From the NCBI RefSeq assembly GCF_002214565.1, contig NZ_CP015106.1, positions 1,736,001-1,800,000 of the forward strand: DNA of 64,000 bases, written 5' to 3'. Below are positions 1 to 64,000 of this stretch, piece after piece. A program made the translations under genes and the position numbers. Below the pieces are notes generated by a model. That model did not search any database. It saw only the letters and a program-made list of their open reading frames with translations, and was not told where the DNA came from. Position 1 is the stretch's first letter; every line of letters begins with the position of its first letter. This DNA is from Thermococcus radiotolerans (GTDB lineage Archaea > Methanobacteriota_B > Thermococci > Thermococcales > Thermococcaceae).

Positions 1-1920
1 TGAAACTGAGCCCGTCGGCGGGCAGGTCGTGGTCATTCCGTTCCTGACCCCAAACCTCTTGACTTCCTCGGCCAGCTCGTCCCAGGGAAGGCTCCAAATC
101 TCGCGGTGGTAGTAGCCTTCGACCGGGAGTTCGCCGTCTTTGTATGCAGACTTCTCGTAGAGCGGGAAGGGTCCGCGCTTTTTGGCGGCCTCGACTGAGT
201 ATTTGTAGGCGTAGAACGTGAGGTACTCGGTGGCCTTCCTCATGAAGTCGTAGCCCTCTTTGCTGTTGTATGCTATGCCGAGCTTGAATAGCGCATCGGC
301 GAGACCCATTATTCCAACCCCGATGCGCCTCGTCAGCTTGGTGTTGCGGTCTATCTCCGGCAGCGGGAACTTGTTGACGTCTATGGCGTTGTCGAGGTAC
401 TTGGCGACCTTCTGAATGACATAGGCGTACTCGTCCCAGTCGAAGTATGGCTTGCCTTCCTCGTCGTACTTCACGAACTTTGCGAGGTTTATGCTCGCTA
501 AATTGCACGATTCGTAGTCGTAGAGCGGCTCTTCTCCGCATGGGTTGGTCGCACGGATTTTTTCGCCCTTTGCGGGCTCAAGAACGTTCCTCTTGTTGAT
601 AACGTCGAAGAACACCACACCGGGGTCTGCCTTCGCCCATGCCATGTAGGCGAGCTCCTCGAATAGGCTCTTGGGGTCTATCTCCTTGACCCTCTCGCCG
701 GTCCTCGGGTTGACGAGCGGGTAGCGCTTGCCTTCTCTAAGGGCCTCCCAGAAGTCGGCCCATATTCCGACGCTGATGTTGAAGTTGCTGAGCACGTTGG
801 TCCCGATGTTCTTCTCCTTGGCGTGGATGAACTTCTCTATGTCCGGGTGCCAGACCTCGAGGATGCCCATGTTCGCTCCGCGCCTTACGCCGCCCTGCTT
901 GATGACGTCGCTGACGGCGTCGATGAGGTGCATGAAGGAAACGGGACCGCTCGCGGCTCCGGTGGTGGTTCCTACGAGGTCTCCCTCCGGGCGGAGCTTC
1001 GAGAAGTTCAAACCGGTTCCGCCGCCCATCTTCTGTATCATGGCAACGTCATGGGCCGCCTTCATTATGCTCTCCATGTCGTCCTCTATCGGCACGACGA
1101 AGCACGCCGAGAGCATGCCGAGCGGCCTGCCGGAGTTGATGAGCGCCGGCGTGTTCGGCATGAATACCTGGCTCGTCATCAGCCTGAAGTACTCCTCCAC
1201 CTCGTCCTCGTAGCGGTCGAAGGCGCCGTTTTCGAGCATCTTTATTACATCGTCTATTGGAACCTTCATCTGGCCCTTCTCGGCCAGCTCGCGGTAGAGG
1301 TTGAGGAGCCTCTCGAAGTGGTACCTGTTGAGCTTGAACCTTCCGATGGAGAGCTTCCCCTCGTACTCGTCGAGGGTTCTCAAGTACTCCTCCACCCTGC
1401 TCAAGTCCTGCTCATGGTTTCCGTCCCTATCAAAAATCCTCTCGTCGTAGAGCAGGTCAGGGATGACCGAGAGAACGGCGACGCGCTCGAAGAGCTCCCT
1501 GGGGCTCTCAATTATCTCTCCCTTCTCGTTCTTTATCAGGTAGCGGGAAGCCAGAACGCGGAGGGCGTTGATGGAGAAGCGCTTGTCTATCTCGTCCAGC
1601 TTGTCCTTGTTGAGGATTTTCTTCTTCTCTTCACGAATCTCGGCCTTCTTCTTGCGGTAGAGGATGTAGGCCTTTGCAACATCGAAGAGGCCTGCGCGCA
1701 TGAGTTCAAGCTCGACTATATCCTGAATGTTCTCTATGTGTGGGGTTTGACCGTCGTAGAGTTCGTTGACCCTCCTGACGACCCTTCTAACCACCTTGTT
1801 GAGGAGCTTCTCGTCGCGGACGCCGACTTCAAGCATTGCCCTTTGTATAGCCCATTTTATACGGTCTTTATCGAACGGGACAATTCTGCCGTCCCTTTTC
1901 ATCACTTTTTCAACCGGCAT
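1..1920 (-). CDS. nrdJ: Adenosylcobalamin-dependent ribonucleotide reductase, class II (N-terminal 640 codons)
   Basis: Reduces ribonucleotides to deoxyribonucleotides using coenzyme B12. The reading frame starts at an ATG ending at 1920, behind AGGGGTG, and is still open at the left window edge, so only the first 640 codons are visible. The N-terminus (MPVEKVMKRDGRIVPFD) is an ATP-cone allosteric domain. The catalytic barrel follows, with a MGGGTGLNFSKLRP segment, a GGVRRGANMG segment and the active-site NPCGEEPLYDYESCNLASIN segment. The visible part ends in TTTCPPTGSVS. Pyrococcus homologues often carry inteins in this gene, but none is present in the visible part. A 15-nt palindromic element shared with the nrdD promoter lies about 170 nt upstream. 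The plus-strand open frames over this region are shadows. Confidence 0.95.
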   Translation of the reverse strand, partial: MPVEKVMKRDGRIVPFDKDRIKWAIQRAMLEVGVRDEKLLNKVVRRVVRRVNELYDGQTPHIENIQDIVELELMRAGLFDVAKAYILYRKKKAEIREEKKKILNKDKLDEIDKRFSINALRVLASRYLIKNEKGEIIESPRELFERVAVLSVIPDLLYDERIFDRDGNHEQDLSRVEEYLRTLDEYEGKLSIGRFKLNRYHFERLLNLYRELAEKGQMKVPIDDVIKMLENGAFDRYEDEVEEYFRLMTSQVFMPNTPALINSGRPLGMLSACFVVPIEDDMESIMKAAHDVAMIQKMGGGTGLNFSKLRPEGDLVGTTTGAASGPVSFMHLIDAVSDVIKQGGVRRGANMGILEVWHPDIEKFIHAKEKNIGTNVLSNFNISVGIWADFWEALREGKRYPLVNPRTGERVKEIDPKSLFEELAYMAWAKADPGVVFFDVINKRNVLEPAKGEKIRATNPCGEEPLYDYESCNLASINLAKFVKYDEEGKPYFDWDEYAYVIQKVAKYLDNAIDVNKFPLPEIDRNTKLTRRIGVGIMGLADALFKLGIAYNSKEGYDFMRKATEYLTFYAYKYSVEAAKKRGPFPLYEKSAYKDGELPVEGYYHREIWSLPWDELAEEVKRFGVRNGMTTTCPPTGSVS

Positions 1921-2090
1921 ATAAACACCCCTGACATACAGCTGTTTATCGTTGCCCCCATTAGTAGAAGCATCAGCAGAACTCTATGCCGGCCACTCCT
2001 ACATATACCTTACCCCGTTGGAAGTTGCCGGGGTGACGAATTTATGCCCCGAACTTTGCCTCCCGGGTAAAGGGGTAGAAAAGGGGAATG

Positions 2091-2107
2091 TCGGATAATT
2101 TATCCAA
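2091..2107 (-). promoter_or_regulatory. Palindromic element upstream of nrdJ, shared with nrdD
   Basis: On the minus strand this reads TTGGATAAATTATCC, with GGATAA and TTATCC arms around one central base (2093-2105). The same 15 nt occur in the same orientation at the nrdD start. Here it lies just after the stop of the ferritin-like gene and about 170 nt before nrdJ. Which TATA box serves nrdJ is unclear: candidates are CATAAATT near 2045 and GTATATG near 2015. A regulatory role is inferred from the shared context. Confidence 0.5.
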
Positions 2108-2110
2108 ATG

Positions 2111-2545
2111 TCAAAGGCCCTCGTAGACCAACTTGAGCCTGTAGGCATGTTTGAGCTCCTCCCCAGCCATCATTTTGAAGATGTGCCCCAAAGATCCGTC
2201 CAGTATCTGGGAGAGCCTCGTGTAGAGCTCGTAGGCGTGTTTCTCCCTCACGAGGGCTTCGAGGACCAGCTCCTCAAGGGTCTTCGGCTTCGCCCTCTCG
2301 TCGCTCAGCATGGGTTCCAGGGAGAGGGATTCGAGGTAGTCTATGACCGCGGTTTCCTCCAGCGTTCCCTCTGAGAGCATCTTTTCAAGGGTTTTCCTGT
2401 GCCTCAGCTCCTCTTCGGCCATCAACTGGAATGTCTCGACGAGTTCGGGCCTCTCGAAGGTGGCGAAGGTCTCACCGAGCTTGTGAAGGTTGTAGAGCTC
2501 GTTCTCCTGCCATATCAGTCTCTCCAGGAGTTCTTGGAGCCTCAT
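2111..2545 (-). CDS. Ferritin-like (rubrerythrin-type) diiron protein
   Basis: A 144-residue, mostly helical protein with two EExxH iron-binding motifs, EELRH near residues 45-49 and EELKH near 129-133, plus further glutamates near residues 14-16 and in REKHAYELY. This is the four-helix-bundle diiron pattern of rubrerythrin or ferritin-like proteins. It lacks the rubredoxin domain of full rubrerythrin, so it is a stand-alone domain. Such proteins usually act in peroxide reduction or iron handling in anaerobes, but the substrate here is not known. Its ATG overlaps the stop of the upstream HAD phosphatase by 4 nt, so the two are translationally coupled. Confidence 0.8.
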   Translation of the reverse strand: MRLQELLERLIWQENELYNLHKLGETFATFERPELVETFQLMAEEELRHRKTLEKMLSEGTLEETAVIDYLESLSLEPMLSDERAKPKTLEELVLEALVREKHAYELYTRLSQILDGSLGHIFKMMAGEELKHAYRLKLVYEGL

Positions 2546-3360
2546 TCCGATGCCTCCATGAAGGTCTTCAGGTAGTCGAGCAGTTCCTTAACGCTGGGGA
2601 GGACGAGGTCGGGCTTTATCCTGGTTTCTTCAACGTCTTTCAGCGTGTTTACACCGGTTAGAACCATTACCGCCTTCATACCGAAGCGCTTGGCGAAGAC
2701 CATGTCTGTGTCAAGTCTGTCACCGATCATCCAGATCTCATCAACGCCATCGAGCTTGCTCCTCGCTACCTCGTAGGCCGGTTCGTTGGGTTTGCCTATT
2801 ATCAATGGCTCGACGTCCGTTGAGGCCTTCAGCGCGGCTATTATTGAGCCCGCGCCGGGGTAGATGCCCTCCTCGGCGGGATACGTTGTGTCCGGGTTGG
2901 TGCCGATGAACCTCGCGCCGTTCCTTATCGCCAGCGTGGCGTATTTGAGCTTCTCGTAGGTTAAACCGGGGTCGAGGCCGACGACGACGTATTTTACTTC
3001 CCTCCAGGCTCCTTCTCTGGCTTCGTCGACGTCAACGATTCCCCAGCCTAGGCGCTCCATCTCCCTGTGAAGCCCCTCGCCGCCGATGACGAAAACCTTC
3101 CCGGGCTCGAAGTGCCTCTCCATGTAGAGCCTCGTGGCGAGGCCCGAGGTGAGTATGACATCCTCCGGGACGTCGATGCCCATCGAGAGGAGCTTCTCGC
3201 GGTACATAGAGGGGTCTTTGGTGGAGTTGTTGGTTAGAAAGATGAATGGAACGCCCGCCTCCTTCAGAAGGTTTATCAGTTCCCTCGCTCCATCAACGGG
3301 CTCGTTTCCCCGGTACAGAACACCGTCCATGTCAAAGATGAGGGCGATTTTTCTCCGCAT
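2542..3360 (-). CDS. HAD-superfamily phosphatase, NagD/4-nitrophenylphosphatase type
   Basis: A 272-residue cytoplasmic hydrolase. The nucleophile motif DMDGVLYRG (Asp10 and Asp12) is at the N-terminus. FLTNNSTKD is motif II, IIGKPNEPAYE holds the motif III lysine, and WMIGDRLDTDM is motif IV. The cap is of the HAD-IIA (NagD) kind. Family members dephosphorylate small phosphate esters such as p-nitrophenyl phosphate, phosphoglycolate or nucleotides, and the natural substrate cannot be read from sequence. The gene overlaps the ferritin-like gene by 4 nt downstream. Confidence 0.88.
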   Translation of the reverse strand: MRRKIALIFDMDGVLYRGNEPVDGARELINLLKEAGVPFIFLTNNSTKDPSMYREKLLSMGIDVPEDVILTSGLATRLYMERHFEPGKVFVIGGEGLHREMERLGWGIVDVDEAREGAWREVKYVVVGLDPGLTYEKLKYATLAIRNGARFIGTNPDTTYPAEEGIYPGAGSIIAALKASTDVEPLIIGKPNEPAYEVARSKLDGVDEIWMIGDRLDTDMVFAKRFGMKAVMVLTGVNTLKDVEETRIKPDLVLPSVKELLDYLKTFMEASE

Positions 3361-3390
3361 GGAAAAAGAATGGATGGAGGGTTTAAAAGT

Positions 3391-3987
3391 TCACTGCTCC
3401 GCGTTGAGCTTCATGTTGACGAGAACCCTGTCGGTCTGGCACTCGTTGCCGGCTTCCTTCGAGAACTCCACCGTCATCGTGACCCTGAGCGTTTCGCCCT
3501 CCTTGAGCGGCCTGTCTATGAGTTCTATTTCCTCTCCGCTGAGTTCCTTCAGGCTCTTTCCCTTTACCGAATCGACTGTCCATGAATCGTTGCCGAGGTA
3601 AACCTTCAGCTCCTTCACTATCAGGTATTCGCTGAGCTCCCCGACATCGGTCGTGTTGTCGACGGCCTTCTCCGCGGGACTCATCGTACCGTCCTCGAGG
3701 TCGCTGACGTGGAGAACCATCGTCAACCTGGAGACGTCTATGTCCCCGCGGTTCTTGACGTAGAAGCTGAAGGTTCTCTCGTCGCCCGGCTTGAGGTTCG
3801 AGAACTCGAAGAGTTTGGCATCGTTGTAGAACCTGCTCCCGTCCTTGCTTATGGCTATGTCGAACTCCCCGGAGCTTATCTCGTTGTTCTCCGAGAGGGC
3901 AACGTCGGTGAAGAGGGACCTGGCCGGCCCGGCGAGTATCAGGAGGGCCACAAGGAGGCCAATCGCTACAACTTTCACATGTTTCAT
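3391..3987 (-). CDS. TasA/camelysin-like secreted protein (SipW-type substrate)
   Basis: A 198-residue exported protein. It begins with a short basic stretch and a hydrophobic signal segment (residues about 5-24). Then comes a motif typical of TasA/camelysin precursors (FTDVALSENNEISSGEFDI), a conserved FSNLKPGDERTFSFYVKNRG strand region, and a beta-rich body. Known TasA-like proteins form extracellular fibres, so a surface fibre or pilus subunit is plausible but unproven. It has its own promoter: TATA-like AAAATTTTATAAG near 4030-4045 on the minus strand, and SD GGTGGTG before the ATG. A DUF1616 membrane protein lies directly upstream. No SipW-type signal peptidase is in the window. Confidence 0.75.
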   Translation of the reverse strand: MKHVKVVAIGLLVALLILAGPARSLFTDVALSENNEISSGEFDIAISKDGSRFYNDAKLFEFSNLKPGDERTFSFYVKNRGDIDVSRLTMVLHVSDLEDGTMSPAEKAVDNTTDVGELSEYLIVKELKVYLGNDSWTVDSVKGKSLKELSGEEIELIDRPLKEGETLRVTMTVEFSKEAGNECQTDRVLVNMKLNAEQ

Positions 3988-4070
3988 ATTACACCACCCA
4001 AGATAGTATTCTCGGAAGGATTACGCAGAAAGAGCTTATAAAATTTTCTCTCAAAATGGTAAAAATTGGG

Positions 4071-5060
4071 TCACGGTTTTACGTTGACGTTGAGCTTGAG
4101 GGACTGTATCGTCCCGTTAACAGCCTTCAGGATGAGGTTCTTGGCTTCAGTTTCCGCGTAGTTGCCGTCGGGTGGGGCAGGGGGCAGTTCCGGCGGTTCG
4201 TCCTTGAAGAGCAGGAACCACACCTGCCATTTTCCGGGCTTGTCTATGCTGAAGGTGTAGTTTGTCTCGAACTGGGGCGTCCAGTTGCCCTCGATGTTGA
4301 CCGGAACGTTCGGCAGAGTCACGTTGAACCAGCCGGGCATCGGGTACATCTCGTGAATTATAGTCGTGTTGGTGGTGTTGTCCCACGTTAGGTTGACCAG
4401 CCATATCTGGACGTAGTAGGTTACGTTGCGGTGCTCGTGGTTGACTATGCCGATGATAACCGTCCCGTTCTGGCCGACTTTGAGGTCCGTCGGATAGTTG
4501 TCGGCTATTCCGTCCGGGCCGAGGATGTAGAACTCGGTGAAGGCCTCGCTGGGCTTTGGGTGCGTTACCACGTAGGCGAGGGTTCCGATGGATGTGATGA
4601 TGGCGATTATCAGGATCACCGTTAGGGCCTTGTCGAGCTGACTTGAGCTTTCCCATTCGAGTTCTTCCTTGAGCCGTTTGACTGTTATCCAGGGTATCCA
4701 CGGCTCGAAGGCCTTCGAACGGCGGTATATGGCTATTATCGCGAAGGCAACGTTGAATATTGTGAGGCTGACGAGTATTGGAATGAGCCTTATGCCCCAG
4801 GGGGTGTAGTTCAATCCGAGGCCTATGAGCGGGACTATCGCTATGCTCAGGCCGAAGCTGAGGGCGAGCCTTTCGAGGTTGTCCAGCTCCTTCTTTTCGG
4901 GGAATAGGGCGGTTATGAAGACGTAGCCTGGGAAGAAGAGTACGAAGGCCAGGCCGAGGGCCTTTCTCGCTAGACTGTCCGGAGCGTAGAATATGAGTAG
5001 GTCTAGGATTATTGAGAGCACTATGATTGTGAGCAGATCCCAGTGTTTCTTCCAGTTCAT
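4071..5060 (-). CDS. DUF1616 family membrane protein
   Basis: About 329 residues. The N-terminal half has four hydrophobic segments: IIVLSIILDLLIFYA, ALGLAFVLFFPGYVFITALF, LALSFGLSIAIVPLIGLGL, and a further one near residues 95-120. A last membrane helix near residues 155-175 precedes an exterior beta-rich domain with several N-glycosylation sequons (NGT, NVT, NTT, NWT, NYT). This layout matches the DUF1616 family, whose function is unknown. I chose the ATG at 5060 because GGTGGA lies 4-5 nt before it; a GTG nine bases earlier is possible. It sits just upstream of the TasA-like gene, so a role in presenting or exporting that protein is an inference. Confidence 0.75.
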   Translation of the reverse strand: MNWKKHWDLLTIIVLSIILDLLIFYAPDSLARKALGLAFVLFFPGYVFITALFPEKKELDNLERLALSFGLSIAIVPLIGLGLNYTPWGIRLIPILVSLTIFNVAFAIIAIYRRSKAFEPWIPWITVKRLKEELEWESSSQLDKALTVILIIAIITSIGTLAYVVTHPKPSEAFTEFYILGPDGIADNYPTDLKVGQNGTVIIGIVNHEHRNVTYYVQIWLVNLTWDNTTNTTIIHEMYPMPGWFNVTLPNVPVNIEGNWTPQFETNYTFSIDKPGKWQVWFLLFKDEPPELPPAPPDGNYAETEAKNLILKAVNGTIQSLKLNVNVKP

Positions 5061-5099
5061 TTCATCCACCCGGTGATGATACTGCTGTTTCTTTCGACT

Positions 5100-6371
5100 T
5101 TAAAGCTTTATCTCGCCTCTGCAGAATTTCCAGAGGGGCACGAATCTGATCTTTTGACCTTCGATGGTTTCTTCTTCCTCGTAATCGTAGGTCACTACAG
5201 TGGTGCTTTTTGTTGGAACTAGTTTTGATGCCTTAATGAGTCCGTTGACTTCTCGTTTCCATGTGTCTGGTCCTTCGACTGTGTAGGATACTTGGATGAG
5301 GTTGAAGCCGTTTCCTTCTCTAACTGCGAAGTCAACTTCCCAGGTGGGGGTTTTAATGTAATAGACTTCCTTTTCAAGTCTTCTTAGGTGGAGGTATGTG
5401 AGGTTTTCCATGAGCCTCCCAAGCTCGCTCTTGGCTCTGGGGGTTGATGCTGTGATTATGCCGTTATCGATGATGTAGATTTTTGGGAGGCTTTTCTCGC
5501 TTTCCTTGATGGGGCCGAGTTTCTTGAGGGGGAAGACGAAGAATGCGTCCTGTAGGTATCTGAGGTAGTCGGATAGGGTGTTTCTGCTGACATCTACGCC
5601 GGTTCCCTTCATGTACTTCGCGGTTCTGCTGAGGGAAATTTCTCGAGCAAAAGAGCCGGTTAGGAGCTTGATAAACAGTTTCAGTGCGCGGAGGTTCTTG
5701 ACGCCGTGCCTTTCCACGATATCCCTGTAGAGCATGACTCCGAGGTATTCCTCCAGCAGTTTTCTTTTTATTAGCCTGTTTTCTTCGAGGGCAACTTCAG
5801 GAAAGCCGCCCCAGAGGAGGTATTCTCCCATAGTCTTTTTAATTGCTGCTCGCTTTTTTGTTGATGCTCCAGGTTCAACCCCTTTGGCGTTAATGAACTC
5901 GTTGAAGCTGAAGGGAAACAGTTCAAAGTGAATTCCTCTGCCCCTGAGCTGGGTTGCTACTTCGCGCGAGAGCAGTTTTGAGGATGAACCGGATATGAAA
6001 ACCGTGAATCCCATGCTAACTGCCCGTTTCACGAAGAGTTCCCACTTGTTTACTTCTTGGATTTCGTCTAATAGGAGGATGCCGCTTTTTTCTCCGAACT
6101 CCATGTGGAATAGGTCCAGGAGCGTGGAGAGTGTTTTGGTGTTTGGGGGGTACAGTCTGTCATCATCAAGGGGTATGTAGAGGGCTGGTTTTCCTTGGGA
6201 AAGCAGGTCCTTGTACATCTGGAGCAGATAGAATGTTTTTCCGGCTCTTCTTGGCCCTATAAGTGCTATGGCCTTGGGGAGGCTGGGAATGGGTATTTTG
6301 AGCTCTCTTTGGACTCCAGAAACTTTAACCTCCCTGTAGTCCTCGACGACTTCTCTTACCGTTTCAATCAT
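5100..6371 (-). CDS. AAA-type ATPase with DUF4143 C-terminal domain
   Basis: A 423-residue protein of the large archaeal ATPase family often annotated as AAA_14/DUF4143. Walker A is GPRRAGKT (residues 39-46), Walker B is ILLLDEIQEV, and a sensor-like FISGSSSKLLSRE follows. A winged-helix region (RTAKYMKGTGVDVSRNTLSDYL) precedes a PD-(D/E)XK-like segment (WEVDFAVREGNGFNLIQVSY). A TTTTTTAAATTC box lies about 25-30 nt before the ATG, so the message is probably leaderless. The gene stands alone, and the role of these ATPases is not established. Codon use is more AT-rich than in its neighbours, which hints at acquisition. Confidence 0.82.
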   Translation of the reverse strand: MIETVREVVEDYREVKVSGVQRELKIPIPSLPKAIALIGPRRAGKTFYLLQMYKDLLSQGKPALYIPLDDDRLYPPNTKTLSTLLDLFHMEFGEKSGILLLDEIQEVNKWELFVKRAVSMGFTVFISGSSSKLLSREVATQLRGRGIHFELFPFSFNEFINAKGVEPGASTKKRAAIKKTMGEYLLWGGFPEVALEENRLIKRKLLEEYLGVMLYRDIVERHGVKNLRALKLFIKLLTGSFAREISLSRTAKYMKGTGVDVSRNTLSDYLRYLQDAFFVFPLKKLGPIKESEKSLPKIYIIDNGIITASTPRAKSELGRLMENLTYLHLRRLEKEVYYIKTPTWEVDFAVREGNGFNLIQVSYTVEGPDTWKREVNGLIKASKLVPTKSTTVVTYDYEEEETIEGQKIRFVPLWKFCRGEIKL

Positions 6372-6425
6372 GGCATTTGTTATGATGCAAGAATTTAAAA
6401 AAGTTGCTATTTTTAGAGTGCAAGT

Positions 6426-6671
6426 TTATCCACCAGTGATGATCGAGTACACCTTTCCCATTACGATTATCGCGAATATAACTATTAGGAGCTCGACGAG
6501 AGGCTTCACGCTCTCCTTCTGCTCCCTGCTGAGGAAGAGACTTCCCACCTCTATCGTTATCAGGAGGCCTATCAGCGTGAGGGTTAGGAATACGCCGACG
6601 CTCTTGGCGGCGAGTGCCGCTATGAGGACCCAGAGTGAGAGGAAGAGGAGCATGTAGTCCTCTACATCCAT
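6426..6671 (-). CDS. Small two- or three-helix membrane protein, unknown function
   Basis: An 81-residue hydrophobic protein with membrane segments at about residues 6-35 and 55-78 (ELLIVIFAIIVMGKVYSII). The ATG ending at 6671 lies inside the last codons of the upstream gene (GTCCAGGAATGGATGTAG), a translationally coupled arrangement. A longer frame upstream of this ATG is only the shadow of that gene. Family not recognised. Because of the overlap it probably works with the cysteine-cluster membrane protein, and perhaps with the divergent MoxR/DUF58 operon. Confidence 0.7.
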   Translation of the reverse strand: MDVEDYMLLFLSLWVLIAALAAKSVGVFLTLTLIGLLITIEVGSLFLSREQKESVKPLVELLIVIFAIIVMGKVYSIITGG

Positions 6672-7408
6672 TCCTGGACTCCCCCGAGTTTTCTCGCGGT
6701 TATCTCGATGCCGTAGTCCTTTGCCTCCACCCTCTCCGTGAGCAGCAGCTCCCCCGTGGCCTTCGCGAGGGCCAGGAGCACGGAGGCGCAGAGGGGGCAG
6801 GGTGTTTTCTCGCAGTTCTCGGGCTCGCACTTGATATCGGGCTGGATGATGATTCTGAGCCCCTCACCCTTCTCTTCAATGTAAACCTTCTTTGCCAGCC
6901 CCAGTGCCCTTAGGACCGAACCCGCGGCGCTTTCGACCGTTGGTATGCCGGAGGAATCGAGGGGACCTTCAAGGTGTTCCTCGTACTTCTCGACGAGTGA
7001 TGCTCCGAAGGGGCCGAGGAAGAGTCCCATTGCCTTTTCGTTTGGGACGTCTGTTAGGAAGACCGTTTTCTCATCCAGTCTCGCCAGATCTAACTCGAAG
7101 TTCTCGTGGAGGGGGATGAAGACTCCTCCCCTCGGGAGGTTCTCGTAGGGGGGTATGTAGACGGCGTTTCCGTTGAGGGCCAGGTTCTCGGAGAACGATG
7201 AGAAGACTCCGGCGTAGGGCTCCATGAGGTTCTCAATGGCTTCTTTTTTCACGTATTTGGATGATTTGAACGTGAAGACCACTGCCCCCAGGAACGCCCC
7301 GGCTATTCCTATGTTCATCAGGCTAGTGTTTGTGCTGAGGAAGCCGTGGAGTGCAAGTGCACCGCCGCCTAGCACCAGTGCAGCGCTAACTAGGTCCTTG
7401 ATCTCCAT
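6662..7408 (-). CDS. Membrane-anchored protein with C-terminal cysteine cluster, unknown function
   Basis: About 248 residues from the ATG at 7408, preceded by GGGGTA. Two hydrophobic helices at the N-terminus (LVSAALVLGGGALALHGFL and IGIAGAFLGAVVFTF) anchor a soluble domain. The C-terminal part has the cluster C-x4-C-x4-C-x2-C (KCEPENCEKTPCPLC), a likely metal or iron-sulfur site. The frame is open further upstream, but that extension would run through the shared promoter, so I reject it. Divergent from the DUF4129/DUF4350/MoxR/DUF58 operon with about 67 nt between starts. I do not recognise the family. Confidence 0.72.
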   Translation of the reverse strand: MEIKDLVSAALVLGGGALALHGFLSTNTSLMNIGIAGAFLGAVVFTFKSSKYVKKEAIENLMEPYAGVFSSFSENLALNGNAVYIPPYENLPRGGVFIPLHENFELDLARLDEKTVFLTDVPNEKAMGLFLGPFGASLVEKYEEHLEGPLDSSGIPTVESAAGSVLRALGLAKKVYIEEKGEGLRIIIQPDIKCEPENCEKTPCPLCASVLLALAKATGELLLTERVEAKDYGIEITARKLGGVQEWM

Positions 7409-7435
7409 CTTTACCCCGACTTCACAACGACCACT

Positions 7436-7450
7436 AACCTTATAAAAGAT
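7436..7450. promoter_or_regulatory. Shared divergent TATA region of the envelope operons
   Basis: CTTATAAAAG at 7439-7448 reads as a TATA box for the plus-strand operon starting at 7476. Its complement, CTTTTATAAGG, serves as a TATA box for the minus-strand gene starting at 7408. The intergenic region is too short for two separate promoters, so the two operons are probably co-regulated or mutually exclusive. Confidence 0.6.
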
Positions 7451-7475
7451 TTCCCCCGAGAAGGCCTTGATTGAT

Positions 7476-9245
7476 ATGAGGGGCTTAATTCCGTTGTTCT
7501 TGGTCTCGCTGCTCGTAACGGCGGGTTTACAGGTGGTTTCCGCCTCTGGAACCAATTACTACTCGGCTAGTTCGAACGATCATGGTGCCTACGTTTATTT
7601 CACGTCTCTCATATCCGACTTCGAGGCCCTCTACGATCAGGTTCTGGCCGAAAATGACTCGGCTTTAAACGTCTCCTCGCGGCTTTACGGGATTACAAAC
7701 TCCACCTACGAGACGCTCATAGTCTATTCCTCAATCGGGATAAACGATAAAGTTCTCTCCCTGGCGTCCGAGTTTCAAAAGCTCGGTGAGTGCTCTTTCT
7801 ACGTATCCTCAGGCAGCCTATCCTTCCGGAGGGGCATGGAGGAGGGTGATTACGTTTCGGCCAGAAACGCCCTCCTGCTGATGGAAACTGGCCTTTCCTC
7901 CTGTCGGGAGGCGGTTAACTCGATCTCGTCGGTGGAACTTGTCGGGGAGAACAACGAGAGCCTGAGGTTCGATGTAACCGGTTTATCCTCCAAGCTCGAT
8001 GGGGTTGAAGACCTAATCGGGGAGTACAGACGTGCCCTCGATGCCGCGGAGGTGCCTTCGAACTTCTCGGTCTTCATCTCCAAGGAATCGCCTATGGTTC
8101 TGGACAACGTCACGATATTCGGATACGCCCCCAACATGAGCTCGGTTCTCCTCGTGGTGAACGGAACCCTCTACACGCCCGAGCTCGGCAACGGTACCTT
8201 CCGCCTCGTGTACTCCTTTCCCCGAACGGGCACCTACGAGATCTATGCGGTGGGTGTTAACTCCAGCGGCTCCTTCAGGTCGAACGTTCTCCTGGTTAAC
8301 GTGACCAGAATTCCGACGAGGATAATCGCGGAGGAGAGCCGCGGCGAGGCGGTTACGGTTTCGGGATATCTCCTCGACTACTGGAGCAGAGGGGTAGATA
8401 GAGTGCCGCTAAAGCTTGTCGTTGGCGGTGAGGCTTACCCCCTCGTGACTGACCCCGAGGGGTTCTTCAACGCCACGGTTAACGTTTCCTCCGAGGTGAA
8501 CGCGACCGTACTGTTCGCTGGAACCTCCCTCTATGCTCCCTCAAACGTCACCCTGCTTCTCCTTCCGGCCAAGCTGAGGCCCACCATAAGGCTCTTCTAC
8601 GAGGGTGGGAGCGTCAAGGCCGGCGATACGGTCACGATAACGGGAACCGTTACCCCTGACCTATCGATCCCGCTCGTGATCTACGTTGATGACTCTCCTT
8701 ACACCACAATCACCGCCCGCGGGGACTTCTCCTTCCAGGTTCAGCTTGGCGAGGGAACGCACGAGGTGTACGCGTACTTCCCGGGCAGCGATGAGCTCCA
8801 GGCGAGTGGATCCAACGTGATTCAGATAACCGCGGCTCCTATCAGTTACACCACCAGGATTCTGCTGTTGCTGGCCTTCCTTCTCCTTGCGGGGCTTGGA
8901 TACAAGTTCCTGACCCGGGAGAAGGTGCAGCCTGCGGTGGAAGAGGTGGCCGGGGAAAGGCCAGTGGAGGCTGAATTCGGTGAAGCTCCCCCGGACGTCC
9001 TTGGAGCCTACAGGGTGGTCTACCGCTTCCTCAGGAGACTCTATTCGTTGCCCGGTTCGATCACCCCCAGGGAAATGCTCTCGAGGCTCAGGGGTGAGCC
9101 CTTCTACAACGACCTGGAAAAGCTGACGGTGATGCACGAGAGGGGTCTCTACGCGAGGATGAGGTTCGGGATTTCAGAGGCTCTCGGTGCAGTCAAGAGG
9201 GCCTCCCGCGTGATAATAACCGCCATCGTGAGGGATGAGCTTTGA
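7476..9245 (+). CDS. Secreted/membrane protein with Ig-like repeats and a C-terminal DUF4129-like cytoplasmic domain
   Basis: About 589 residues from the ATG at 7476; a TTG nine bases earlier is the alternative. A signal peptide (LIPLFLVSLLVTAGLQVVSA) leads a helical exterior region (to about residue 200) and then beta-rich Ig-like domains with many NxS/T sequons. A membrane helix follows (TRILLLLAFLLLAGLGYKFL, near residue 475). The C-terminal domain (AYRVVYRFLRRLYSLPGSITPREML) resembles DUF4129, which usually accompanies MoxR/DUF58 operons. First gene of a tightly packed operon whose stop overlaps the next start by 4 nt. The DUF4129 assignment is from pattern and context only. Confidence 0.75.
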   Translation: MRGLIPLFLVSLLVTAGLQVVSASGTNYYSASSNDHGAYVYFTSLISDFEALYDQVLAENDSALNVSSRLYGITNSTYETLIVYSSIGINDKVLSLASEFQKLGECSFYVSSGSLSFRRGMEEGDYVSARNALLLMETGLSSCREAVNSISSVELVGENNESLRFDVTGLSSKLDGVEDLIGEYRRALDAAEVPSNFSVFISKESPMVLDNVTIFGYAPNMSSVLLVVNGTLYTPELGNGTFRLVYSFPRTGTYEIYAVGVNSSGSFRSNVLLVNVTRIPTRIIAEESRGEAVTVSGYLLDYWSRGVDRVPLKLVVGGEAYPLVTDPEGFFNATVNVSSEVNATVLFAGTSLYAPSNVTLLLLPAKLRPTIRLFYEGGSVKAGDTVTITGTVTPDLSIPLVIYVDDSPYTTITARGDFSFQVQLGEGTHEVYAYFPGSDELQASGSNVIQITAAPISYTTRILLLLAFLLLAGLGYKFLTREKVQPAVEEVAGERPVEAEFGEAPPDVLGAYRVVYRFLRRLYSLPGSITPREMLSRLRGEPFYNDLEKLTVMHERGLYARMRFGISEALGAVKRASRVIITAIVRDEL

Positions 9246-10264
9246 ACAAGGTGGCCTACGCGATACTGCTGATAATCGGGGTTTCCCTCCTGGTCATGCC
9301 CATGTCCGTCCCCCGCTTTAAGAGCGATGCCGCATACAGCGTGCTCAACACGGAATGGAACGGCCTGTCGAGCTTTGGAAAGCTCCTCTACAAGAGCGGG
9401 GAGATAACCCCGGTTCTCGTTCCCTACGATTCCCTCGGTCTCGGGAAGATGAACGGCACCCTCATCGTGGTGGGCCCCGATGTGGACTTCTCTCAGAGGG
9501 AAATAGAACAGGTTAGGACGTTCCTTGAAGGTGGAGGGACGCTCATACTGGCCGATGATTTCGGCACCGGCAATGAGTTGCTTGAAGGGTTGGGACTTCC
9601 CCAGCGCTTCTCGAAGAAGCCCGTGACGGGCCTGACCTACCTCAAGAACTACGAGTTCCCGGTAACGAGGGAAATAACCGACGACGCACTCTCGACGGGG
9701 GTTAACTACCTCGTGATGAGCAGGCCCGCGGTCGTCCTCAACGCCCAGAACCCCGCTGTCTACACGAGCAACGCTTCAATGCTCAACGGCGAATACGGTG
9801 CCTTTCCGCTAATGGACGTTGTTTCCTATGGAAAGGGCAGGGTGATCCTTATATCGGATCCCGACATCTTCACCAACGCCCTCTTCCCCCAGAACGAGCC
9901 GTTCCTCCGGAACCTCATTGGCTCGCTCCCCAAGAAGACCTTCTACGTAGACGAGGCTCATCATGCAGACTTCAATCCCTACTCAACGGGAACCATCGTC
10001 ATCAGGCGGGCGGTCAACAGGGAGCTGGTGTTCTACTACGTGCTGTTCATAGCTGCTCTGGCTTTCTTCATCGAGAGCGGCCTCTTTGGCCTCCTGCTGG
10101 ATAAGCTATTCGCCCTCTTGGGCCGCTTCTTCCGGGAGGAACGGCAGGGCCTCGACGAGATTATATCGAGGCTTGAGGAAAGCGGCCTCGATGGGGATAA
10201 GTTAAAAAAGATACTCCAAGAAATCGAGACTGGGTCGAAGCTGGGTGGTGGTCATGGACGGTAG
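9242..10264 (+). CDS. DUF4350 domain membrane protein
   Basis: A 340-residue protein starting at a TTG that overlaps the previous stop (TTGA). An N-terminal membrane helix (YAILLIIGVSLLVMPM) precedes an exterior domain with the DUF4350 pattern: GTLIVVGPDVDFSQREIEQV, FLEGGGTLILADDFG and GKGRVILISDPDIFTN. This resembles the glutamine-amidotransferase-like fold seen in such proteins. A second membrane helix near residue 265 (LVFYYVLFIAALAFFIESG) leads a charged cytoplasmic tail. The domain is commonly found beside MoxR and DUF58 genes. Its biochemical role is unknown. Confidence 0.82.
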   Translation: MNKVAYAILLIIGVSLLVMPMSVPRFKSDAAYSVLNTEWNGLSSFGKLLYKSGEITPVLVPYDSLGLGKMNGTLIVVGPDVDFSQREIEQVRTFLEGGGTLILADDFGTGNELLEGLGLPQRFSKKPVTGLTYLKNYEFPVTREITDDALSTGVNYLVMSRPAVVLNAQNPAVYTSNASMLNGEYGAFPLMDVVSYGKGRVILISDPDIFTNALFPQNEPFLRNLIGSLPKKTFYVDEAHHADFNPYSTGTIVIRRAVNRELVFYYVLFIAALAFFIESGLFGLLLDKLFALLGRFFREERQGLDEIISRLEESGLDGDKLKKILQEIETGSKLGGGHGR

Positions 10265-11183
10265 GGAATTCATGGGGAGACTGAAGAAAGAGGTGGGCAA
10301 GGCCGTCGTTGGTAAGGAGGACGTGATAGAGCTCCTCACGATAGCCCTCCTCTCCGAGGGGCACGTGCTCATCGAGGGAATCCCGGGTGTGGCGAAGACG
10401 ACCATAGCCAAGGCCTTCTCGAGGGCCATAGGGTTAAGCTTCTCAAGGATACAGCTCACCCCGGACCTTCTTCCGGCGGATATAATCGGCGTCTTCTACT
10501 ACGACCAGAAAACAGGGGAATGGACGACGAAGAAGGGCCCGATATTTGCCAACGTTGTCCTGGCGGACGAGGTAAACAGGGCCCAGCCAAAGACCCAGAG
10601 TGCACTCCTGGAGGCAATGCAGGAGATGCAGGTAACCATCGAGGGCACCACTTTTCCCCTCCCCAGGCCGTTCCTCGTGATAGCCACGATGAACCCCTTG
10701 GAACATGAGGGCGTTTACGTTCTCCCTGAGGCCCAGCTTGACAGGTTCATGCTGAAGATCGAGATAGGGTTCCCCAGCAAGGACGAGGAGATGGCGCTCC
10801 TCAGGAGGAAGAGCCTCGGGGACTTCTCCGACGTCGAGCCTATAGTCACCCACGAGGAGCTAGTTGGGCTCATATCCGAAGTGAAGAAGGTTGAGGCCAG
10901 CGACGAGATACTGGAGTACATCTACTCGATAATCTCCGCCACAAGGAGCGATGAGAGACTTCTCTTCGGAGCCTCGCCGAGGGCTGGAGAGCACCTCCTC
11001 TACGCCGCCAAGTCATCGGCTTTCCTCGACGGCAGGAGTTACATCATCCCAGACGACGTCAAGAAGGTCGCTCTACCCGTGCTCACCCACAGGCTCGTCC
11101 TCAAGGTTGAGTACGAACTCGAGGGTGTGAAGGTCAGGGACGTTGTGGAGGATATCCTCAGAGAAACCGAGGTCCCGGTGTAG
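10254..11183 (+). CDS. MoxR-family AAA+ ATPase
   Basis: A 309-residue AAA+ chaperone-like ATPase. Walker A is EGIPGVAKTT (residues 41-50) and Walker B is VVLADEVNRA (101-110). The sensor 1 region is PFLVIATMNPLEHEGVYVLPEAQLDRF, and the sensor 2 arginine lies in SPRAGEHLL. I chose the ATG at 10254 because GGTGGT lies just before it; an in-frame GTG at 10245 is the alternative. The start lies inside the end of the DUF4350 gene. MoxR ATPases typically assemble or activate partner proteins carrying vWA-like domains, here most likely the DUF58 protein that follows after 3 nt. Confidence 0.93.
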   Translation: MDGREFMGRLKKEVGKAVVGKEDVIELLTIALLSEGHVLIEGIPGVAKTTIAKAFSRAIGLSFSRIQLTPDLLPADIIGVFYYDQKTGEWTTKKGPIFANVVLADEVNRAQPKTQSALLEAMQEMQVTIEGTTFPLPRPFLVIATMNPLEHEGVYVLPEAQLDRFMLKIEIGFPSKDEEMALLRRKSLGDFSDVEPIVTHEELVGLISEVKKVEASDEILEYIYSIISATRSDERLLFGASPRAGEHLLYAAKSSAFLDGRSYIIPDDVKKVALPVLTHRLVLKVEYELEGVKVRDVVEDILRETEVPV

Positions 11184-11186
11184 TCG

Positions 11187-12485
11187 ATGACAAGGGAGGA
11201 CTTTCTCTTCATCCTTGCCTTCCTCCTCATGGTCGAAGGTTATCTGGCCGAGACGGTGTTCCCGGCGGTTCTGGGCATGCTGATAATCCTCTACATCTAC
11301 GGGGTTAGGAGCGTCGTGGATCTCTCAATCGAGGGTGAGGTAATCCTGCGGGAGGCAAAACTCGAGGAGGGGAAGTGGCAGGTAGCGGAACTTCACGTTA
11401 GGAACCTGGGCGGAGATGCAGTTGTGAAGCCCCTTGTGAAACATGAGGATTTTGAGGTCGAGGGTATTGAGCCGTTTTTCCTTCCTTCTGGGGAGGAGCG
11501 CCTCATCGAGTACCGCTTCAGGCCCCTCAGGAAGGGGAAGTTTGCCATTGGCCCGGTTGAGGTAATCGCTGAGGATCCGCGTGGGCTGTACGTTGAGAGG
11601 TTCTCCATAGGTCCTGAGGTAGAGGTTAACGTCTATCCCTCCGTGGAGAGCATAAAGGACGCCGCCAGGGTGGAGCACAACCTCCGCCTGGCCGAGATCT
11701 ACCGGAAGGGCCAGCTCTTTGGAGCGGAGGGTCTCGACATCAAAGATCTGAGGGAGTACCAGCACGGCGACGACTTCAAGAGGATAGACTGGAAGGCCAG
11801 CGTGAGGCTCGGCGAGCTTATAGTCAGGGAGTTCATAAAGGAGGAGAACGCCGACGTTTACATATTCCTCGACAACACGAGGGAGATGCGCAAAGGGCTT
11901 AAGATGGCAAAGATAGACTACGCCGCGGTTCTGGCACTCCAAGTGGCCTCAAACCTCGTGAGGCGCTACCGCGTGGGACTGGTTGTCTACGACGATGTCA
12001 GCGCCGATATCGTGAGCGCTGGAAAAGGCCCCGCCCAGCTTGAGGCAATTAGGAGGAAACTCGGCCTTAAGGGTGAAAAAGGAGCCATGAGCCTCCGCTT
12101 CGAGACTGGCTTCTCGATCGGTGAGAAGGCGCAGGAGTTCCTCAGGAAGGTCCTTCCGCTGAGGAAGGGCAGGCAAGGACCCCTTGGGATCTTCGAGGCC
12201 CTGAGCCTGCTCAAGAATCCCTCCTTTATAATACTCATCACGGACCTCAGCAATCCAACCCAGACCTACCGCGCCGTGGCGAGGGCATTGAGAAGCCACA
12301 GGGTGCTGATACTCTCCCCGAATCCGGTTCTCTTCTACAGCGGCGAGCTGGACGAAACGACGCTCAGGAGACTGTACCGCGCGTACAGTGAGAGGGAAGG
12401 GCTCCTAAGGAAGTTCAACGCTCTAGCTCCTACCATAGACCTCGGCCCGAGCGACTACATAAGGGAACTGGCGAGGGTGGTGTGA
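11187..12485 (+). CDS. DUF58 domain protein (vWA-like partner of MoxR)
   Basis: A 432-residue protein with two membrane helices at the N-terminus (residues about 5-45) and a beta-rich linker. The DUF58 signature follows near residues 185-225 (GLDIKDLREYQHGDDFKRIDWKAS, given here as its key residues LREYQ, GDD, RIDWKAS). Beyond it is a vWA-like fold with VYIFLDNTREMRKG and ALQVASNLVRRYRVGLVVYDD. DUF58 proteins are the usual partners of MoxR ATPases and often act in cell-envelope processes. Fourth gene of the operon; it ends one nucleotide before the next start. Confidence 0.92.
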   Translation: MTREDFLFILAFLLMVEGYLAETVFPAVLGMLIILYIYGVRSVVDLSIEGEVILREAKLEEGKWQVAELHVRNLGGDAVVKPLVKHEDFEVEGIEPFFLPSGEERLIEYRFRPLRKGKFAIGPVEVIAEDPRGLYVERFSIGPEVEVNVYPSVESIKDAARVEHNLRLAEIYRKGQLFGAEGLDIKDLREYQHGDDFKRIDWKASVRLGELIVREFIKEENADVYIFLDNTREMRKGLKMAKIDYAAVLALQVASNLVRRYRVGLVVYDDVSADIVSAGKGPAQLEAIRRKLGLKGEKGAMSLRFETGFSIGEKAQEFLRKVLPLRKGRQGPLGIFEALSLLKNPSFIILITDLSNPTQTYRAVARALRSHRVLILSPNPVLFYSGELDETTLRRLYRAYSEREGLLRKFNALAPTIDLGPSDYIRELARVV

Positions 12486-13049
12486 ATGATAGGTGTCGTG
12501 GCATCGATACTTGCGGGCTTTGTTGCCGGAACGTACATCACGCTGCTCGCTCCACTCGTCTACATCCTCGCCCTGAAGAACCGAGACCTTGGACTCGTGG
12601 CGTATTTGATATACATCCTCTACCTTGGAGGTTCCGTTGAGGCTTCGACACTCTACTCGTACTCCGGACTCGTGACGACACTGGCGCTTTCCCTGGCGTC
12701 GATACTGCTCCTCGACGACGTTCTTAAGAGAAAACCCACATTCGGGAGGGTAGAACTCCTGACGACCCTCTTCATGGTGGTCGGTCTAGTGGTGCCGGAG
12801 GCGTTCCTGGCAGGGGTTATGTTCTACTTCCTGCTCAGGTTCAGGCTGGGCGTTGGGATTTTCGCGTTCCTGGTCGCAATGGTTTCCGTCTTTCTGATCT
12901 TCCGTTCGTCCCTCGATTTCCCAGGCTCTGCGGCAACTCAGGCCTTGGTGGTGTCAGCGTTTGGAATATTTCTGGCCGTTTCGAGCCTCGTTTGGAAAAA
13001 TCTTAAAAAGAGGGAGATGTTCAGATTATACCGGAACTTCGGGCATTAG
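12486..13049 (+). CDS. Polytopic membrane protein of the MoxR/DUF58 operon
   Basis: A 187-residue, very hydrophobic protein with about six predicted membrane segments and short basic loops (VLKRKPTFGR, KNLKKREMF). It starts immediately after the DUF58 stop and ends the operon. No family recognised. Its fixed position suggests that it is the membrane partner of the DUF58 and DUF4350 proteins. Confidence 0.75.
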   Translation: MIGVVASILAGFVAGTYITLLAPLVYILALKNRDLGLVAYLIYILYLGGSVEASTLYSYSGLVTTLALSLASILLLDDVLKRKPTFGRVELLTTLFMVVGLVVPEAFLAGVMFYFLLRFRLGVGIFAFLVAMVSVFLIFRSSLDFPGSAATQALVVSAFGIFLAVSSLVWKNLKKREMFRLYRNFGH

Positions 13050-13087
13050 ACTAACCCTTAGTTTCATTCAACTAACTCGGTGATACC

Positions 13088-13171
13088 ATGCGGACTCTGA
13101 TAGTGATTCCGGCTTACAACGAGGAACTGATGAATACTCTACCTTGTGTCTGTCATTTGGAGGCGTGGTAG
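13088..13171 (+). pseudogene. N-terminal remnant of a family 2 glycosyltransferase
   Basis: A 27-codon frame beginning MRTLIVIPAYNEE, the canonical nucleotide-sugar binding start of GT2 enzymes. It then runs into unrelated sequence (LMNTLPCVCHLEAW) and stops 1 nt before the ATG of the next, complete GT2 gene. It looks like the stump of an older glycosyltransferase cut off at a recombination junction. It may still be translated as a leader, since its end provides the GGTAG before the next start. Confidence 0.6.
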
Positions 13172-14125
13172 ATGCCAGAGAAAAAATTAGACTCTCAAAA
13201 CATTACGATACTGATACCCACGAAGAACGAAGAAGGGGCTATTGGCGAAGTTATAGATGGTTTTAAGGAGCTTGGCTACACCAACATTTTTGTTATAGAC
13301 GGCCACAGCACCGACAGGACAAGGGAGATAGCAGAGAAAAAGGGTGCCACTGTCGTTCTCCAGAGCGGTAAGGGTAAAGGCCAAGCCGTTGCAGAGGCAT
13401 TCAAGATGATTGATACCGACGTAGTTGTCATGATAGATGGGGATGGAACCTACGATCCTAAAGACGTTGAGAGGCTCATTCAGCCGATTGAAAGGGGAAT
13501 AGCTGAACATGTTATTGGGAATCGGCTGGAAAACTTTGAGAAGGGCGCCTTTACAAAGTTGAATCTCGTTGGAAATAAAGTTTTCAATTTTCTCTTCCGT
13601 TTCATGTATGGTGTGGAGGTTCACGACCTCCTTACGGGGTATAGGGCCCTTACTAGGGAAGTTTATAAGAGTGCTGAGCTTGAGAAACATGGTTTCGAGG
13701 TTGAGACCGAACTGACAGTTGAAACGATTGCCAAGGGCTTCCGCATTGCAGAGGTTCCGATAAGCTATCGTAAGAGAAAGGGGAAGGCCAACCTCCACCC
13801 CATAAAGGATGGCTGGAGAATAGGGAAAACGATAATAGAGTTGATGGTGAGGTACAATCCTGGCAAATACCTATATCTCTTAGGTTTCCTCTTCTTGATG
13901 ATTGGACTTGTTACGGGATTCTACGTTGTTGAGGAGTGGCAAAGAGGAGTTACCCACTACCTACTTGCCCCGCTCACGTCGATTTTTGTTATAACTGGAA
14001 TTAACCTTGTTATATTCGGTTTCGTCCTAGGGTACATCTTCAAGAGCATGGCAGGGTTAAAACGGGAGTTAAGGAGTATTCAATACTGTACCAAAAGTCG
14101 AGAATCAGAACGAGAAAACAGGTGA
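13172..14125 (+). CDS. Family 2 glycosyltransferase with C-terminal membrane helices (AglJ/dolichyl-phosphate sugar synthase-like)
   Basis: A 317-residue enzyme. The GT-A fold starts with ITILIPTKNEEGAIGEVIDGF. A donor-binding DGHSTDRT and the acidic metal motif DGDGTYDP (near residues 88-95) follow, then LTGYRALTREVY and a terminal pair of hydrophobic helices near residues 230-290. The N-terminal domain with two TM segments resembles archaeal dolichyl-phosphate sugar transferases such as AglJ, which load the first sugar on the lipid carrier for N-glycosylation. The exact sugar is unknown. First complete gene of the polysaccharide block, 4 nt before the next gene. Confidence 0.85.
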   Translation: MPEKKLDSQNITILIPTKNEEGAIGEVIDGFKELGYTNIFVIDGHSTDRTREIAEKKGATVVLQSGKGKGQAVAEAFKMIDTDVVVMIDGDGTYDPKDVERLIQPIERGIAEHVIGNRLENFEKGAFTKLNLVGNKVFNFLFRFMYGVEVHDLLTGYRALTREVYKSAELEKHGFEVETELTVETIAKGFRIAEVPISYRKRKGKANLHPIKDGWRIGKTIIELMVRYNPGKYLYLLGFLFLMIGLVTGFYVVEEWQRGVTHYLLAPLTSIFVITGINLVIFGFVLGYIFKSMAGLKRELRSIQYCTKSRESERENR

Positions 14126-14129
14126 TGTG

Positions 14130-15302
14130 ATGCAAAAGCCCAAGATTGCAATAGTTGGTCTGCGGGGAATTCCATCAAAATATGGGGGGACAGAGACATT
14201 TGTAGAAGAGCTAACTACCAGATTAAAGGACAGATTTCAATTCTACGTTATGCACGAGGACACCAAATTCTTCGAAGATGAATATGATGGGATAATAAGA
14301 GTGCATTCTCCCGCAGTTGAGAGCAAAAGCACGAGTATACCTTCCATCAATGATTTTCTTAACGCCGCATATACTCTATCAAAACACAGGGAAGAAATTG
14401 AACTGTTGTACTTTCTCGGACCCGATAGCTCGGTAGCAGCTATCTTAGCAAAGCTAGCAAAGAAAAAAATCCTTATAAATCCTGACGGCGTTGAATGGAG
14501 GCGTTTAATAAAAAGGAGCCAATTTGTACCTTTCCACATCTTCCCGGTGTATCTTGCGACGATGGTTTACATGTACCTGATGGAATACCTGTCCTGTAAG
14601 CTACCAGATATCGTGGTAGCGGATTCCATTGGGATCAAGAAACATCTTGAAAAACGCCATAATCCAAGAATGGTCGTCTACATCGCCTACGGTGCGAGGG
14701 AGCTTCTCCCTTCGACTCTTTCCACAGATGAAGAAAGGAATATTCTTGAGAAATTTGATGTGGAGCCCAACGGCTATTACCTGACGGTTGCTAGGATTGT
14801 GGCGGAAAACAACATTCACATGGAGATCGAAGGATTCCGCAAAGCCAAGTCTGCCAAGAAGCTTGTTATAGTCGGAAATTTCAATAGGAAAGACCCGTAC
14901 ACGAGATACCTCTTCAAACTGAAAGGTGACAGGGAGGATATACTTCTCCTCGACCCAATATATGACAGAGAAGTCCTTGGAGTCTTGAGGAAGAACTGCT
15001 TTGCTTACATTCATGCCTACGAAGTTGGGGGAACGAATCCCTCCCTGCTTGAGCAGATGCTGTTTAAGAGGCCGATACTGGCATATGATGTGCCGTTTAA
15101 TAAAGAGGTTCTTCAGGAAGGGGGGGTATACTTTAAAGATGTTGAAGATTTAGCTGACAAAATGGAGATGCTTGAAAAAGGAGAGCTTGATTTAAGGAAT
15201 ATAAGGAAGACACAGGTCACGAGGATAAGGAGGCAATATAATTGGGAGAAGGTTGTAGGGGAATATGAGAGAGTGTTTAGGGTGTTGATTGGGAGGGGGT
15301 AG
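14130..15302 (+). CDS. Glycosyltransferase with N-terminal DUF1972-like domain (GT-B fold)
   Basis: About 390 residues. The N-terminus (KIAIVGLRGIPSKYGGTETF) is the glycine-rich acceptor-side motif of GT-B glycosyltransferases with DUF1972. Other family landmarks are ILINPDGVEWRR, VVADSIGIKKHL and YLTVARIVAENNIHMEIEGF. The C-terminal donor-binding EVGGTNPSLLEQML has the ExxxTxxPSLLEA-like pattern. DUF1972 enzymes include rhamnosyltransferases, which fits the rml genes nearby, but this is inference. The ATG at 14130 has GGTGATGTG before it. The next gene starts 2 nt downstream. Confidence 0.85.
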   Translation: MQKPKIAIVGLRGIPSKYGGTETFVEELTTRLKDRFQFYVMHEDTKFFEDEYDGIIRVHSPAVESKSTSIPSINDFLNAAYTLSKHREEIELLYFLGPDSSVAAILAKLAKKKILINPDGVEWRRLIKRSQFVPFHIFPVYLATMVYMYLMEYLSCKLPDIVVADSIGIKKHLEKRHNPRMVVYIAYGARELLPSTLSTDEERNILEKFDVEPNGYYLTVARIVAENNIHMEIEGFRKAKSAKKLVIVGNFNRKDPYTRYLFKLKGDREDILLLDPIYDREVLGVLRKNCFAYIHAYEVGGTNPSLLEQMLFKRPILAYDVPFNKEVLQEGGVYFKDVEDLADKMEMLEKGELDLRNIRKTQVTRIRRQYNWEKVVGEYERVFRVLIGRG

Positions 15303-15304
15303 TA

Positions 15305-16408
15305 GTGAATATAGTTTCTTGTGATATTCTTATTAATCCCCTTAGGATACATAAAAATGAAGGAGCTTCCGAGTATTTAGTTAGAGTTATTAGTCATGTT
15401 TGTGGAGATAGCCCTAACTTGTTTGTTATTACTCCAACGGATGCTGTTGATGTGCCATTTGCAAGTACTATATTTCAATTTAATCCTCTTGGAGGAATTG
15501 GCATTGCCTTTTTAGAAGTCAATATAAGCTACTGGAAGTCGGTATTTAAGTTAATAAAGGAAACAATGGTCAAGTGCAATAACACTATACTTTTTCATAA
15601 TTTCCATTTCGGATCAATTGGATCAATTATTCTTTCTAAAATCTTAAAAACAAGACTCGTTTATATAGCTCATGATGTTGAGGTGGACAGATATGCTCAG
15701 GACAGTATATCAATTGAAGAACAAAAAGTCGTGTCTGTACTTAAAATTCTGACAAAAGTGTATGAATTTTTTGCCACTCGCGCCGACAGGATAATATCTA
15801 TTTCTCATAGTGACAAGCGTAGGCTATCAGAGTTATACGGTCTCCCCTTGGAAAAAATTACCGTAATCTCCCCAAAAATCTCAGATAGTAGAATTTCCCC
15901 CAAAAATGAAAAAAGGATCATGACTAAAAGATCTGATATAGCAGTTGTTTTCCATGGCTCATACAAATACCTGCCAAATAAAGAGGCTATGGAAATTATC
16001 CGGGGAGGTATATCCAAGAATATATCTTACGAAAATGTTCAATTTTTAGTTTTTGGTTCTGGCTCTCCGAAGGTTCATGAAGGAAAGTTTAGGTCATTGG
16101 GATTTGTTGATAATATTTACGAACTCTTATCCTCCTGCGATATAGCGATTGTCCCCTTGAAACGGGGCGCAGGAGTTAAGCTTAAGATGCTGGATTATAT
16201 GGCTGCGGGATTGCCGATAGTGACGACTAAAAAAGGGACCGAGGGGTTAGATTTAGTGAATGGCAAGCATGCAATAATCGTGGATGATGTAGATGAAGGA
16301 TTTGTAAAAGCAATTGAATACTTGATAGAGAATCCAAAAATAAGAAGAAAGTTGGGGCACAATGCAAGAAACTTAGCCAACATGAAATATTTTGAGGGGG
16401 AACAATAA
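15305..16408 (+). CDS. Glycosyltransferase family 4-like (GT-B)
   Basis: A 367-residue GTG-start gene behind GGGAGGGGG. It has IYIAHDVEVDRY-type and ISISHSDKRRLSELYGLP segments typical of the GT4 hinge. The donor site region is DIAIVPLKRGAGVKLKMLDYMAAGLPIVTTKKGTEGL (key residues KRGAGVK and KMLDYMA, then G-T-EGL). The DNA becomes strongly AT-rich here, unlike the rml genes, which suggests horizontal origin of 15.3-18.9 kb. Its stop overlaps the next ATG by one base. Sugar specificity unknown. Confidence 0.83.
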   Translation: MNIVSCDILINPLRIHKNEGASEYLVRVISHVCGDSPNLFVITPTDAVDVPFASTIFQFNPLGGIGIAFLEVNISYWKSVFKLIKETMVKCNNTILFHNFHFGSIGSIILSKILKTRLVYIAHDVEVDRYAQDSISIEEQKVVSVLKILTKVYEFFATRADRIISISHSDKRRLSELYGLPLEKITVISPKISDSRISPKNEKRIMTKRSDIAVVFHGSYKYLPNKEAMEIIRGGISKNISYENVQFLVFGSGSPKVHEGKFRSLGFVDNIYELLSSCDIAIVPLKRGAGVKLKMLDYMAAGLPIVTTKKGTEGLDLVNGKHAIIVDDVDEGFVKAIEYLIENPKIRRKLGHNARNLANMKYFEGEQ

Positions 16409-17982
16409 TGAGAAAAGACTTGTGGAAATTATTAATAGTAATTCTCCTCCTTATCAATACAATAACTATATGGACGTATCTCCTAAGAAAATATTATATA
16501 ATATACTACAACCTTCAAATATACAATCTAATATCCCTTGTAACCTTTGTGCTTGTTGTGATGGGGATAATTGTTCATAAAAGAGACATTAAAGGCACTG
16601 GCATACTACTTGCGGGTGTTATGGGGATCTCTCTTCTTCTTGCTGTTCCACTTTCTTTTTATCCTTATGTAGTTAATAACCCCGACGTAATAAAAATGTT
16701 GCAATTGACTTCCCTCCTACTAAACAGAGAGTTTGAACTAGCGAGGCACATTGACTATAGTGCATTTCCAGGATTCTCATACATTGTTGGTACAATTAGC
16801 GTCATTATTGGGATGCCACTGAGAGTAAAACTTGCATCGCTCGTGTATATTCTTTCCTCTTTTGTCTTCCTGTTGACAGTAATTGCTCTTGGTAAGTACT
16901 CGAACTGGATTGGTATGTATCTTTTAGTTTTGTTTTCTTCAGGCTTTATATACTCCTTCGATTATCTTTCGCCTCAGCTGTTTGGTCAGATTCTGCTTAT
17001 AACTTCCTTAATTATGATACTAAATAACAAACTCACAAATAACACCCGCTTTGTAATAATATTTCTGAGTTATTGCGGAGCAATCTTAACACATCCGGAA
17101 AGTACATTAATGTTACTTGTTGCGTTTTCACTGTATTTCGGGATCACTACTTTTACTACTGGAAAATCTGTGAGTATTACATTGATGGGAACAGTATTGT
17201 TACTCATCACGCTTATTGCGTATGCTACATTCTTTGTATCCTCAAGCGGTCCAGGATATATTTTAAAGACTGCTATGGCCTTTCTTCTGAATATAAACGA
17301 AATCATACTATACCTGTTTACACGAGGAAGCAAATCTGTTGTCACGTCTGCTTCAATAAAACCTCAGTCTATTATCGTGCTTTCTCAAGCTAATATTTTA
17401 TATAACGCCTCTCTACTATTGCTCGCTATTTATGTTTTCTGGAAGCACAGAAGGGAATTCCTTGGTTATGGGATTTTAATGTTTTCCTTTATTATTTCTG
17501 CTGGCATATTCCTATTTATATTTGGTTTTTCATCTGGGCAGTTTGTTGGCAGATCCGCATTTGGTGTCTCTTTAATTCTGGCTATTTTAGTTGCTCGATA
17601 TATAATAAAAAGGCAGGACAAAATAACAATACTCTTTACAATATTTTCAGTACTCATACTTCTTTTTGCAACATTTCCAGCTCGTGTCGCGCCACAAGAA
17701 TGGAACGTTCATGCAGAAAATTATTATCCACCAGTATACTTTATCGTAAATCATTACACTAGAGAATACAAAACGATATACTATTTTTTATATCCCAACG
17801 TTGGTGTATCCATTCGAGAGGCAAACTATGTTATCCTACCTACTGGGCAAAAAGTATATGTCTCTGGAATGGGGAGGTACCTTGGATGGGATGCAGAAAA
17901 GATCATTCGTAGATTAACAGTTCAAAATAGTATTGTATATTCAAACGGATTATCTAGTATAATAATTTCAGAGCTTAAGTAA
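16408..17982 (+). CDS. Polytopic membrane protein of the polysaccharide cluster
   Basis: A 524-residue integral membrane protein with about 12 hydrophobic helices and a short soluble C-terminus. AT-rich codon use. Position between glycosyltransferases and the sulfatase-like gene, together with the topology, fits an oligosaccharide polymerase (Wzy-like) or a GT-C glycosyltransferase. I see no decisive motif, so the role stays open. The exterior loop near residues 430-470 (HAENYYPPVYFIVNHYTREY) is the largest soluble part. Confidence 0.72.
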   Translation: MRKDLWKLLIVILLLINTITIWTYLLRKYYIIYYNLQIYNLISLVTFVLVVMGIIVHKRDIKGTGILLAGVMGISLLLAVPLSFYPYVVNNPDVIKMLQLTSLLLNREFELARHIDYSAFPGFSYIVGTISVIIGMPLRVKLASLVYILSSFVFLLTVIALGKYSNWIGMYLLVLFSSGFIYSFDYLSPQLFGQILLITSLIMILNNKLTNNTRFVIIFLSYCGAILTHPESTLMLLVAFSLYFGITTFTTGKSVSITLMGTVLLLITLIAYATFFVSSSGPGYILKTAMAFLLNINEIILYLFTRGSKSVVTSASIKPQSIIVLSQANILYNASLLLLAIYVFWKHRREFLGYGILMFSFIISAGIFLFIFGFSSGQFVGRSAFGVSLILAILVARYIIKRQDKITILFTIFSVLILLFATFPARVAPQEWNVHAENYYPPVYFIVNHYTREYKTIYYFLYPNVGVSIREANYVILPTGQKVYVSGMGRYLGWDAEKIIRRLTVQNSIVYSNGLSSIIISELK

Positions 17983-18004
17983 TAAACAATCGGGGGGATA
18001 TACG

Positions 18005-18934
18005 GTGAGATACACAAACAAATTGGCAACAATTAAAAGATACTACAAAGATTTCAACTGGTGGAAAAATACGTTCATATGGTATATAAGCCCCTTAGTT
18101 TACAGAAAAAACGAAGGATTTTCTGTAACATCGGAATACTGGGATTATTTAATAATTCTTGATGCGTGCCGTTTTGATATTTTTAAGGAAGAAATCAAAA
18201 AAACAGGGCTATATAATCAAGGTACACTTGAATACCGGATCTCCAGTGGATCAATGACAGCAGAGTTTCTACTAGAAAATTTTGAAAAAGGAGAATTCAA
18301 AGATATCGTGTACATAACTGCTAATCCCTTTGTTGACATGCTTCTTAAAGGGAAATTCTATAGGATAATCCCCGTCTGGAAGGATGGATGGGACAGCAAG
18401 CTGAATACTGTACACCCCAAAACAGTTTATCAGTACACATTAAGAGCATTAGAGAAGTACCCAGAGAAGAGATTTATAATACATTTCATGCAGCCACATT
18501 TCCCATATTTGACCTTTAGGCCACCTGGCGATACAGGATTTTCAAAACATAGAGAAGCCGCTCTAGCGGGGCAATCACAGTGGAGAGACAAAACTATCTG
18601 GGATCTCGTTATGGACGGCACAGTTCCTCTGGGCAAAGTCAAGGAAGCATACAGAGACAACCTTCGAATAGCACTAAAATACGTAGAATTGCTGGTACCT
18701 CATTTAGCGGGGAGGATAATAATCACTTCTGATCATGGGGAAGCATTCGGAGAGAAACTTCATCCGCTAATTCCGCTAAAAATTTATGGACATCCAAGAC
18801 ATGTACGGATACCTGCATTGATAAAAGTTCCTTGGTTTGTTATAAGTAAACCTCCTAAAAGAAAATGGTCCTCAACAGAGGAGATGAAGCTAAAAAGAAC
18901 CATTAGCGCATTAAGACTAAAGGGTAAAATCTAA
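18005..18934 (+). CDS. Sulfatase/alkaline-phosphatase-superfamily enzyme
   Basis: A 309-residue protein from a GTG behind GGGGGG. The metal-site motif DYLIILDACRFDIF occurs near residue 48 and the second metal motif IITSDHGEAFGE near residue 240, with HFMQPHFPYL between them. These match the sulfatase-like branch of the alkaline phosphatase superfamily. Such enzymes cut or transfer sulfate, phosphate or phosphoalkyl groups on glycans. The usual CxPSR sulfatase nucleophile is not evident, so phosphotransfer is as likely as sulfate hydrolysis. No signal peptide. Convergent with the flippase gene, with a 4-nt overlap. Confidence 0.75.
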   Translation: MRYTNKLATIKRYYKDFNWWKNTFIWYISPLVYRKNEGFSVTSEYWDYLIILDACRFDIFKEEIKKTGLYNQGTLEYRISSGSMTAEFLLENFEKGEFKDIVYITANPFVDMLLKGKFYRIIPVWKDGWDSKLNTVHPKTVYQYTLRALEKYPEKRFIIHFMQPHFPYLTFRPPGDTGFSKHREAALAGQSQWRDKTIWDLVMDGTVPLGKVKEAYRDNLRIALKYVELLVPHLAGRIIITSDHGEAFGEKLHPLIPLKIYGHPRHVRIPALIKVPWFVISKPPKRKWSSTEEMKLKRTISALRLKGKI

Positions 18935-20460
18935 ACAAACCTTCCCAAAATCTTCTTTACAACCTTCAACTCAACCCCCAATCTTTTCTCTATTACCAAA
19001 AGCAACTCAACATCTTCCATATCAATGCTCCCGCTCAGGAGAACCAGGAGCAGGTACACCCCAGTGAACACTACTAAAATAGGAATCGCACACCAGATAC
19101 TTGAAACTCTCAAGTGCAATCCCAGAACCAGCCCCAGCAGAACAAAACCAATAACCAGCGACTTAAGATAGCTCTGGCCAAGGGGATGAATCCCAGTCTT
19201 CTGATAAAGCCTGAGGGAATTTAAAACGTTCATGGCAAAATATGAAGCGGTAGTTGCGACAGCCGCACCCTCAATACCATAGTGGGGTATCAGAAGGATG
19301 TTTAATGCCACATTTATTCCAGCTGAGATTAAAGTAGAATACATTATGAAATTGCTCTCCCTGATAACAATTAAACTCCAACCGTTCAGCCCCAAAAGCG
19401 TATGGAACATAAAGCCCAAAGCTAGAATTTGAAGCGCTGGAGCCGCCGAAATATATTTGGCTCCAAAGAAGAGGTTTATAGTGGCCGCAGGAAATAGAAA
19501 GATCAAAGCAAACAGCGGAAAAGTGCCCAGAAATATCCATTTAGTCAGAATTTGATACACCCTATTAAGCTCATTAATTTTTCCATGGGTATAAAGAACG
19601 GTGGCCAAAGGCGGAAAAATCAATCCTGCAGAATTCAAAAATATTGGCAAGAGCTTGGCGATCGGAGCGGCACCGTTATACAGACCAACAACATCAGAAC
19701 CCAAGTAGTAACCGAGCATCAGAGTATCCGTCCACGTCATTACAAAACCAGCAATACCCGTCAGCATGAGGGGGATTGAGAATTTAACCAGCTCTTTCCC
19801 AAGATTTGAACTTAGGGAAATCCTGAATTTAAGCAGGTCATCTTTCCGGATACTAAACATTAAAGCCAGAAATGTCAAACCCCAAGCAGCAACGTGGGCA
19901 CCAAAAACAAACGCAAACGGCAACTCCAAAAACGCTCCAACAACAACAAAGGCCATAAAAAGCATCGGATAAATTATGTTCTGGAAATATACCTGCTCCC
20001 TGACCCTTCCAAAGCCCCTCGATATCGAGATAATGACTCCGGTCAGTGCCCAGAAGGGAAGGGCAAAGACCGCGATTCTCAGCGCTCCCACCAATCTCTC
20101 ATCGCCGAAGAGCCGAGAGATGCTTTCCACACCGGCGAAGAGGATGGCCGTCCAGACCAAGCTGTTTACCGCCACAATCATTAGTGCTGTTGAGGTCAAA
20201 TCCCCGACCTTTGATGGCTCTCTCTCTTTGTAAAAAGCAACTTCCCTAGGCAGAGCATTCTGAAAGCCGAGCGTAGCTATGACGAGGACAATGCTCAAAA
20301 CGGTTAATGCTAGGTTAAAAACCCCGTACTCTCCAGTAGAAAAATATCTTGCTATTACTGCCCTGCTCAGGAATCCAAAGAACATCGAGATAATAGTTCC
20401 TGCAAAGACAATCCCCGTCCCTCTGGCGATCTTTTGCAAAATCTGACTTGCCTCGCTCAT
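18931..20460 (-). CDS. Polysaccharide flippase (Wzx/MATE-like, MVF superfamily)
   Basis: About 509 residues with roughly 14 membrane helices. The N-terminal region (IARGTGIVFAGTIISMFFGF, RAVIARYFSTGEYGVFNLALT) is typical of polysaccharide biosynthesis flippases. It would move lipid-linked oligosaccharide across the membrane for surface-glycan assembly. ATG at 20460 with GGGTG six bases before; an in-frame GTG nine bases upstream is the alternative. Follows rmlD in the same direction after about 40 nt, so it is probably the last gene of the rml operon. Confidence 0.9.
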   Translation of the reverse strand: MSEASQILQKIARGTGIVFAGTIISMFFGFLSRAVIARYFSTGEYGVFNLALTVLSIVLVIATLGFQNALPREVAFYKEREPSKVGDLTSTALMIVAVNSLVWTAILFAGVESISRLFGDERLVGALRIAVFALPFWALTGVIISISRGFGRVREQVYFQNIIYPMLFMAFVVVGAFLELPFAFVFGAHVAAWGLTFLALMFSIRKDDLLKFRISLSSNLGKELVKFSIPLMLTGIAGFVMTWTDTLMLGYYLGSDVVGLYNGAAPIAKLLPIFLNSAGLIFPPLATVLYTHGKINELNRVYQILTKWIFLGTFPLFALIFLFPAATINLFFGAKYISAAPALQILALGFMFHTLLGLNGWSLIVIRESNFIMYSTLISAGINVALNILLIPHYGIEGAAVATTASYFAMNVLNSLRLYQKTGIHPLGQSYLKSLVIGFVLLGLVLGLHLRVSSIWCAIPILVVFTGVYLLLVLLSGSIDMEDVELLLVIEKRLGVELKVVKKILGRFV

Positions 20461-20502
20461 TGTAGGCACCCGAAATGTAGCAACCCTTTCATGACAGGCC
20501 TA

Positions 20503-21381
20503 TTATTCAGCATTCAAAGGGAGGTGTCCGGTCTCCCTTAGATACTCTTCCAATCCCTTTCTCCACTCAGGCATTCTTATGCCAAGTTCGTGAAGTCTCA
20601 TGTTCTCCAACGCTGAAAACCTCGGCCTTCTAGCCAGCCTGCTTAACTCACTCGACTTAATTGCCCTTATTCTAACCTCCCAGCCCAGGATTTCGAATAT
20701 CGCCCTAGTGAACTCGTACCACGAACAGTAACCCTCGTTCACCATGTGATAGATGGCCCATTCTGGCTGGATCTTCAAAAACTCCTTCAGAGTTCTGGCG
20801 ACGTCCCTCGTATATGTTGGACTCATGAACTGGTCGTCGACTATCCTCAGCTCCTCCCCGCGCTTCGCCCTCTTGATGACCCAGTTCGCAAAGTTTCCAC
20901 CCTTTCCGCTCGCTCCAGCTTTTCCATACAGGCTTGCGACTCGGATAATGTAGTACTTCTTAGAATAATTCTTTGTGAGGATTTCGCCTACGTACTTGCT
21001 TGCCCCATAAACGTTTATCGGATTCGGAACATCCTCTTCAGTGTAGGGTTCTCCCTTTTCTCCATCAAAGACGTAGTCCGTGCTGATGTACACATTGATG
21101 GCATCAATCTCGCTAGCAACCCTCGCAACGTTCAGAGCGCCAATAGCATTGACCACAAAAGCCTTCTCCGGATAAAGCTCTGCATCATCAACCCTAACAT
21201 ATGCGGCAGTGTTGATAATAACGTCGGGCCTCAACTCTCTCAGAACCTTCAGTGTCTCTGGAATCGTGACGTCTAAGTCAGCGTGAGTTAGAGGAATCAC
21301 TTCAAACGAGAGGTCTTCCCCCAAAACCCTCACTAAGTCGCTTCCAAGCTGGCCGGTGGCACCGATTATTGCAACTCTCAT
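20503..21381 (-). CDS. rmlD: dTDP-4-dehydrorhamnose reductase
   Basis: A 292-residue short-chain dehydrogenase of the extended type. The NAD(P)-binding GATGQLG is at residues 8-14, NTAAYVRVDDAE and STDYVFDGEKGEPYTEED are characteristic of RmlD, and the catalytic YGASKYVGE holds Tyr and Lys. It catalyses the last step of dTDP-L-rhamnose synthesis. ATG behind GAGGTGAT, 9 nt after rmlC. Confidence 0.95.
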   Translation of the reverse strand: MRVAIIGATGQLGSDLVRVLGEDLSFEVIPLTHADLDVTIPETLKVLRELRPDVIINTAAYVRVDDAELYPEKAFVVNAIGALNVARVASEIDAINVYISTDYVFDGEKGEPYTEEDVPNPINVYGASKYVGEILTKNYSKKYYIIRVASLYGKAGASGKGGNFANWVIKRAKRGEELRIVDDQFMSPTYTRDVARTLKEFLKIQPEWAIYHMVNEGYCSWYEFTRAIFEILGWEVRIRAIKSSELSRLARRPRFSALENMRLHELGIRMPEWRKGLEEYLRETGHLPLNAE

Positions 21382-21390
21382 TGAATCACC

Positions 21391-21948
21391 TCAGAAAGTC
21401 CATCCCTTTTCGATGGCCTCCCTCAGTGTTGGCCATTTCCTGTCCTTCTCAGAGACTGTGGGCTCATCAATCGGCCAGTCTATCCCTATCTCTGGGTCGT
21501 TCCAGATTATTCCGCCTTCATAGTCGGGGGCATAAACGTTGTCCACTTTGTAAACCACCTCTGCAACATCGCTCAGTACTAGGAATCCATGGGCAAAACC
21601 CCTCGGGATGTAGAGTTGGTATTTGTTGTGCTCCGAAAGTATCGCTCCAACCCACCTGCCAAAGGTCGGTGAATCCCTCCTCAAATCCACGGCAACGTCA
21701 TAGATGACACCCCTAACAGCTCTCACAATCTTCGCCTGGGCGTAAGGTTCGCGCTGGAAGTGCAGACCTCTGAGCACGCCGTAGTTGGATTTCGAGTGGT
21801 TATCCTGGACGAATTCTCCTTTGATTCCGGCCCTTTCAAAATCCAGTTTCTTGTAAGTTTCCATGAAAAAGCCCCGCTCATCCCTGAAGACCTTTGGCTT
21901 GATTAAAATAACATCGGGAATTTCTAGCCTTTTAAACTCAAAGGGCAT
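21391..21948 (-). CDS. rmlC: dTDP-4-dehydrorhamnose 3,5-epimerase
   Basis: A 185-residue cupin enzyme. Signature segments are KPKVFRDERGFFMETY, VQDNHSKSNYGVLRGLHFQ (with the active-site His), GVIYDVAVDLRRDSPTFG and YIPRGFAHGFLVLSD. Third step of the rhamnose pathway. Its start lies inside the 3' end of rmlB. Of the in-frame GTG/ATG codons at 21957-21948 I favour the ATG at 21948, which has GGTGG five bases before it. Confidence 0.95.
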   Translation of the reverse strand: MPFEFKRLEIPDVILIKPKVFRDERGFFMETYKKLDFERAGIKGEFVQDNHSKSNYGVLRGLHFQREPYAQAKIVRAVRGVIYDVAVDLRRDSPTFGRWVGAILSEHNKYQLYIPRGFAHGFLVLSDVAEVVYKVDNVYAPDYEGGIIWNDPEIGIDWPIDEPTVSEKDRKWPTLREAIEKGWTF

Positions 21949-22951
21949 CATCACCACCCAGCTTCCAAGGCGTTGGGTGGAGAACCTTCTCGTTCACTAA
22001 CGCCCTCCACCATGCCTCATTTTCGAGGTACCACTCCACGGTTAGTTTGATGCCTTTCTCAAAGTTGTACCGTGGACGCCACTTGAGATCCCGTGTTATC
22101 TTCCAAGAATCAAGCGAGTAACGGAGGTCATGGCCGGGTCTGTCCTCAACGAACTCGATGAGGGACTCATTCTTCCCAAGGAGCTTTAAAATCGTTTTAA
22201 CGACCTTGATGTTGGTCTTTTCCTCGCCGGCCGAAATGTTGTATACCTCCCGTGGCTCACCTTTGAGGAGAACTGCTTCAACCCCTCTAACGTGGTCTTC
22301 GACGTAGATCCAGTCCCTCACGTTCTGGCCGGTGCCGTATATTGGAATCTTAAGACCCATGCTGGCCCTGATTATCGTCTTGGGGATTAGCTTTTCCGGA
22401 AACTGGTACGGGCCGTAGTTATTGGTGCACCTCGTTATGGACGCGTTAAGGGTGTAAGTTCTCGCCCAACCAAGGACGAGAGAATCCGCCGCCGCCTTGC
22501 TGGCAGAGTACGGGGAGGATGGCATTAAGGCGTCCCTCTCGGTGAAAGAGCCCTCAAGGATGTCACCGTATACCTCGTCCGTGCTTATGTGAACGAACCT
22601 GACCTCGGGATTGGATCTCCTGATGGCCTCCAGTATCGTGTAGACACCGATGACGTTGCTTCTCAGAAAGTGCTCGGGGCTGGAGATGCTCCTATCCACG
22701 TGACTCTCGGCGGCGAAGTTCACAACTGCATCGACTTTCTTCACGAGCGCCTTCATCAGCTCGAAGTCCGTTATGTCTCCCTTAATGAATGTATATCTAG
22801 GATCGCCTTCAATGTCTCTCAAATTCTCTGGATTTGAGCCGTAGCCGAGCTTATCGAGGTTGATTATCTCCCACTCCTCGTGCTTTTCCAAGGCATAGCG
22901 TATGAAGTTGCTCCCTATGAACCCCATTCCACCGGTCACTAAGAGCCTCAT
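21938..22951 (-). CDS. rmlB: dTDP-glucose 4,6-dehydratase
   Basis: A 337-residue extended short-chain dehydrogenase. NAD-binding GGMGFIGSNF is near the N-terminus. NFAAESHVDRSI, ISTDEVYGD and the catalytic YSASKAAAD are classic RmlB motifs, as is RCTNNYGPYQFPEKLIP. Second step of dTDP-rhamnose synthesis. ATG behind GAGGTGGAACG, 9 nt after rmlA. Confidence 0.96.
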   Translation of the reverse strand: MRLLVTGGMGFIGSNFIRYALEKHEEWEIINLDKLGYGSNPENLRDIEGDPRYTFIKGDITDFELMKALVKKVDAVVNFAAESHVDRSISSPEHFLRSNVIGVYTILEAIRRSNPEVRFVHISTDEVYGDILEGSFTERDALMPSSPYSASKAAADSLVLGWARTYTLNASITRCTNNYGPYQFPEKLIPKTIIRASMGLKIPIYGTGQNVRDWIYVEDHVRGVEAVLLKGEPREVYNISAGEEKTNIKVVKTILKLLGKNESLIEFVEDRPGHDLRYSLDSWKITRDLKWRPRYNFEKGIKLTVEWYLENEAWWRALVNEKVLHPTPWKLGGDDAL

Positions 22952-22960
22952 CGTTCCACC

Positions 22961-24019
22961 TCATAGGATTATGCGGGAGTTGTCTCCCACAACGAGCTTT
23001 CTACCGAATGGGTGGGAAGTACCATTTATTATCTTCACGCCTCTTCCAATGAGGCTTTCTACTATCCTTCCGGCGTTTCGTATCTCACTTCCCTCTAGTA
23101 TAATGGAGTCCTCAATTTCGGTATTCTCAATGATGCAATTGTCGCCGACGCTAGTGTAAGGCCCAATATAGGAGTTCCTTATTACGACGTTCTTTCCTAT
23201 TACAACGGGCCCTTTAATTACGGTATTGTCGTCTATCTCCGTTCCCTCTTCGATTACGACTCTCCCATGGATTCTTGCCCCTGTTTTTACCTTTATGTCT
23301 GCTTGTATGTCGTCTAGAATGAGTCTGTTGGCGTCGAGTATGTCCTCCGGCTTGCCAGTGTCCTTCCACCAGCCCGTTACCTTTGTCCAGCCAACGCGAT
23401 AGCCATTGTCAATGAGCCATTGGATTGCGTCGGTTATCTCAAGCTCGTTCCTCCAAGAGGGCTTGATGTTTTCAACTGCCTCATGGATGACGGGCTTGAA
23501 GAAGTATATTCCCACCAAGGCAAGGTTGCTTGGTGGCACCTTGGGCTTTTCGACGAGCCTTTTGATGGTCTTCCCATCTTCGTTCAGTTCGGCCACTCCG
23601 AACTGCTGGGGATTGGACACCTCTTGAAGGAGTATGCTGGCATCAAAGTTTCCTTCTTTGAAGTGTTTCAGGTGCTTCACTATTCCTTCTCTAAGGATAT
23701 TGTCGCCGAGATACATGACAAAGTCATCGTCATCGAGATAGTCCCTTGCGACCTTTATAGCATGTGCCAAGCCTTTTGGCTCTCCTTGATAAATGAACTC
23801 TATCTCCGCATCCCATTCAACGCTTTTTATAGTCTCCTTCACCTGCTCTGCGTTGGGCCCTACGATTATTCCAATCTCATGGATGCCAGCTTCAATGACG
23901 TCTTCGATGGCATAGAATAGGACTGGTTTGTTCGCTACAGGGATTAGTTGTTTCTGCTGTGAGTACGTTAAGGGTCTCAAACGGGTCCCGTGACCTCCCG
24001 AGAGAATAAGGGCTTTCAT
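22961..24019 (-). CDS. rmlA: Glucose-1-phosphate thymidylyltransferase, long archaeal form
   Basis: A 352-residue enzyme with nucleotidyltransferase signature GGHGTRLRPLTYSQQKQL and GDNILREG. A C-terminal left-handed beta-helix of hexapeptide repeats follows from about residue 245 (AEIEF-like repeats, for example VVIEEGTEIDDNTVIKGPVVIGKN, with key turns EIDDNT and VIGKN). Bacterial RmlA is shorter (about 290 residues) and lacks this domain. It makes dTDP-glucose, the first step. First gene of rmlABCD plus flippase; TATA-like CTTTTTATTTTTTAA near 24055 and SD GGTGAT. Confidence 0.95.
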   Translation of the reverse strand: MKALILSGGHGTRLRPLTYSQQKQLIPVANKPVLFYAIEDVIEAGIHEIGIIVGPNAEQVKETIKSVEWDAEIEFIYQGEPKGLAHAIKVARDYLDDDDFVMYLGDNILREGIVKHLKHFKEGNFDASILLQEVSNPQQFGVAELNEDGKTIKRLVEKPKVPPSNLALVGIYFFKPVIHEAVENIKPSWRNELEITDAIQWLIDNGYRVGWTKVTGWWKDTGKPEDILDANRLILDDIQADIKVKTGARIHGRVVIEEGTEIDDNTVIKGPVVIGKNVVIRNSYIGPYTSVGDNCIIENTEIEDSIILEGSEIRNAGRIVESLIGRGVKIINGTSHPFGRKLVVGDNSRIIL

Positions 24020-24131
24020 GATTAATCACCGCGGTCAATATTACATTAAAAAATAAAAAGTTTATCGTCATGTTCTTATCAGACACTACTTGATATTGAT
24101 TTGTTAACGAAGGCATGAAAATTCCCAAAGA

Positions 24132-24254
24132 TGAATACCTGACTCAACCGGGTAGGTTGAACTTATGTGTCCAATGCTTAGAAGCCGCGTGAATGTTTCA
24201 CGCGGCTTTGTAGGGGATTAAAAAGGTACCCTCATTATAATCGGGTAGTATTCA
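24132..24254. other. Nested inverted repeats in AT-rich intergenic region
   Basis: TGAATAC (24132-24138) and GTATTCA (24248-24254) are exact inverted repeats that enclose two hairpins. One is TCAACC/GGTTGA (24144-24160). The other is a perfect 12-bp stem, AAGCCGCGTGAA/TTCACGCGGCTT, with a 3-nt loop (24182-24208). This could be a structured transcript, a terminator or the end of a decayed mobile element. No convincing TATA box lies at the expected distance on either strand, and no coding frame is seen in 24020-24467. Confidence 0.45.
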
Positions 24255-24355
24255 CTTGCAGTTATGCAAATTAACTCAACTCAATCTCAAAAACACTCTC
24301 GACCCTTGAACCATTAAGATAAGCCCGATTTGGGTTGTTTTAATTAACTAAAATG

Positions 24356-24386
24356 TGAGTCAACTGAGAGTAAAACATGAGTCAAC
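24356..24386. repeat. Direct repeat TGAGTCAAC x2
   Basis: TGAGTCAAC occurs at 24356-24364 and 24378-24386, 22 bp apart (two helical turns), about 80 bp beyond the 3' end of the HTH gene. Related GACTCAAC and AACTCAAC occur at 24141 and 24272. Possible protein-binding sites; no function is shown. Confidence 0.35.
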
Positions 24387-24467
24387 CAAGTAAACAAAAA
24401 GAAAAGGAGCTCTGGTTAGGCTCCGTAGTAAACTCAAGTTTTACAACATTGGAGGAAACAAATGAAA

Positions 24468-25211
24468 TTATTGAGCCAACTGGGAGTTAATAATGTTCAA
24501 AAGACTATCGATAAGTTTTACTCGTTTGAAGTTCTTTAGACCCATAAAATACCCCTTATTGGCCACAAGATTATTCCGAAGGGTAATAACATCCACTTCT
24601 CTCGGATCTGAGAGCAGAAAAACCTTGAGGGCCCTTTTGGCATTTTCAAAGGCAACTCTCTCCGCAGGAGGACCATATTTATTACGGTCCGAGTTGAGGG
24701 CATGTTGAACGGATAAGTATACCACCACTGTGCTTAACTCCTTAATCCTGCTCCTAAAGGTGGTTTCAGTTTCATTAATCTGTCTCTTTAGTTCGGCTTT
24801 CTCATCATAATACTCACGTAAAAACCGTAGAAAAATCTTTCCTACGCGGTCAAGTTTCCGTTCTAGCTCACCCACCCTTTTTTCTAGTTCATCTAAGAGC
24901 TCAAATATTGTAACCGATGGAAGATCTTTAAGTTCTAGATATTTGTCATAAATCTCCTGAACCTTATCTGCTGGAACTTGTAGCTCCATAACCACTTCAA
25001 CCGGAGACTTTCCTTCCTCAAACCGTCTAAAAACAGCCGCTTCAAGTTCCCCCTCACTCTTAAATCTCCCTAACTCAAGTTCCTTTTTAATCTTAGAAAC
25101 ATAGGATCGGGTAACGCCCAGTTTATTCTCTATCTCCGAAGGAGTCTTCCCCTCACGCAAAAGTTTTATTATTTCGGCCTTTTTGGATTTTCTGGTAGCA
25201 TTACCCGACAT
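24468..25211 (-). CDS. HTH and coiled-coil protein, orphan
   Basis: A 247-residue protein. A helix-turn-helix of the transposase/resolvase kind lies at residues about 8-42 (AEIIKLLREGKTPSEIENKLGVTRSYVSKIKKE, key elements TPSEIENKLGV and RSYVSKIK). A second HTH-like repeat follows at about 50-88 (EGKSPVEVVMELQVPADKVQEIY). A coiled coil spans about 100-155, and the C-terminal part is helical and basic. Likely DNA-binding. A TATA-like AAATATTTAAG lies 25-30 nt upstream with no ribosome site, so the message is probably leaderless. The AT-rich composition and lack of partners resemble plasmid or virus-derived genes of Thermococcales, which is inference. Confidence 0.75.
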   Translation of the reverse strand: MSGNATRKSKKAEIIKLLREGKTPSEIENKLGVTRSYVSKIKKELELGRFKSEGELEAAVFRRFEEGKSPVEVVMELQVPADKVQEIYDKYLELKDLPSVTIFELLDELEKRVGELERKLDRVGKIFLRFLREYYDEKAELKRQINETETTFRSRIKELSTVVVYLSVQHALNSDRNKYGPPAERVAFENAKRALKVFLLSDPREVDVITLRNNLVANKGYFMGLKNFKRVKLIDSLLNIINSQLAQ

Positions 25212-25248
25212 ATTAGCACTTACGTTGTCGATGCTTAAATATTTTTTG

Positions 25249-25262
25249 CAGAATGCATTCTG
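25249..25262. promoter_or_regulatory. 14-bp palindrome upstream of the HTH gene promoter
   Basis: CAGAATGCATTCTG is a perfect palindrome placed directly upstream of the BRE/TATA (AAAAAATATTTAAG) of the HTH gene at 24468-25211. An autoregulatory operator is likely by position. It also lies about 55 nt after the 3' end of the TauE/SafE gene. Confidence 0.45.
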
Positions 25263-25315
25263 ATGCCCACAGGGAAATTATAGGCACGTGCGGTATAGTA
25301 TAATGCCAGGACTCA

Positions 25316-26056
25316 TCACACACCCAGGAGGGTGAACAACCCAATCAACAGTATTATTACATTTATAGCCGTTTTAAGCCTCCCCCTGTCCGCGATCCGG
25401 TTCACATGAGTGCCTAGATAAACGCCGGGAACCGTTCCGAGGATAAGGGTTCCTGCAAGACCGTAATCAACCCCCCCAATGCCCGCGTAGTTCAGAAAAC
25501 TGAAGGCAGAGAGCGCAAGCCCGTAGACTATCGTAACCCCAACCACATCCTTTGGATCGAGCCTGGCAACGTTCATCAGGGTGAAGCTAACTATGACCCC
25601 CGCTCCAACTGATGTGAATTGGACGGTCAAACCCACAATAAATCCAAGGAGATAAACGTATACCCACCTCGGCCTCACAGGAACATGGAATTCGCCCCTA
25701 AGGAGGCTTAGAACCGCGCTGACAATGAGTATTGTCCCGAGTAACAGGGTAAGGTGATCGTTGAGGGCGTTTCTGTCTATCTCACGGAGGATCATTCCTC
25801 CCGAGATTATCGCGGGAATGCTTCCTACCAAAAGACGGAGCACTATGTCATACCTTATCTTTCCTTTCCTCCTGTGAAAGAAAATGCCGAAGACCCTCGT
25901 GACGGTGGCGTAGAGCAGGTCGGTTCCCACGGCAGTTAGGGGCTCCACGCCGAGGAAGATTAAGGAAGGGGTCATCAAAGCCCCGCCACCGACCCCCGTT
26001 AGGCCCACGAGAAAACCGACGAGAAAGCCCAGCCCAACGAAGGTCAGCGGATTCAA
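25316..26056 (-). CDS. TauE/SafE family sulfite/organosulfonate exporter-like permease
   Basis: A 246-residue membrane protein with about eight helices. It has the duplicated family motif: GFLVGLTGVGGGALMTPSLI near residues 10-30, and FIVGLTVQFTSVGAGVIVSF near 135-155. TauE/SafE (DUF81) proteins move sulfite, sulfonates or related anions. Starts at a TTG behind GGAGG, 16 nt after apsK, and ends the sat/apsK operon, so sulfate or sulfite is the likely substrate. Confidence 0.85.
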   Translation of the reverse strand: MNPLTFVGLGFLVGFLVGLTGVGGGALMTPSLIFLGVEPLTAVGTDLLYATVTRVFGIFFHRRKGKIRYDIVLRLLVGSIPAIISGGMILREIDRNALNDHLTLLLGTILIVSAVLSLLRGEFHVPVRPRWVYVYLLGFIVGLTVQFTSVGAGVIVSFTLMNVARLDPKDVVGVTIVYGLALSAFSFLNYAGIGGVDYGLAGTLILGTVPGVYLGTHVNRIADRGRLKTAINVIILLIGLFTLLGV

Positions 26057-26072
26057 TGTCCTACCCTCCGGT

Positions 26073-26618
26073 TCACGGCAGGTAGCCGAGCTCCCTGGCC
26101 TTCGATATTACTGCCTCGACCTCTTCTTCTGGTGTCATTTTGGAGCTGTCCACAGTAACCTCTGGATTCTCGGGCTCCTCGTAGACGCCATCGTAGCCGG
26201 TGAGACCCTTTATCTCGCCCCTCAGGGCTTTGGCGTACAACCCCTTCGGGTCGCGCTGAATCCTGACCTCCAGCGGGGCGTAGACATAGACCTCGATGAA
26301 GTTTCCTATCTCCTTCCTCGCGTACTCCCTGACCGCTTTGTAGGGTGAAATCAGTGAAACTATGGCTACCACACCGTTCCTGCTGAGGAGCTTGGCCATG
26401 TGGATGACAACGCGGTTGTGCATCTCCCTCGCTTCCTTTGAAAAGCCCAGCTCTGGATAGAGCGTTTTCCTTATGGTGTCCCCGTCAAGTATCTCAACGC
26501 GATAGCCCATCTCCCTGAGCTTTCTGGCGAGCTTAACGGCCAGAGTAGTCTTTCCGGCACCGCTCGGTCCCGTGAGCCATATTGTAAAGCCGTTTTCAAG
26601 GTTCTTCAGCCCATCCAT
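26073..26618 (-). CDS. cysC: Adenylylsulfate (APS) kinase
   Basis: A 181-residue kinase that phosphorylates APS to PAPS, the donor for sulfotransferases. P-loop TGPSGAGKTT is at residues 16-25. The substrate-side motif EILDGDTIRKTLYPELGFSKEAR (key residues DGDTIR and LGFS) and VSLISPYKAVREYAR are the APS kinase signature, and DPKGLYAKALRGEIKGLTG forms the lid. The ATG at 26618 has GAGGTGG before it and gives the usual family length. Lies between the phosphatase-superfamily gene and the TauE/SafE gene. Confidence 0.94.
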   Translation of the reverse strand: MDGLKNLENGFTIWLTGPSGAGKTTLAVKLARKLREMGYRVEILDGDTIRKTLYPELGFSKEAREMHNRVVIHMAKLLSRNGVVAIVSLISPYKAVREYARKEIGNFIEVYVYAPLEVRIQRDPKGLYAKALRGEIKGLTGYDGVYEEPENPEVTVDSSKMTPEEEVEAVISKARELGYLP

Positions 26619-26668
26619 TCCACCCACCTCGTTTCAGCCGGGTTGATTGGAATGTGGAATATTGAAAG

Positions 26669-28099
26669 TCAGAGGATGCTCCTCCCGTGCATTCCCGCGA
26701 GAGGCTCTTCTATGCCGAAGAGTCTGAGCATGGTCGGGGCGAAGTCATAGATGGTCAGTTGCGTTGCTTTACTCTCGTCGAAGCCCGGCAGGTACATTGA
26801 GAACACTCCGAACTCGGAGTGATTGGCATCGTCGGGCCCGGTATCGTTCTCGGGCAGGTAGTTGCTTGGATGTCCAACCGTTCCGGCGGCACGCCAGTTG
26901 AGGTTGTCGAAGTAGACCATTATGTCCGGCTTGCTTCCCTTTGTCACCGGGTAGATGTCCTCCGGGTAGAACACCTTAGTGTCCCACTTCTCGCCGTTCG
27001 GGCCGCGTATTGACTTTATCTGCTCGGCAACCTCGTCCCTCACCTTCTCGAACCTGGAGAGGGGTATCTTTCCTTCCTTCTCCCTACCGAGCACGTTGAG
27101 GAAGACCCTTGAGTAGTAGCCGCCCCAGCCCCAGGCAGTCGTTTCTTTCCAGTCCACTTCGAGGCTCTCGAAGCGCTTGACCTTTCCGTCGTGGAGAACC
27201 TCGGGGTTCCTGACCTTCAGCAGGCCCTCCTCGGCCAGCCACTGGTTCACCGCGAAGTTGCCGTGCATGGCCTTTATTCCGTGGTCGGAGACTATAAATA
27301 CTGCCGTCTCGTCGAGGTCCACGAGCTTGAGCGTCTCGCCTATCTCCCTGTCCAGGAGCCTGTAGTAGTCCGGAATGACGTTCTCGTATTTGTTCCCCTT
27401 CCCTGGGTAGAGGTGGTGGTTCGGGTCAAAGTAGCGCCAGAATGCATGATGAAGCCTGTCGAGGCCAATCTCGACGAAGTGGAAGTAGTCCCACTCCTTC
27501 TCGCTCAGGAGATAGCGGATTACCTCGAAGCGCTTCTCCGTCATCTCCCAGATGCCGTCCCTAACCTCGTCTTTGGCCTCTCTCCTGAAGGGAACGTCGA
27601 AGATGTACTCGCCAACCAGGCGCTCAATCTCACCCTTGAGCTCCTTTGGGTAGGTATAGTCAACGCTGGCATCCGGCGTTATGAAGCAGCTCACGAGGTG
27701 ACCGTTTATTGGCTTTGGCGGGTATGTCGGCGGGACGCCAACGATTATCGACTTCTTTCCCCGCTCGCCGAGGTAGTCCCAGAGAGTCGGCTCCCTGACC
27801 TTCCTGCTGTGGGCTATCCAGTAGTCGGTGTATGAGTGGCCGGTCCTGTGCCTGAAGCCGTAGAGACCGAGCTCACCCGGCGTCTTTCCGGTTACCATCA
27901 CCATCCACATCGGGATGGTTATCGCCGGGATTCCCGTTTGCATCGGGCCGTAGACCGACTTTTCAAGGAGCCTCTTCACGTTGGGGATGTCGTCGATGAA
28001 GCGGTTGAACAGCAGCTCCGGAGGGGCGGAGTCGAGGCCTATGACGAGCACCTTCTTCGTCCGCTCCATTCCCTCCTTAACTTTCCTTTCAAACTCCAT
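26669..28099 (-). CDS. Alkaline-phosphatase-superfamily phosphodiesterase/nucleotide pyrophosphatase-like enzyme
   Basis: About 476 residues. KKVLVIGLDSAPPELLF near residue 15 holds the first metal-binding Asp, and AITIPMWMVMVTGKTPGELGLYGFR holds the Thr nucleophile region (key: PAITIPMW, TGKTP). VFIVSDHGIKAMHG supplies the second metal site and HSEFGVFSMY a late metal His. This matches the nucleotide pyrophosphatase/phosphodiesterase branch. Membership of the sat/apsK operon suggests action on a phospho- or sulfo-compound linked to PAPS. ATG at 28099 with GAGGTG seven bases before. Confidence 0.85.
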   Translation of the reverse strand: MEFERKVKEGMERTKKVLVIGLDSAPPELLFNRFIDDIPNVKRLLEKSVYGPMQTGIPAITIPMWMVMVTGKTPGELGLYGFRHRTGHSYTDYWIAHSRKVREPTLWDYLGERGKKSIIVGVPPTYPPKPINGHLVSCFITPDASVDYTYPKELKGEIERLVGEYIFDVPFRREAKDEVRDGIWEMTEKRFEVIRYLLSEKEWDYFHFVEIGLDRLHHAFWRYFDPNHHLYPGKGNKYENVIPDYYRLLDREIGETLKLVDLDETAVFIVSDHGIKAMHGNFAVNQWLAEEGLLKVRNPEVLHDGKVKRFESLEVDWKETTAWGWGGYYSRVFLNVLGREKEGKIPLSRFEKVRDEVAEQIKSIRGPNGEKWDTKVFYPEDIYPVTKGSKPDIMVYFDNLNWRAAGTVGHPSNYLPENDTGPDDANHSEFGVFSMYLPGFDESKATQLTIYDFAPTMLRLFGIEEPLAGMHGRSIL

Positions 28100-28104
28100 T
28101 TCCT

Positions 28105-29040
28105 TCACCTCAGGTACTCTTCAACGATTTTAAGAGCGTCTTCGATTTTATCCCTCTCGCAGACGCAGCCGAGGACTTCTCTCTTGCCGCCGGCGTTAGT
28201 TTCGAGTGCCTTAATGCGTTCGATGACCTCGGCCATGTTTATCCTCTCCGCTTCCTTCCCGGAGATTCTGAAGTACAACTGGGCCTTTCCGTGGAAGTCC
28301 TCGTTGATGACTATCGCGCCTGAATAGCCCAGCTCCCACACGAGCTTCCGAGCGACCTTCGAGATTATGTTGAATGGGCTCTCGAAGTGAACGATAGCGA
28401 AGCCGTTCCGCTCCTCGGCGTTTGAAACTGCCCCCTCGATGGCCTCCCTTATGGCTTCTGCCTTCTTCACCCACGGCTCGTATTCGAGGAGCTCCCTAAC
28501 GGGGTGGTTCAAAAGCACTTTAACGGCTCCCTCAACCGCCTCCCGATCCATGGCGATGTAGTTGGAGTCTATGAGCTCGACGAGCCTCAGAGCCTCTTCC
28601 CGCGAGATTCCCTCTTTCCCTAGGAGCTCCTTAACCTTCTCCAGCTCAAAGGCCTTCTCGCCCACATCCCCAACGACGCCGAGGGCGCTCCAGGCGTTCC
28701 ATATTCCGAAGTGCTCCGAGACGACGAGGGAGTTAGCCGGCCAGTACTCCCCCTCCAGCGAGGGGTTCACCTGCTCCACGAGCGGATTCTTGATCCTCGG
28801 CTGGGTGTGGTGGTCGATGAAGAGCGTCGGAACCCTGACCTTCTCGACCTCCTCCGGAACGTTGAAGTCAAGAACGTAGAGCCTCTCGGTCCTCTCAAGG
28901 GCCCTCCATATTCTCTCGTCGAAGCTGAACTCACCTATCTGGGCCGTCATGTTGGTGAACTCCTCCAGAGAGAGCGCCCTGACCAGCAGGGCCGCCGACG
29001 CTATCCCATCCGTGTCCCAGTGGTGGACGATTAGATTCAC
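28105..29040 (-). CDS. DHH-family phosphoesterase (NrnA-like)
   Basis: A 311-residue enzyme. The N-terminal metal motif is VHHWDTDGIASAALL, with LYVLDFN and the name-giving DHHTQPR (LFIDHHTQP) further on. The C-terminal DHHA1-like domain has AIVHFESPFNIISKVARKL and a final glycine-rich GGKREVLGC. NrnA-type DHH enzymes dephosphorylate pAp, the by-product of PAPS-dependent sulfation, as well as short oligonucleotides. Its place between sat and the apsK-side genes makes PAP recycling the leading hypothesis. GTG start behind GGTGAG, 28 nt after sat. Confidence 0.85.
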   Translation of the reverse strand: MNLIVHHWDTDGIASAALLVRALSLEEFTNMTAQIGEFSFDERIWRALERTERLYVLDFNVPEEVEKVRVPTLFIDHHTQPRIKNPLVEQVNPSLEGEYWPANSLVVSEHFGIWNAWSALGVVGDVGEKAFELEKVKELLGKEGISREEALRLVELIDSNYIAMDREAVEGAVKVLLNHPVRELLEYEPWVKKAEAIREAIEGAVSNAEERNGFAIVHFESPFNIISKVARKLVWELGYSGAIVINEDFHGKAQLYFRISGKEAERINMAEVIERIKALETNAGGKREVLGCVCERDKIEDALKIVEEYLR

Positions 29041-29068
29041 CTAACTCACCCCACAAAAAATAATGAAA

Positions 29069-30208
29069 TCACTCCACGAAGGGATTCTCAAAGCTCCTCA
29101 CGACCTCGAAGACTTCTGGGCGCATCATGTACTCCGGCGGCTGTTCTCCAGTCATTATCATCTTTCTGAGCTTAGTGCCACTTATGTGGACGTGGAATTC
29201 TTTGTCATGGGGGCAGATCTTCGCGTTGACCATGCCGCCGCACTTCCTGCAGTAGAAGGACTCGCGGATGAACATCGGGGTTATTCCCAGGTCCGGGAAC
29301 TCTCCAAAGAGGTCCCATGCCTCGTAGGGGCCGTAGTAGTCTCCAACGCCCGCATGGTCCCTTCCGACTATGAAGTGCGTCGCACCGAAGTTCTTCCTCA
29401 TTATCGCGTGGTGAATGGCTTCCCTGGGCCCAGCATAGCGCATCTCGTAGCGGACGGTCGCTAGCGTCGCAGCATCCTTAGGATAGTAGTGCTCGAAGAG
29501 CGTCTCATAGGCCTTGATTATGACTTCGTCCCTGTAGTCGCCCTTCTTCTTCCTTCCGAGAACAGGGTTGATGAAGAGGCCATCGACGAAGGTAAGGGCA
29601 GCTTTCTGGACATACTCATGGCCGAGATGGGGCACGTTTCTGGTCTGGAAGGCAACTATCGTCTTCCACCCGCGCTCCTTGAAGAGAACCCTAGTCTCTA
29701 CAGGCCTGAGAGTGTACTTGGCGAAGGGGTTCGGGAGCTCGTTGAGGAGCTCTATCTCCCCACCGACGAGGTAGTCCCCCATGTTCATGACCCTGGCGAC
29801 TCCCGGGTGGTTGAGATCATCTGTCTTGAAGACCTTTACCGCAAATTCCCTCTTGTCGTAGGTGTAAATCTCCTCCACATGCATCCTCGCTATCGGCAGA
29901 TCGTCGTAGTACAGCAGTATCGCATCGCCTTCGTCGAAGGTCTTCTCCCTCACGTCGAGCACTATCGGAATCGTCCAGGGCGTGTCGTCGCTCAGGCGCA
30001 TGTGATCGAGGACGCTCTCGAAGTCGTCGCTCGTCAGGAAGCCCTTGAGCGGTGAGTAAACGCCGTGGGCAATGTTCTCAAGGTCTATGGCCCTTCCATG
30101 CTCAATCTGGACGTGGGGGTATTCTTTCTGCTCGCTCAGAATCCTCTCACGGGTTCTCTCGGCAACGAGCCTTCTGACGAGCCTTCCGCCGTGCGGCTTT
30201 GAAACCAT
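29069..30208 (-). CDS. sat: Sulfate adenylyltransferase (ATP sulfurylase)
   Basis: A 379-residue enzyme that makes APS from ATP and sulfate. The catalytic VAFQTRNVPHLGHEY (QxRNxxHxxH) lies near residue 190 and the second nucleotide motif VGRDHAGVGDYYG near 280. A cysteine and histidine zinc site (FYCRKCGGMVNAKICPHD) lies near residue 325, followed by ISGTKLRKMI. ATG behind GAGGTGATACC, 25 nt after the RHH regulator. Length and motifs match archaeal Sat. Confidence 0.96.
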   Translation of the reverse strand: MVSKPHGGRLVRRLVAERTRERILSEQKEYPHVQIEHGRAIDLENIAHGVYSPLKGFLTSDDFESVLDHMRLSDDTPWTIPIVLDVREKTFDEGDAILLYYDDLPIARMHVEEIYTYDKREFAVKVFKTDDLNHPGVARVMNMGDYLVGGEIELLNELPNPFAKYTLRPVETRVLFKERGWKTIVAFQTRNVPHLGHEYVQKAALTFVDGLFINPVLGRKKKGDYRDEVIIKAYETLFEHYYPKDAATLATVRYEMRYAGPREAIHHAIMRKNFGATHFIVGRDHAGVGDYYGPYEAWDLFGEFPDLGITPMFIRESFYCRKCGGMVNAKICPHDKEFHVHISGTKLRKMIMTGEQPPEYMMRPEVFEVVRSFENPFVE

Positions 30209-30233
30209 GGTATCACCTCAAAAAGGAAAGACC

Positions 30234-30461
30234 TCAGTCAAGGTAACCGAGGGCGCGAAGCCTCTCCTTGACCTTCTCTTCCTCCTCCTCGGTGAAGACT
30301 TCCTCCTTCTCCTCCTCTTCGAGGCTCGCCAGAACCTCGCGGAGGACGTAGGTGACGTAGTCCGAAACCGAAGTGAATCCAGTGCCCTCTATCCTGACCT
30401 TAATCTTGTCGTAGAGGGGTTTGGGTATGGAGACGGTGGTGTATTTCTTCTCCTCAGCCAT
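30234..30461 (-). CDS. Ribbon-helix-helix (CopG/MetJ-like) regulator
   Basis: A 75-residue protein. The N-terminal KKYTTVSIPKPLYDKIKVRI is the beta-strand plus first helix of an RHH domain, followed by FTSVSDYVTYVLREVLA (second helix). The C-terminus is a strongly acidic helix (EEEEKEEVFTEEEEEKVKERLR). Heads the sat operon, so it is likely its regulator and autoregulated. ATG at 30461 with GGAGGTG seven bases before; an upstream in-frame GTG falls inside that ribosome site. Confidence 0.82.
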   Translation of the reverse strand: MAEEKKYTTVSIPKPLYDKIKVRIEGTGFTSVSDYVTYVLREVLASLEEEEKEEVFTEEEEEKVKERLRALGYLD

Positions 30462-30486
30462 CGCAAACACCTCCAGTCTTAATGAT

Positions 30487-30505
30487 ATTTAATTACATTT
30501 AATTA
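30487..30505. promoter_or_regulatory. Tandem ATTTAATTA repeats over the RHH/sat operon promoter
   Basis: ATTTAATTA occurs at 30487-30495 and 30497-30505, spaced exactly 10 bp, so both face the same side of the helix. They cover the TATA region 25-45 nt upstream of the RHH gene start. RHH proteins typically bind short repeats at such spacing, so this is a candidate operator for the sulfate-activation operon. Confidence 0.45.
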
Positions 30506-30557
30506 AACGATGAGCAGGGAATATAAAGATTTCGAAAAATAAGTGAAACTTGGAACA

Positions 30558-32924
30558 TTAACCCCCGCTACCAGTACCAGATAGTACATCCGAGATCCGG
30601 AAGACCCCCCTGTCAAGTACTGCTCTTCTCTGGGTGTAAATGTATCTAATAACAACGCTTCCGTTGATGTCTACAGGGAGAACGAACTCCTCCTTCCCTT
30701 TAACACCGTACCACTTCTTGAACAGCAGCGTGCCGTTATCTAGATATCCATAAATTCCAATTCCCGTCCCGGTGTTGTTGGTGAACCTGAGCAGAACGGA
30801 TCCGTTTTCCGAAGTAACAACCACGTTTGGATGCTCAAACCGGAATATCTTGATATACCCGCCGTCCGAATAAACCTCCGTGAAGTTTGGATGGTCATTC
30901 GTAAACATCAGCTTGGCGAGGGGTGTCTCAAAGGCTTTCCCGTTCATCAACACGGCGTAGCCATAGTTGAGGTTAAGGTAAACGTAGGCATCGGCGTTCG
31001 GCTTGCCTGTGAGAGTCACATTCTCCACGGATTTCCCTCTCTCAACGAAGACTTCGCGGGGGATCAGTATCGCGCCACCAGTGTTAACCTGGACACTCCA
31101 GGAGCCCTCTTTGGGAACTGCCATGATGGAGTAGGGTCCCGCTGAGAACAAAAGCATTCCTCCCATGGATGACACTAGCGGCATAGGTACCATCGCATAC
31201 TCTCTGGGAGAAGCGTCTGCCGTCTCAAGTACAGCCTCAAACTTCATAATGGTATCATAGGAGACTATGACGTAATCTACACCCAGATTCATGAGATCTT
31301 TGTTTGTTTTAATCCCGAGATAGTATTGAGCCACCCATTTACTGACTCCTCCCTGGGCTACAGGCGCTCTCCCAGCGAAGTAAGTGACCCAGTGCCCCTG
31401 GTCCCACCACGTCAAAACTATATCATTTATATTTGAGTGCTCCCCGAGGTAGGTAAGGGCGTTATCCCATCCTTCATTTGTAATTGGTCTTATTCCTTTT
31501 GTTGTCCAGAAGCCTTGAAACGCAGTTGTGAGGGGAATTGAAAGTAGAATGATGGTGAGGACAACTGTGCCAAATTTTTTGGACTCGACTTTTGGTGATG
31601 TCATCTCGTATGCCCTCATGAGTCCTATTCCAGCCATAACTGCGACTGCAAGTGAGCCAATAAAGAGGAACCTCGTCCACAATATCACCATGGGAATTGC
31701 AATTAACGCCAGCCCTAGGAGTACAAAGTCTCGTATTGTTGTCTTTCTAGGAAGGAACGTCAGGAAGAAGGCTGGCGTAATGAAAATAGCTATTCCATAT
31801 GCTTTCCAGAGATCGTTGAGTGTTGTTCTTTGGGTCTCCACAATTTCCCATGTTGGAAACAGCTCTTTTACTAAATTGTCTATTCTTCCATAATACTTGA
31901 TCCCAATCCAGAAAAAGATGATAACTCCAATCCCAACGATTATCGCTTTTTGTTTCGTCTCTTTTATAAATCTTGAAAGAATGAACAGCAGGATTATTGC
32001 TACAATGGAGCTGGGAACTGCATACTTCAGATATACCAGGAGAAATGCATCCTTGATGAACCCGAACTGAAGCCCGAACTCCTCAGCAAACTTCTGTCCT
32101 AACCACTCTGTTTCTCCGACCATGCCGTATCCAAAGCGTCCTCCAAACGCATTGGCTAGAATCGCTCCAACAATCGTGGCAATTACGAGCATAATAGCAT
32201 CGATAAATTCTCTCTTTCTTTCAAGCAAAAATGCTCCAACTGCAAGGAAGAGGGCACTGCCAAGCAGAAATCCGAATATCGGGTAATACGCCTGCCAGAA
32301 GATGGCGGAGAAACCACTAGCGAGGGCAGGTATTAGGTAGAACACTAGCCTCTTGTATCTCCATTCCTCACTCTTCTTGGAGAGTGCTAATGCAATCCCA
32401 AACAGCGCCACACTGTACCAGAAGAGCATGTAGTTGTCTCCTCTGTAATAGCCTGCCATCGAGCGGAAGACGTGGCCGAAAAGAACCGCCAGAAAGAACG
32501 CCGAAAGAAAAGCCTCCTTTTTCCCATAGAGTTTCAGCATGACAAGATACGTGAATACTACGGTAAGAACCCCAAAAATAACCGGCGTTATTCTAAATGA
32601 GTTGTAGAGGGAAACCCCAAAGACCGAGAGAAACTTGTAAACGTAAGCCGGGGTCATCCAGAGGCCGAGGGGATGGAAGTGATGTATCTGGAATCCCCAG
32701 GGTCCAGTGGCGTAGGGGAAGAAATTCACCCACTCCCCCTTCTCCAGCGCATACCTGATGTAGGCTAAGTGAAAATACGGATCATAGCCGAGGAGGTACT
32801 TAAATCGCATCGGGAGGAGTCTAATGGCCGAAGCTATAGCGATGAGAATCGGGAGGGCATACTTTGGGGTTAATATCAGCTCGTAGGCTTTCAGCAGCTT
32901 TGCCTTAACCTCTTGAACTTCCAT
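30558..32924 (-). CDS. aglB: Oligosaccharyltransferase, STT3/AglB
   Basis: A 788-residue enzyme that transfers lipid-linked glycan to asparagine on the outer face of the membrane. About 13 membrane helices span residues 20-460, with the first acidic motif in LLGYDPYFHLAYIRYA and a second in GYYRGDNYMLFWY. The catalytic-domain signature WWDQGHW is near residue 505 and the DxxMK-type motif (SYDTIMKF) near 555. A beta-rich C-terminal domain follows. Thermococcales may carry more than one AglB, and which paralogue this is cannot be told here. It starts 6 nt beyond the end of the upstream nucleotidyltransferase gene, so the two are probably co-transcribed. Confidence 0.94.
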   Translation of the reverse strand: MEVQEVKAKLLKAYELILTPKYALPILIAIASAIRLLPMRFKYLLGYDPYFHLAYIRYALEKGEWVNFFPYATGPWGFQIHHFHPLGLWMTPAYVYKFLSVFGVSLYNSFRITPVIFGVLTVVFTYLVMLKLYGKKEAFLSAFFLAVLFGHVFRSMAGYYRGDNYMLFWYSVALFGIALALSKKSEEWRYKRLVFYLIPALASGFSAIFWQAYYPIFGFLLGSALFLAVGAFLLERKREFIDAIMLVIATIVGAILANAFGGRFGYGMVGETEWLGQKFAEEFGLQFGFIKDAFLLVYLKYAVPSSIVAIILLFILSRFIKETKQKAIIVGIGVIIFFWIGIKYYGRIDNLVKELFPTWEIVETQRTTLNDLWKAYGIAIFITPAFFLTFLPRKTTIRDFVLLGLALIAIPMVILWTRFLFIGSLAVAVMAGIGLMRAYEMTSPKVESKKFGTVVLTIILLSIPLTTAFQGFWTTKGIRPITNEGWDNALTYLGEHSNINDIVLTWWDQGHWVTYFAGRAPVAQGGVSKWVAQYYLGIKTNKDLMNLGVDYVIVSYDTIMKFEAVLETADASPREYAMVPMPLVSSMGGMLLFSAGPYSIMAVPKEGSWSVQVNTGGAILIPREVFVERGKSVENVTLTGKPNADAYVYLNLNYGYAVLMNGKAFETPLAKLMFTNDHPNFTEVYSDGGYIKIFRFEHPNVVVTSENGSVLLRFTNNTGTGIGIYGYLDNGTLLFKKWYGVKGKEEFVLPVDINGSVVIRYIYTQRRAVLDRGVFRISDVLSGTGSGG

Positions 32925-32930
32925 CCTCCC

Positions 32931-33926
32931 TCACTCCCCCCTCTGTATCTTGGCGTGCCCTCCAACGAGGCTCTTTCTCAGCTCGAGGTTCCTTATCTCG
33001 CACTTCTCGTCGATAATGGAGCGCCATATCGTGGAGTTCCTTATGACAGTGCTCCTGAAGACTATGGAGTCGCTTATGTCGGAGTTCTCTATGACGCAGT
33101 CCTCACCGATGTAGGCGTAGGGACCGATCATCGACCGTCCTAGTATCTTTGCCCCCCTCTTTATGACCACCGGCGGGATTATCTTCGCGTAGGGGCTTAT
33201 CTGGATCTCCTCCACGTGACTCTCCTTCAGGAGCGTCTTCAGGGCCTCTAGATAGCTGTCCGCACTTCCTATGTCATACCAGTACTCTGAAAAGCGGTAG
33301 GCCCTTATCTCCTCCCCTTTTCCGAGGAGCCACTGGAGGAAGTAGCCGGGGGAGTCGCGGTTTCCGTTGGAGAGGTACTCATCTATGCGCTCCATAATCC
33401 CCTTGGGGAAAACGTAGACGCCGGTGCTCACGAGGGTTGATCTCGGCTCGGCGGGCTTTTCCTGGAAAGAGATGACCCTCTCCCCCTCGAGAACCACGAC
33501 ACCGTAGCGCTTGGCCAGCTCCAGATCGCCCACATCGTAGACTGCTATGAGCGTCTTCCCGTCGTAAGAGTTCAAGAATTCCCGCAGTGAGAACGAGAAG
33601 AGGTTGTCTCCGGCTATGACCAGGTAGTCGTCGGGACCGAGCTCATCCAGCGCCTTTTTCAGCGCTCCTATGGTTCCGAGCTTCTCATCTTCGTGGAGGG
33701 TCTCCTCGACTATCATCCCGACGCCGTATTTTTCGGCGTACGGCCTGAAGTGAGCCTCAAAGAACCGATTGGTTGATACGTACGTCTCCAGGCCTAACCC
33801 ATCGACCTTTTCTAGGATGTACTCCAGTATCACCCTGTCCCCGACGGGGAGAAGGGCCTTTGGGTTGTCCTTCGTTATTGGCCAGAGCCGGGTTGCGTAA
33901 CCTCCCGCCATGATTAGAACTTTCAT
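32931..33926 (-). CDS. Sugar-phosphate nucleotidyltransferase with beta-helix C-terminus
   Basis: A 331-residue enzyme starting at the ATG at 33926 behind GGTGGGAGG. The signature KVLIMAGGYATRLWPITKDNPKALLPV marks the NTP-sugar pyrophosphorylase family (key: GGYATRLWP and PKALLPV), with LVIAGDNLFSF. Hexapeptide repeats from about residue 240 form a left-handed beta-helix. The sugar and nucleotide are not determined. It probably supplies a nucleotide sugar for N-glycan assembly with aglB. An upstream extension of the frame lacks a ribosome site. Confidence 0.88.
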   Translation of the reverse strand: MKVLIMAGGYATRLWPITKDNPKALLPVGDRVILEYILEKVDGLGLETYVSTNRFFEAHFRPYAEKYGVGMIVEETLHEDEKLGTIGALKKALDELGPDDYLVIAGDNLFSFSLREFLNSYDGKTLIAVYDVGDLELAKRYGVVVLEGERVISFQEKPAEPRSTLVSTGVYVFPKGIMERIDEYLSNGNRDSPGYFLQWLLGKGEEIRAYRFSEYWYDIGSADSYLEALKTLLKESHVEEIQISPYAKIIPPVVIKRGAKILGRSMIGPYAYIGEDCVIENSDISDSIVFRSTVIRNSTIWRSIIDEKCEIRNLELRKSLVGGHAKIQRGE

Positions 33927-34012
33927 TCCTCCCACCTTACCAGTTTTCACGCTGAAAATGATACGCCCAAATGTATTTAAATTATTTCGTTTCATCAAGG
34001 GTGGTGGTAGGA

Positions 34013-34694
34013 ATGAAGGTTCTGGTTACGGGCGGTGCAGGGTTCATAGGCTCCCATCTGGTTGACAGGTTAATGGAAGATGGTCACGAAGTCAGGGTTC
34101 TCGATGACCTGAGCGCTGGCACCCTCGACAATATGAAGCGCTGGTTGAATCACGAGAGGTTTGAGTTCATAGAGGGGGATATGAGGGACGCTGAAACCGT
34201 TGAGAAGGCCGTTGATGGAACGAGGTTGTTTTTCACCTCGCCGCAAATCTGGAGGTTAGAATAGGCTATCAGAGCCCGGAACTGCTCTACGAGACCAACG
34301 TTTTAATAACGTATAACCTCCTGAACGCCATGAAGGATTCCGGCGTTAAATACCTCGTCTTCACCTCCTCATCGACCGTCTACGGGGACGCCTCCACATC
34401 TTCGAAGCGTTTAAGAAGGAGAACAAGCGGGTCGACTTCTACAACCTCGGCAACGACGACTGGATAACCGTTAGGGAGATAGTCGAGATAGTCAGCGAGG
34501 AAATGAAGCTAAAGCCTGTCTTCAGATTCACCGGAGGCGTCGACGGCGGCCGCGGCTGGAAGGGCGACGTCAAGTTCATGCGCCTGAGCATAGAGAAGGC
34601 GAAGAAAACGGGCTGGAGGCCAAAGCTTGACAGCTATGAGGCCGTAAGAAGAACGGTTGGGGAGCTCCTGCAAACGGCTAAGGCAGAAGAATAG
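34013..34694 (+). pseudogene. NAD-dependent sugar epimerase/dehydratase (GalE-like), frameshifted and internally deleted
   Basis: Starts as a normal extended SDR ([20 protein letters not shown]). At about 34222-34232 a one-base change shifts the frame: the expected [23 protein letters not shown] continues in another frame (key: [14 protein letters not shown]). It reads on through YLVFTSSSTVYGDAS and then jumps near 34392 to HIFEAFKKENKRVDFYNLGNDDW and the normal C-terminus (WRPKLDSYEAVRRTVGELL). About 100 codons, including the catalytic YxxxK, are missing. Divergent from the nucleotidyltransferase gene. Its stop abuts the 3' end of the candidate ncRNA. Confidence 0.88.
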
Positions 34695-34856
34695 TGAGGA
34701 GCACCATGCGAAAGGGGCCGGAGTGAAGTTCCACTCCTTTCAAACCGTCCCCTACAATTGTAGCCTCACGTTCCGTTATGGTCCATGAAACCACTCGGGT
34801 CCGGTTTGTCTTGGGGTGAAGCTTTCGCTTCAGTCTCTTCCGCACAGCACTCCTCA
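34695..34856 (-). ncRNA. Candidate structured non-coding RNA, 162 nt
   Basis: On the minus strand the first 20 nt (34856-34837) pair with the last 20 (34714-34695) without a break. Fifteen are Watson-Crick pairs and five are G-U. In a plus-strand transcript those five would be A-C mismatches, so the minus strand is the functional one. Inside are a UGAAGC-GAAA-GCUUCA hairpin (tetraloop), a seven-base CAAACCG/CGGUUUG helix, and GGAGUG/CACUCC. A consensus TATA box at 34878-34885 lies 25 nt upstream. A 59-codon frame crosses it but has no ATG or ribosome site. It does not look like tRNA, 5S, SRP or RNase P RNA. It may be one of the stable small RNAs known from Pyrococcus, or new. Confidence 0.82.
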
Positions 34857-34877
34857 AAGGCTTATAGGTGCTTTAAC

Positions 34878-34890
34878 TATATAAAGCTTT
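34878..34890 (-). promoter_or_regulatory. TATA box and BRE of the candidate ncRNA
   Basis: On the minus strand AAAGC (BRE-like, 34890-34886) is followed by TTTATATA (34885-34878), the exact archaeal consensus. It is centred 25 nt before the first base of the RNA's closing helix. No gene other than the ncRNA lies downstream within range. Confidence 0.75.
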
Positions 34891-35049
34891 GCTTTTATCT
34901 AGTGCAAAATTTTTTAGCAACTTTTCGAAATAACTTCAAGAAACCATCGCCTCAATACAGATGTTGCAGTTTTATGAAGGATTGAGGGCCTCACTCAGCG
35001 TGCAGACGTGGTTCCACACTTCGGAGTTATCCCACAGCTTACCGAAAAC

Positions 35050-35057
35050 TTTTTAAA
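35050..35057 (+). promoter_or_regulatory. TATA box of the tRNA-Glu/tRNA-Ile unit
   Basis: TTTTTAAA preceded by CGAAAAC (BRE-like), centred about 28-31 nt before the first base of tRNA-Glu. The 13-nt gap between the two tRNAs has no room for another promoter, so both are made from this one. Confidence 0.75.
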
Positions 35058-35084
35058 TCCTCCCGGCTCCCTAATTTCGGACGC

Positions 35085-35162
35085 GCCCCGGTGGTGTAGC
35101 CCGGTCAATCATGCGGGACTCTCGATCCCGCGACCCGGGTTCAAATCCCGGCCGGGGCACCA
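35085..35162 (+). tRNA. tRNA-Glu (CTC anticodon)
   Basis: A 78-nt cloverleaf with encoded CCA. Acceptor GCCCCGG pairs with CCGGGGC, and the discriminator is A. The anticodon stem CGGGA/TCCCG holds the loop CTCTCGA, giving anticodon CTC. T-loop GTTCAAATC is flanked by CCGG arms. No intron. Confidence 0.93.
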
Positions 35163-35175
35163 AAATCCTTCTCGT

Positions 35176-35253
35176 GGGCCCGTGGCTCAGCCTGGTCAGA
35201 GCGCCCGCCTGATAAGCGGGAGGTCCGGGGTTCGAATCCCCGCGGGCCCACCA
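35176..35253 (+). tRNA. tRNA-Ile (GAT anticodon)
   Basis: A 78-nt cloverleaf with encoded CCA. Acceptor GGGCCCG pairs with CGGGCCC, discriminator A. Anticodon stem CCCGC/GCGGG with loop CTGATAA gives anticodon GAT. T-loop GTTCGAATC. It lies 13 nt after tRNA-Glu and is probably co-transcribed. Confidence 0.95.
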
Positions 35254-35396
35254 GAAAACAAACTTTTGCAGAGTTTGATCAAAAGGTCGTGATTCTTTTC
35301 TGAGATGTTTCTTTGAGAGGGTTTGCCTTTTTGAATGTGCTTTTCAGTTAGGGATTCCTTTTGAGGTTGCCTTGTTTGAGTGGGTTTACTTCCCCC

Positions 35397-35600
35397 GCGC
35401 TCCGTTGGAGCGCTTTAATGGTTTAAACCCGCGTTTTTGAGGGGTTTTGAATCGTGAATTCCTGCTTATAAATGCCTGCGGGGAGTACAAACATTCTCAA
35501 GTTGCATCTTTGATAAGGAATCACAAGCTTTGATAAAACTTTTCGCCAGAAAAGTTTCTTTGGTGAAGCTTTTTTCAAAAGCCTCAGCGCTGGCGGAAGG
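35397..35600. repeat. Cluster of inverted repeats downstream of the tRNA genes
   Basis: The 490-bp gap 35254-35742 has no convincing gene. It holds GCGCTCC-GTT-GGAGCGC (35397-35413), GGTTTAAACC just after it, and AAACTTTTC-GCCA-GAAAAGTTT (35536-35557, a perfect 9-bp stem) framed by AAGCTT on each side. GCTTTTTTCAAAAGC follows. A minus-strand frame at 35423-35623 is basic and low in complexity, and I treat it as non-coding. The set may be a repeated intergenic element or tRNA-adjacent integration debris. Confidence 0.45.
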
Positions 35601-35684
35601 TTTGCGTATAATTCTAAAGGCACTGTTCTTCAGAGATTATAAGACAGAAACTCCAGGTTAATATCCGCCAACAAATTTAGACTC

Positions 35685-35743
35685 TAGTCTGCTCAAGTCG
35701 ACTAGACCATAAGGTTTTTATTCTGTTTGAACAGACTAGACTG
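35685..35743 (+). promoter_or_regulatory. Promoter with repeated (A)GACTAG(A)C motifs before the second ATPase
   Basis: TAGTCTG (35685-35691) and CAGACTA (35732-35738) are exact inverted repeats flanking the TATA box TTTTTATT (35714-35721). Between them are AGTCGACT (palindrome, 35696-35703) and GACTAGAC (35700-35707). GACTAGAC also underlies CAGACTAGACTG at the start site. The TATA places the transcript start at the first GTG. The repeats suggest tight repression, perhaps by the gene's own product. Confidence 0.5.
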
Positions 35744-37137
35744 TGGTGAGGGTCTTGGACGAGAAATTCCTAGAAACTTTTGTGAGACGCACCGTTGATA
35801 CCGCAGATAAAGCCCTCAAAAAGTACGCTTTTGCTCCCAATGGGGAAAAACGCCCAGAACGAAAGCTCCTCCCAAAACTGTCTCAAGAGGTTGAGTCTTT
35901 TCTTCAGGGTGGAGAAAATCGGGTTCTTGTCCTCTACGGCCTCCGCGGTGTCGGGAAGACAACGATGCTGGCTCAGATTTACTTTGACCTTTTATCTAGA
36001 GTCCCCCGCGAGCGGCTGATTTACCTCTCCCTGGACAGACTCTATCCTTTAGGCATCAGTCTAAACGACTTCATAATGGCCTATGAGCGCCTGATTGGCG
36101 AGAGGGTGGAAGAGTTTAGTGCGCCTACCTTCCTGTTCATCGACGAGGCCCATTACGATAGGAACTTTGGGACCACGGTGAAGGCACTTCACGACTCCGC
36201 GAACAACCTGATGATAATCGTTACAGGTTCTTCTTCCCTCCCATTGAAGCTCGACCCTGACCTAACACGCCGCGCCAAGAAGCTCAGAGTACCACCGCTC
36301 ACTTTCACTGAGTACCTCCTCCTGAAGAAGGGAGTTCACATTCCGGAGAAGTTAAGTGATGCCCTGAAAGACGCTTTTCTTACCTGTAATTTTACCGGAA
36401 TCGAAAGCATACTGGGCGACGTTCTCCTGAAGTTCAGCGAGAAGGATGTTGAAGACTATCTCGTTCATGGTTCTCTGCCCATCTACCTGAACTCCGAAAA
36501 TCCCCTGGAGGATGCTTATGAGATTCTCCGGAAAATCATCGAAGTTGACCTCAGATACGAGGGGCTGAGTGAAACAACCCGCGAGAAGGCCCTCGGCCTG
36601 CTCCTCCTGATGGCTTCCGGGGAGAGCCTGACCTATGACACAATCACATCAACGCTTGGAGTATCCAGGGATGCCGTGGCCAAACTCCTGGAGAAGCTCG
36701 AAGACCTTGAAGTGATATTCCCCGTCAGGGCCTACGGCTCTATAGGCAAGGTCGCAAGAAAGACTCCCAAATACAAGTTCCTCGCCTCAATACTCAGAAG
36801 CGCGGTGCTCTATGAATTTGGCCTCTTTGAGAGGGACAGTAAGACAATGGGCATGCTCCTTGAGGACGTGGTGGCGTTCTACCTGCACATCTTGGCAAGG
36901 GAAAAGCGACTCCGCCTTCACTACGATGCCCAGAAGGGAGGGGCCGACTTCATCTTAAGTGGAAGGAAAATAGGCGTTGTCGTTGAAGTTGGATGGGGGA
37001 AGAAGGGAATTAGACAGGTTCTCAGAACTATGAAAAAGACCGACCTGAACTGTGGTGTGGTCGTCCATAACGGAAAGCTCGAAAACAAAAATGGCGTGTG
37101 GTTTGTCCCCCGTGAACTGTTCCTCCTGATGCTTTGA
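35743..37137 (+). CDS. AAA-type ATPase, DUF4143/AAA_14-like
   Basis: A 464-residue ATPase. Walker A is GLRGVGKTT (residues 66-74), Walker B is FLFIDEAHYDRNFG, and the sensor is MIIVTGSSSLPLKL. A winged-helix segment lies near residues 300-325 (YDTITSTLGVSRDAVAKLLEKL). A PD-(D/E)XK-like C-terminus holds YDAQKGGADFILSGRKIGVVVEVGWG (key: GADFI, VVVEVGW). Only distantly like the ATPase at 5100-6371. The start is GTG at 35743 or 35746, with the TATA 25 nt upstream and no ribosome site, so probably leaderless. It stands alone between hairpin-rich spacers and next to tRNA genes, a typical place for acquired DNA. Confidence 0.82.
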   Translation: MVRVLDEKFLETFVRRTVDTADKALKKYAFAPNGEKRPERKLLPKLSQEVESFLQGGENRVLVLYGLRGVGKTTMLAQIYFDLLSRVPRERLIYLSLDRLYPLGISLNDFIMAYERLIGERVEEFSAPTFLFIDEAHYDRNFGTTVKALHDSANNLMIIVTGSSSLPLKLDPDLTRRAKKLRVPPLTFTEYLLLKKGVHIPEKLSDALKDAFLTCNFTGIESILGDVLLKFSEKDVEDYLVHGSLPIYLNSENPLEDAYEILRKIIEVDLRYEGLSETTREKALGLLLLMASGESLTYDTITSTLGVSRDAVAKLLEKLEDLEVIFPVRAYGSIGKVARKTPKYKFLASILRSAVLYEFGLFERDSKTMGMLLEDVVAFYLHILAREKRLRLHYDAQKGGADFILSGRKIGVVVEVGWGKKGIRQVLRTMKKTDLNCGVVVHNGKLENKNGVWFVPRELFLLML

Positions 37138-37211
37138 GCTTTTTCGTAGTTCCCTTTATCAACCTGTATGAGAGGAGGCTAGTGTTGCTAAGATTTGGTT
37201 AAGTCCCGCAA

Positions 37212-37356
37212 TCCTATATACATCTTTGGACACCCCCATAATGGGGGACCTCTCATTTCTCCGAGAAATTGCCCACTGGAGTAAACCTCCAGAGGGAGGG
37301 GGCGGGGCCCCCAATACTCTAAAAAAGGAGGGTGCAGGGGCGAAGCCCTGCATTCC
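37212..37356 (+). other. Hairpin-rich element, possible structured RNA
   Basis: After a TATA-like CTATATAC (37214-37221) come five successive stems in about 125 nt. They are CCCCC/GGGGG (37233-37247), ATTTCT/AGAAAT (37255-37269), CTGGAG/CTCCAG, GGGGGC-GGG-GCCCCC, and TGCAGGG-GCGAAG-CCCTGCA. A minus-strand frame (37159-37353) across it is proline- and glycine-rich and I reject it as a gene. It could be an unrecognised ncRNA or a short non-autonomous mobile element. The rest of the gap 37138-37576 shows only the promoter of the next gene (GGTTTATAAG at 37509). Confidence 0.45.
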
Positions 37357-37576
37357 ACCATATCAAGATGAACGATTGTGCAGTATCGTAAGTTCCACCC
37401 CCTGTAACTAGTTACACCCCTTTAACTTCTTTCTGAAAATTTTATTGAGATCCTGACTGGACTAGTCAGTAACCGGAGAAAATTACTGACCAGAGATGAC
37501 CCAGAGAAAGGTTTATAAGTCAACCCCCGCAATGCCCACCAGTGATTAAAAACCACCTTTCTCGGAGGTGTTCGCA

Positions 37577-37756
37577 GTGGAAGCCAAGTTCGAGATACCC
37601 GTATGCACATCATGCGGAAAGGAGATAACCCCAAGGGAGCACGCCACTCACTTCGTCTGCCCGAACTGTGGCGAGGAGATAATCTGGCGCTGCGAAAGCT
37701 GCAGGGTCCTAAGCGTCCCCTACAAGTGCCCCAAGTGCGGCTGGGAGGGGCCGTGA
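37577..37756 (+). CDS. Small zinc-ribbon protein (HVO_2753-like)
   Basis: A 59-residue protein with four CxxC pairs (Cys10/13, 28/31, 39/42, 51/54), enough for two zinc fingers. GTG start at 37577 with GGAGGTG seven bases before; the longer frame would begin inside that ribosome site. Promoter GGTTTATAAGTC near 37509. Conserved in euryarchaea next to the EF-1 beta gene, as here (19 nt apart). Proposed roles are in translation or nucleic-acid binding, but the exact function is unknown. Confidence 0.87.
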
Positions 37757-37775
37757 AAGTTAGGAGGTGAAAAGA

Positions 37776-38051
37776 ATGGCTGACTTCAACCTTGTTGGCG
37801 TTATAAAGGTCATGCCGACCGACCCCGAGGTCAACCTCGACGAGCTCGAGGAGAAGCTCAAGGCCGTCATCCCCGAGAAGTTCGGCCTCGCCAAGGTCGA
37901 GCGCGAGCCGATCGCCTTCGGTCTCGTCGCCCTCAAGTTCTACGTTCTCGGAAAGGACGCCGAGGGCTACTCCTACGACGAGGTTACCGAGCTCTTCAGG
38001 CAGGTCGAGAACGTCGAGAGCGCGGAAGTTGAGACCGTTTCGAGGATCTGA
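37776..38051 (+). CDS. ef1b: Translation elongation factor 1-beta (aEF1B)
   Basis: A 91-residue guanine-nucleotide exchange factor for aEF1A. The sequence MADFNLVGVIKVMPTDPEVN, then LEEKLKAVIP, VEREPIAFGLVALKFYVLGKD and VESAEVETVSRI covers the whole small alpha/beta domain of archaeal EF-1 beta. ATG at 37776 behind AGGAGGTG. Codon use is highly biased, as expected for abundant translation proteins. Followed directly by a hairpin terminator. Confidence 0.96.
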   Translation: MADFNLVGVIKVMPTDPEVNLDELEEKLKAVIPEKFGLAKVEREPIAFGLVALKFYVLGKDAEGYSYDEVTELFRQVENVESAEVETVSRI

Positions 38052-38069
38052 GGGCTCCGCCCTCTTTTT
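38050..38069 (+). terminator. Hairpin plus T-run after EF-1 beta
   Basis: GAGGGC (38050-38055), loop TCC, GCCCTC (38059-38064), then TTTTT. The stem begins at the stop codon. In archaea the T-run is the main signal, and both elements are present here. Confidence 0.6.
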
Positions 38070-38125
38070 GACATTAATTCCCACTCAACTGTTCTGTTAA
38101 ACTCCTAAAAGAGAAAGAGTAGGAT

Positions 38126-39151
38126 TCAGAGCCCCAAGCTCAAACTCAGCTTCGGCCTCTTCCACTCGTCCAGAACCGAGCGAAGCTCCTCGTTCTCCAC
38201 CTTGGAGTAGAGCTCGTCAAAGCGCTCCTTGGCCTCCTCATCTCCAGCCTTCCACCGCGCCAGCTCCGCGATAGCCCTGAAGAAGTAAGCGGTGTCGTCC
38301 TCGAAGAGTTCCGCAAAGGACTCCATGTTCTCCGCGACAACGCCGTAGGAACCCTCGTTGAAGAGCCCCTCGATGAAATCAACCAGCGTGTCGAAGACCA
38401 GGCCAAAAATATCGTCGCTTACATTGATAGCCTTGACGAGAGCGTCCCGTATAGCTCTGAAGGCCTTCTCGTACTCCTCCCTTCCGGCGAATATCTCCGC
38501 CTCCACCAGCCTGGCGTTTATCTCAATCTCGTCCTCCCTAGGGCTCCTGAGAACCTCGTTTATCAGCGCCTCGGCCGCGTCATAGTCTCCGAGCTCGTAC
38601 CTGAAGTGCGCCAGATCGAGGAGGCTTATCATGTGGTTCTTCTCATCGCCGAGCCTCTCGAAGATGTCCCTAGCGCGCTCCATCAGCTCTATCGCCCTCT
38701 CTGTGTTGCCCATCTCGTCGTAGTTCACAGCCATGTTAGCCAGCGTGAGCGCTATCTCCCTCTCGTTCTTGAGAACATCCTCCTCGAGCCTGAGCAGCTC
38801 CTCGTAGGTCTCTATCGCCTTCTCAGGCATGCCGAAGTGCTCGTAGGCGTCGGCCAGGTAATAGAGAGCAGTCGCGTACTCCTCGGGCTCGGCCTTCTTG
38901 GCCTCGGCCACTTTCCTGTAAAGGCCTATTCCGGCCTCGATGTCGTCTAGATGGGCGTAAACGTGGGCAATCTCGTGGAGCAGGTCGTAAGGGTCTTCGC
39001 ACTCAACCGATACTTCCCCGAGCCGCTCGAGTTCCCTTTTAAGTTCCTCCTCGCTCTCGATTGAATCAATGTAATCATCAAAGAGCTCCAGCAGTTTCTC
39101 ACAGTTCTTCTCGGCTAGGGCATTCTCCCATTCGACTTTAACGTCGGCCAT
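38126..39151 (-). CDS. TPR-repeat protein
   Basis: A 341-residue acidic, all-helical protein with about six tetratricopeptide repeats. Clear units include ATALYYLADAYEHFGMPEKAIETYEELL, ALTLANMAVNYDEMGNTERAIELMERA and ISLLDLAHFRYELGDYDAAEALI (key TPR residues A/G at 8, Y/G, A at 20, P/E). No catalytic domain or signal peptide. Probably a protein-protein scaffold; partners unknown. Monocistronic and divergent from nrdD. Confidence 0.88.
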   Translation of the reverse strand: MADVKVEWENALAEKNCEKLLELFDDYIDSIESEEELKRELERLGEVSVECEDPYDLLHEIAHVYAHLDDIEAGIGLYRKVAEAKKAEPEEYATALYYLADAYEHFGMPEKAIETYEELLRLEEDVLKNEREIALTLANMAVNYDEMGNTERAIELMERARDIFERLGDEKNHMISLLDLAHFRYELGDYDAAEALINEVLRSPREDEIEINARLVEAEIFAGREEYEKAFRAIRDALVKAINVSDDIFGLVFDTLVDFIEGLFNEGSYGVVAENMESFAELFEDDTAYFFRAIAELARWKAGDEEAKERFDELYSKVENEELRSVLDEWKRPKLSLSLGL

Positions 39152-39251
39152 TTCTTATCACCGGACTTCGGTTGGCTGGACGAGTTAAAAAGGTATGGTT
39201 GTCGGAAGCTGTGTTTTATAGTCAAATATTGATTTGGCATTTTGTATTGAT

Positions 39252-39340
39252 GACAATCATTTGTCGATACTTGTTTTAATGGCTCCCTGCGTTGTCAGTT
39301 TGTCTGTCTAATTATCAACGAATATCTGTCAAATCTGTCA
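39252..39340. repeat. TTGTC/TGTCA motif cluster upstream of nrdDG
   Basis: GACAATCATTTGTC (39252-39265) is a palindrome with TTGTC arms. Within the next 75 bp come TTGTCAG, TTGTCTGTC, CTGTCAAA and CTGTCATT. The 301-bp gap 39152-39452 separates the TPR gene from nrdD and holds no gene. The repeats lie 60-200 bp upstream of the nrdD TATA. They could be upstream regulatory sites for either gene. Confidence 0.35.
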
Positions 39341-39398
39341 TTTAGCACCAAATTGTGGGGGAATTTCGCAGGGCTGACTATTAGTTCAAGGGGAATGG

Positions 39399-39442
39399 TT
39401 ATATCCTGCGTTTGTTTCCCTTGTTATTGGATAAATTATCCA
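39399..39442 (+). promoter_or_regulatory. nrdD promoter with palindromic operator at the start site
   Basis: TATA-like TTATAT (39399-39404) places the start near 39427-39430. TGGATAAATTATCCA (39428-39442) begins there and runs into the ribosome site AGGTGA. The core TTGGATAAATTATCC is identical to the element upstream of nrdJ. A repressor bound here would block transcript start, so an operator is the simplest reading. Confidence 0.6.
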
Positions 39443-39452
39443 GGTGAGCAGT

Positions 39453-41297
39453 ATGGAGATAGTGAAAAAGGATGTAATCCATGAGTACGCGGGCTGGAGC
39501 AGTCTGGATGTTCTGGAGAACGCAAACCGCTATCCCGGTCCGACCGGCTTCTTCGCCTACGTGATGGAGGAGGCATTGAAGGAGAGCATCTCGCTCGTCC
39601 CAAAGGAGGGCAGGGAGGCCCACTTCTCGGGTGACGTTTACATCCACAAGCTCCCCTACAGCCTCTACATTCCCTACTGCACCGGCCACAGCACGGCGCG
39701 GCTCCTTGAGACGGGGCTGAAAACGCCGACGATAGTTTCTCGGCCTGCCAGGCACTTCGACACCTACGTTGACCACATTGCGAACTACCTCATAACGATG
39801 CAGCACTACTTCAGCGGCGCCCAAGCCCTGAGCTCGGTCGAATGGTACGCCGGGCCCTTCATCAGGAGAGAAAACTTCGACAGGCGTAAAATCAGACAGC
39901 AGATTCAGCGATTGGTTTACAACCTCAACTACCCGAGCAGGGTTGGAATGCAGACGCCTTTCACAAACTTCACCGTAACTTTAGACGCTCCGAAGAAGAT
40001 GCTCGAAGGGGACCACGCGGTCTACGCTGGAGAGAAAGTCGAAGCACTCGGCGAGTACGAGAGGGAAGCGAAGGAGTTCCTTATCGCTCTAACCGAAATC
40101 CTCCGCGAGGGCGATGCACTTCGCCAGCCATTCACCTTCCCTATTCCGACGCTGATGGTTACAGCCAAGATGCTCTGGGACGACCCGGAGGTCTTTGAGG
40201 CTGTTTTTAAGACCGCTTCAAAGCGCGGGAGCTTCTACTGGTTGAACACGAACGTCGTAGACCCAGACGCGAGCTACGCGATGTGCTGCCGCCTAAATAT
40301 CGACAAAAGTGAGTTTATGTACGCTTTTGGCTTCAATGCAGAAGATACCAAAGAGCAGTGGCTTAAAGAAGTTGAGAGGGGGCGCTTCGGTGGGCTCTGG
40401 GCGATGCCCGACGTCACCGGCTCGGTGAACGTCACCACCGTGAACCTCCCGAGGCTGGCTTTAAAGGCCAACGGCGATGACGATAAGTTCTGGGAGGAGT
40501 ACGAGAAGGTTCTTGACGTTGTTAGAGCCACAACCGACTGGTTCAGGGAGCGCTACGTGAGGCTGATTACCTCTTACAGGCACATGTACAGCATGATTCA
40601 CACCTACCTGAAGGAGTTCCCGGGCAGCCACTTCAACACCGTCGGAATCCTCGGCCTTCCCGAAGCTGCTTCGATTTACCTCAACGAGCCCAACCTCTGG
40701 GAAGAAGGCTCAAGAAGGGAGTGGATGAAAGCGGCGGAGCTGATGAAGGAGATGGTCGAGTTCGCGACGACAAAGGCGAGGGAGTGGATGCGCGAGAGCG
40801 GGACGCCCTGGAACGTTGAGGAAGTACCCGGTGAGAGCGCCGCGGCGAAGCTCGCTATAAAAGACCTGCATGAGTTCCGGGAGCTTGAAGGGTACCTCAG
40901 CGATCCGGAGAACCCTATTTACTCGACTAGCATAGCGCCCTACTACGGTTCCCTCGAACTGGCCGACAGGATAAGGGTCGAGGAAAAGGTTCAGAGGAGC
41001 TTCACGGGTGGAGTTATGATGCACATCTTCCTCGGCGAGGAGCCGGATCCGGAGGCGTTAGCCAAGCTCACGAAGAGGCTCATGAGGACGGAGCTCGTCT
41101 ACTGGAGCTACACCCCAGCGGTTACTGTCTGCAACGAGTGTGGACACTCGACGACCGGTCTGCACACCCACTGCCCGCGCTGTGGAAGCGAGAACGTTGA
41201 GGTCTGGAGCAGGATAATTGGATATTACAGACCGCTCAAGAACTGGAACCCCTTCAGGAAGAAGGAGTTCTGGACGAGGAGGCACTACTCCTCATGA
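39453..41297 (+). CDS. nrdD: Anaerobic ribonucleoside-triphosphate reductase, class III
   Basis: A 614-residue glycyl-radical enzyme that reduces ribonucleoside triphosphates under anoxia. The C-terminal zinc site has Cys560, Cys563, Cys574 and Cys577 (CNECG ... CPRCG). The radical glycine is Gly590 in RIIGYY. The catalytic cysteine region AMCCRLNID and the loop GLWAMPDVTGSVNVTTVNLPRLA (key: DVTGSVN) are present. There is no N-terminal ATP cone, as in other archaeal NrdD. ATG at 39453 with AGGTGA five bases before; an in-frame GTG at 39444 overlaps that site. Confidence 0.95.
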   Translation: MEIVKKDVIHEYAGWSSLDVLENANRYPGPTGFFAYVMEEALKESISLVPKEGREAHFSGDVYIHKLPYSLYIPYCTGHSTARLLETGLKTPTIVSRPARHFDTYVDHIANYLITMQHYFSGAQALSSVEWYAGPFIRRENFDRRKIRQQIQRLVYNLNYPSRVGMQTPFTNFTVTLDAPKKMLEGDHAVYAGEKVEALGEYEREAKEFLIALTEILREGDALRQPFTFPIPTLMVTAKMLWDDPEVFEAVFKTASKRGSFYWLNTNVVDPDASYAMCCRLNIDKSEFMYAFGFNAEDTKEQWLKEVERGRFGGLWAMPDVTGSVNVTTVNLPRLALKANGDDDKFWEEYEKVLDVVRATTDWFRERYVRLITSYRHMYSMIHTYLKEFPGSHFNTVGILGLPEAASIYLNEPNLWEEGSRREWMKAAELMKEMVEFATTKAREWMRESGTPWNVEEVPGESAAAKLAIKDLHEFRELEGYLSDPENPIYSTSIAPYYGSLELADRIRVEEKVQRSFTGGVMMHIFLGEEPDPEALAKLTKRLMRTELVYWSYTPAVTVCNECGHSTTGLHTHCPRCGSENVEVWSRIIGYYRPLKNWNPFRKKEFWTRRHYSS

Positions 41298-41318
41298 TTT
41301 CTTTTCTGGGGTGGTCCT

Positions 41319-42074
41319 ATGCTCACGAGCGGCTGGAAGAGCGTCAGCATGGTGGACGTCCACGGCAGGGTAACCTTCACGCTCTGGCTCTGCAGGTGCA
41401 ACCTTAAATGTCCGTTTTGTCACAACTGGCGTATAGCGGAAGGCCTTGACTGCTTCACCCTCGATAGAAAAGCCCTTCTTGACGAGCTTGAAGCGAGTTC
41501 CTTCCTAGTGGACTACTTCCACGTCACCGGAGGGGAGCCACTGATGCAGTGGAGGGAGCTGAGTTCGCTCTTCGCTGAGGTGAAGCTCCTCGACGTGCCG
41601 GTGAGTTTGAACACGAACCTAACCCTCATTGGTCCGCTGGAGAGGTTTTTAAAGGCCGGCCTCGTTGACCACATAGCGACGGACCTTAAAGCACCGCCCG
41701 AACTCTACGGTCTCCCCGAAAAGCCCGCAAAAAAGCTCTGGGAGCTCTTCCTGAGGGGCCTTGATGTGGTTTCCGACTACGGGGTTCCGCTGGAGCTGAG
41801 GATTCCTGTGGCGAAGGGCCTAAACGCGTGGCCCTACGTCGAAGAGGGGATCAAAAGGGCCAGCACTAACTTCTACGTCGTCCTGAACCCTCTCGTGGGA
41901 AAACCTCTGACCAACCCGAGGGACGAGGAGTGGTGTTCCGCCCACTGCTGGCCGGACGGAGAGGTCAAGGAACTCAAGAGAAAACTCGAAGAGCTCGGCG
42001 TCGAGGTTCACGTGAATCAGTTTTTCGAGTTCCCCAGTGGACATACGGGCGGAAAAATTCCCGGCCGGGCTTAA
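41319..42074 (+). CDS. nrdG: Anaerobic ribonucleotide reductase activase (radical SAM)
   Basis: A 251-residue radical SAM enzyme that installs the glycyl radical on NrdD. The 4Fe-4S motif is C27-x3-C31-x2-C34 in CNLKCPFC. The SAM-binding VTGGEPLMQW, DLKAP and later LRIPVAKGLN are typical of NrdG/PflA. It starts 21 nt after nrdD and ends in a GC-rich hairpin, so nrdDG is a two-gene operon. Confidence 0.95.
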   Translation: MLTSGWKSVSMVDVHGRVTFTLWLCRCNLKCPFCHNWRIAEGLDCFTLDRKALLDELEASSFLVDYFHVTGGEPLMQWRELSSLFAEVKLLDVPVSLNTNLTLIGPLERFLKAGLVDHIATDLKAPPELYGLPEKPAKKLWELFLRGLDVVSDYGVPLELRIPVAKGLNAWPYVEEGIKRASTNFYVVLNPLVGKPLTNPRDEEWCSAHCWPDGEVKELKRKLEELGVEVHVNQFFEFPSGHTGGKIPGRA

Positions 42075-42090
42075 CCGGCCCTCTCTTGAC
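42063..42090 (+). terminator. Hairpin at the end of nrdG
   Basis: GGCCGG (42063-42068) pairs with CCGGCC (42075-42080) across the stop codon and is followed by the pyrimidine tract CTCTCTTGACTTCC. Likely terminator of nrdDG. Confidence 0.45.
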
Positions 42091-42140
42091 TTCCTTAGCC
42101 ATTATAATGTCCTCATTACTCCCAGAAGCTGACCGAAAAT

Positions 42141-42148
42141 TTTATAAA
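42141..42148 (+). promoter_or_regulatory. Thermosome promoter (TATA)
   Basis: TTTATAAA preceded by CCGAAAAT (BRE-like). The expected start near 42170 leaves a leader of about 65 nt ending in GGAGGTGAGCGGAG, a strong ribosome site before the thermosome ATG. I looked for the Phr heat-shock operator pattern and could not confirm it. Confidence 0.65.
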
Positions 42149-42236
42149 TAACCTAAAGGAACCATAAACCGGAAACACTAATTGTAACTAAAACTCCTCC
42201 GTCGACAAAAACAAAAAAGGGCGGAGGTGAGCGGAG

Positions 42237-43874
42237 ATGGCCCAGCTCGCTGGACAGCCGGTTGTTATTCTGCCTGAGGGAACCCAGAGGTACGTTGGAA
42301 GGGATGCCCAGAGGCTTAACATTCTGGCTGCTAGGATTATTGCTGAAACCGTCAGGACCACCCTCGGTCCGAAGGGCATGGATAAAATGCTCGTCGACAG
42401 CCTCGGAGACATCGTCATCACCAACGACGGTGCCACCATCCTCGACGAGATGGACATCCAGCACCCGGCTGCCAAGATGATGGTTGAGGTTGCCAAGACC
42501 CAGGACAAGGAGGCCGGTGATGGAACCACTACCGCCGTCGTTATCGCTGGCGAGCTCCTCAGGAAGGCCGAGGAGCTCCTCGACCAGAACATCCACCCGA
42601 GCATAGTCATCAAGGGTTACGCCCTGGCCGCCGAGAAGGCCCAGGAGATACTCGATGAGATAGCCAAGGACGTCGACGTTGATGACGTTGAGATGCTCAA
42701 GAAGGCCGCCGTCACCGCCATTACCGGAAAGGCCGCCGAGGAGGAGCGCGAGTACCTCGCCAACATCGCCGTCGAGGCCGTCAAGCAGGTCGCCGAGAAG
42801 GTCGACGGCACCTACAAGGTCGACCTCGACAACATCAAGTTCGAGAAGAAGGAGGGCGGCAGCGTCAAGGACACCAGGCTCATAAGGGGCGTCGTCATCG
42901 ACAAGGAGGTCGTTCACCCAGGCATGCCGAAGAGGATTGAGAACGCCAAGATCGCGCTCATCAACGAGGCCCTCGAGGTCAAGGAGACCGAGACCGACGC
43001 CGAGATCAGGATCACCAGCCCGGAGCAGCTCCAGGCCTTCCTCGAGCAGGAGGAGAAGATGCTCCGCGAGATGGTCGAGAAGATCAAGGAGGTCGGCGCC
43101 AACGTCGTCTTCGTCCAGAAGGGTATCGACGACCTCGCCCAGCACTACCTCGCCAAGTATGGCATAATGGCCGTTAGGAGGGTCAAGAAGAGCGACATGG
43201 AGAAGCTCGCCAAGGCCACCGGCGCCAAGATCGTCACCAACGTCCGCGACCTCACCAGCGAGGACCTCGGTGAGGCCGAGCTCGTCGAGCAGAGGAAGGT
43301 CGCCGGCGAGAACATGATCTTCGTTGAGGGCTGCAAGAACCCGAAGGCGGTCACCATACTCATCAGGGGCGGTACCGAGCACGTCGTCGACGAGGTCGAG
43401 AGGGCTCTCGAGGATGCCGTCAAGGTCGTCAAGGACATCGTCGAGGACGGCAAGATACTCGCCGCCGGCGGTGCTCCTGAGATTGAGCTCAGCATCAAGC
43501 TCGACGAGTACGCTAAGGAGGTCGGCGGCAAGGAGGCTCTCGCCATCGAGAACTTCGCTGAGGCCCTCAAGGTCATACCGAGGACCCTGGCAGAGAACGC
43601 CGGTCTCGACCCGATCGAGACCCTCGTGAAGGTCATAGCAGCGCACAAGGAGAAGGGACCGACCATCGGCGTCGACGTCTTCGAGGGCGAGCCGGCCGAC
43701 ATGATGGAGCGCGGCGTTATAGCGCCGGTCAGGGTCACCAAGCAGGCCATCAAGAGTGCCAGCGAGGCTGCCATAATGATCCTCAGGATCGACGACGTCA
43801 TCGCCGCCAGCAAGCTCGAGAAGGAGAAGGAAGGCAAGGGCGGAAGCGAGGACTTCGGTAGCGACCTTGACTGA
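42237..43874 (+). CDS. ths: Thermosome subunit (group II chaperonin)
   Basis: A 545-residue chaperonin that folds proteins in an ATP-driven double-ring complex. Equatorial ATP-site motifs are [19 protein letters not shown] and GDGTTTAVV. The built-in lid and apical region span residues about 215-365, and GGAPEIELS and the late nucleotide motif [17 protein letters not shown]-like segment complete the fold. The C-terminus [11 protein letters not shown] lacks the GGM repeats of some paralogues. Extremely biased codon use marks it as highly expressed and produces long open shadows on other frames. Confidence 0.97.
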
Positions 43875-43981
43875 AGGCGCTGGATTTAGCTCTCTTAACT
43901 TTTCTCATTCCTAATTCTCCAAGCTTTTAGGTTCCTGTGACCCCATAACAACAGTTTTTTAAACGAGGTTTCCTCTTCTGG

Positions 43982-45079
43982 ATGACCAAACTGGAATTGG
44001 AGGGAGTCCTTGTGAGGGTCATAGGCGTCGACCCTGGAACCAAGAGCTTCGATGTCATAGGCCTTGAGGACGGAAGGATAAAGCTTGATTTAACCTTTCC
44101 GAGCGAGGTTGTTGCGGAGGATCCAGGAAGGATAGTAAAGGCCATCGAGGACTTCAACGCCGAGGTCATAATCGGTCCCTCTGGCTACGGGGTTCCGCTG
44201 AAGCACATAAGCGAGCTGACCGAGAGGGACCGCTTCGAGATGACGCTCGTGAGAGAGGAGGAAATGAAGGAAATCCCCGTTCTCCTCGGCCTCCAGGAGA
44301 TGGTCGGCCAGATGGCCGAGAAGGGCATGAACGTCTGGTTTATTCCTGGGGTCATTCACCTTCCGACCGTCCCGGAGTGGAGGAAGTACAACAAGGTGGA
44401 CATGGGGACGGCGGACAAGATGGCGATAACCGTGCTCGGCATCTACGACCAGGCGAAGAGGCTTGGACTTGAGTGCAGCGAGGTTTCCTTCGTCCTCCTC
44501 GAGGTGGGCTTCGGCTACAACTACGCGGGGGCGGTGAAGAGAGGAAAAATCGTTGACGGCATCGGCGGGACGATATTCCCCGGCCCGGCGTACGTGAACA
44601 GCGGTGCCCTCGACGGAGAGGTCGCCTACCTGATGGGAAGGATAAAGAAGTGGCACCTCTTCTGGGGAGGGGCAACGGTGATAGCGGCCAACGAGATACT
44701 CCCGCCTGAGGAGTTCGCCAAGCGGCTCGACGAGAAGCCCTTTTCAAAGGCCTGGGAGGCTATGAAGGACGGCTTCATTAAAGCTGTTGCCTCAGAACTT
44801 GCCGTCGTTGGGAAGGCCAGGGAGATAATCCTCTCCGGCCGGTTGATGCGCATAGACGAGCTGAGGAAGGACGTGGAGGATACCTTCGAGGAGCTCTTTG
44901 AGATTTCGATCGTCAGGCAGAGGGGCCTTGAGGGCAGGGCCAAAGAGGCCGCCCAGGGAAGCGCCATAATCGGCGACGGCCTCGCTGGAGGTCAGTTCAG
45001 GGAGCTCGTGGAGCACGTGGAGATAAAGAAGAGCCGTGGAAGCGTCCTCGATTACGTAAAGCTCCCGCTCGATGTTTAA
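43982..45079 (+). CDS. DUF1464 family protein (ASKHA-fold kinase-like)
   Basis: A 365-residue archaeal protein. The N-terminal RVIGVDPGTKSFDVIGLEDG is a phosphate-1-like loop of the ASKHA (acetate/butyrate kinase, actin-like) fold. LLEVGFGYNYAGAVKRGKIVDGIGG looks like phosphate-2 (key: EVGFGYN, GGT), and AAQGSAIIGDGLAGG resembles the adenosine motif. It matches the uncharacterised DUF1464 family. TATA TTTTTTAAAC lies about 25 nt upstream with no ribosome site, so probably leaderless. Its end overlaps the convergent taw3 gene by 4 nt. Confidence 0.82.
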   Translation: MTKLELEGVLVRVIGVDPGTKSFDVIGLEDGRIKLDLTFPSEVVAEDPGRIVKAIEDFNAEVIIGPSGYGVPLKHISELTERDRFEMTLVREEEMKEIPVLLGLQEMVGQMAEKGMNVWFIPGVIHLPTVPEWRKYNKVDMGTADKMAITVLGIYDQAKRLGLECSEVSFVLLEVGFGYNYAGAVKRGKIVDGIGGTIFPGPAYVNSGALDGEVAYLMGRIKKWHLFWGGATVIAANEILPPEEFAKRLDEKPFSKAWEAMKDGFIKAVASELAVVGKAREIILSGRLMRIDELRKDVEDTFEELFEISIVRQRGLEGRAKEAAQGSAIIGDGLAGGQFRELVEHVEIKKSRGSVLDYVKLPLDV

Positions 45080-45684
45080 GGTGACTGGTGGGCGTTCTCT
45101 ATCTTTTCAACCTCTTCCCCCAGCCTCTTGAGCTTCCCCTTGAAGCGCCTTACCTGGGAGTTGGCAATTCCAACTATTCTCTCGATGTAGGCCTCATCGA
45201 CCCAGAGCTCCCCATCGGTACCGAGCGGAACGTCCATCCTCTCGGTGGAGCGTATCTCAACGAGGAGCTTCTTGTGGCTCACGCTCTTGATGTTCGAGTA
45301 CTTGAAGCCCAGGCCGATGGCGAGGTTGAGCAGTTTTACAGCGTCCTCCATGGTTCTCGCCCCGACGTGAAGAATCGGGCTCCTGATCAGGAACCAGAGC
45401 TGGCCCTTTTCGTGTCTCCCGATAGCCTCAAGGACTTCCTCGACTTTGACGGTTCTGTGCCACTTGCCGAGCCAGACCGAGTTCACCTTGTCTCCGAAGT
45501 GGGGCATCTCCATGACCGAAATCCTGCCCGAGCACGAGGAGGTGGTGAAGTAGTTCTCAAGGGAGTTTATTTTATCGAGCAGTGGGATTATGTCATCATC
45601 CACCTTGCCCTCGGCTAAGGCCCGCCTGAGGCCTTCCATCGCCCTCGCCTTCTGCTCATCGAAGTTCTTGGTGTAGAGGAACAT
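45076..45684 (-). CDS. taw3: tRNA(Phe) wybutosine-derivative methyltransferase Taw3
   Basis: A 202-residue protein of the TYW3 family, which methylates N4 of the wyosine precursor at G37 of tRNA-Phe. Family motifs are FTTSSCSGRISV (residues about 45-57), LWFLIRSPILHVGARTMEDA, SVSHKKLLVEIRSTERMDVP (key: EIRSTERMD) and RFKGKLKRL. The start is 4 nt beyond the end of the upstream helicase gene, so the two are co-transcribed. Confidence 0.94.
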   Translation of the reverse strand: MFLYTKNFDEQKARAMEGLRRALAEGKVDDDIIPLLDKINSLENYFTTSSCSGRISVMEMPHFGDKVNSVWLGKWHRTVKVEEVLEAIGRHEKGQLWFLIRSPILHVGARTMEDAVKLLNLAIGLGFKYSNIKSVSHKKLLVEIRSTERMDVPLGTDGELWVDEAYIERIVGIANSQVRRFKGKLKRLGEEVEKIENAHQSP

Positions 45685-45687
45685 CCA

Positions 45688-47664
45688 TCACACCCCCAGT
45701 TTTCTGGCATCGACCACAGTCTCCCTCTCACCCACAAACTCCACCAGCCGTTTATAAGTTGGATGGGCACTCAAAGTCGAGGAATCGCCTATCAAAATCA
45801 GCTTCCTCTTAGCCCTCGTCAGCGAGACGTTCAAGCGCCTCAAATCCTTCAGGAATCCCAGCTCGCCCTTCCCGTTGGAGCGGACGAAGGACAGGAGGAT
45901 TACCTCCTTTTCCCTCCCCTGGTATCCATCCACAGTCTTCACCTCGACTTCCTCCGGCAGGAGCGAGCGTATCAGGTCGCGCTGGTCGTCGTAGGGGGTA
46001 ATCACTCCAATCCACTCGGGCTTAACCCCGAGCTTTAACAGCCTCTCAACTGTTTCCTTAACCAGCCTCGCCTCGAGCGGGTTCTCCCTGCTCTCGCTCC
46101 CATAGCGCTGCCTCTCGAAGCGGTCTTCCCTCCCAGAGGTGTCCACGAAGACCAGGACGTTATCTGGCCTGAGGACTTCGTCCCATGAACCATTGCGCGT
46201 GGGGCTTTTAACCCCGAGGTCTGCGAGGGTTATCGCCCTAATGCTCTCATCCGCTTCTATTCTACCGCCGTAGAACTCCCTGCTCGGGAACTCCATCAGG
46301 CGTTCGTTCATTCTGTACTGGACTGTGAGCATCTCGCTCTTCCTGGGATAGCGCTCAATCAGGCCCTCGAAGAGCGTATTGCCTAACTCCTTCGCCTTCT
46401 CGCTGAGTATCGTCGGGGGCAGCTGCTTGTGGTCTCCGGCCAAAACGAACCGCCTCGCGCGGTTGATGGGTATGAGGACGCTTGGGATGGTTGCCTGGGT
46501 GGCCTCGTCTATTACCGCGACATCGTATGAGCCGTAGTCAACGACATCCAGTCCAGCCGAGGAGTTCGTCGTCAAGACAACGTCCGCCTCTCGGATGATT
46601 TCCCTCGCGATTCTCTCCTCAAGCTTTCTGGCATCGTCGAAGGTCTTCTGAACCTGCCGGTTGATTTTTATCCACTCCGCCATCTCCCTGATCAGCCTTG
46701 CCGGAACGCCCCTCGTCCCGATGCCCTTTGAGGCCAGCCTGAGGATCTCCTTGTCGCTCAGCCCGCGCCTGTACTTCGGCGAGGGCTTAGTGAACGTGTC
46801 GCGCTTTTCCGCTAAATTCTGGCCAATAACCCTCAGATCTCTCAGCTCACCGTAGAGCTCATGCTGAGTTATGAGGTAAGCTAGAGTCGTCTCGTGGAGG
46901 CTCTTTGAGACCCTGCTCGGGTGGCCAACGCGGACGACCTTCAAACCGGAGTCAACGAGTCTCTCCACGAGGTTGTCCACGGCAACGTTGCTCTCCGCCG
47001 TTGCCAGAACCCTGTTGCCCCTCTCCACCTCCTGCCTTGTCAGCTCGGCCAGAGTTCTCGTCTTGCCTGTTCCAAACGGACCGTGGATAAGGAAGAAGTC
47101 AGGGCTTCCAAGGGCTTTGGCAACCGCCTTCCTCTGGCTCCCGTTCAGACTCCTATCAAAGGGCGTGAACTCAAGGGCCTCACTTTCTTCCGGCTCCCTC
47201 AGACCGAGGTAGAGCTCCAGAGCCTTCCTCCCGCTCTCACGAAGGGCCTCAAGGTTCTCAAGCCAGCGCTTGAAGGTTATGTCGTTGGCGTAGAGGTCGA
47301 TGCGAGCACCCTTTAATGCCCACTCCGGAACGGTTTCAAGGGCGACCGTTATGAACCGCTTTCCCTTCTCGACGACCGTTCCAACCAGGTCGCTCTTCAG
47401 CGGGTCTCTCCTGCTGACAACCACCAGATCGCCAACGCTTATCTCGGTCTTTATCTCTCTATCGCGGCCGTATTTCACCAAAAAGTAGCCCAGCTCCTCC
47501 CCGACGACCTTCCCGTTGAGTCCCAGAACGGCCCTCCCGACCTTCTCCCTCTCGCGACCGGAAAGACGCTTCATCTCGGCGCGCATCGCCTCTATCTCGG
47601 CCTTACGCTCAATCTCAACGAGTACCTTGAGGCGAGAGATGAACTTCTCCAGTTTTTCGTCCAT
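45688..47664 (-). CDS. UPF1/IGHMBP2-like superfamily 1 helicase
   Basis: A 658-residue DNA/RNA helicase. Q-motif LNGSQRKAV; Walker [11 protein letters not shown] (residues 195-204); motif [13 protein letters not shown]; motif [14 protein letters not shown]; motif IV region [11 protein letters not shown]; motif [14 protein letters not shown]; motif [19 protein letters not shown]. An N-terminal beta-barrel region (residues about 40-130) is like that of IGHMBP2/Dna2-related proteins. It is a common archaeal family whose precise job is unsettled. ATG behind GAGGAAAA. Confidence 0.92.
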
Positions 47665-47795
47665 TTTTCCTCCCGATGAGCGAAGAGAAGAGCCGTTTAA
47701 AAGGTTGAGGGTGGTCAGCCCATGCGAGTTTCCTCACCGATCGGACGAAACTTCCCTCATCATCCCAGAAGGAGTAGGGAAGAGGGGTTAAAAAG

Positions 47796-48059
47796 CTAAG
47801 CCCTCTCGGAAGAAATCACCGAGACTATGTCCCTGTGGAAGGACCTCAACGCCTTCCAGTGCCGCTCGTCAATCTCGTCGCTCCACGAGACCCTCTTGTA
47901 GAACCTTTCCAGGTCGTCAAGCAAGTACTCCAAGTATTCCCTGCGTCCACCCTCCACACCGATGCCGTTGCTCAAGAGCTTGCCCCTCAGAAACGGCATG
48001 ACCTCCGACGGCCGACCGAGAGCCGCCCAGAAGAGACCTTCCTTCAGGATTTCACCCAA
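47796..48059 (-). CDS. Small hypothetical protein, unknown function
   Basis: An 87-residue frame with TTG start behind GAGGAGC. The protein is helical and charged (EYLEYLLDDLERFYKRVSWSDEIDERHWKALRSF, key: LDDLERFYKR), without known motifs. The upstream in-frame region up to a stop near 48120 has no ATG or GTG start that I trust. Codon use resembles that of neighbouring genes, and it sits between the helicase start and guaB. It may be a genuine small gene or a remnant. Confidence 0.45.
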   Translation of the reverse strand: MGEILKEGLFWAALGRPSEVMPFLRGKLLSNGIGVEGGRREYLEYLLDDLERFYKRVSWSDEIDERHWKALRSFHRDIVSVISSERA

Positions 48060-48329
48060 CAGCTCCTCAAAACCAAAGCTCCTAACCTTAGCCCTAGAGA
48101 TGGGTTTGGTACTCCCCCCTCATGGTAATCACCGATTCTAGGAGTGTTCGGGAGTATTTGTGCTTTTTGGCGGAACCTTTGGCCATCTGTCAAGAAAGGC
48201 AAAAATTAAGGCTAACCTCTGGACGAATATCCAACTTATTCTTCATTCAATGTCATATTGTTAACGCAGTAGCCGAGTTATGCCGTCTGGAGCGGAAACC
48301 CTTAAAAACCCCTGCCAGGTTCATGTTAA

Positions 48330-49814
<1,485 letters not shown>

Positions 49815-49877
49815 TTTCCCTTCCCTCTTTTTGAAAACCTTATAAGGCGTTTCTCCCAGTCCAGCCTGGGGAGAGCT

Positions 49878-51278
49878 ATGACCAGCGTTGGAATCGTTGG
49901 AAGCGGTGCCGCGGGCCTGACCGCCGCGGTGGCCCTGGCGAGACGGGGCTTCGACGTGACGGTCATCGGTAGGGGAATAAAGGAGAGCAACTCCTACCTT
50001 GCCCAGGCAGGAGTAGCCTTTCCAATCCTCGACGGTGATTCCCCCAAGGCTCATGTTCTCGACACGATCAAGGCAGGCAAGTATCTCAACGATGAGGAGA
50101 CCGTATGGAGCGTAATCTCAAAGGCAAGCGAGGCCTACGCTTTCCTTCTCTCAATAGGGCTGGAGTTCGAGACCAACGAGACCGAGGGAGGGCACTCCTT
50201 CCACCGCGTCTTCACCGTGAGGAACGAGACCGGAAAGCACCTCATGAAAGTTTTATATATAGCCGCCAAGGAGGCGGGCGTTCACTTCGTCGAGGGCATT
50301 GCCGAGGAGCTGGCTGTGAGAGAGGGCAGGGCCTACGGGATCTTTCTCGACGGAGAGCTTCTTACGTTCGATGCCACTATTATAGCCACCGGCGGCTTTG
50401 CCTCACTCTTCAAGTACACCGCCGGTTCGCCCCTCAACCTTGGGGTCCTAATAGGCGATTCCATAATGAAAGGCTCCCCCGCGAGGGATCTGGAGTTCGT
50501 CCAGTTTCACCCCACCGGTTACATCGGTAAGAACGGCGTTTTCCTCGTCAGCGAGGCCGTTAGGGGAGCGGGAGCAAAGCTGGTGACGGAAAATGGGGAA
50601 CGCTTCGTTAACGAGCTTTCCACGAGGGACATCGTCGCTAGGGCGATATACAACCAGATGAAAGCCGGCAGGAGAGTTTTCCTTGACGCGACTGACATAG
50701 AGGATTTCAAGAAAATCTTCCCGCAGATATACGCTTTCCTGAGGAAGGACGGCATCGATCCGGCTAAAGACTTAATCCCGGTCTCCCCGATAGCCCACTA
50801 CACCATCGGCGGGATAGCGGTCGACCTCTGGTACAGGACGGCAATCAAGAACCTCTACGCTGTAGGTGAAGCGATGAGCAACGGTTTCCACGGAGCGAAC
50901 AGATTGGCGAGCAACTCCCTCCTTGAGTGCCTCGTTTCCGGCCTTGAAGTTGCAAGAACCATAGCGAGGGAGGGGCCAAGGCTCGGTGAGATTCGGGAGA
51001 TTCCGTATCGCTTCGATTCACTGGGAGACGTTGACACCCTCCGGGAGATACTGTGGAACCATGCAGGCATCGTGAGGAGCGGTTCCTCCCTGATGGACGG
51101 CCTGAAAAGGCTCGATTCGGTTGAGGCGGACCCGAGGTTAAAGCTGCTCGCGAGAGGAGTCCTTGAGTGTGCTCTCGCGAGAGAAGAAAGCCGGGGCGCT
51201 CACTACCGTGAGGACTTTCCAGCTATGAGCAAATCCTTCGAGAGATCGAGCTTCTTCGACGGAAGGTGCAGGCTCTAA
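49878..51278 (+). CDS. nadB: L-aspartate oxidase
   Basis: A 466-residue FAD enzyme that converts L-aspartate to iminoaspartate, the first step of de novo NAD synthesis. FAD-binding [16 protein letters not shown] is at the N-terminus. [38 protein letters not shown] and [26 protein letters not shown] (key: [13 protein letters not shown]) are the succinate dehydrogenase/fumarate reductase-family active-site segments. The C-terminal helical domain is short. In anaerobes the electron acceptor is probably fumarate rather than oxygen. TATA CCTTATAAGG near 49848; first gene of nadBAC. Confidence 0.95.
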
Positions 51279-51340
51279 CCACAGGTGGCCAACAACCTTT
51301 TAATCTTCCTCCTCTACCACCATCCAAGCGAGGTGAGATT

Positions 51341-52249
51341 ATGGAGAAGGAGACGCTCATAGCTGAGATTGAACGCCTGAAGGAAGAGCGCAACGCTATA
51401 ATAATGGCCCACAACTACCAGCCACCTGAAATCCAGAATATAGCCGACTTCCTTGGTGACAGCCTTGAGCTCGCGAGGAAAGCTGTGGACGTTGATGCCG
51501 ACGTCATAGTCTTCGCGGGAGTAGACTTCATGGCCGAGACCGCGAAGATCCTCAATCCCAAAAAGACCGTCCTGCTCCCGAGCAAAAGGGCCACCTGCGC
51601 CATGGCCAACATGCTGAAGGTCGAGCACATCCTTAGGGCCAAGGAGCGGTACCCGGACGCTCCAGTGGTTCTCTACGTGAACACCACCGCCGAGACGAAG
51701 GCCTACGCCGACGTAACGGTAACTTCAGCCAACGCGGTCAGAATAGTTGAGAAGCTCGATTCCGACGTCATACTCTTTGGACCGGACAAGAACCTGGCTC
51801 ACCACGTCGCCAAGGTCACCGGAAAGAAGGTCATCCCCGTCCCCGAGTACGGACACTGCTATGTCCACAGGAAGTTCACCCTTGAAGACGTCGAGCGCGC
51901 GAGGAAGCTCTACCCCAACGCCAAGCTGATGGTTCACCCGGAGTGCGAGCCGGAAGTGCAGGAAAAAGCTGACATAATAGTCTCCACGGGCGGAATGATA
52001 AAGCGTGCCCCCGAGCACGACGAGTGGGTCGTCTTCACCGAGCACGAGATGGTTTACAGGCTTAAGAAGCTCTATCCCCACATCAAGTTCCACCCCGCCA
52101 GGGAAGACGCCGTCTGTGTCGGCATGAAGGCTATAACTCTAAACCACGTCTACGAGTCGCTCAGGGACATGAAGTACCAGGTTGAAGTGCCTGAGGAGAT
52201 AGCGGAGAAGGCCAGGAAGGCCATCGAAAGGATGCTGGAGATGAGTTAA
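51341..52249 (+). CDS. nadA: Quinolinate synthase A
   Basis: A 302-residue 4Fe-4S enzyme that condenses iminoaspartate with dihydroxyacetone phosphate to quinolinate. The motifs [35 protein letters not shown], the cluster cysteine in [21 protein letters not shown] and [11 protein letters not shown] give the three conserved cysteines. ATG at 51341 with GAGGTGAG before it; the frame is open upstream only because it overlaps nadB's end. It forms an operon with nadB and nadC. Confidence 0.96.
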
Positions 52250-52298
52250 GTTCAGAGGGAAAGATTTCGTAGTTTTTGTTAAGTATGGAGGGAAACTT

Positions 52299-53132
52299 AT
52301 GATCTCTCTTTCATATCTGCTCAAGTTCCTTGAGGAGGACACTCCCTTCGGCGACGTCACGAGTGAGGCTGTGATTCCTGAAGGAATCAGGGCCAAGGCA
52401 GTGATAATTGCGAAGCAGGAAGGAATAATAGCGGGCGTTGAGGAAGCCAAAGCTCTGTTCGAGCACTTCTGGGTTGAAGTTGGGGTCAGGAAGCGTGATG
52501 GAGAGGAAGTGAAGAAGGGAGACACCATCCTCGAGCTTGAGGGCGACGCCCGCTCGATACTCCTCGTCGAGAGGACGGCTTTGAACATTATGGGCAGGAT
52601 GAGTGGCATAGCGACCGAGGTCAGGAAGCTGGTCGAGAAAGTTAAGGCCGTAAACCCGAAGGTTCGTGTTGCAGGGACAAGAAAGACCCTCCTCAAGCCG
52701 ATAGACAAGAGGGCGATACTCATCGGCGGCGGCGAGCCCCATCGTTTTTCCCTCAGCGACGCGATACTCATAAAGGACAATCACCTCGCTTTAGTCCCGC
52801 TGGAGGAGGCCATAAGGCGCGCTAAGGCTTTCAGCGTTTACAAGGTCGTCGAGGTTGAGGTCGAGAGCCTTGAGGATGCACTAAAAGCAGCAAAAGCCGG
52901 GGCGGACGTGGTGATGCTCGACAACATGAGTCCGGCCGAGATAGCTGAGACGGTGGAGGCTCTAAAGCGCGAGGGTCTTCGCGATAGGGTGAAAATCGAG
53001 GTCTCCGGTGGGATAACCCCTGAAAACATCGAGGAGTACGCGGCGCTCGACATCGACGTCATAAGCCTCGGCTACATCACGCACTCCGTCAAGAACTTCG
53101 ATGTCAGCCTTGAGATAATTGGAAAGCTCTGA
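52299..53132 (+). CDS. nadC: Nicotinate-nucleotide pyrophosphorylase (quinolinate phosphoribosyltransferase)
   Basis: A 277-residue enzyme that turns quinolinate and PRPP into nicotinate mononucleotide. Characteristic segments are LKFLEEDTPFGDVTSEAV, TALNIMGRMSGIAT, VAGTRKTLLKPIDKRAILIGGGEPHR-like (key: GTRKT, GGGEPHR), SDAILIKDNH and DVVMLDNMSP. Ends with SLGYITHSVKNFDVSLEI. ATG behind GGAGGGAAACTT. Completes the nadBAC pathway to NaMN. Confidence 0.96.
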   Translation: MISLSYLLKFLEEDTPFGDVTSEAVIPEGIRAKAVIIAKQEGIIAGVEEAKALFEHFWVEVGVRKRDGEEVKKGDTILELEGDARSILLVERTALNIMGRMSGIATEVRKLVEKVKAVNPKVRVAGTRKTLLKPIDKRAILIGGGEPHRFSLSDAILIKDNHLALVPLEEAIRRAKAFSVYKVVEVEVESLEDALKAAKAGADVVMLDNMSPAEIAETVEALKREGLRDRVKIEVSGGITPENIEEYAALDIDVISLGYITHSVKNFDVSLEIIGKL

Positions 53133-53316
53133 ACGGAAGACTTTCACTTTTTCCAATTCCCTTGGACCCTCTTGGCGTTCCCCGTTTTCTGTCCCTCCAA
53201 AAGATGTTAACCTTCGCGATTATCTCCAACATAGGTCTTTGGTTTGAACACTTTTTCATCAAATTTCTTCCAGAAAGCTTTTTATTTTTGCCGCTTAGAT
53301 GCTCACAGGTGGTAAC

Positions 53317-55338
53317 GTGGACGAACCCAAGACGGTCGTGTGCCCCTACTGCGGCTTTGGTTGCAGGCTTCTCGTTGATCCCAGGACGATGAGGGTTAAA
53401 CCCCACCGAGGCGAGCCTAACAGGGGCAAGCTCTGCCCCAAGGGTCTCCACGCGACTGAGTTCGTTCTTTCCGGGGACAGGCTCAAGCGCCCCCTGAAGC
53501 GTGAGGGTTCTAGGATAAGGCCGATAAGCTGGGGAGGGGCCATCGAGGAGATAGCGGGTAAACTCCTTGAAATCCGCGAGCTGTACGGGGCGGATGCCGT
53601 CGCCTTCATAGCTTCATCCAAGGTCAGCAACGAGGAGAACTACCTCCTTCAGAAGATCGCGCGGCTTTTCGGCACCAACAACATAGACAACTGCGCAAGG
53701 CTCTGCCACGAGGCGAGCGTTCACGCCCTCAAGATGACCGTTGGGGCGGGAGCACAGACCAACCCCTACGAAGACCTGGAGAGATTCGGAGTTATATTCA
53801 TCTGGGGTTACAATCCCGCCGAGACCCACCCCGTTGTCATGGACTACATCCTGAGGGCCAAGAAAAGGGGGGCGAGGGTGATCGTCGTTGACGTCAGGGA
53901 AACCAGGACGATGGCCTTCGCGGACTACAGTCTCGTCATCCGCCCGGGGACGGACATAGCCCTCGCGAATACTCTGATGAACATCATAATCCGGGAGGAG
54001 CTCTACGATGAGGAGTTCATAAAGACCAGAACCGTTGGCTTCTCCGAGATAAGGATGGCTGTGAGGAAGTACACGCCGGAGTACGCGGAAAAGGTAACCG
54101 GAATTCCGGCTGAGACGATCAGAGAAGTTGCGAGGACCTTTGCCCTCGCCGGAAGCGGCGCGATAATGTGGGGTATGGGTTTGACACAGCACGTTTCAGG
54201 CGTTGAGAACATTATGGCCGTTATAGACCTCGCCCTGCTCCTCGGCTACATCGGCGAAAAGGGCGGCCTCTACCCGATGCGCGGTCAGAACAACGTTCAG
54301 GGAGCGGCATACATGGGAGCGCTGAGTGAGTTTCTGCCGGGCTACGTCCCCTTGACCGATGAGAGGTTCAGGAAGCGTGTGGCAAAGATATGGGGCGTGG
54401 AAGACCTCCCAACGGAGCGCGGGCTTTACCTCACAGAGCTCTGGGAGGCGATAGAGAGCAACGATATTAAAGCGCTCTACATAGTCGGGGAAAACCCTGC
54501 CGTCAGCGAGGCGGACTTCGTCCGGGTGAGGAATGCCCTCAGAAAGCTCGACCTCCTCGTCGTTCAGGATATCTTCATGACGAGAACTGCCCGCTACGCC
54601 CACTACGTTCTGCCGGCTTCGGCCTTCTGCGAGAAGGAAGGCTCGTACATGAACAGCGAGAGGAGGATTCAGTGGAGCCACAAGGTCTGCGAGCCGATGG
54701 GTGATTCGAAGCCCGACTGGGAGATACTGACCATGCTCGGCAGGGCCCTCGGTTTGCCGGGATTCAACTACTCCAGCGTTGAAGAGATCACCGCCGAGTA
54801 TTTCCGCCTCTTCCCTTCGCTGGAGGAAAGGAGCGTTGACGAGCTGAAGGCGGGCGATGGGGTATTCCTTCCGAAGAAGAGGCTCCACACCTGGGAGTTC
54901 GCAACCCCCGACGGAAAGGCCAGGTTCATCGCGGTGGAGCAGGTGCAACCGTGGGAGAGGCCGGACTACGAGTACCCCTTCATCCTCACCACAATCAGAC
55001 TGATAAGCCACTACAACACCGGTGAAATGACTCTCAGGAGTCCCTCGCTCGTCAGGCTGATGGGAGAGCCCAGGGTGCTGGTAAACAGGAACGACGCGGA
55101 GAGGCTTGGAATCCACGACGGCGACTGGGTAGAGATTGAGACGAGGCGCGGAAAGATTAGAATGAGGGCCAGGCTCGGCGGTGTTCCATCGGGCGTAGTT
55201 GCGGTTCCCTTCCACTTCAAGGCGAACAAAATAACGAGCCCAGCTCTAAACAAAGCGGGAACACCGGAGCTCAAGTTCTCCGCGGCGAGACTGAGAAAGC
55301 TCAGAAGCGGAAAGCCCACTCCGGATACTCACCGGTGA
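53317..55338 (+). CDS. Formate dehydrogenase-like molybdo/tungstopterin oxidoreductase, alpha subunit (Cys form)
   Basis: About 673 residues. A 4Fe-4S cluster is bound by Cys9, Cys12 and Cys16 (CPYCGFGC) and a cysteine in KLCPKG near residue 45. The active-site segment [18 protein letters not shown] has cysteine where Sec-type formate dehydrogenases have selenocysteine, next to the conserved His. [14 protein letters not shown] and the C-terminal cofactor-cap domain ([22 protein letters not shown]) complete the family. The GTG start at 53317 has AGGTGG four bases before, and TATA TTTTTATTTTTG lies about 30 nt upstream of the start of transcription. No partner subunits adjoin, which is unusual. 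The 3' end overlaps purF's by 38 nt. Confidence 0.88.
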
Positions 55339-56635
55339 GGCATGCCAGACAGAGGTCTCTCCTCCCAACGGCCTTTTTCAGCCCCTCAACGCTGAGGTAA
55401 GCCAGGCTGTCGGCCCCTATGGATTCCCTCACCTTCTCAACGCTTCCAAACGCCGCTATGAGTTCGTGCCTCGTCGGAATGTCCACCCCCATGTAGCACG
55501 GGTACCTTATCGGTGGGGAGGCTATCCTAACGTGAACCTCCCTCGCGCCGGCTTTTCTGAGCATGGCGACGATGCGCTTCATAGTCGTCCCCCTGACGAT
55601 TGAATCGTCAACCAGCACGACGCTCTTCCCATCTATTACCTCCCTCACCGGCGAGAGCTTGAGCTTGACCTTCAGCTCGCGGTAGAACTGGCCTGGGGTT
55701 ATGAAGGTCCTTCCTATGTAGCGGTTCTTTATGAGACCCTCCGAGTAGGGAATCCCGCTGATCCTGGAGAATCCAAGCGCCGCAGCCCTTCCAGAGTCCG
55801 GCACGGCTATGACGACGTCTCCGTCGGCCGGACTCTCTTTAGCCAGCTCCTGCCCCATCCTGACCCTCGCAGTATAGACGTTTACACCGTCTATCGTGCT
55901 GTCCGGACGGGCGAAGTAGATGTACTCAAAAACGCAGCCGTGGTGCTTCCCCGTTTCTATTATCCGGCTCTCTATCCCATCCTCCGAGAGCAGAAAGACC
56001 TCCCCCGGCCTGACGTCCCTTACCTCCTCAACGTAGAGCCTCAACGCAGAATCCTCCGAGGCGAAATAGTGACCGTCTCCAGTCCCGTAGCTGAGTGGCC
56101 TGAAGCCGACAGGGTCCCTCGCCACGAGTATCTTCCCGTCGAAGAGAAAAGCCACGGAATATGCTCCCTTCACCTCCCTGAAAACTTCCCTCATAGCCTC
56201 GAACTCGTCCCCGGTCTCGCGGAGGTGCCAGAGAAAAGAGATTCCTAACAGCTCGGAATCAACAGAGTGCCCGAACTTAACTCCCAGCCGTTCGTAATGC
56301 CTCCGGAGGGGAAGGAAATTCGTGAGGGTTCCATTATGGGCGACGGCTATTCTCTTTCCGCAGCAGCCCGTCTCCAGCGGCTGGATCTCGGTGAGGGAGC
56401 CGGAGGTCGAGTACCGGACATGGGCTATGGCGACGTTGGATTTCAGCTTTGCTATCTCACCGTTCTTGAAGACCTCCGAAACGAGCCCCCGGCCAGCTAC
56501 CGTTTTTATCCTGTGCTTCCAGACGCTTATTCCCGCGCTCTCCTGCCCCCTGTGCTGCAGTGCTATCAGCGCGTAGTAGGCTTTTCTGGGCGCGTTCTCG
56601 GTAACCGCTGCAAAGACACCGCACTTCTCCCTCAT
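55301..56635 (-). CDS. purF: Amidophosphoribosyltransferase
   Basis: A 444-residue enzyme that catalyses the first committed step of purine synthesis, PRPP plus glutamine to phosphoribosylamine. The N-terminal nucleophile hydrolase domain begins [11 protein letters not shown], with Cys5 exposed after removal of four residues. [18 protein letters not shown] and AHNGTLTNF are glutamine-site motifs. The PRPP loop is [13 protein letters not shown]. Divergent from purC across a region with two ATTTT/AAAA elements. Convergent with the formate dehydrogenase-like gene. Confidence 0.96.
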
Positions 56636-56701
56636 AATGAATCCCGCCGACTTATTGACGTAAGCATGTTAATAATTATGGATTCGACGCCGTACTTTAT
56701 C

Positions 56702-56764
56702 CTTTTTATGTTTAAAAGCTTTGCCCATTGATTACCATTTTTATGCCAAAATAAGCCTTAAATA
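56702..56764. promoter_or_regulatory. purF-purC divergent promoter with pur-box elements
   Basis: ATTTTTATGCCAAAAT (56737-56752) ends just before the purC TATA (CCTTAAATATGG). A related CTTTTTATGTTTAAAAG (56702-56718) overlaps the purF TATA region (CTTTTAAACA on the minus strand). The first element aligns with ones in the purM-purT and purE-purD regions, in the same position relative to TATA. Confidence 0.55.
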
Positions 56765-56796
56765 TGGTAAGATTTTACACAAAAATGGTGAAGTCC

Positions 56797-57492
56797 ATGC
56801 AGGTTTACGAAGGCAAGGCCAAGAAAGTTATCCCGCTTGACGATGGAAAGGTCATCATGGAGTTTAAGGACGATGCAACGGCCTTTGATGGCAAGAAGAA
56901 GGCCCAGTTTAAGGGCAAAGGCTGGCTCAATGCCCAGATTAGCGCGGTTCTCTTCAAGGTTCTCGAGGAGAAATGTGTTAAGACGCACTTCATCGGCGTC
57001 GCCGGAGACAACAGGCTCATCGTTGAGAGGCTCAAGATGTATCCGCTTGAGGTCGTTGTAAGGAATGTCGTTGCCGGTAGCCTGAAGAAGCGCCTTCCCA
57101 TTGAGGAAGGAAGGGAACTGCCGGAGCCAATAGTCGAGCTCTATTATAAAGACGACAGCCTCGGTGATCCTATGATAAACCACCACCACGCAAAGGTTCT
57201 CGGGATAAGCGAGGGCGAGATAAAGGAGATGGAGCGCATAGCCCTTAAAGTAAACGAGATTCTCAAGGAGTACTTTGCCGAGCGCGGGATAATCCTAGTC
57301 GACTTCAAGCTGGAGTTTGGAAAGAACGAGAGAGGCGAGATTATCCTCGGTGACGAGATAAGCCCAGACACCTGCCGCTTCTGGGACGCTAAGACGAAGA
57401 AGAGCCTTGACAAGGACGTCTTTCGCTTCGACAAGGGCGACCTGATAAACGCCTACGAGGAGCTCTACCACCGTCTCACTGGGGAGGCTTGA
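56797..57492 (+). CDS. purC: Phosphoribosylaminoimidazole-succinocarboxamide synthase
   Basis: A 231-residue SAICAR synthetase. VYEGKAKKVIPLDDGKVIMEFKDDATAFD (key: YEGKAKK, DDATAFD) is the ATP-binding start. PLEVVVRNVVAGSLKKRLP, IVDFKLEFG-like ILVDFKLEFGKN and LGDEISPDTCRFWD are family signatures. ATG at 56797 behind GGTGAAG, the same ribosome site as purD and purE use. Its last 17 nt overlap a convergent 56-codon gene. Confidence 0.96.
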   Translation: MQVYEGKAKKVIPLDDGKVIMEFKDDATAFDGKKKAQFKGKGWLNAQISAVLFKVLEEKCVKTHFIGVAGDNRLIVERLKMYPLEVVVRNVVAGSLKKRLPIEEGRELPEPIVELYYKDDSLGDPMINHHHAKVLGISEGEIKEMERIALKVNEILKEYFAERGIILVDFKLEFGKNERGEIILGDEISPDTCRFWDAKTKKSLDKDVFRFDKGDLINAYEELYHRLTGEA

Positions 57493-57646
57493 AGCTGGAC
57501 TCGTAGGTTACGAGAACTGTGTAGCAGCCCTTTTCGTCTTCTTCTATTACTATTCTCCTCAGCCGGATTCCGTACTCGCTTACAGCCCTTTCCACCAGCT
57601 CCGGCAGGTTCTCAAGGAATGCCTTCTTCTTTACCGTGAGCTCCAT
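57476..57646 (-). CDS. Small protein downstream of purM, unknown function
   Basis: A 56-residue protein beginning MELTVKKKAFLENLPELVE and ending near YTVLVTYESSFKPPQ, with an alpha/beta feel. The ATG has GGTGAT four bases before it and lies 30 nt after the purM stop in the same direction, so it is probably co-transcribed with purM. Its 3' end runs 17 nt into the end of purC. Unrecognised family. Confidence 0.6.
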   Translation of the reverse strand: MELTVKKKAFLENLPELVERAVSEYGIRLRRIVIEEDEKGCYTVLVTYESSFKPPQ

Positions 57647-57676
57647 GGGATCACCAAGAAAAGTTTGGGAAGGGGC

Positions 57677-58678
57677 TTAAAGTCTTACCCCGTAGTTCTT
57701 CACGACTATCCCTTCTTTTTCCGTGACGGTTCCAAGCTCAAAGGCCTCAGAGTGCCTGTCGAGGACATCAAGTGCGTTCTCCTTCTCCTCCCCCGGCACT
57801 ATAGCAACCATGCCAACACCCATGTTGAAAACCCTGAACATCTCCTCCAGGGGGACGCCGTTTTCGTGGATGAGCTTGAATATTCCCTCGATGGGGGGCA
57901 TCTCAATGGAGAAGCCGTAATTCGTGAGGCGCTTCAGGTTGGTCAGGCCCCCACCGGTTATGTGTGCCAGCCCGTGAACCTCGACGCTCTCGATCAGCTC
58001 AAGAACTGCCTTCACATAAATCCTCGTCGGCTCCAAAAGCCACTCCCAGAGCTTTCTTCCCTCGTATTCGTACTCGAGGCCATACTTCGGGATGAGGAGC
58101 TTTCTTGCCAGTGTCAGACCGTTGGAGTGTATCCCCGAGCTCGAAATCCCTATAACGGCATCATCGGGCTTTATCTTCTCGCCGGTTATTACCTTTCCTT
58201 TCTGGACGGTACCTATGGCAGTTCCTGCCAAATCGAAGCCGTTTATCAGGTCGGGCATCACTGCGGTTTCTCCCCCGACTATCGCTATTCCCGCTTCCTC
58301 TGCCCCCTCGTAGAGTCCCTTGGCTATCTCATCGAACACCCTCTCGTCCGGCCCCTTCACGGCGAGGTAGTCAACGAGCGCCACCGGTTCGGCCCCAACG
58401 CAGAGCAGGTCGTTCACGTTCATCGCTATCATATCAATCCCTATCGTGTCGAACTTGCCGACGGCTTCCGCTACCAGAACCTTCGTCCCGACTCCGTCAG
58501 TCGTCATGGCGAGGTAGAATTCGCCAAAATCCATAAGCGCCGCGTAGTGGCCTATCTCACTCGGCTCTCCAAGTTTTCCCCTCCTGAACTGGAATGTTTC
58601 CTTCGCGAGCCCTATGATTCCCCTGAGGGCCCTTGCGGTTTTCTCGTCGTCAACTCCAGCCTGCGCGTAGGTCAGCAT
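57677..58678 (-). CDS. purM: Phosphoribosylformylglycinamidine cyclo-ligase (AIR synthetase)
   Basis: A 333-residue enzyme that closes the imidazole ring. [19 protein letters not shown] starts the family pattern. [41 protein letters not shown]-like text (key: [18 protein letters not shown]) and [25 protein letters not shown] and [12 protein letters not shown] follow. ATG at 58678 with GGTGAT before it. Divergent from purT across a pur-box region. Confidence 0.96.
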
Positions 58679-58723
58679 GAGCATCACCGGGGGGAGTTCT
58701 ATCGAGGGCTTAAAAGGTTTGTC

Positions 58724-58781
58724 ATTTTTCTGCTTAAAAAGGCTTAAATATTATGAATTTTTAACATTTTAACGTCAAAAC
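58724..58781. promoter_or_regulatory. purM-purT divergent promoter with pur-box elements
   Basis: ATTTTTCTGCTTAAAA (58724-58739) lies directly before the purT TATA (GGCTTAAATATTA), and on the other strand directly before the purM TATA (CCTTTTAAGC). A second copy, ATTTTAACGTCAAAAC (58766-58781), lies at the expected purT start site. These align with the elements at the purF-purC and purE-purD promoters. Confidence 0.55.
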
Positions 58782-58795
58782 CTGAGGTGATGTTC

Positions 58796-60085
58796 ATGAT
58801 CAAGCCCCGTGATGAGCTCGGAACGGCCACAACGGATTCTGCCCAGAAGATAGTCCTCCTCGGAAGCGGCGAGCTGGGAAAGGAGATAGCGATTGAGGCT
58901 CAGAGACTCGGCGTGGAAGTTATCGCCGTTGATCGCTACGCCGACGCTCCGGCGATGCAGATCGCCCACCGCTCCTACGTCGGAGACATGCGCAAAGCGG
59001 ACTTCCTCTTCTCGGTCGTCGAGAGGGAAAAGCCCGACGCGATAATCCCGGAGATCGAGGCCATAAATCTGGATGCTCTATTTGAGCTGGAGAAGGACGG
59101 CTACTTCGTCGTTCCGAATGCCAAGGCCACGTGGATTGCCATGCATCGCGAAAGGACGAGGGAAACCCTCGCGAAGGAAGCCAAGGTTCCAACTTCCCGC
59201 TACGCCTACGCGACCACTCTCGACGAACTCTACGAGGCCTGTGAGAGGATAGGTTATCCCTGCCACACGAAGGCGATAATGAGTTCCTCAGGAAAGGGCT
59301 CCTACTTCGTGAAAGGCCCGGAAGATGTTTCGAAGGCCTGGGAAGTGGCCAAGAAGAAGGCTCGCGGTAGCGCGGACAAGATAATCGTCGAGGAGCACAT
59401 AGACTTCGATGTCGAGATTACCGAGTTGGCGGTCAGACACTACGACGAGAACGGTGAGGTAGTCACGACCTTCCCGAGACCGGTCGGCCACTACCAGATT
59501 GACGGCGACTATCACGCGAGCTGGCAGCCGGCAGAGATAAGCGAAAAGGCCGAACGCGAGGTTTACCGCATAGCAAAGCGCATCACCGACGTCCTCGGCG
59601 GTCTTGGACTGTTTGGCGTCGAGATGTTCGTGAAGGGCGACAGGGTCTGGGCCAACGAGGTCTCGCCAAGGCCCCATGACACGGGCATGGTGACTTTAGC
59701 TTCCCACCCGACGGGTTTCTCCGAGTTCGGACTGCACCTCAGGGCGGTTCTCGGCCTTCCGATTCCCGGCGAGTGGGTTGAAGACTACCGCCTGTTCCCA
59801 ATCCTAACGCCAGCTGCCACCCACGTCATCAAGGCCAACGTTTCCGGCTACTCCCCACGGTTCCGCGGCCTGGCTAAGGCCATGAGCGTCCCCAACTCGA
59901 CGATTCGCCTCTTTGGAAAGCCGGAGGCGTACCCAGGTAGAAGACTGGGTGTTGCGCTTGCTTGGGATAAGGAGGTTGGAGAGGCAAAGAGGCGTGCCGA
60001 GATGGTGGCACACATGGTCGAGCTTAGGACCAAGGGTTCAGAGTGGCACTCCCAGGATTACGAGAGGAGGAAACACATAATTTGA
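58796..60085 (+). CDS. purT: Formate-dependent phosphoribosylglycinamide formyltransferase
   Basis: A 429-residue ATP-grasp enzyme that formylates GAR using free formate and ATP instead of formyl-tetrahydrofolate. IVLLGSGELGKEIAIEAQRLGVEVIAVDRY (key: GSGELGKE) is the pre-ATP-grasp domain. MSSSGKGSYFVKGPED is the ATP loop, and LGLFGVEMFVKGDRVWANEVSPRPHDTGMVT (key: NEVSPRPHD) is the metal site. ATG at 58796 with AGGTGA five bases before. Confidence 0.96.
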   Translation: MIKPRDELGTATTDSAQKIVLLGSGELGKEIAIEAQRLGVEVIAVDRYADAPAMQIAHRSYVGDMRKADFLFSVVEREKPDAIIPEIEAINLDALFELEKDGYFVVPNAKATWIAMHRERTRETLAKEAKVPTSRYAYATTLDELYEACERIGYPCHTKAIMSSSGKGSYFVKGPEDVSKAWEVAKKKARGSADKIIVEEHIDFDVEITELAVRHYDENGEVVTTFPRPVGHYQIDGDYHASWQPAEISEKAEREVYRIAKRITDVLGGLGLFGVEMFVKGDRVWANEVSPRPHDTGMVTLASHPTGFSEFGLHLRAVLGLPIPGEWVEDYRLFPILTPAATHVIKANVSGYSPRFRGLAKAMSVPNSTIRLFGKPEAYPGRRLGVALAWDKEVGEAKRRAEMVAHMVELRTKGSEWHSQDYERRKHII

Positions 60086-60215
60086 TTAACATCTTGTTAC
60101 AGTTCGACGAAAGAAGGAAAGGCTTAAAAAGGCTAAAATGTTCCAAAATGTGTGCTTAAATCAGACGTTTCTAAAATAAAGTGAGGGTCGAATAAGAGAT
60201 TGTCTCGATGCGGGC

Positions 60216-60647
60216 TCATGCCCGCATCTTTTCCCTGTACTCTTCGAGCTTTTCCCTCAGCTCCTCGTTCTTTACCGCGAGGATTTCAATCGCCAGTAAT
60301 GCCGCGTTCTTCCCGTTGTCTATTCCCACGGCTGCAACTGGGACTCCAGGGGGCATTTGGGCTATGCTAAGGAGGGCGTCGAGGCCGTTGAGCTTCGCCG
60401 AAACGGGAACTCCTATAACTGGCCTAACCGTGTGGGCCGCGATAACCCCTGGAAGGGCCGCACTTAACCCTGCTATCGCTATGAACACCTCGTAATCCTT
60501 TTTGGCCAGTTCCTCAACCTTTTTTGGGTTTCTGTGAGCCGAGGCGACTTCAACGTCGTACTCAACGCCGAACTCGTCGAGAACAGCAGTAACCTTCTCC
60601 GCTATCTGGGAGTCGCTCTTGCTTCCCATCACCACGAGCACCTTCAT
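60216..60647 (-). CDS. purE: N5-carboxyaminoimidazole ribonucleotide mutase / AIR carboxylase
   Basis: A 143-residue enzyme. [18 protein letters not shown] and [13 protein letters not shown] are PurE signatures, with [26 protein letters not shown] (key: GLSAALPG) and [17 protein letters not shown] after them. No PurK-like gene is in the window, so it may be the class II (direct AIR carboxylase) form; this is inference. ATG at 60647 behind GGTGAAG. Convergent with purT; the 130-nt gap between them (60086-60215) shows no gene. Confidence 0.94.
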
Positions 60648-60692
60648 GGACTTCACCGGAGGGAGTTTACTTCGGTCTTTATAAATTTTGCC

Positions 60693-60720
60693 ATTTTAAT
60701 GTAAAAACAAAGCTTAAAAG
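60693..60720. promoter_or_regulatory. purE-purD divergent promoter with pur-box element
   Basis: ATTTTAATGTAAAAAC (60693-60708) stands directly before the purD TATA (AAGCTTAAAAG). On the minus strand it stands directly before the purE TATA (AATTTATAAAG). It matches the elements at the other two divergent pur promoters in sequence and position. Confidence 0.55.
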
Positions 60721-60752
60721 CTGAAGTTTTTGACAAGTAAATGGTGAAGCTC

Positions 60753-62069
60753 ATGAAGGTTCTGCTCGTTGGAGGCGGCGGTAGGGAGAACGCCATCGGT
60801 GAGGCGCTCGTGAGAAGCGGCGCCGAGCTGTACGTCGTTTCGAAGCACAGAAATCCTGGGCTGGCGAGGCTCGCGAAAGGCTACGGTCTGGCTGGGGAGA
60901 CGGATATCAAGAAAGTTATTGAATTCGCCAAGATGTGGGGGATAGAGCTTGCCTTTATCGGCCCTGAGACCCCCCTCGAGAAAGGCATCGTTGATTCCTT
61001 CGAGAGTGAGGGCATCCCTGCGGTTGGACCGACTAAGGAGGCGGCCCAGCTAGAGACCAACAAGGCCTTCGCCCGCTCCCTCATGGAGGAGTATGAGATT
61101 CCAGGCAGGAAGCTCTTCCGCGTCTTTGAGGACGTTTCTGAGATGCGCTCGTGGATAGACGACTTCGGAAGGCCGGTCGTTGTGAAGCCCCTCGGTCTCA
61201 CCGGTGGGAAGGGCGTTAAGGTGGTCGGCTATCAGCTGCAGGATAACGAAGAGGCCAAGGCTTACGCCGAGGAGCTCATCCAGAAGGACGGGAAGGTTCT
61301 AATTGAGGAAAGAACCGACGGCGTCGAGTTCACCTTCCAGGTCTTCACTGACGGAAAGCGTGTCCTTCCGATGCCCCTCGCCCAGGACTATCCTCACGCT
61401 TACGAGAGTGATGAAGGCCCCATCACCGGCGGCATGGGGAGCTACTCATGTTCGAGCCACGTTCTCCCCTTCGTTCCGAGGGAGGACTACGAAAAGGCCC
61501 TTGAAACACTGAAAGCGACCGTTGAAGCCATGAGGAAGAATGGAACGCCCTACAAGGGAATCCTGTACGGCCAGTTCATGCTCTCCAAAGACGGTCCTGT
61601 CATAATCGAGTACAACGCCCGCTTCGGCGACCCGGAGGCAATGAACGTTCTCCCTCTCCTTAAGACGAGTCTGCTTGAGATAGCTGAGGGAATCGTTGAC
61701 GGTAACCTTGGAAGGGCGAGGTTTGAGAACAAAGCCACCGTTGTCAAGTACCTCGCTCCAAGGGGCTATCCCCTGAACCCGATTAAGGGAGTTAAAGTTC
61801 AGGTGGACGAGAAGGCCATCACCAAAACCGGGGCGAAGCTCTACTACGCCTCCATTGATGAAAACTTCACGCTCCTCGGCTCCCGCGCCATAGCAGTCGT
61901 TGGAGTCGCCGATACGCTCGAAGAGGCGGAGAAGATAGCCCAGAATGCCATCGGTCACGTGAAAGGTGAGCTGTTCTATCGCAGGGACGTCGGCACGAAG
62001 GAGAGCGTTGAGAAGAGGATTGGCCTGATGCGGGAGTTTGGAAAGGAGTTCGAGCCGAATTCATGCTGA
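60753..62069 (+). CDS. purD: Phosphoribosylamine-glycine ligase
   Basis: A 438-residue ATP-grasp enzyme that makes GAR. MKVLLVGGGGRENAIGEALVRSGAELY (key: GGGGREN) begins it. FIGPETPLEKGIVDSFESEGIPAVGPTKEAAQLE, KPLGLTGGKGV, AQDYPHAYESDEGPITGGMGSYS (key: GPITGGMGSYS) and IIEYNARFGDPEAM are diagnostic. ATG at 60753 behind GGTGAAG; an upstream in-frame ATG at 60741 overlaps this site. Confidence 0.96.
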   Translation: MKVLLVGGGGRENAIGEALVRSGAELYVVSKHRNPGLARLAKGYGLAGETDIKKVIEFAKMWGIELAFIGPETPLEKGIVDSFESEGIPAVGPTKEAAQLETNKAFARSLMEEYEIPGRKLFRVFEDVSEMRSWIDDFGRPVVVKPLGLTGGKGVKVVGYQLQDNEEAKAYAEELIQKDGKVLIEERTDGVEFTFQVFTDGKRVLPMPLAQDYPHAYESDEGPITGGMGSYSCSSHVLPFVPREDYEKALETLKATVEAMRKNGTPYKGILYGQFMLSKDGPVIIEYNARFGDPEAMNVLPLLKTSLLEIAEGIVDGNLGRARFENKATVVKYLAPRGYPLNPIKGVKVQVDEKAITKTGAKLYYASIDENFTLLGSRAIAVVGVADTLEEAEKIAQNAIGHVKGELFYRRDVGTKESVEKRIGLMREFGKEFEPNSC

Positions 62070-62079
62070 GGTGGTTGAG

Positions 62080-63222
62080 ATGATAAGCCGTGAGGAGATT
62101 TTGAGCGTTCTTGAAAGCTACGATCCGGAGAAAATCACTGTCGGAGTTATTGGAAGCCACTCCGCGCTGGACATAGCCGACGGTGCAAAGGAGGAAGGTC
62201 TTCCGGTTCTCGTTGTTGCCCAAAGGGGCAGGCACAGAACCTACGCCGAGTACTTCAAGCTTCGGAAGACGAGGGACGGTCTGAGCAAGGGCTTCATCGA
62301 CAAGGTTATTGTCCTTGAGAAGTTTGCCCAGATCATTGATGTCCAGGAGGAGCTGGTCAAGAGAAACGTCATCTTCGTGCCGAACCGCTCCTTCGTGGTC
62401 TACACGGGCATTGATAGAGTTGAGAACGACTTCAGAGTTCCCCTCTTCGGCAGCAGAAACCTCCTCAGAAGCGAGGAGAGAAGCGAGGAGAAGAGCTACT
62501 ACTGGCTCCTTGAGAAGGCCGGGCTTCCCTATCCGGAGCCCGTTAAGCCAGAGGAGATTGACGAGATAGGCCTCGTCATCGTCAAGCTCCCGCACGCGAA
62601 GAAGAGGCTCGAAAGGGGATTCTTCACAGCTGCTTCCTACAATGAGTTCCGCGAGAAGGCTGAGAAGCTCATCAAGCTCGGCGTAATCACCGAGGAAGAC
62701 CTCACCAGGGCCAGAATCGAGCGCTACATCATCGGGCCGGTCTTCAACTTCGACTTCTTCTATTCACCGATCGACGGGGAGATTGAGCTTTTGGGCATAG
62801 ACTGGCGCTTTGAGACCAGCTTAGACGGTCACGTGCGCCTTCCTGCTTCCCAGCAGCTTACCCTGCCGGGGCACCAGTTCGAGCCGGAATACACCGTCAC
62901 AGGTCATGCATCCTCAACGCTCCGCGAGTCTCTCCTTGAGAAGGTCTTCGACATGGCCGAGCGCTATGTGAAGGCCACCCAGGACTATTATTCCCCTGGA
63001 ATCATCGGGCCCTTCACCCTCCAGACGGCCGTTGACAAGGATCTGAACTTCTACATCTACGACGTGGCTCCAAGAACCGGCGGCGGAACCAACATTCACA
63101 TGGCGATGGGTCATCCCTACGGCAACGCCCTCTGGAGGAAGCCGATGAGCACCGGAAGGAGGGTTGCCCTTGAGATAAAGCGCGCAATCGAGCTCGACGA
63201 GCTTGAGAAAGTCCTCACATGA
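62080..63222 (+). CDS. purP: Formate-dependent FAICAR synthetase
   Basis: A 380-residue archaeal ATP-grasp enzyme that formylates AICAR with formate and ATP, replacing the transformylase half of bacterial PurH. Family segments are VGVIGSHSALDIADGAKEEG (key: GSHSALDIADGAK), LPVLVVAQRGRHRTYAEY, VPNRSFVVYTG, RNLLRSEERSEEKSYYWLL and GPFTLQTAVDKDLNFYIYDVAPRTGGGTNIHM (key: DVAPRTGGGTN). ATG at 62080 with GAGGTGG before it, 10 nt after purD. Confidence 0.96.
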   Translation: MISREEILSVLESYDPEKITVGVIGSHSALDIADGAKEEGLPVLVVAQRGRHRTYAEYFKLRKTRDGLSKGFIDKVIVLEKFAQIIDVQEELVKRNVIFVPNRSFVVYTGIDRVENDFRVPLFGSRNLLRSEERSEEKSYYWLLEKAGLPYPEPVKPEEIDEIGLVIVKLPHAKKRLERGFFTAASYNEFREKAEKLIKLGVITEEDLTRARIERYIIGPVFNFDFFYSPIDGEIELLGIDWRFETSLDGHVRLPASQQLTLPGHQFEPEYTVTGHASSTLRESLLEKVFDMAERYVKATQDYYSPGIIGPFTLQTAVDKDLNFYIYDVAPRTGGGTNIHMAMGHPYGNALWRKPMSTGRRVALEIKRAIELDELEKVLT

Positions 63223-63232
63223 GGTGGTTGGA

Positions 63233-63475
63233 ATGAGATGGAAGGTTACCGTCATCGTTCGTCTTAAGGAAGGACTGAACGACCCCGAGGGAAGGGTCAT
63301 AGGAAACGCCCTCAGAAACCTCGGATACGCCGTGGATAATCTTCGCGTTCCCAAGTACTTCGAGTTCGAGCTGGAGAGTGAAGAACCGGAAAAGGAAGTA
63401 GAGGGGATGTGCAAAAAGCTCCTCGCTAACCCGCTCATCCACGACTACGAGTACAGCATAGAGCCGGTGAGCTGA
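63233..63475 (+). CDS. purS: FGAM synthetase small subunit PurS
   Basis: An 80-residue protein, [20 protein letters not shown] and [23 protein letters not shown] being the PurS pattern. It bridges PurL and PurQ in the three-part formylglycinamidine synthase. ATG at 63233 behind GAGGTGG, 10 nt after purP and 1 nt before purQ. Confidence 0.94.
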
Positions 63476-63476
63476 G

Positions 63477-64000
63477 ATGGTCCGCTTCGCCGTGATCGTA
63501 TTCCCCGGAACGAACTGCGACTTCGAGACAGAGAGGGCAATAAGAAAGGCCGGTGCCGAGGCCGAGCGCGTCTGGTACAGAGCCAACCTCAAGGACTTTG
63601 ACGGGGTTGTTCTGCCAGGTGGCTTCAGCTACGCTGATTATCTCCGCGCTGGGGCGATAGCCGCTCGTCAGGAGATAATGGAGGAGGTCAAGGAGTTCGC
63701 CCGAGAGGGAAGGCCCATCCTTGGGATATGTAACGGCTTCCAGGTTCTGACGGAGGCAGATCTCCTTCCGGGAGCACTGAGGCCGAACAGAATCCCGCGC
63801 TTCCTCTGCAAGTGGGTTCATCTTCGCGTTAACGACGTCGAGACGCCGTTCACTTTCCTCTACGAGCCGGGAGAGGTCATAAGAATGCCGATAGCCCATG
63901 CGGAGGGCAACTACTACATTGACGACCCGTCGAAGGTCAGAGTAGTTTTCCAGTACAGCGACGAGAAAGGAAACGTGAGCGAAGAAGCCAATCCCAACGG
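63477..64000 (+). CDS. purQ: FGAM synthetase glutaminase subunit PurQ (C-terminus beyond window)
   Basis: Class I glutamine amidotransferase that feeds ammonia to Pur[18 protein letters not shown] and [19 protein letters not shown] begin it. The nucleophile is Cys85 in [11 protein letters not shown], and [11 protein letters not shown] carries the first catalytic His region. 174 codons are visible and the frame is open at the right edge. Starts 1 nt after purS. The purL gene is expected just downstream, outside the window. Confidence 0.96.

Follow-up and report, generated by a model that had tools for sequence, protein, structure and literature searches.

In Thermococcus radiotolerans, a 162-nt sequence with ends that pair on the minus strand and a TATA-like box in front of it raises the question of whether it is the gene of a structured RNA and, if so, to which RNA class it belongs and which cellular process it would serve. 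The stretch analysed here, referred to as the window, comprises 64,000 nt of contig NZ_CP015106.1. A preliminary description, made from the letters of the window alone, had proposed an unannotated structured noncoding RNA (ncRNA) with its own promoter beside tRNA genes. The RNA gene comprises the following parts.

34695..34856, minus strand: body of the structured ncRNA gene, 162 nt, predicted four-way junction (fold z -7.69; 158.8 bits with covariance model R1; covariation)
34832..34856, minus strand: 5' strand of the closing helix P1, 25 positions with a mismatch at position 23
34695..34719, minus strand: 3' strand of P1, placed by the comparative alignment
34818..34831, minus strand: hairpin P2, GAAGC-GAAA-GCUUC, nearly invariant (pairing in 98% of cells, two-sided changes absent)
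34741..34808, minus strand: long arm P3, composed of CAAACCG/CGGUUUG, CCC/GGG, and an apical stem, with two-sided changes in all three stems
34720..34737, minus strand: hairpin P4, GGAGUGGAACUUCACUCC, with the helix GGAGUG/CACUCC (pairing in 85% of cells, two-sided changes absent)
34684..34694, minus strand: conserved pyrimidine-rich 3' flank of the CUAUUCUUC type, aligned in most copies

Fold of the RNA and its comparative support

The minimum-energy fold of the minus strand reaches -83.2 kcal/mol, compared with a mean of -49.6 kcal/mol for dinucleotide shuffles (z -7.69), and none of 200 shuffles equals it; the plus strand folds less well, at -67.1 kcal/mol (z -4.46). The coordinates of the 162-nt sequence hold as originally placed, and the 20 nt at its two ends pair with each other uninterrupted, with G-U on the minus strand at five of these 20 pairs (17/152, 12/157, 11/158, 9/160, and 8/161; alignment A2). 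The internal helices named in the preliminary description, UGAAGC-GAAA-GCUUCA, CAAACCG/CGGUUUG, and GGAGUG/CACUCC, are all present in the minimum-energy fold. In the comparative data the closing helix lengthens to 25 positions and joins three arms at a four-way junction.

Across 21 copies, two-sided changes that keep the pair occur at 24 of the 57 pairs of the four-way-junction fold. The proportion of paired cells is 90.7% in the consensus fold vs 37-48% when the partners are slid by one to three columns, and not one of 500 shuffles attains the observed paired cells, two-sided changes, or covariation score; the number of further pair types does not stand out (103/500 shuffles). By helix, two-sided changes affect 10 of the 24 counted pairs of P1, in which 93% of cells are paired, and, within P3, 6/7 pairs of CAAACCG/CGGUUUG, 1/3 of CCC/GGG, and 7/12 of the apical stem, while P2 and P4 are without covariation of their own because they are conserved in sequence. 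Substitutions in the homologues preserve the helices. Non-Watson-Crick pairs are mostly wobbles on the RNA strand, with G-U outnumbering A-C by 176 to 50 over all helices and by 96 to 14 in the closing helix, in agreement with the earlier proposal of an RNA-level, strand-specific helix.

Copies are mostly 155-181 nt long, and in folds computed at 85 C the closing helix remains paired in nearly all of them. In other genera the central arm is longer, with the closing helix and P2 unchanged. A rod fold pairing P2 with P4, which a ribosum-scored consensus fold draws for some lineages, was rejected on its computed probability of at most 0.03 at the pairs tested (21 copies, 37 or 85 C). The fold, the homologues, the kept helices, and the strand-specific wobbles all support the reading as an RNA gene, and on this comparative evidence the fold is very probably conserved and the locus very probably the gene of a real RNA family.

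The promoter and the relation to known RNA classes

Upstream of the gene body, three elements can be recognised.

34878..34885, minus strand: TATA box TTTATATA, flanked by BRE-like sequence; its distance from the helix is constant in homologues
34888..34909, minus strand: dyad TTTTGC-N11-GCAAA, adjoining the TATA box upstream; sole match in the 1.87-Mb genome, with an expectation of 0.10 in the window
34923..34937, minus strand: second upstream dyad, GAAGTTATTTCGAAA; sole exact match in the genome

The box lies where the preliminary description had placed it, and the spacing of "exactly 25 nt" stands as the approximate distance from the centre of the box to the start of the helix at 34856, but 21 nt lie between the box itself and the helix. 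In most copies, 26-27 nt separate TATATA from the start of the helix. Conservation reaches well past the TATA box: about 85 bp of upstream sequence is conserved, comprising the GAAATTATTTC dyad, the TTTTGC-N11-GCAAA dyad, the BRE/TATA, whose spacing is fixed, and a short stretch around the initiator. The TTTTGC-N11-GCAAA dyad is kept in most copies of genus g1, and the GAAGTTATTTCGAAA dyad in most copies of genus g1 as well as in the copy of g3. As judged from comparison of the loci, promoter and RNA are inherited as one unit, and since they stay together at changing locations, the gene appears to be autonomous. Because both upstream dyads are without another exact match in the genome, a regulator with a single target is suggested. 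The CUAUUCUUC-type flank, which overlaps the end of the convergent epimerase-type gene, is a possible 3' tail or end signal.

Comparison of positions 34600-35000 with Rfam 15, including HgcC, HgcE, HgcF, HgcG, and SscA, gave no match even at E 10, so that the RNA was previously uncatalogued there; within the window Rfam recognises tRNA genes only. At 11 homologous loci no Rfam match at or above gathering covers the RNA, and the one overlap is at chance level (SOX2OT, 18.7 bits vs a cut-off of 70, opposite strand, E 0.49). No published description of the RNA was found in the open-access literature searched. As it has neither an Rfam family nor a description in that literature, it would represent a new family of small structured archaeal RNA. 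We take the carrier genome G026 to be that of T. onnurineus NA1. A dRNA-seq paper on T. onnurineus reports 57 intergenic ncRNAs, 22 of which it gives as assigned (PMC5316973), and this RNA may be an unnamed entry among them.

Several known classes bear comparison with the RNA. Archaeal C/D and H/ACA guide RNAs are also small and stable, occur in the same organisms, and in some cases have their own promoters; in the window RNA, RUGAUGA is absent and a single CUGA lies at the P1/P2 border, the 3' end reads CCUCACUAUUCU with the ACA box absent, and no Rfam snoRNA match covers the RNA. A riboswitch or 5' leader would be at variance with the next downstream gene, which is convergent and ends within 120 nt of the RNA 3' end at 27 of 41 loci, including those of close relatives. 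Neither a guide-RNA box nor a same-strand downstream gene pointing to a known mechanism was found. Both the compensatory changes and the promoter at fixed spacing agree with an independently transcribed structured ncRNA.

Among such RNAs, HgcC (RF00062), the other Pyrococcus Hgc RNAs, and sRk48/52 of P. abyssi are likewise structured ncRNAs of Thermococcales with unknown function, several with their own promoter and some multi-copy, as in the present case, although the RNA described here matches neither RF00062 nor any other Rfam family. HgcC and sRk48/52 are described as located in or near OrfB/transposase sequences (PMC4247193, PMC3124441); this RNA, in contrast, is not in or near such sequences, save for one nearby TnpB-type gene in G016. 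SscA/sRk33 of P. furiosus and P. abyssi is intergenic, with a covariation-rich basal stem and a sequence-conserved apical stem (PMC3124441), and these three traits are shared by the present RNA. SscA is, however, reported as conserved across Thermococcales and has unstructured A/U-rich 3' stretches, whereas this RNA is patchy in distribution and closed end to end by the 25-position helix. As a separate observation, sub-threshold HgcC and sot0042 matches flank the RNA in G016 and lie outside it (L012:1832-2025, minus strand, and 908-1040, plus strand); they adjoin a gene that clusters with a TnpB/OrfB-type protein, and the observation includes the vicinity of the RNA at L073.

Distribution and genomic setting

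The RNA is single-copy in its own genome. DNA similarity identifies homologues in 34 of 94 Thermococcales genomes, and a covariance model built from the 21 copies gives matches in 39 of the 94 (35 of 74 genomes of good quality), representing each of the six genera sampled, with scores spanning 167 to 33 bits; homologues, whose alignment the preliminary description had called for, are present across Thermococcales. The same model gave no match outside Thermococcales in 115 genomes of the phylum. Some diverged copies may be missed, since searches of more than 40 genomes apply stricter filters. RNA-lacking genomes include those that we take to be T. kodakarensis, P. abyssi, and P. yayanosii.

Twenty AglB regions drawn from RNA-lacking genomes, these three included, contain no full copy, and a universal RNA diverged past detection was rejected after their examination, which yielded one weak match (E 0.68) corresponding to a deletion relic. 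Truncated relics lie beside aglB in three RNA-lacking genomes: in G022 (L115:12793-12904) the promoter and the RNA 3' end are joined through an internal deletion, and those in G060 (L110:4653-4724) and G062 (L111:9586-9637) retain the RNA 3' end. Because relics persist in these genomes, the patchy distribution reflects loss at least in part. G022 also carries, close to the remnant of an ATPase, a long and almost perfect inverted repeat (GACCCTACCTGTTTCAGGTAGG...; L115:13473-13578), which is possibly a small mobile element.

Duplicates are also found. G042 has two copies (L075:9827-9985 and L076:9624-9782), separated by 28 kb, that share one orientation and bracket the glycan island; they are potential recombination sites that could delete it. 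The copies are 100% identical over the 159-nt RNA body while their promoters differ, which suggests gene conversion. Tandem pairs of diverged copies occur in three genomes (G038, L070; G026, L071; G040, L072), where the second copy, of 155-156 nt and about 70% identity to the first, has its own TATA box and lies about 320 nt upstream of the first.

The neighbouring genes in the window are listed below.

33971..34694, plus strand: convergent NAD-dependent sugar epimerase/dehydratase-type gene (cluster 2), with its stop abutting the RNA 3' end
32931..33998, minus strand: sugar-1-phosphate nucleotidyltransferase (PF00483, 2e-41)
30558..32924, minus strand: STT3/AglB-type oligosaccharyltransferase (TIGR04154, 9e-20, below cut-off; PF02516, 5.5e-5, slightly below gathering)
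29093..29719, minus strand: ATP sulfurylase domain in the same gene cluster (PF01747, 2.6e-92, at G000:1765093-1765719)

The epimerase/dehydratase-type gene is broken into two frames here, but relatives such as L066 and L067 have it intact, with 331-335 aa. At 37 of 41 loci, at least one gene of N-glycan synthesis or sulfate activation (AglB-type oligosaccharyltransferase, sugar-nucleotide, or sulfate-activation) lies within 10 kb of the RNA. Recurring neighbours include sugar-1-phosphate nucleotidyltransferase, dTDP-glucose 4,6-dehydratase/epimerase, STT3/AglB-type oligosaccharyltransferase, ATP sulfurylase, APS kinase, a TauE-type transporter, phosphodiesterase, and DHH phosphoesterase; no protein-coding neighbour common to all loci was found. 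AAA/STAND-type ATPase and TnpB-type genes (clusters C8 and C45) are nearby in some loci. AglB starts divergently upstream of the RNA at nine loci, in most of them at a distance of about 200 nt. A gap of 9 nt separates the nucleotidyltransferase gene from the AglB gene in RNA-lacking G017, and since these genes abut there, the RNA gene sits at what is elsewhere an operon junction. In G014, aglB (C1:185558-187851) seems split, with adjacent matches to query positions 15-631 and 630-774.

Comparison of the genomes thus places the RNA gene in an island of AglB, sugar-nucleotide, and sulfate-activation genes, from which it is also lost. This N-glycosylation and sulfate-activation setting is probably the most informative feature of the locus, and it was absent from the preliminary description, which had stressed the position beside tRNA genes. 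The tRNA genes are real, but a tRNA pair is adjacent in a minority of loci, so that adjacency is not a property of the family, and tRNA linkage was rejected as a key feature.

Of the 39 RNA-carrying genomes, 37 have ATP sulfurylase, vs 22 of the 55 RNA-lacking ones (Fisher p 1.8e-8); among good-quality genomes the figures are 33 of 35 vs 20 of 39 (p 3.1e-5). When labels are permuted within genera, which controls kinship at the genus level only, p is about 1e-4; AglB of the same island, used as a control, shows no association with the RNA (p 0.33). In nine genomes (G013, G014, G026, G027, G029, G031, G033, G038, and G044), RNA and sulfurylase share a contig but are separated by over 100 kb, and simple linkage is therefore not the whole reason for the co-occurrence. 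Two RNA-carrying genomes, G036 and G078, are without ATP sulfurylase. The RNA is missing from over half of the genomes, and as many of these retain glycan genes, it is not needed for the glycan pathway.

Possible role and competing explanations

The account proposed here is that of an accessory structured RNA, transcribed independently, that acts in trans in the pathway for sulfated glycans, and the chance that this is the whole explanation is judged, from sequence comparison, to be about even. The RNA would form a stable, Thermococcales-restricted family transcribed from its own promoter; a dedicated regulator would bind the two upstream dyads and control its production; and the RNA would act in trans, probably as an RNP via the invariant P2 and P4 hairpins, so as to tune the sulfated surface-glycan pathway. 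The tie of a trans role to the glycan/sulfate pathway is tentative and somewhat doubtful, and any specific mechanism for such a role is more doubtful than that. One mechanism, with the RNA serving the biosynthesis of sulfated N-glycans as a dedicated regulator or RNP component that acts in trans, has an operator-controlled promoter, and is recurrently lost as surface glycans change, seems unlikely; in a variant of it, the RNA would possibly sense the sulfate-activation state.

It is possible, if short of probable, that the RNA is real and structured but has a general or defence-related function unrelated to glycans, being one of the accessory genes collected by a variable island. The patchy distribution, the relics, and the duplicate copies are traits of accessory genes, and the ATPase and TnpB-type genes of C8 and C45 lie close by in some loci; nevertheless, ATP sulfurylase co-occurs with the RNA even when unlinked, AglB of the same island shows no such association, and viral, plasmid, and phage collections gave no RNA match at the sensitivity used. 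An improbable explanation is a cis element, by which the gene and its promoter would insulate aglB or the sulfate operon from convergent read-through, or the reverse complement would be the 3' end of the convergent gene, with the RNA product inert. The close convergent stops, the divergent AglB at nine loci, the 9-nt spacing in RNA-lacking G017, and the retention of the 3' end in relics are in keeping with such an element. Insulation, however, requires neither two-sided compensatory changes in internal arms nor a G-U bias on the RNA strand, and the RNA occurs in several gene configurations, including loci of its own clade in which AglB is not the divergent neighbour.

A MITE-like miniature transposable element, with terminal inverted repeats starting TG and ending CA, is highly improbable. 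Although the termini read TGAGG...CCTCA, the model matches both the element and its reverse complement, presence is patchy, and duplicates exist, the own genome has one copy and the empty site in G015 is without target duplication. The mismatches of the repeats are G-U on one strand, the conserved promoter lies outside the repeats, and the identical bodies with different promoters in G042 resemble gene conversion rather than transposition. Membership among MITE or IS-derived elements was accordingly rejected on copy number, strand-asymmetric mismatches, and the lack of a clean target duplication.

With the RNA described here, archaea gain a well-supported structured RNA family. That the genomes taken as those of P. 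abyssi, P. yayanosii, and T. kodakarensis lack it may account for its not being reported by earlier screens in Pyrococcus and T. kodakarensis. No ncRNA dedicated to N-glycosylation in archaea is known to us, and the tie to ATP sulfurylase and the AglB island leads to a concrete hypothesis, open to test in carriers, that the RNA may serve surface sulfation.
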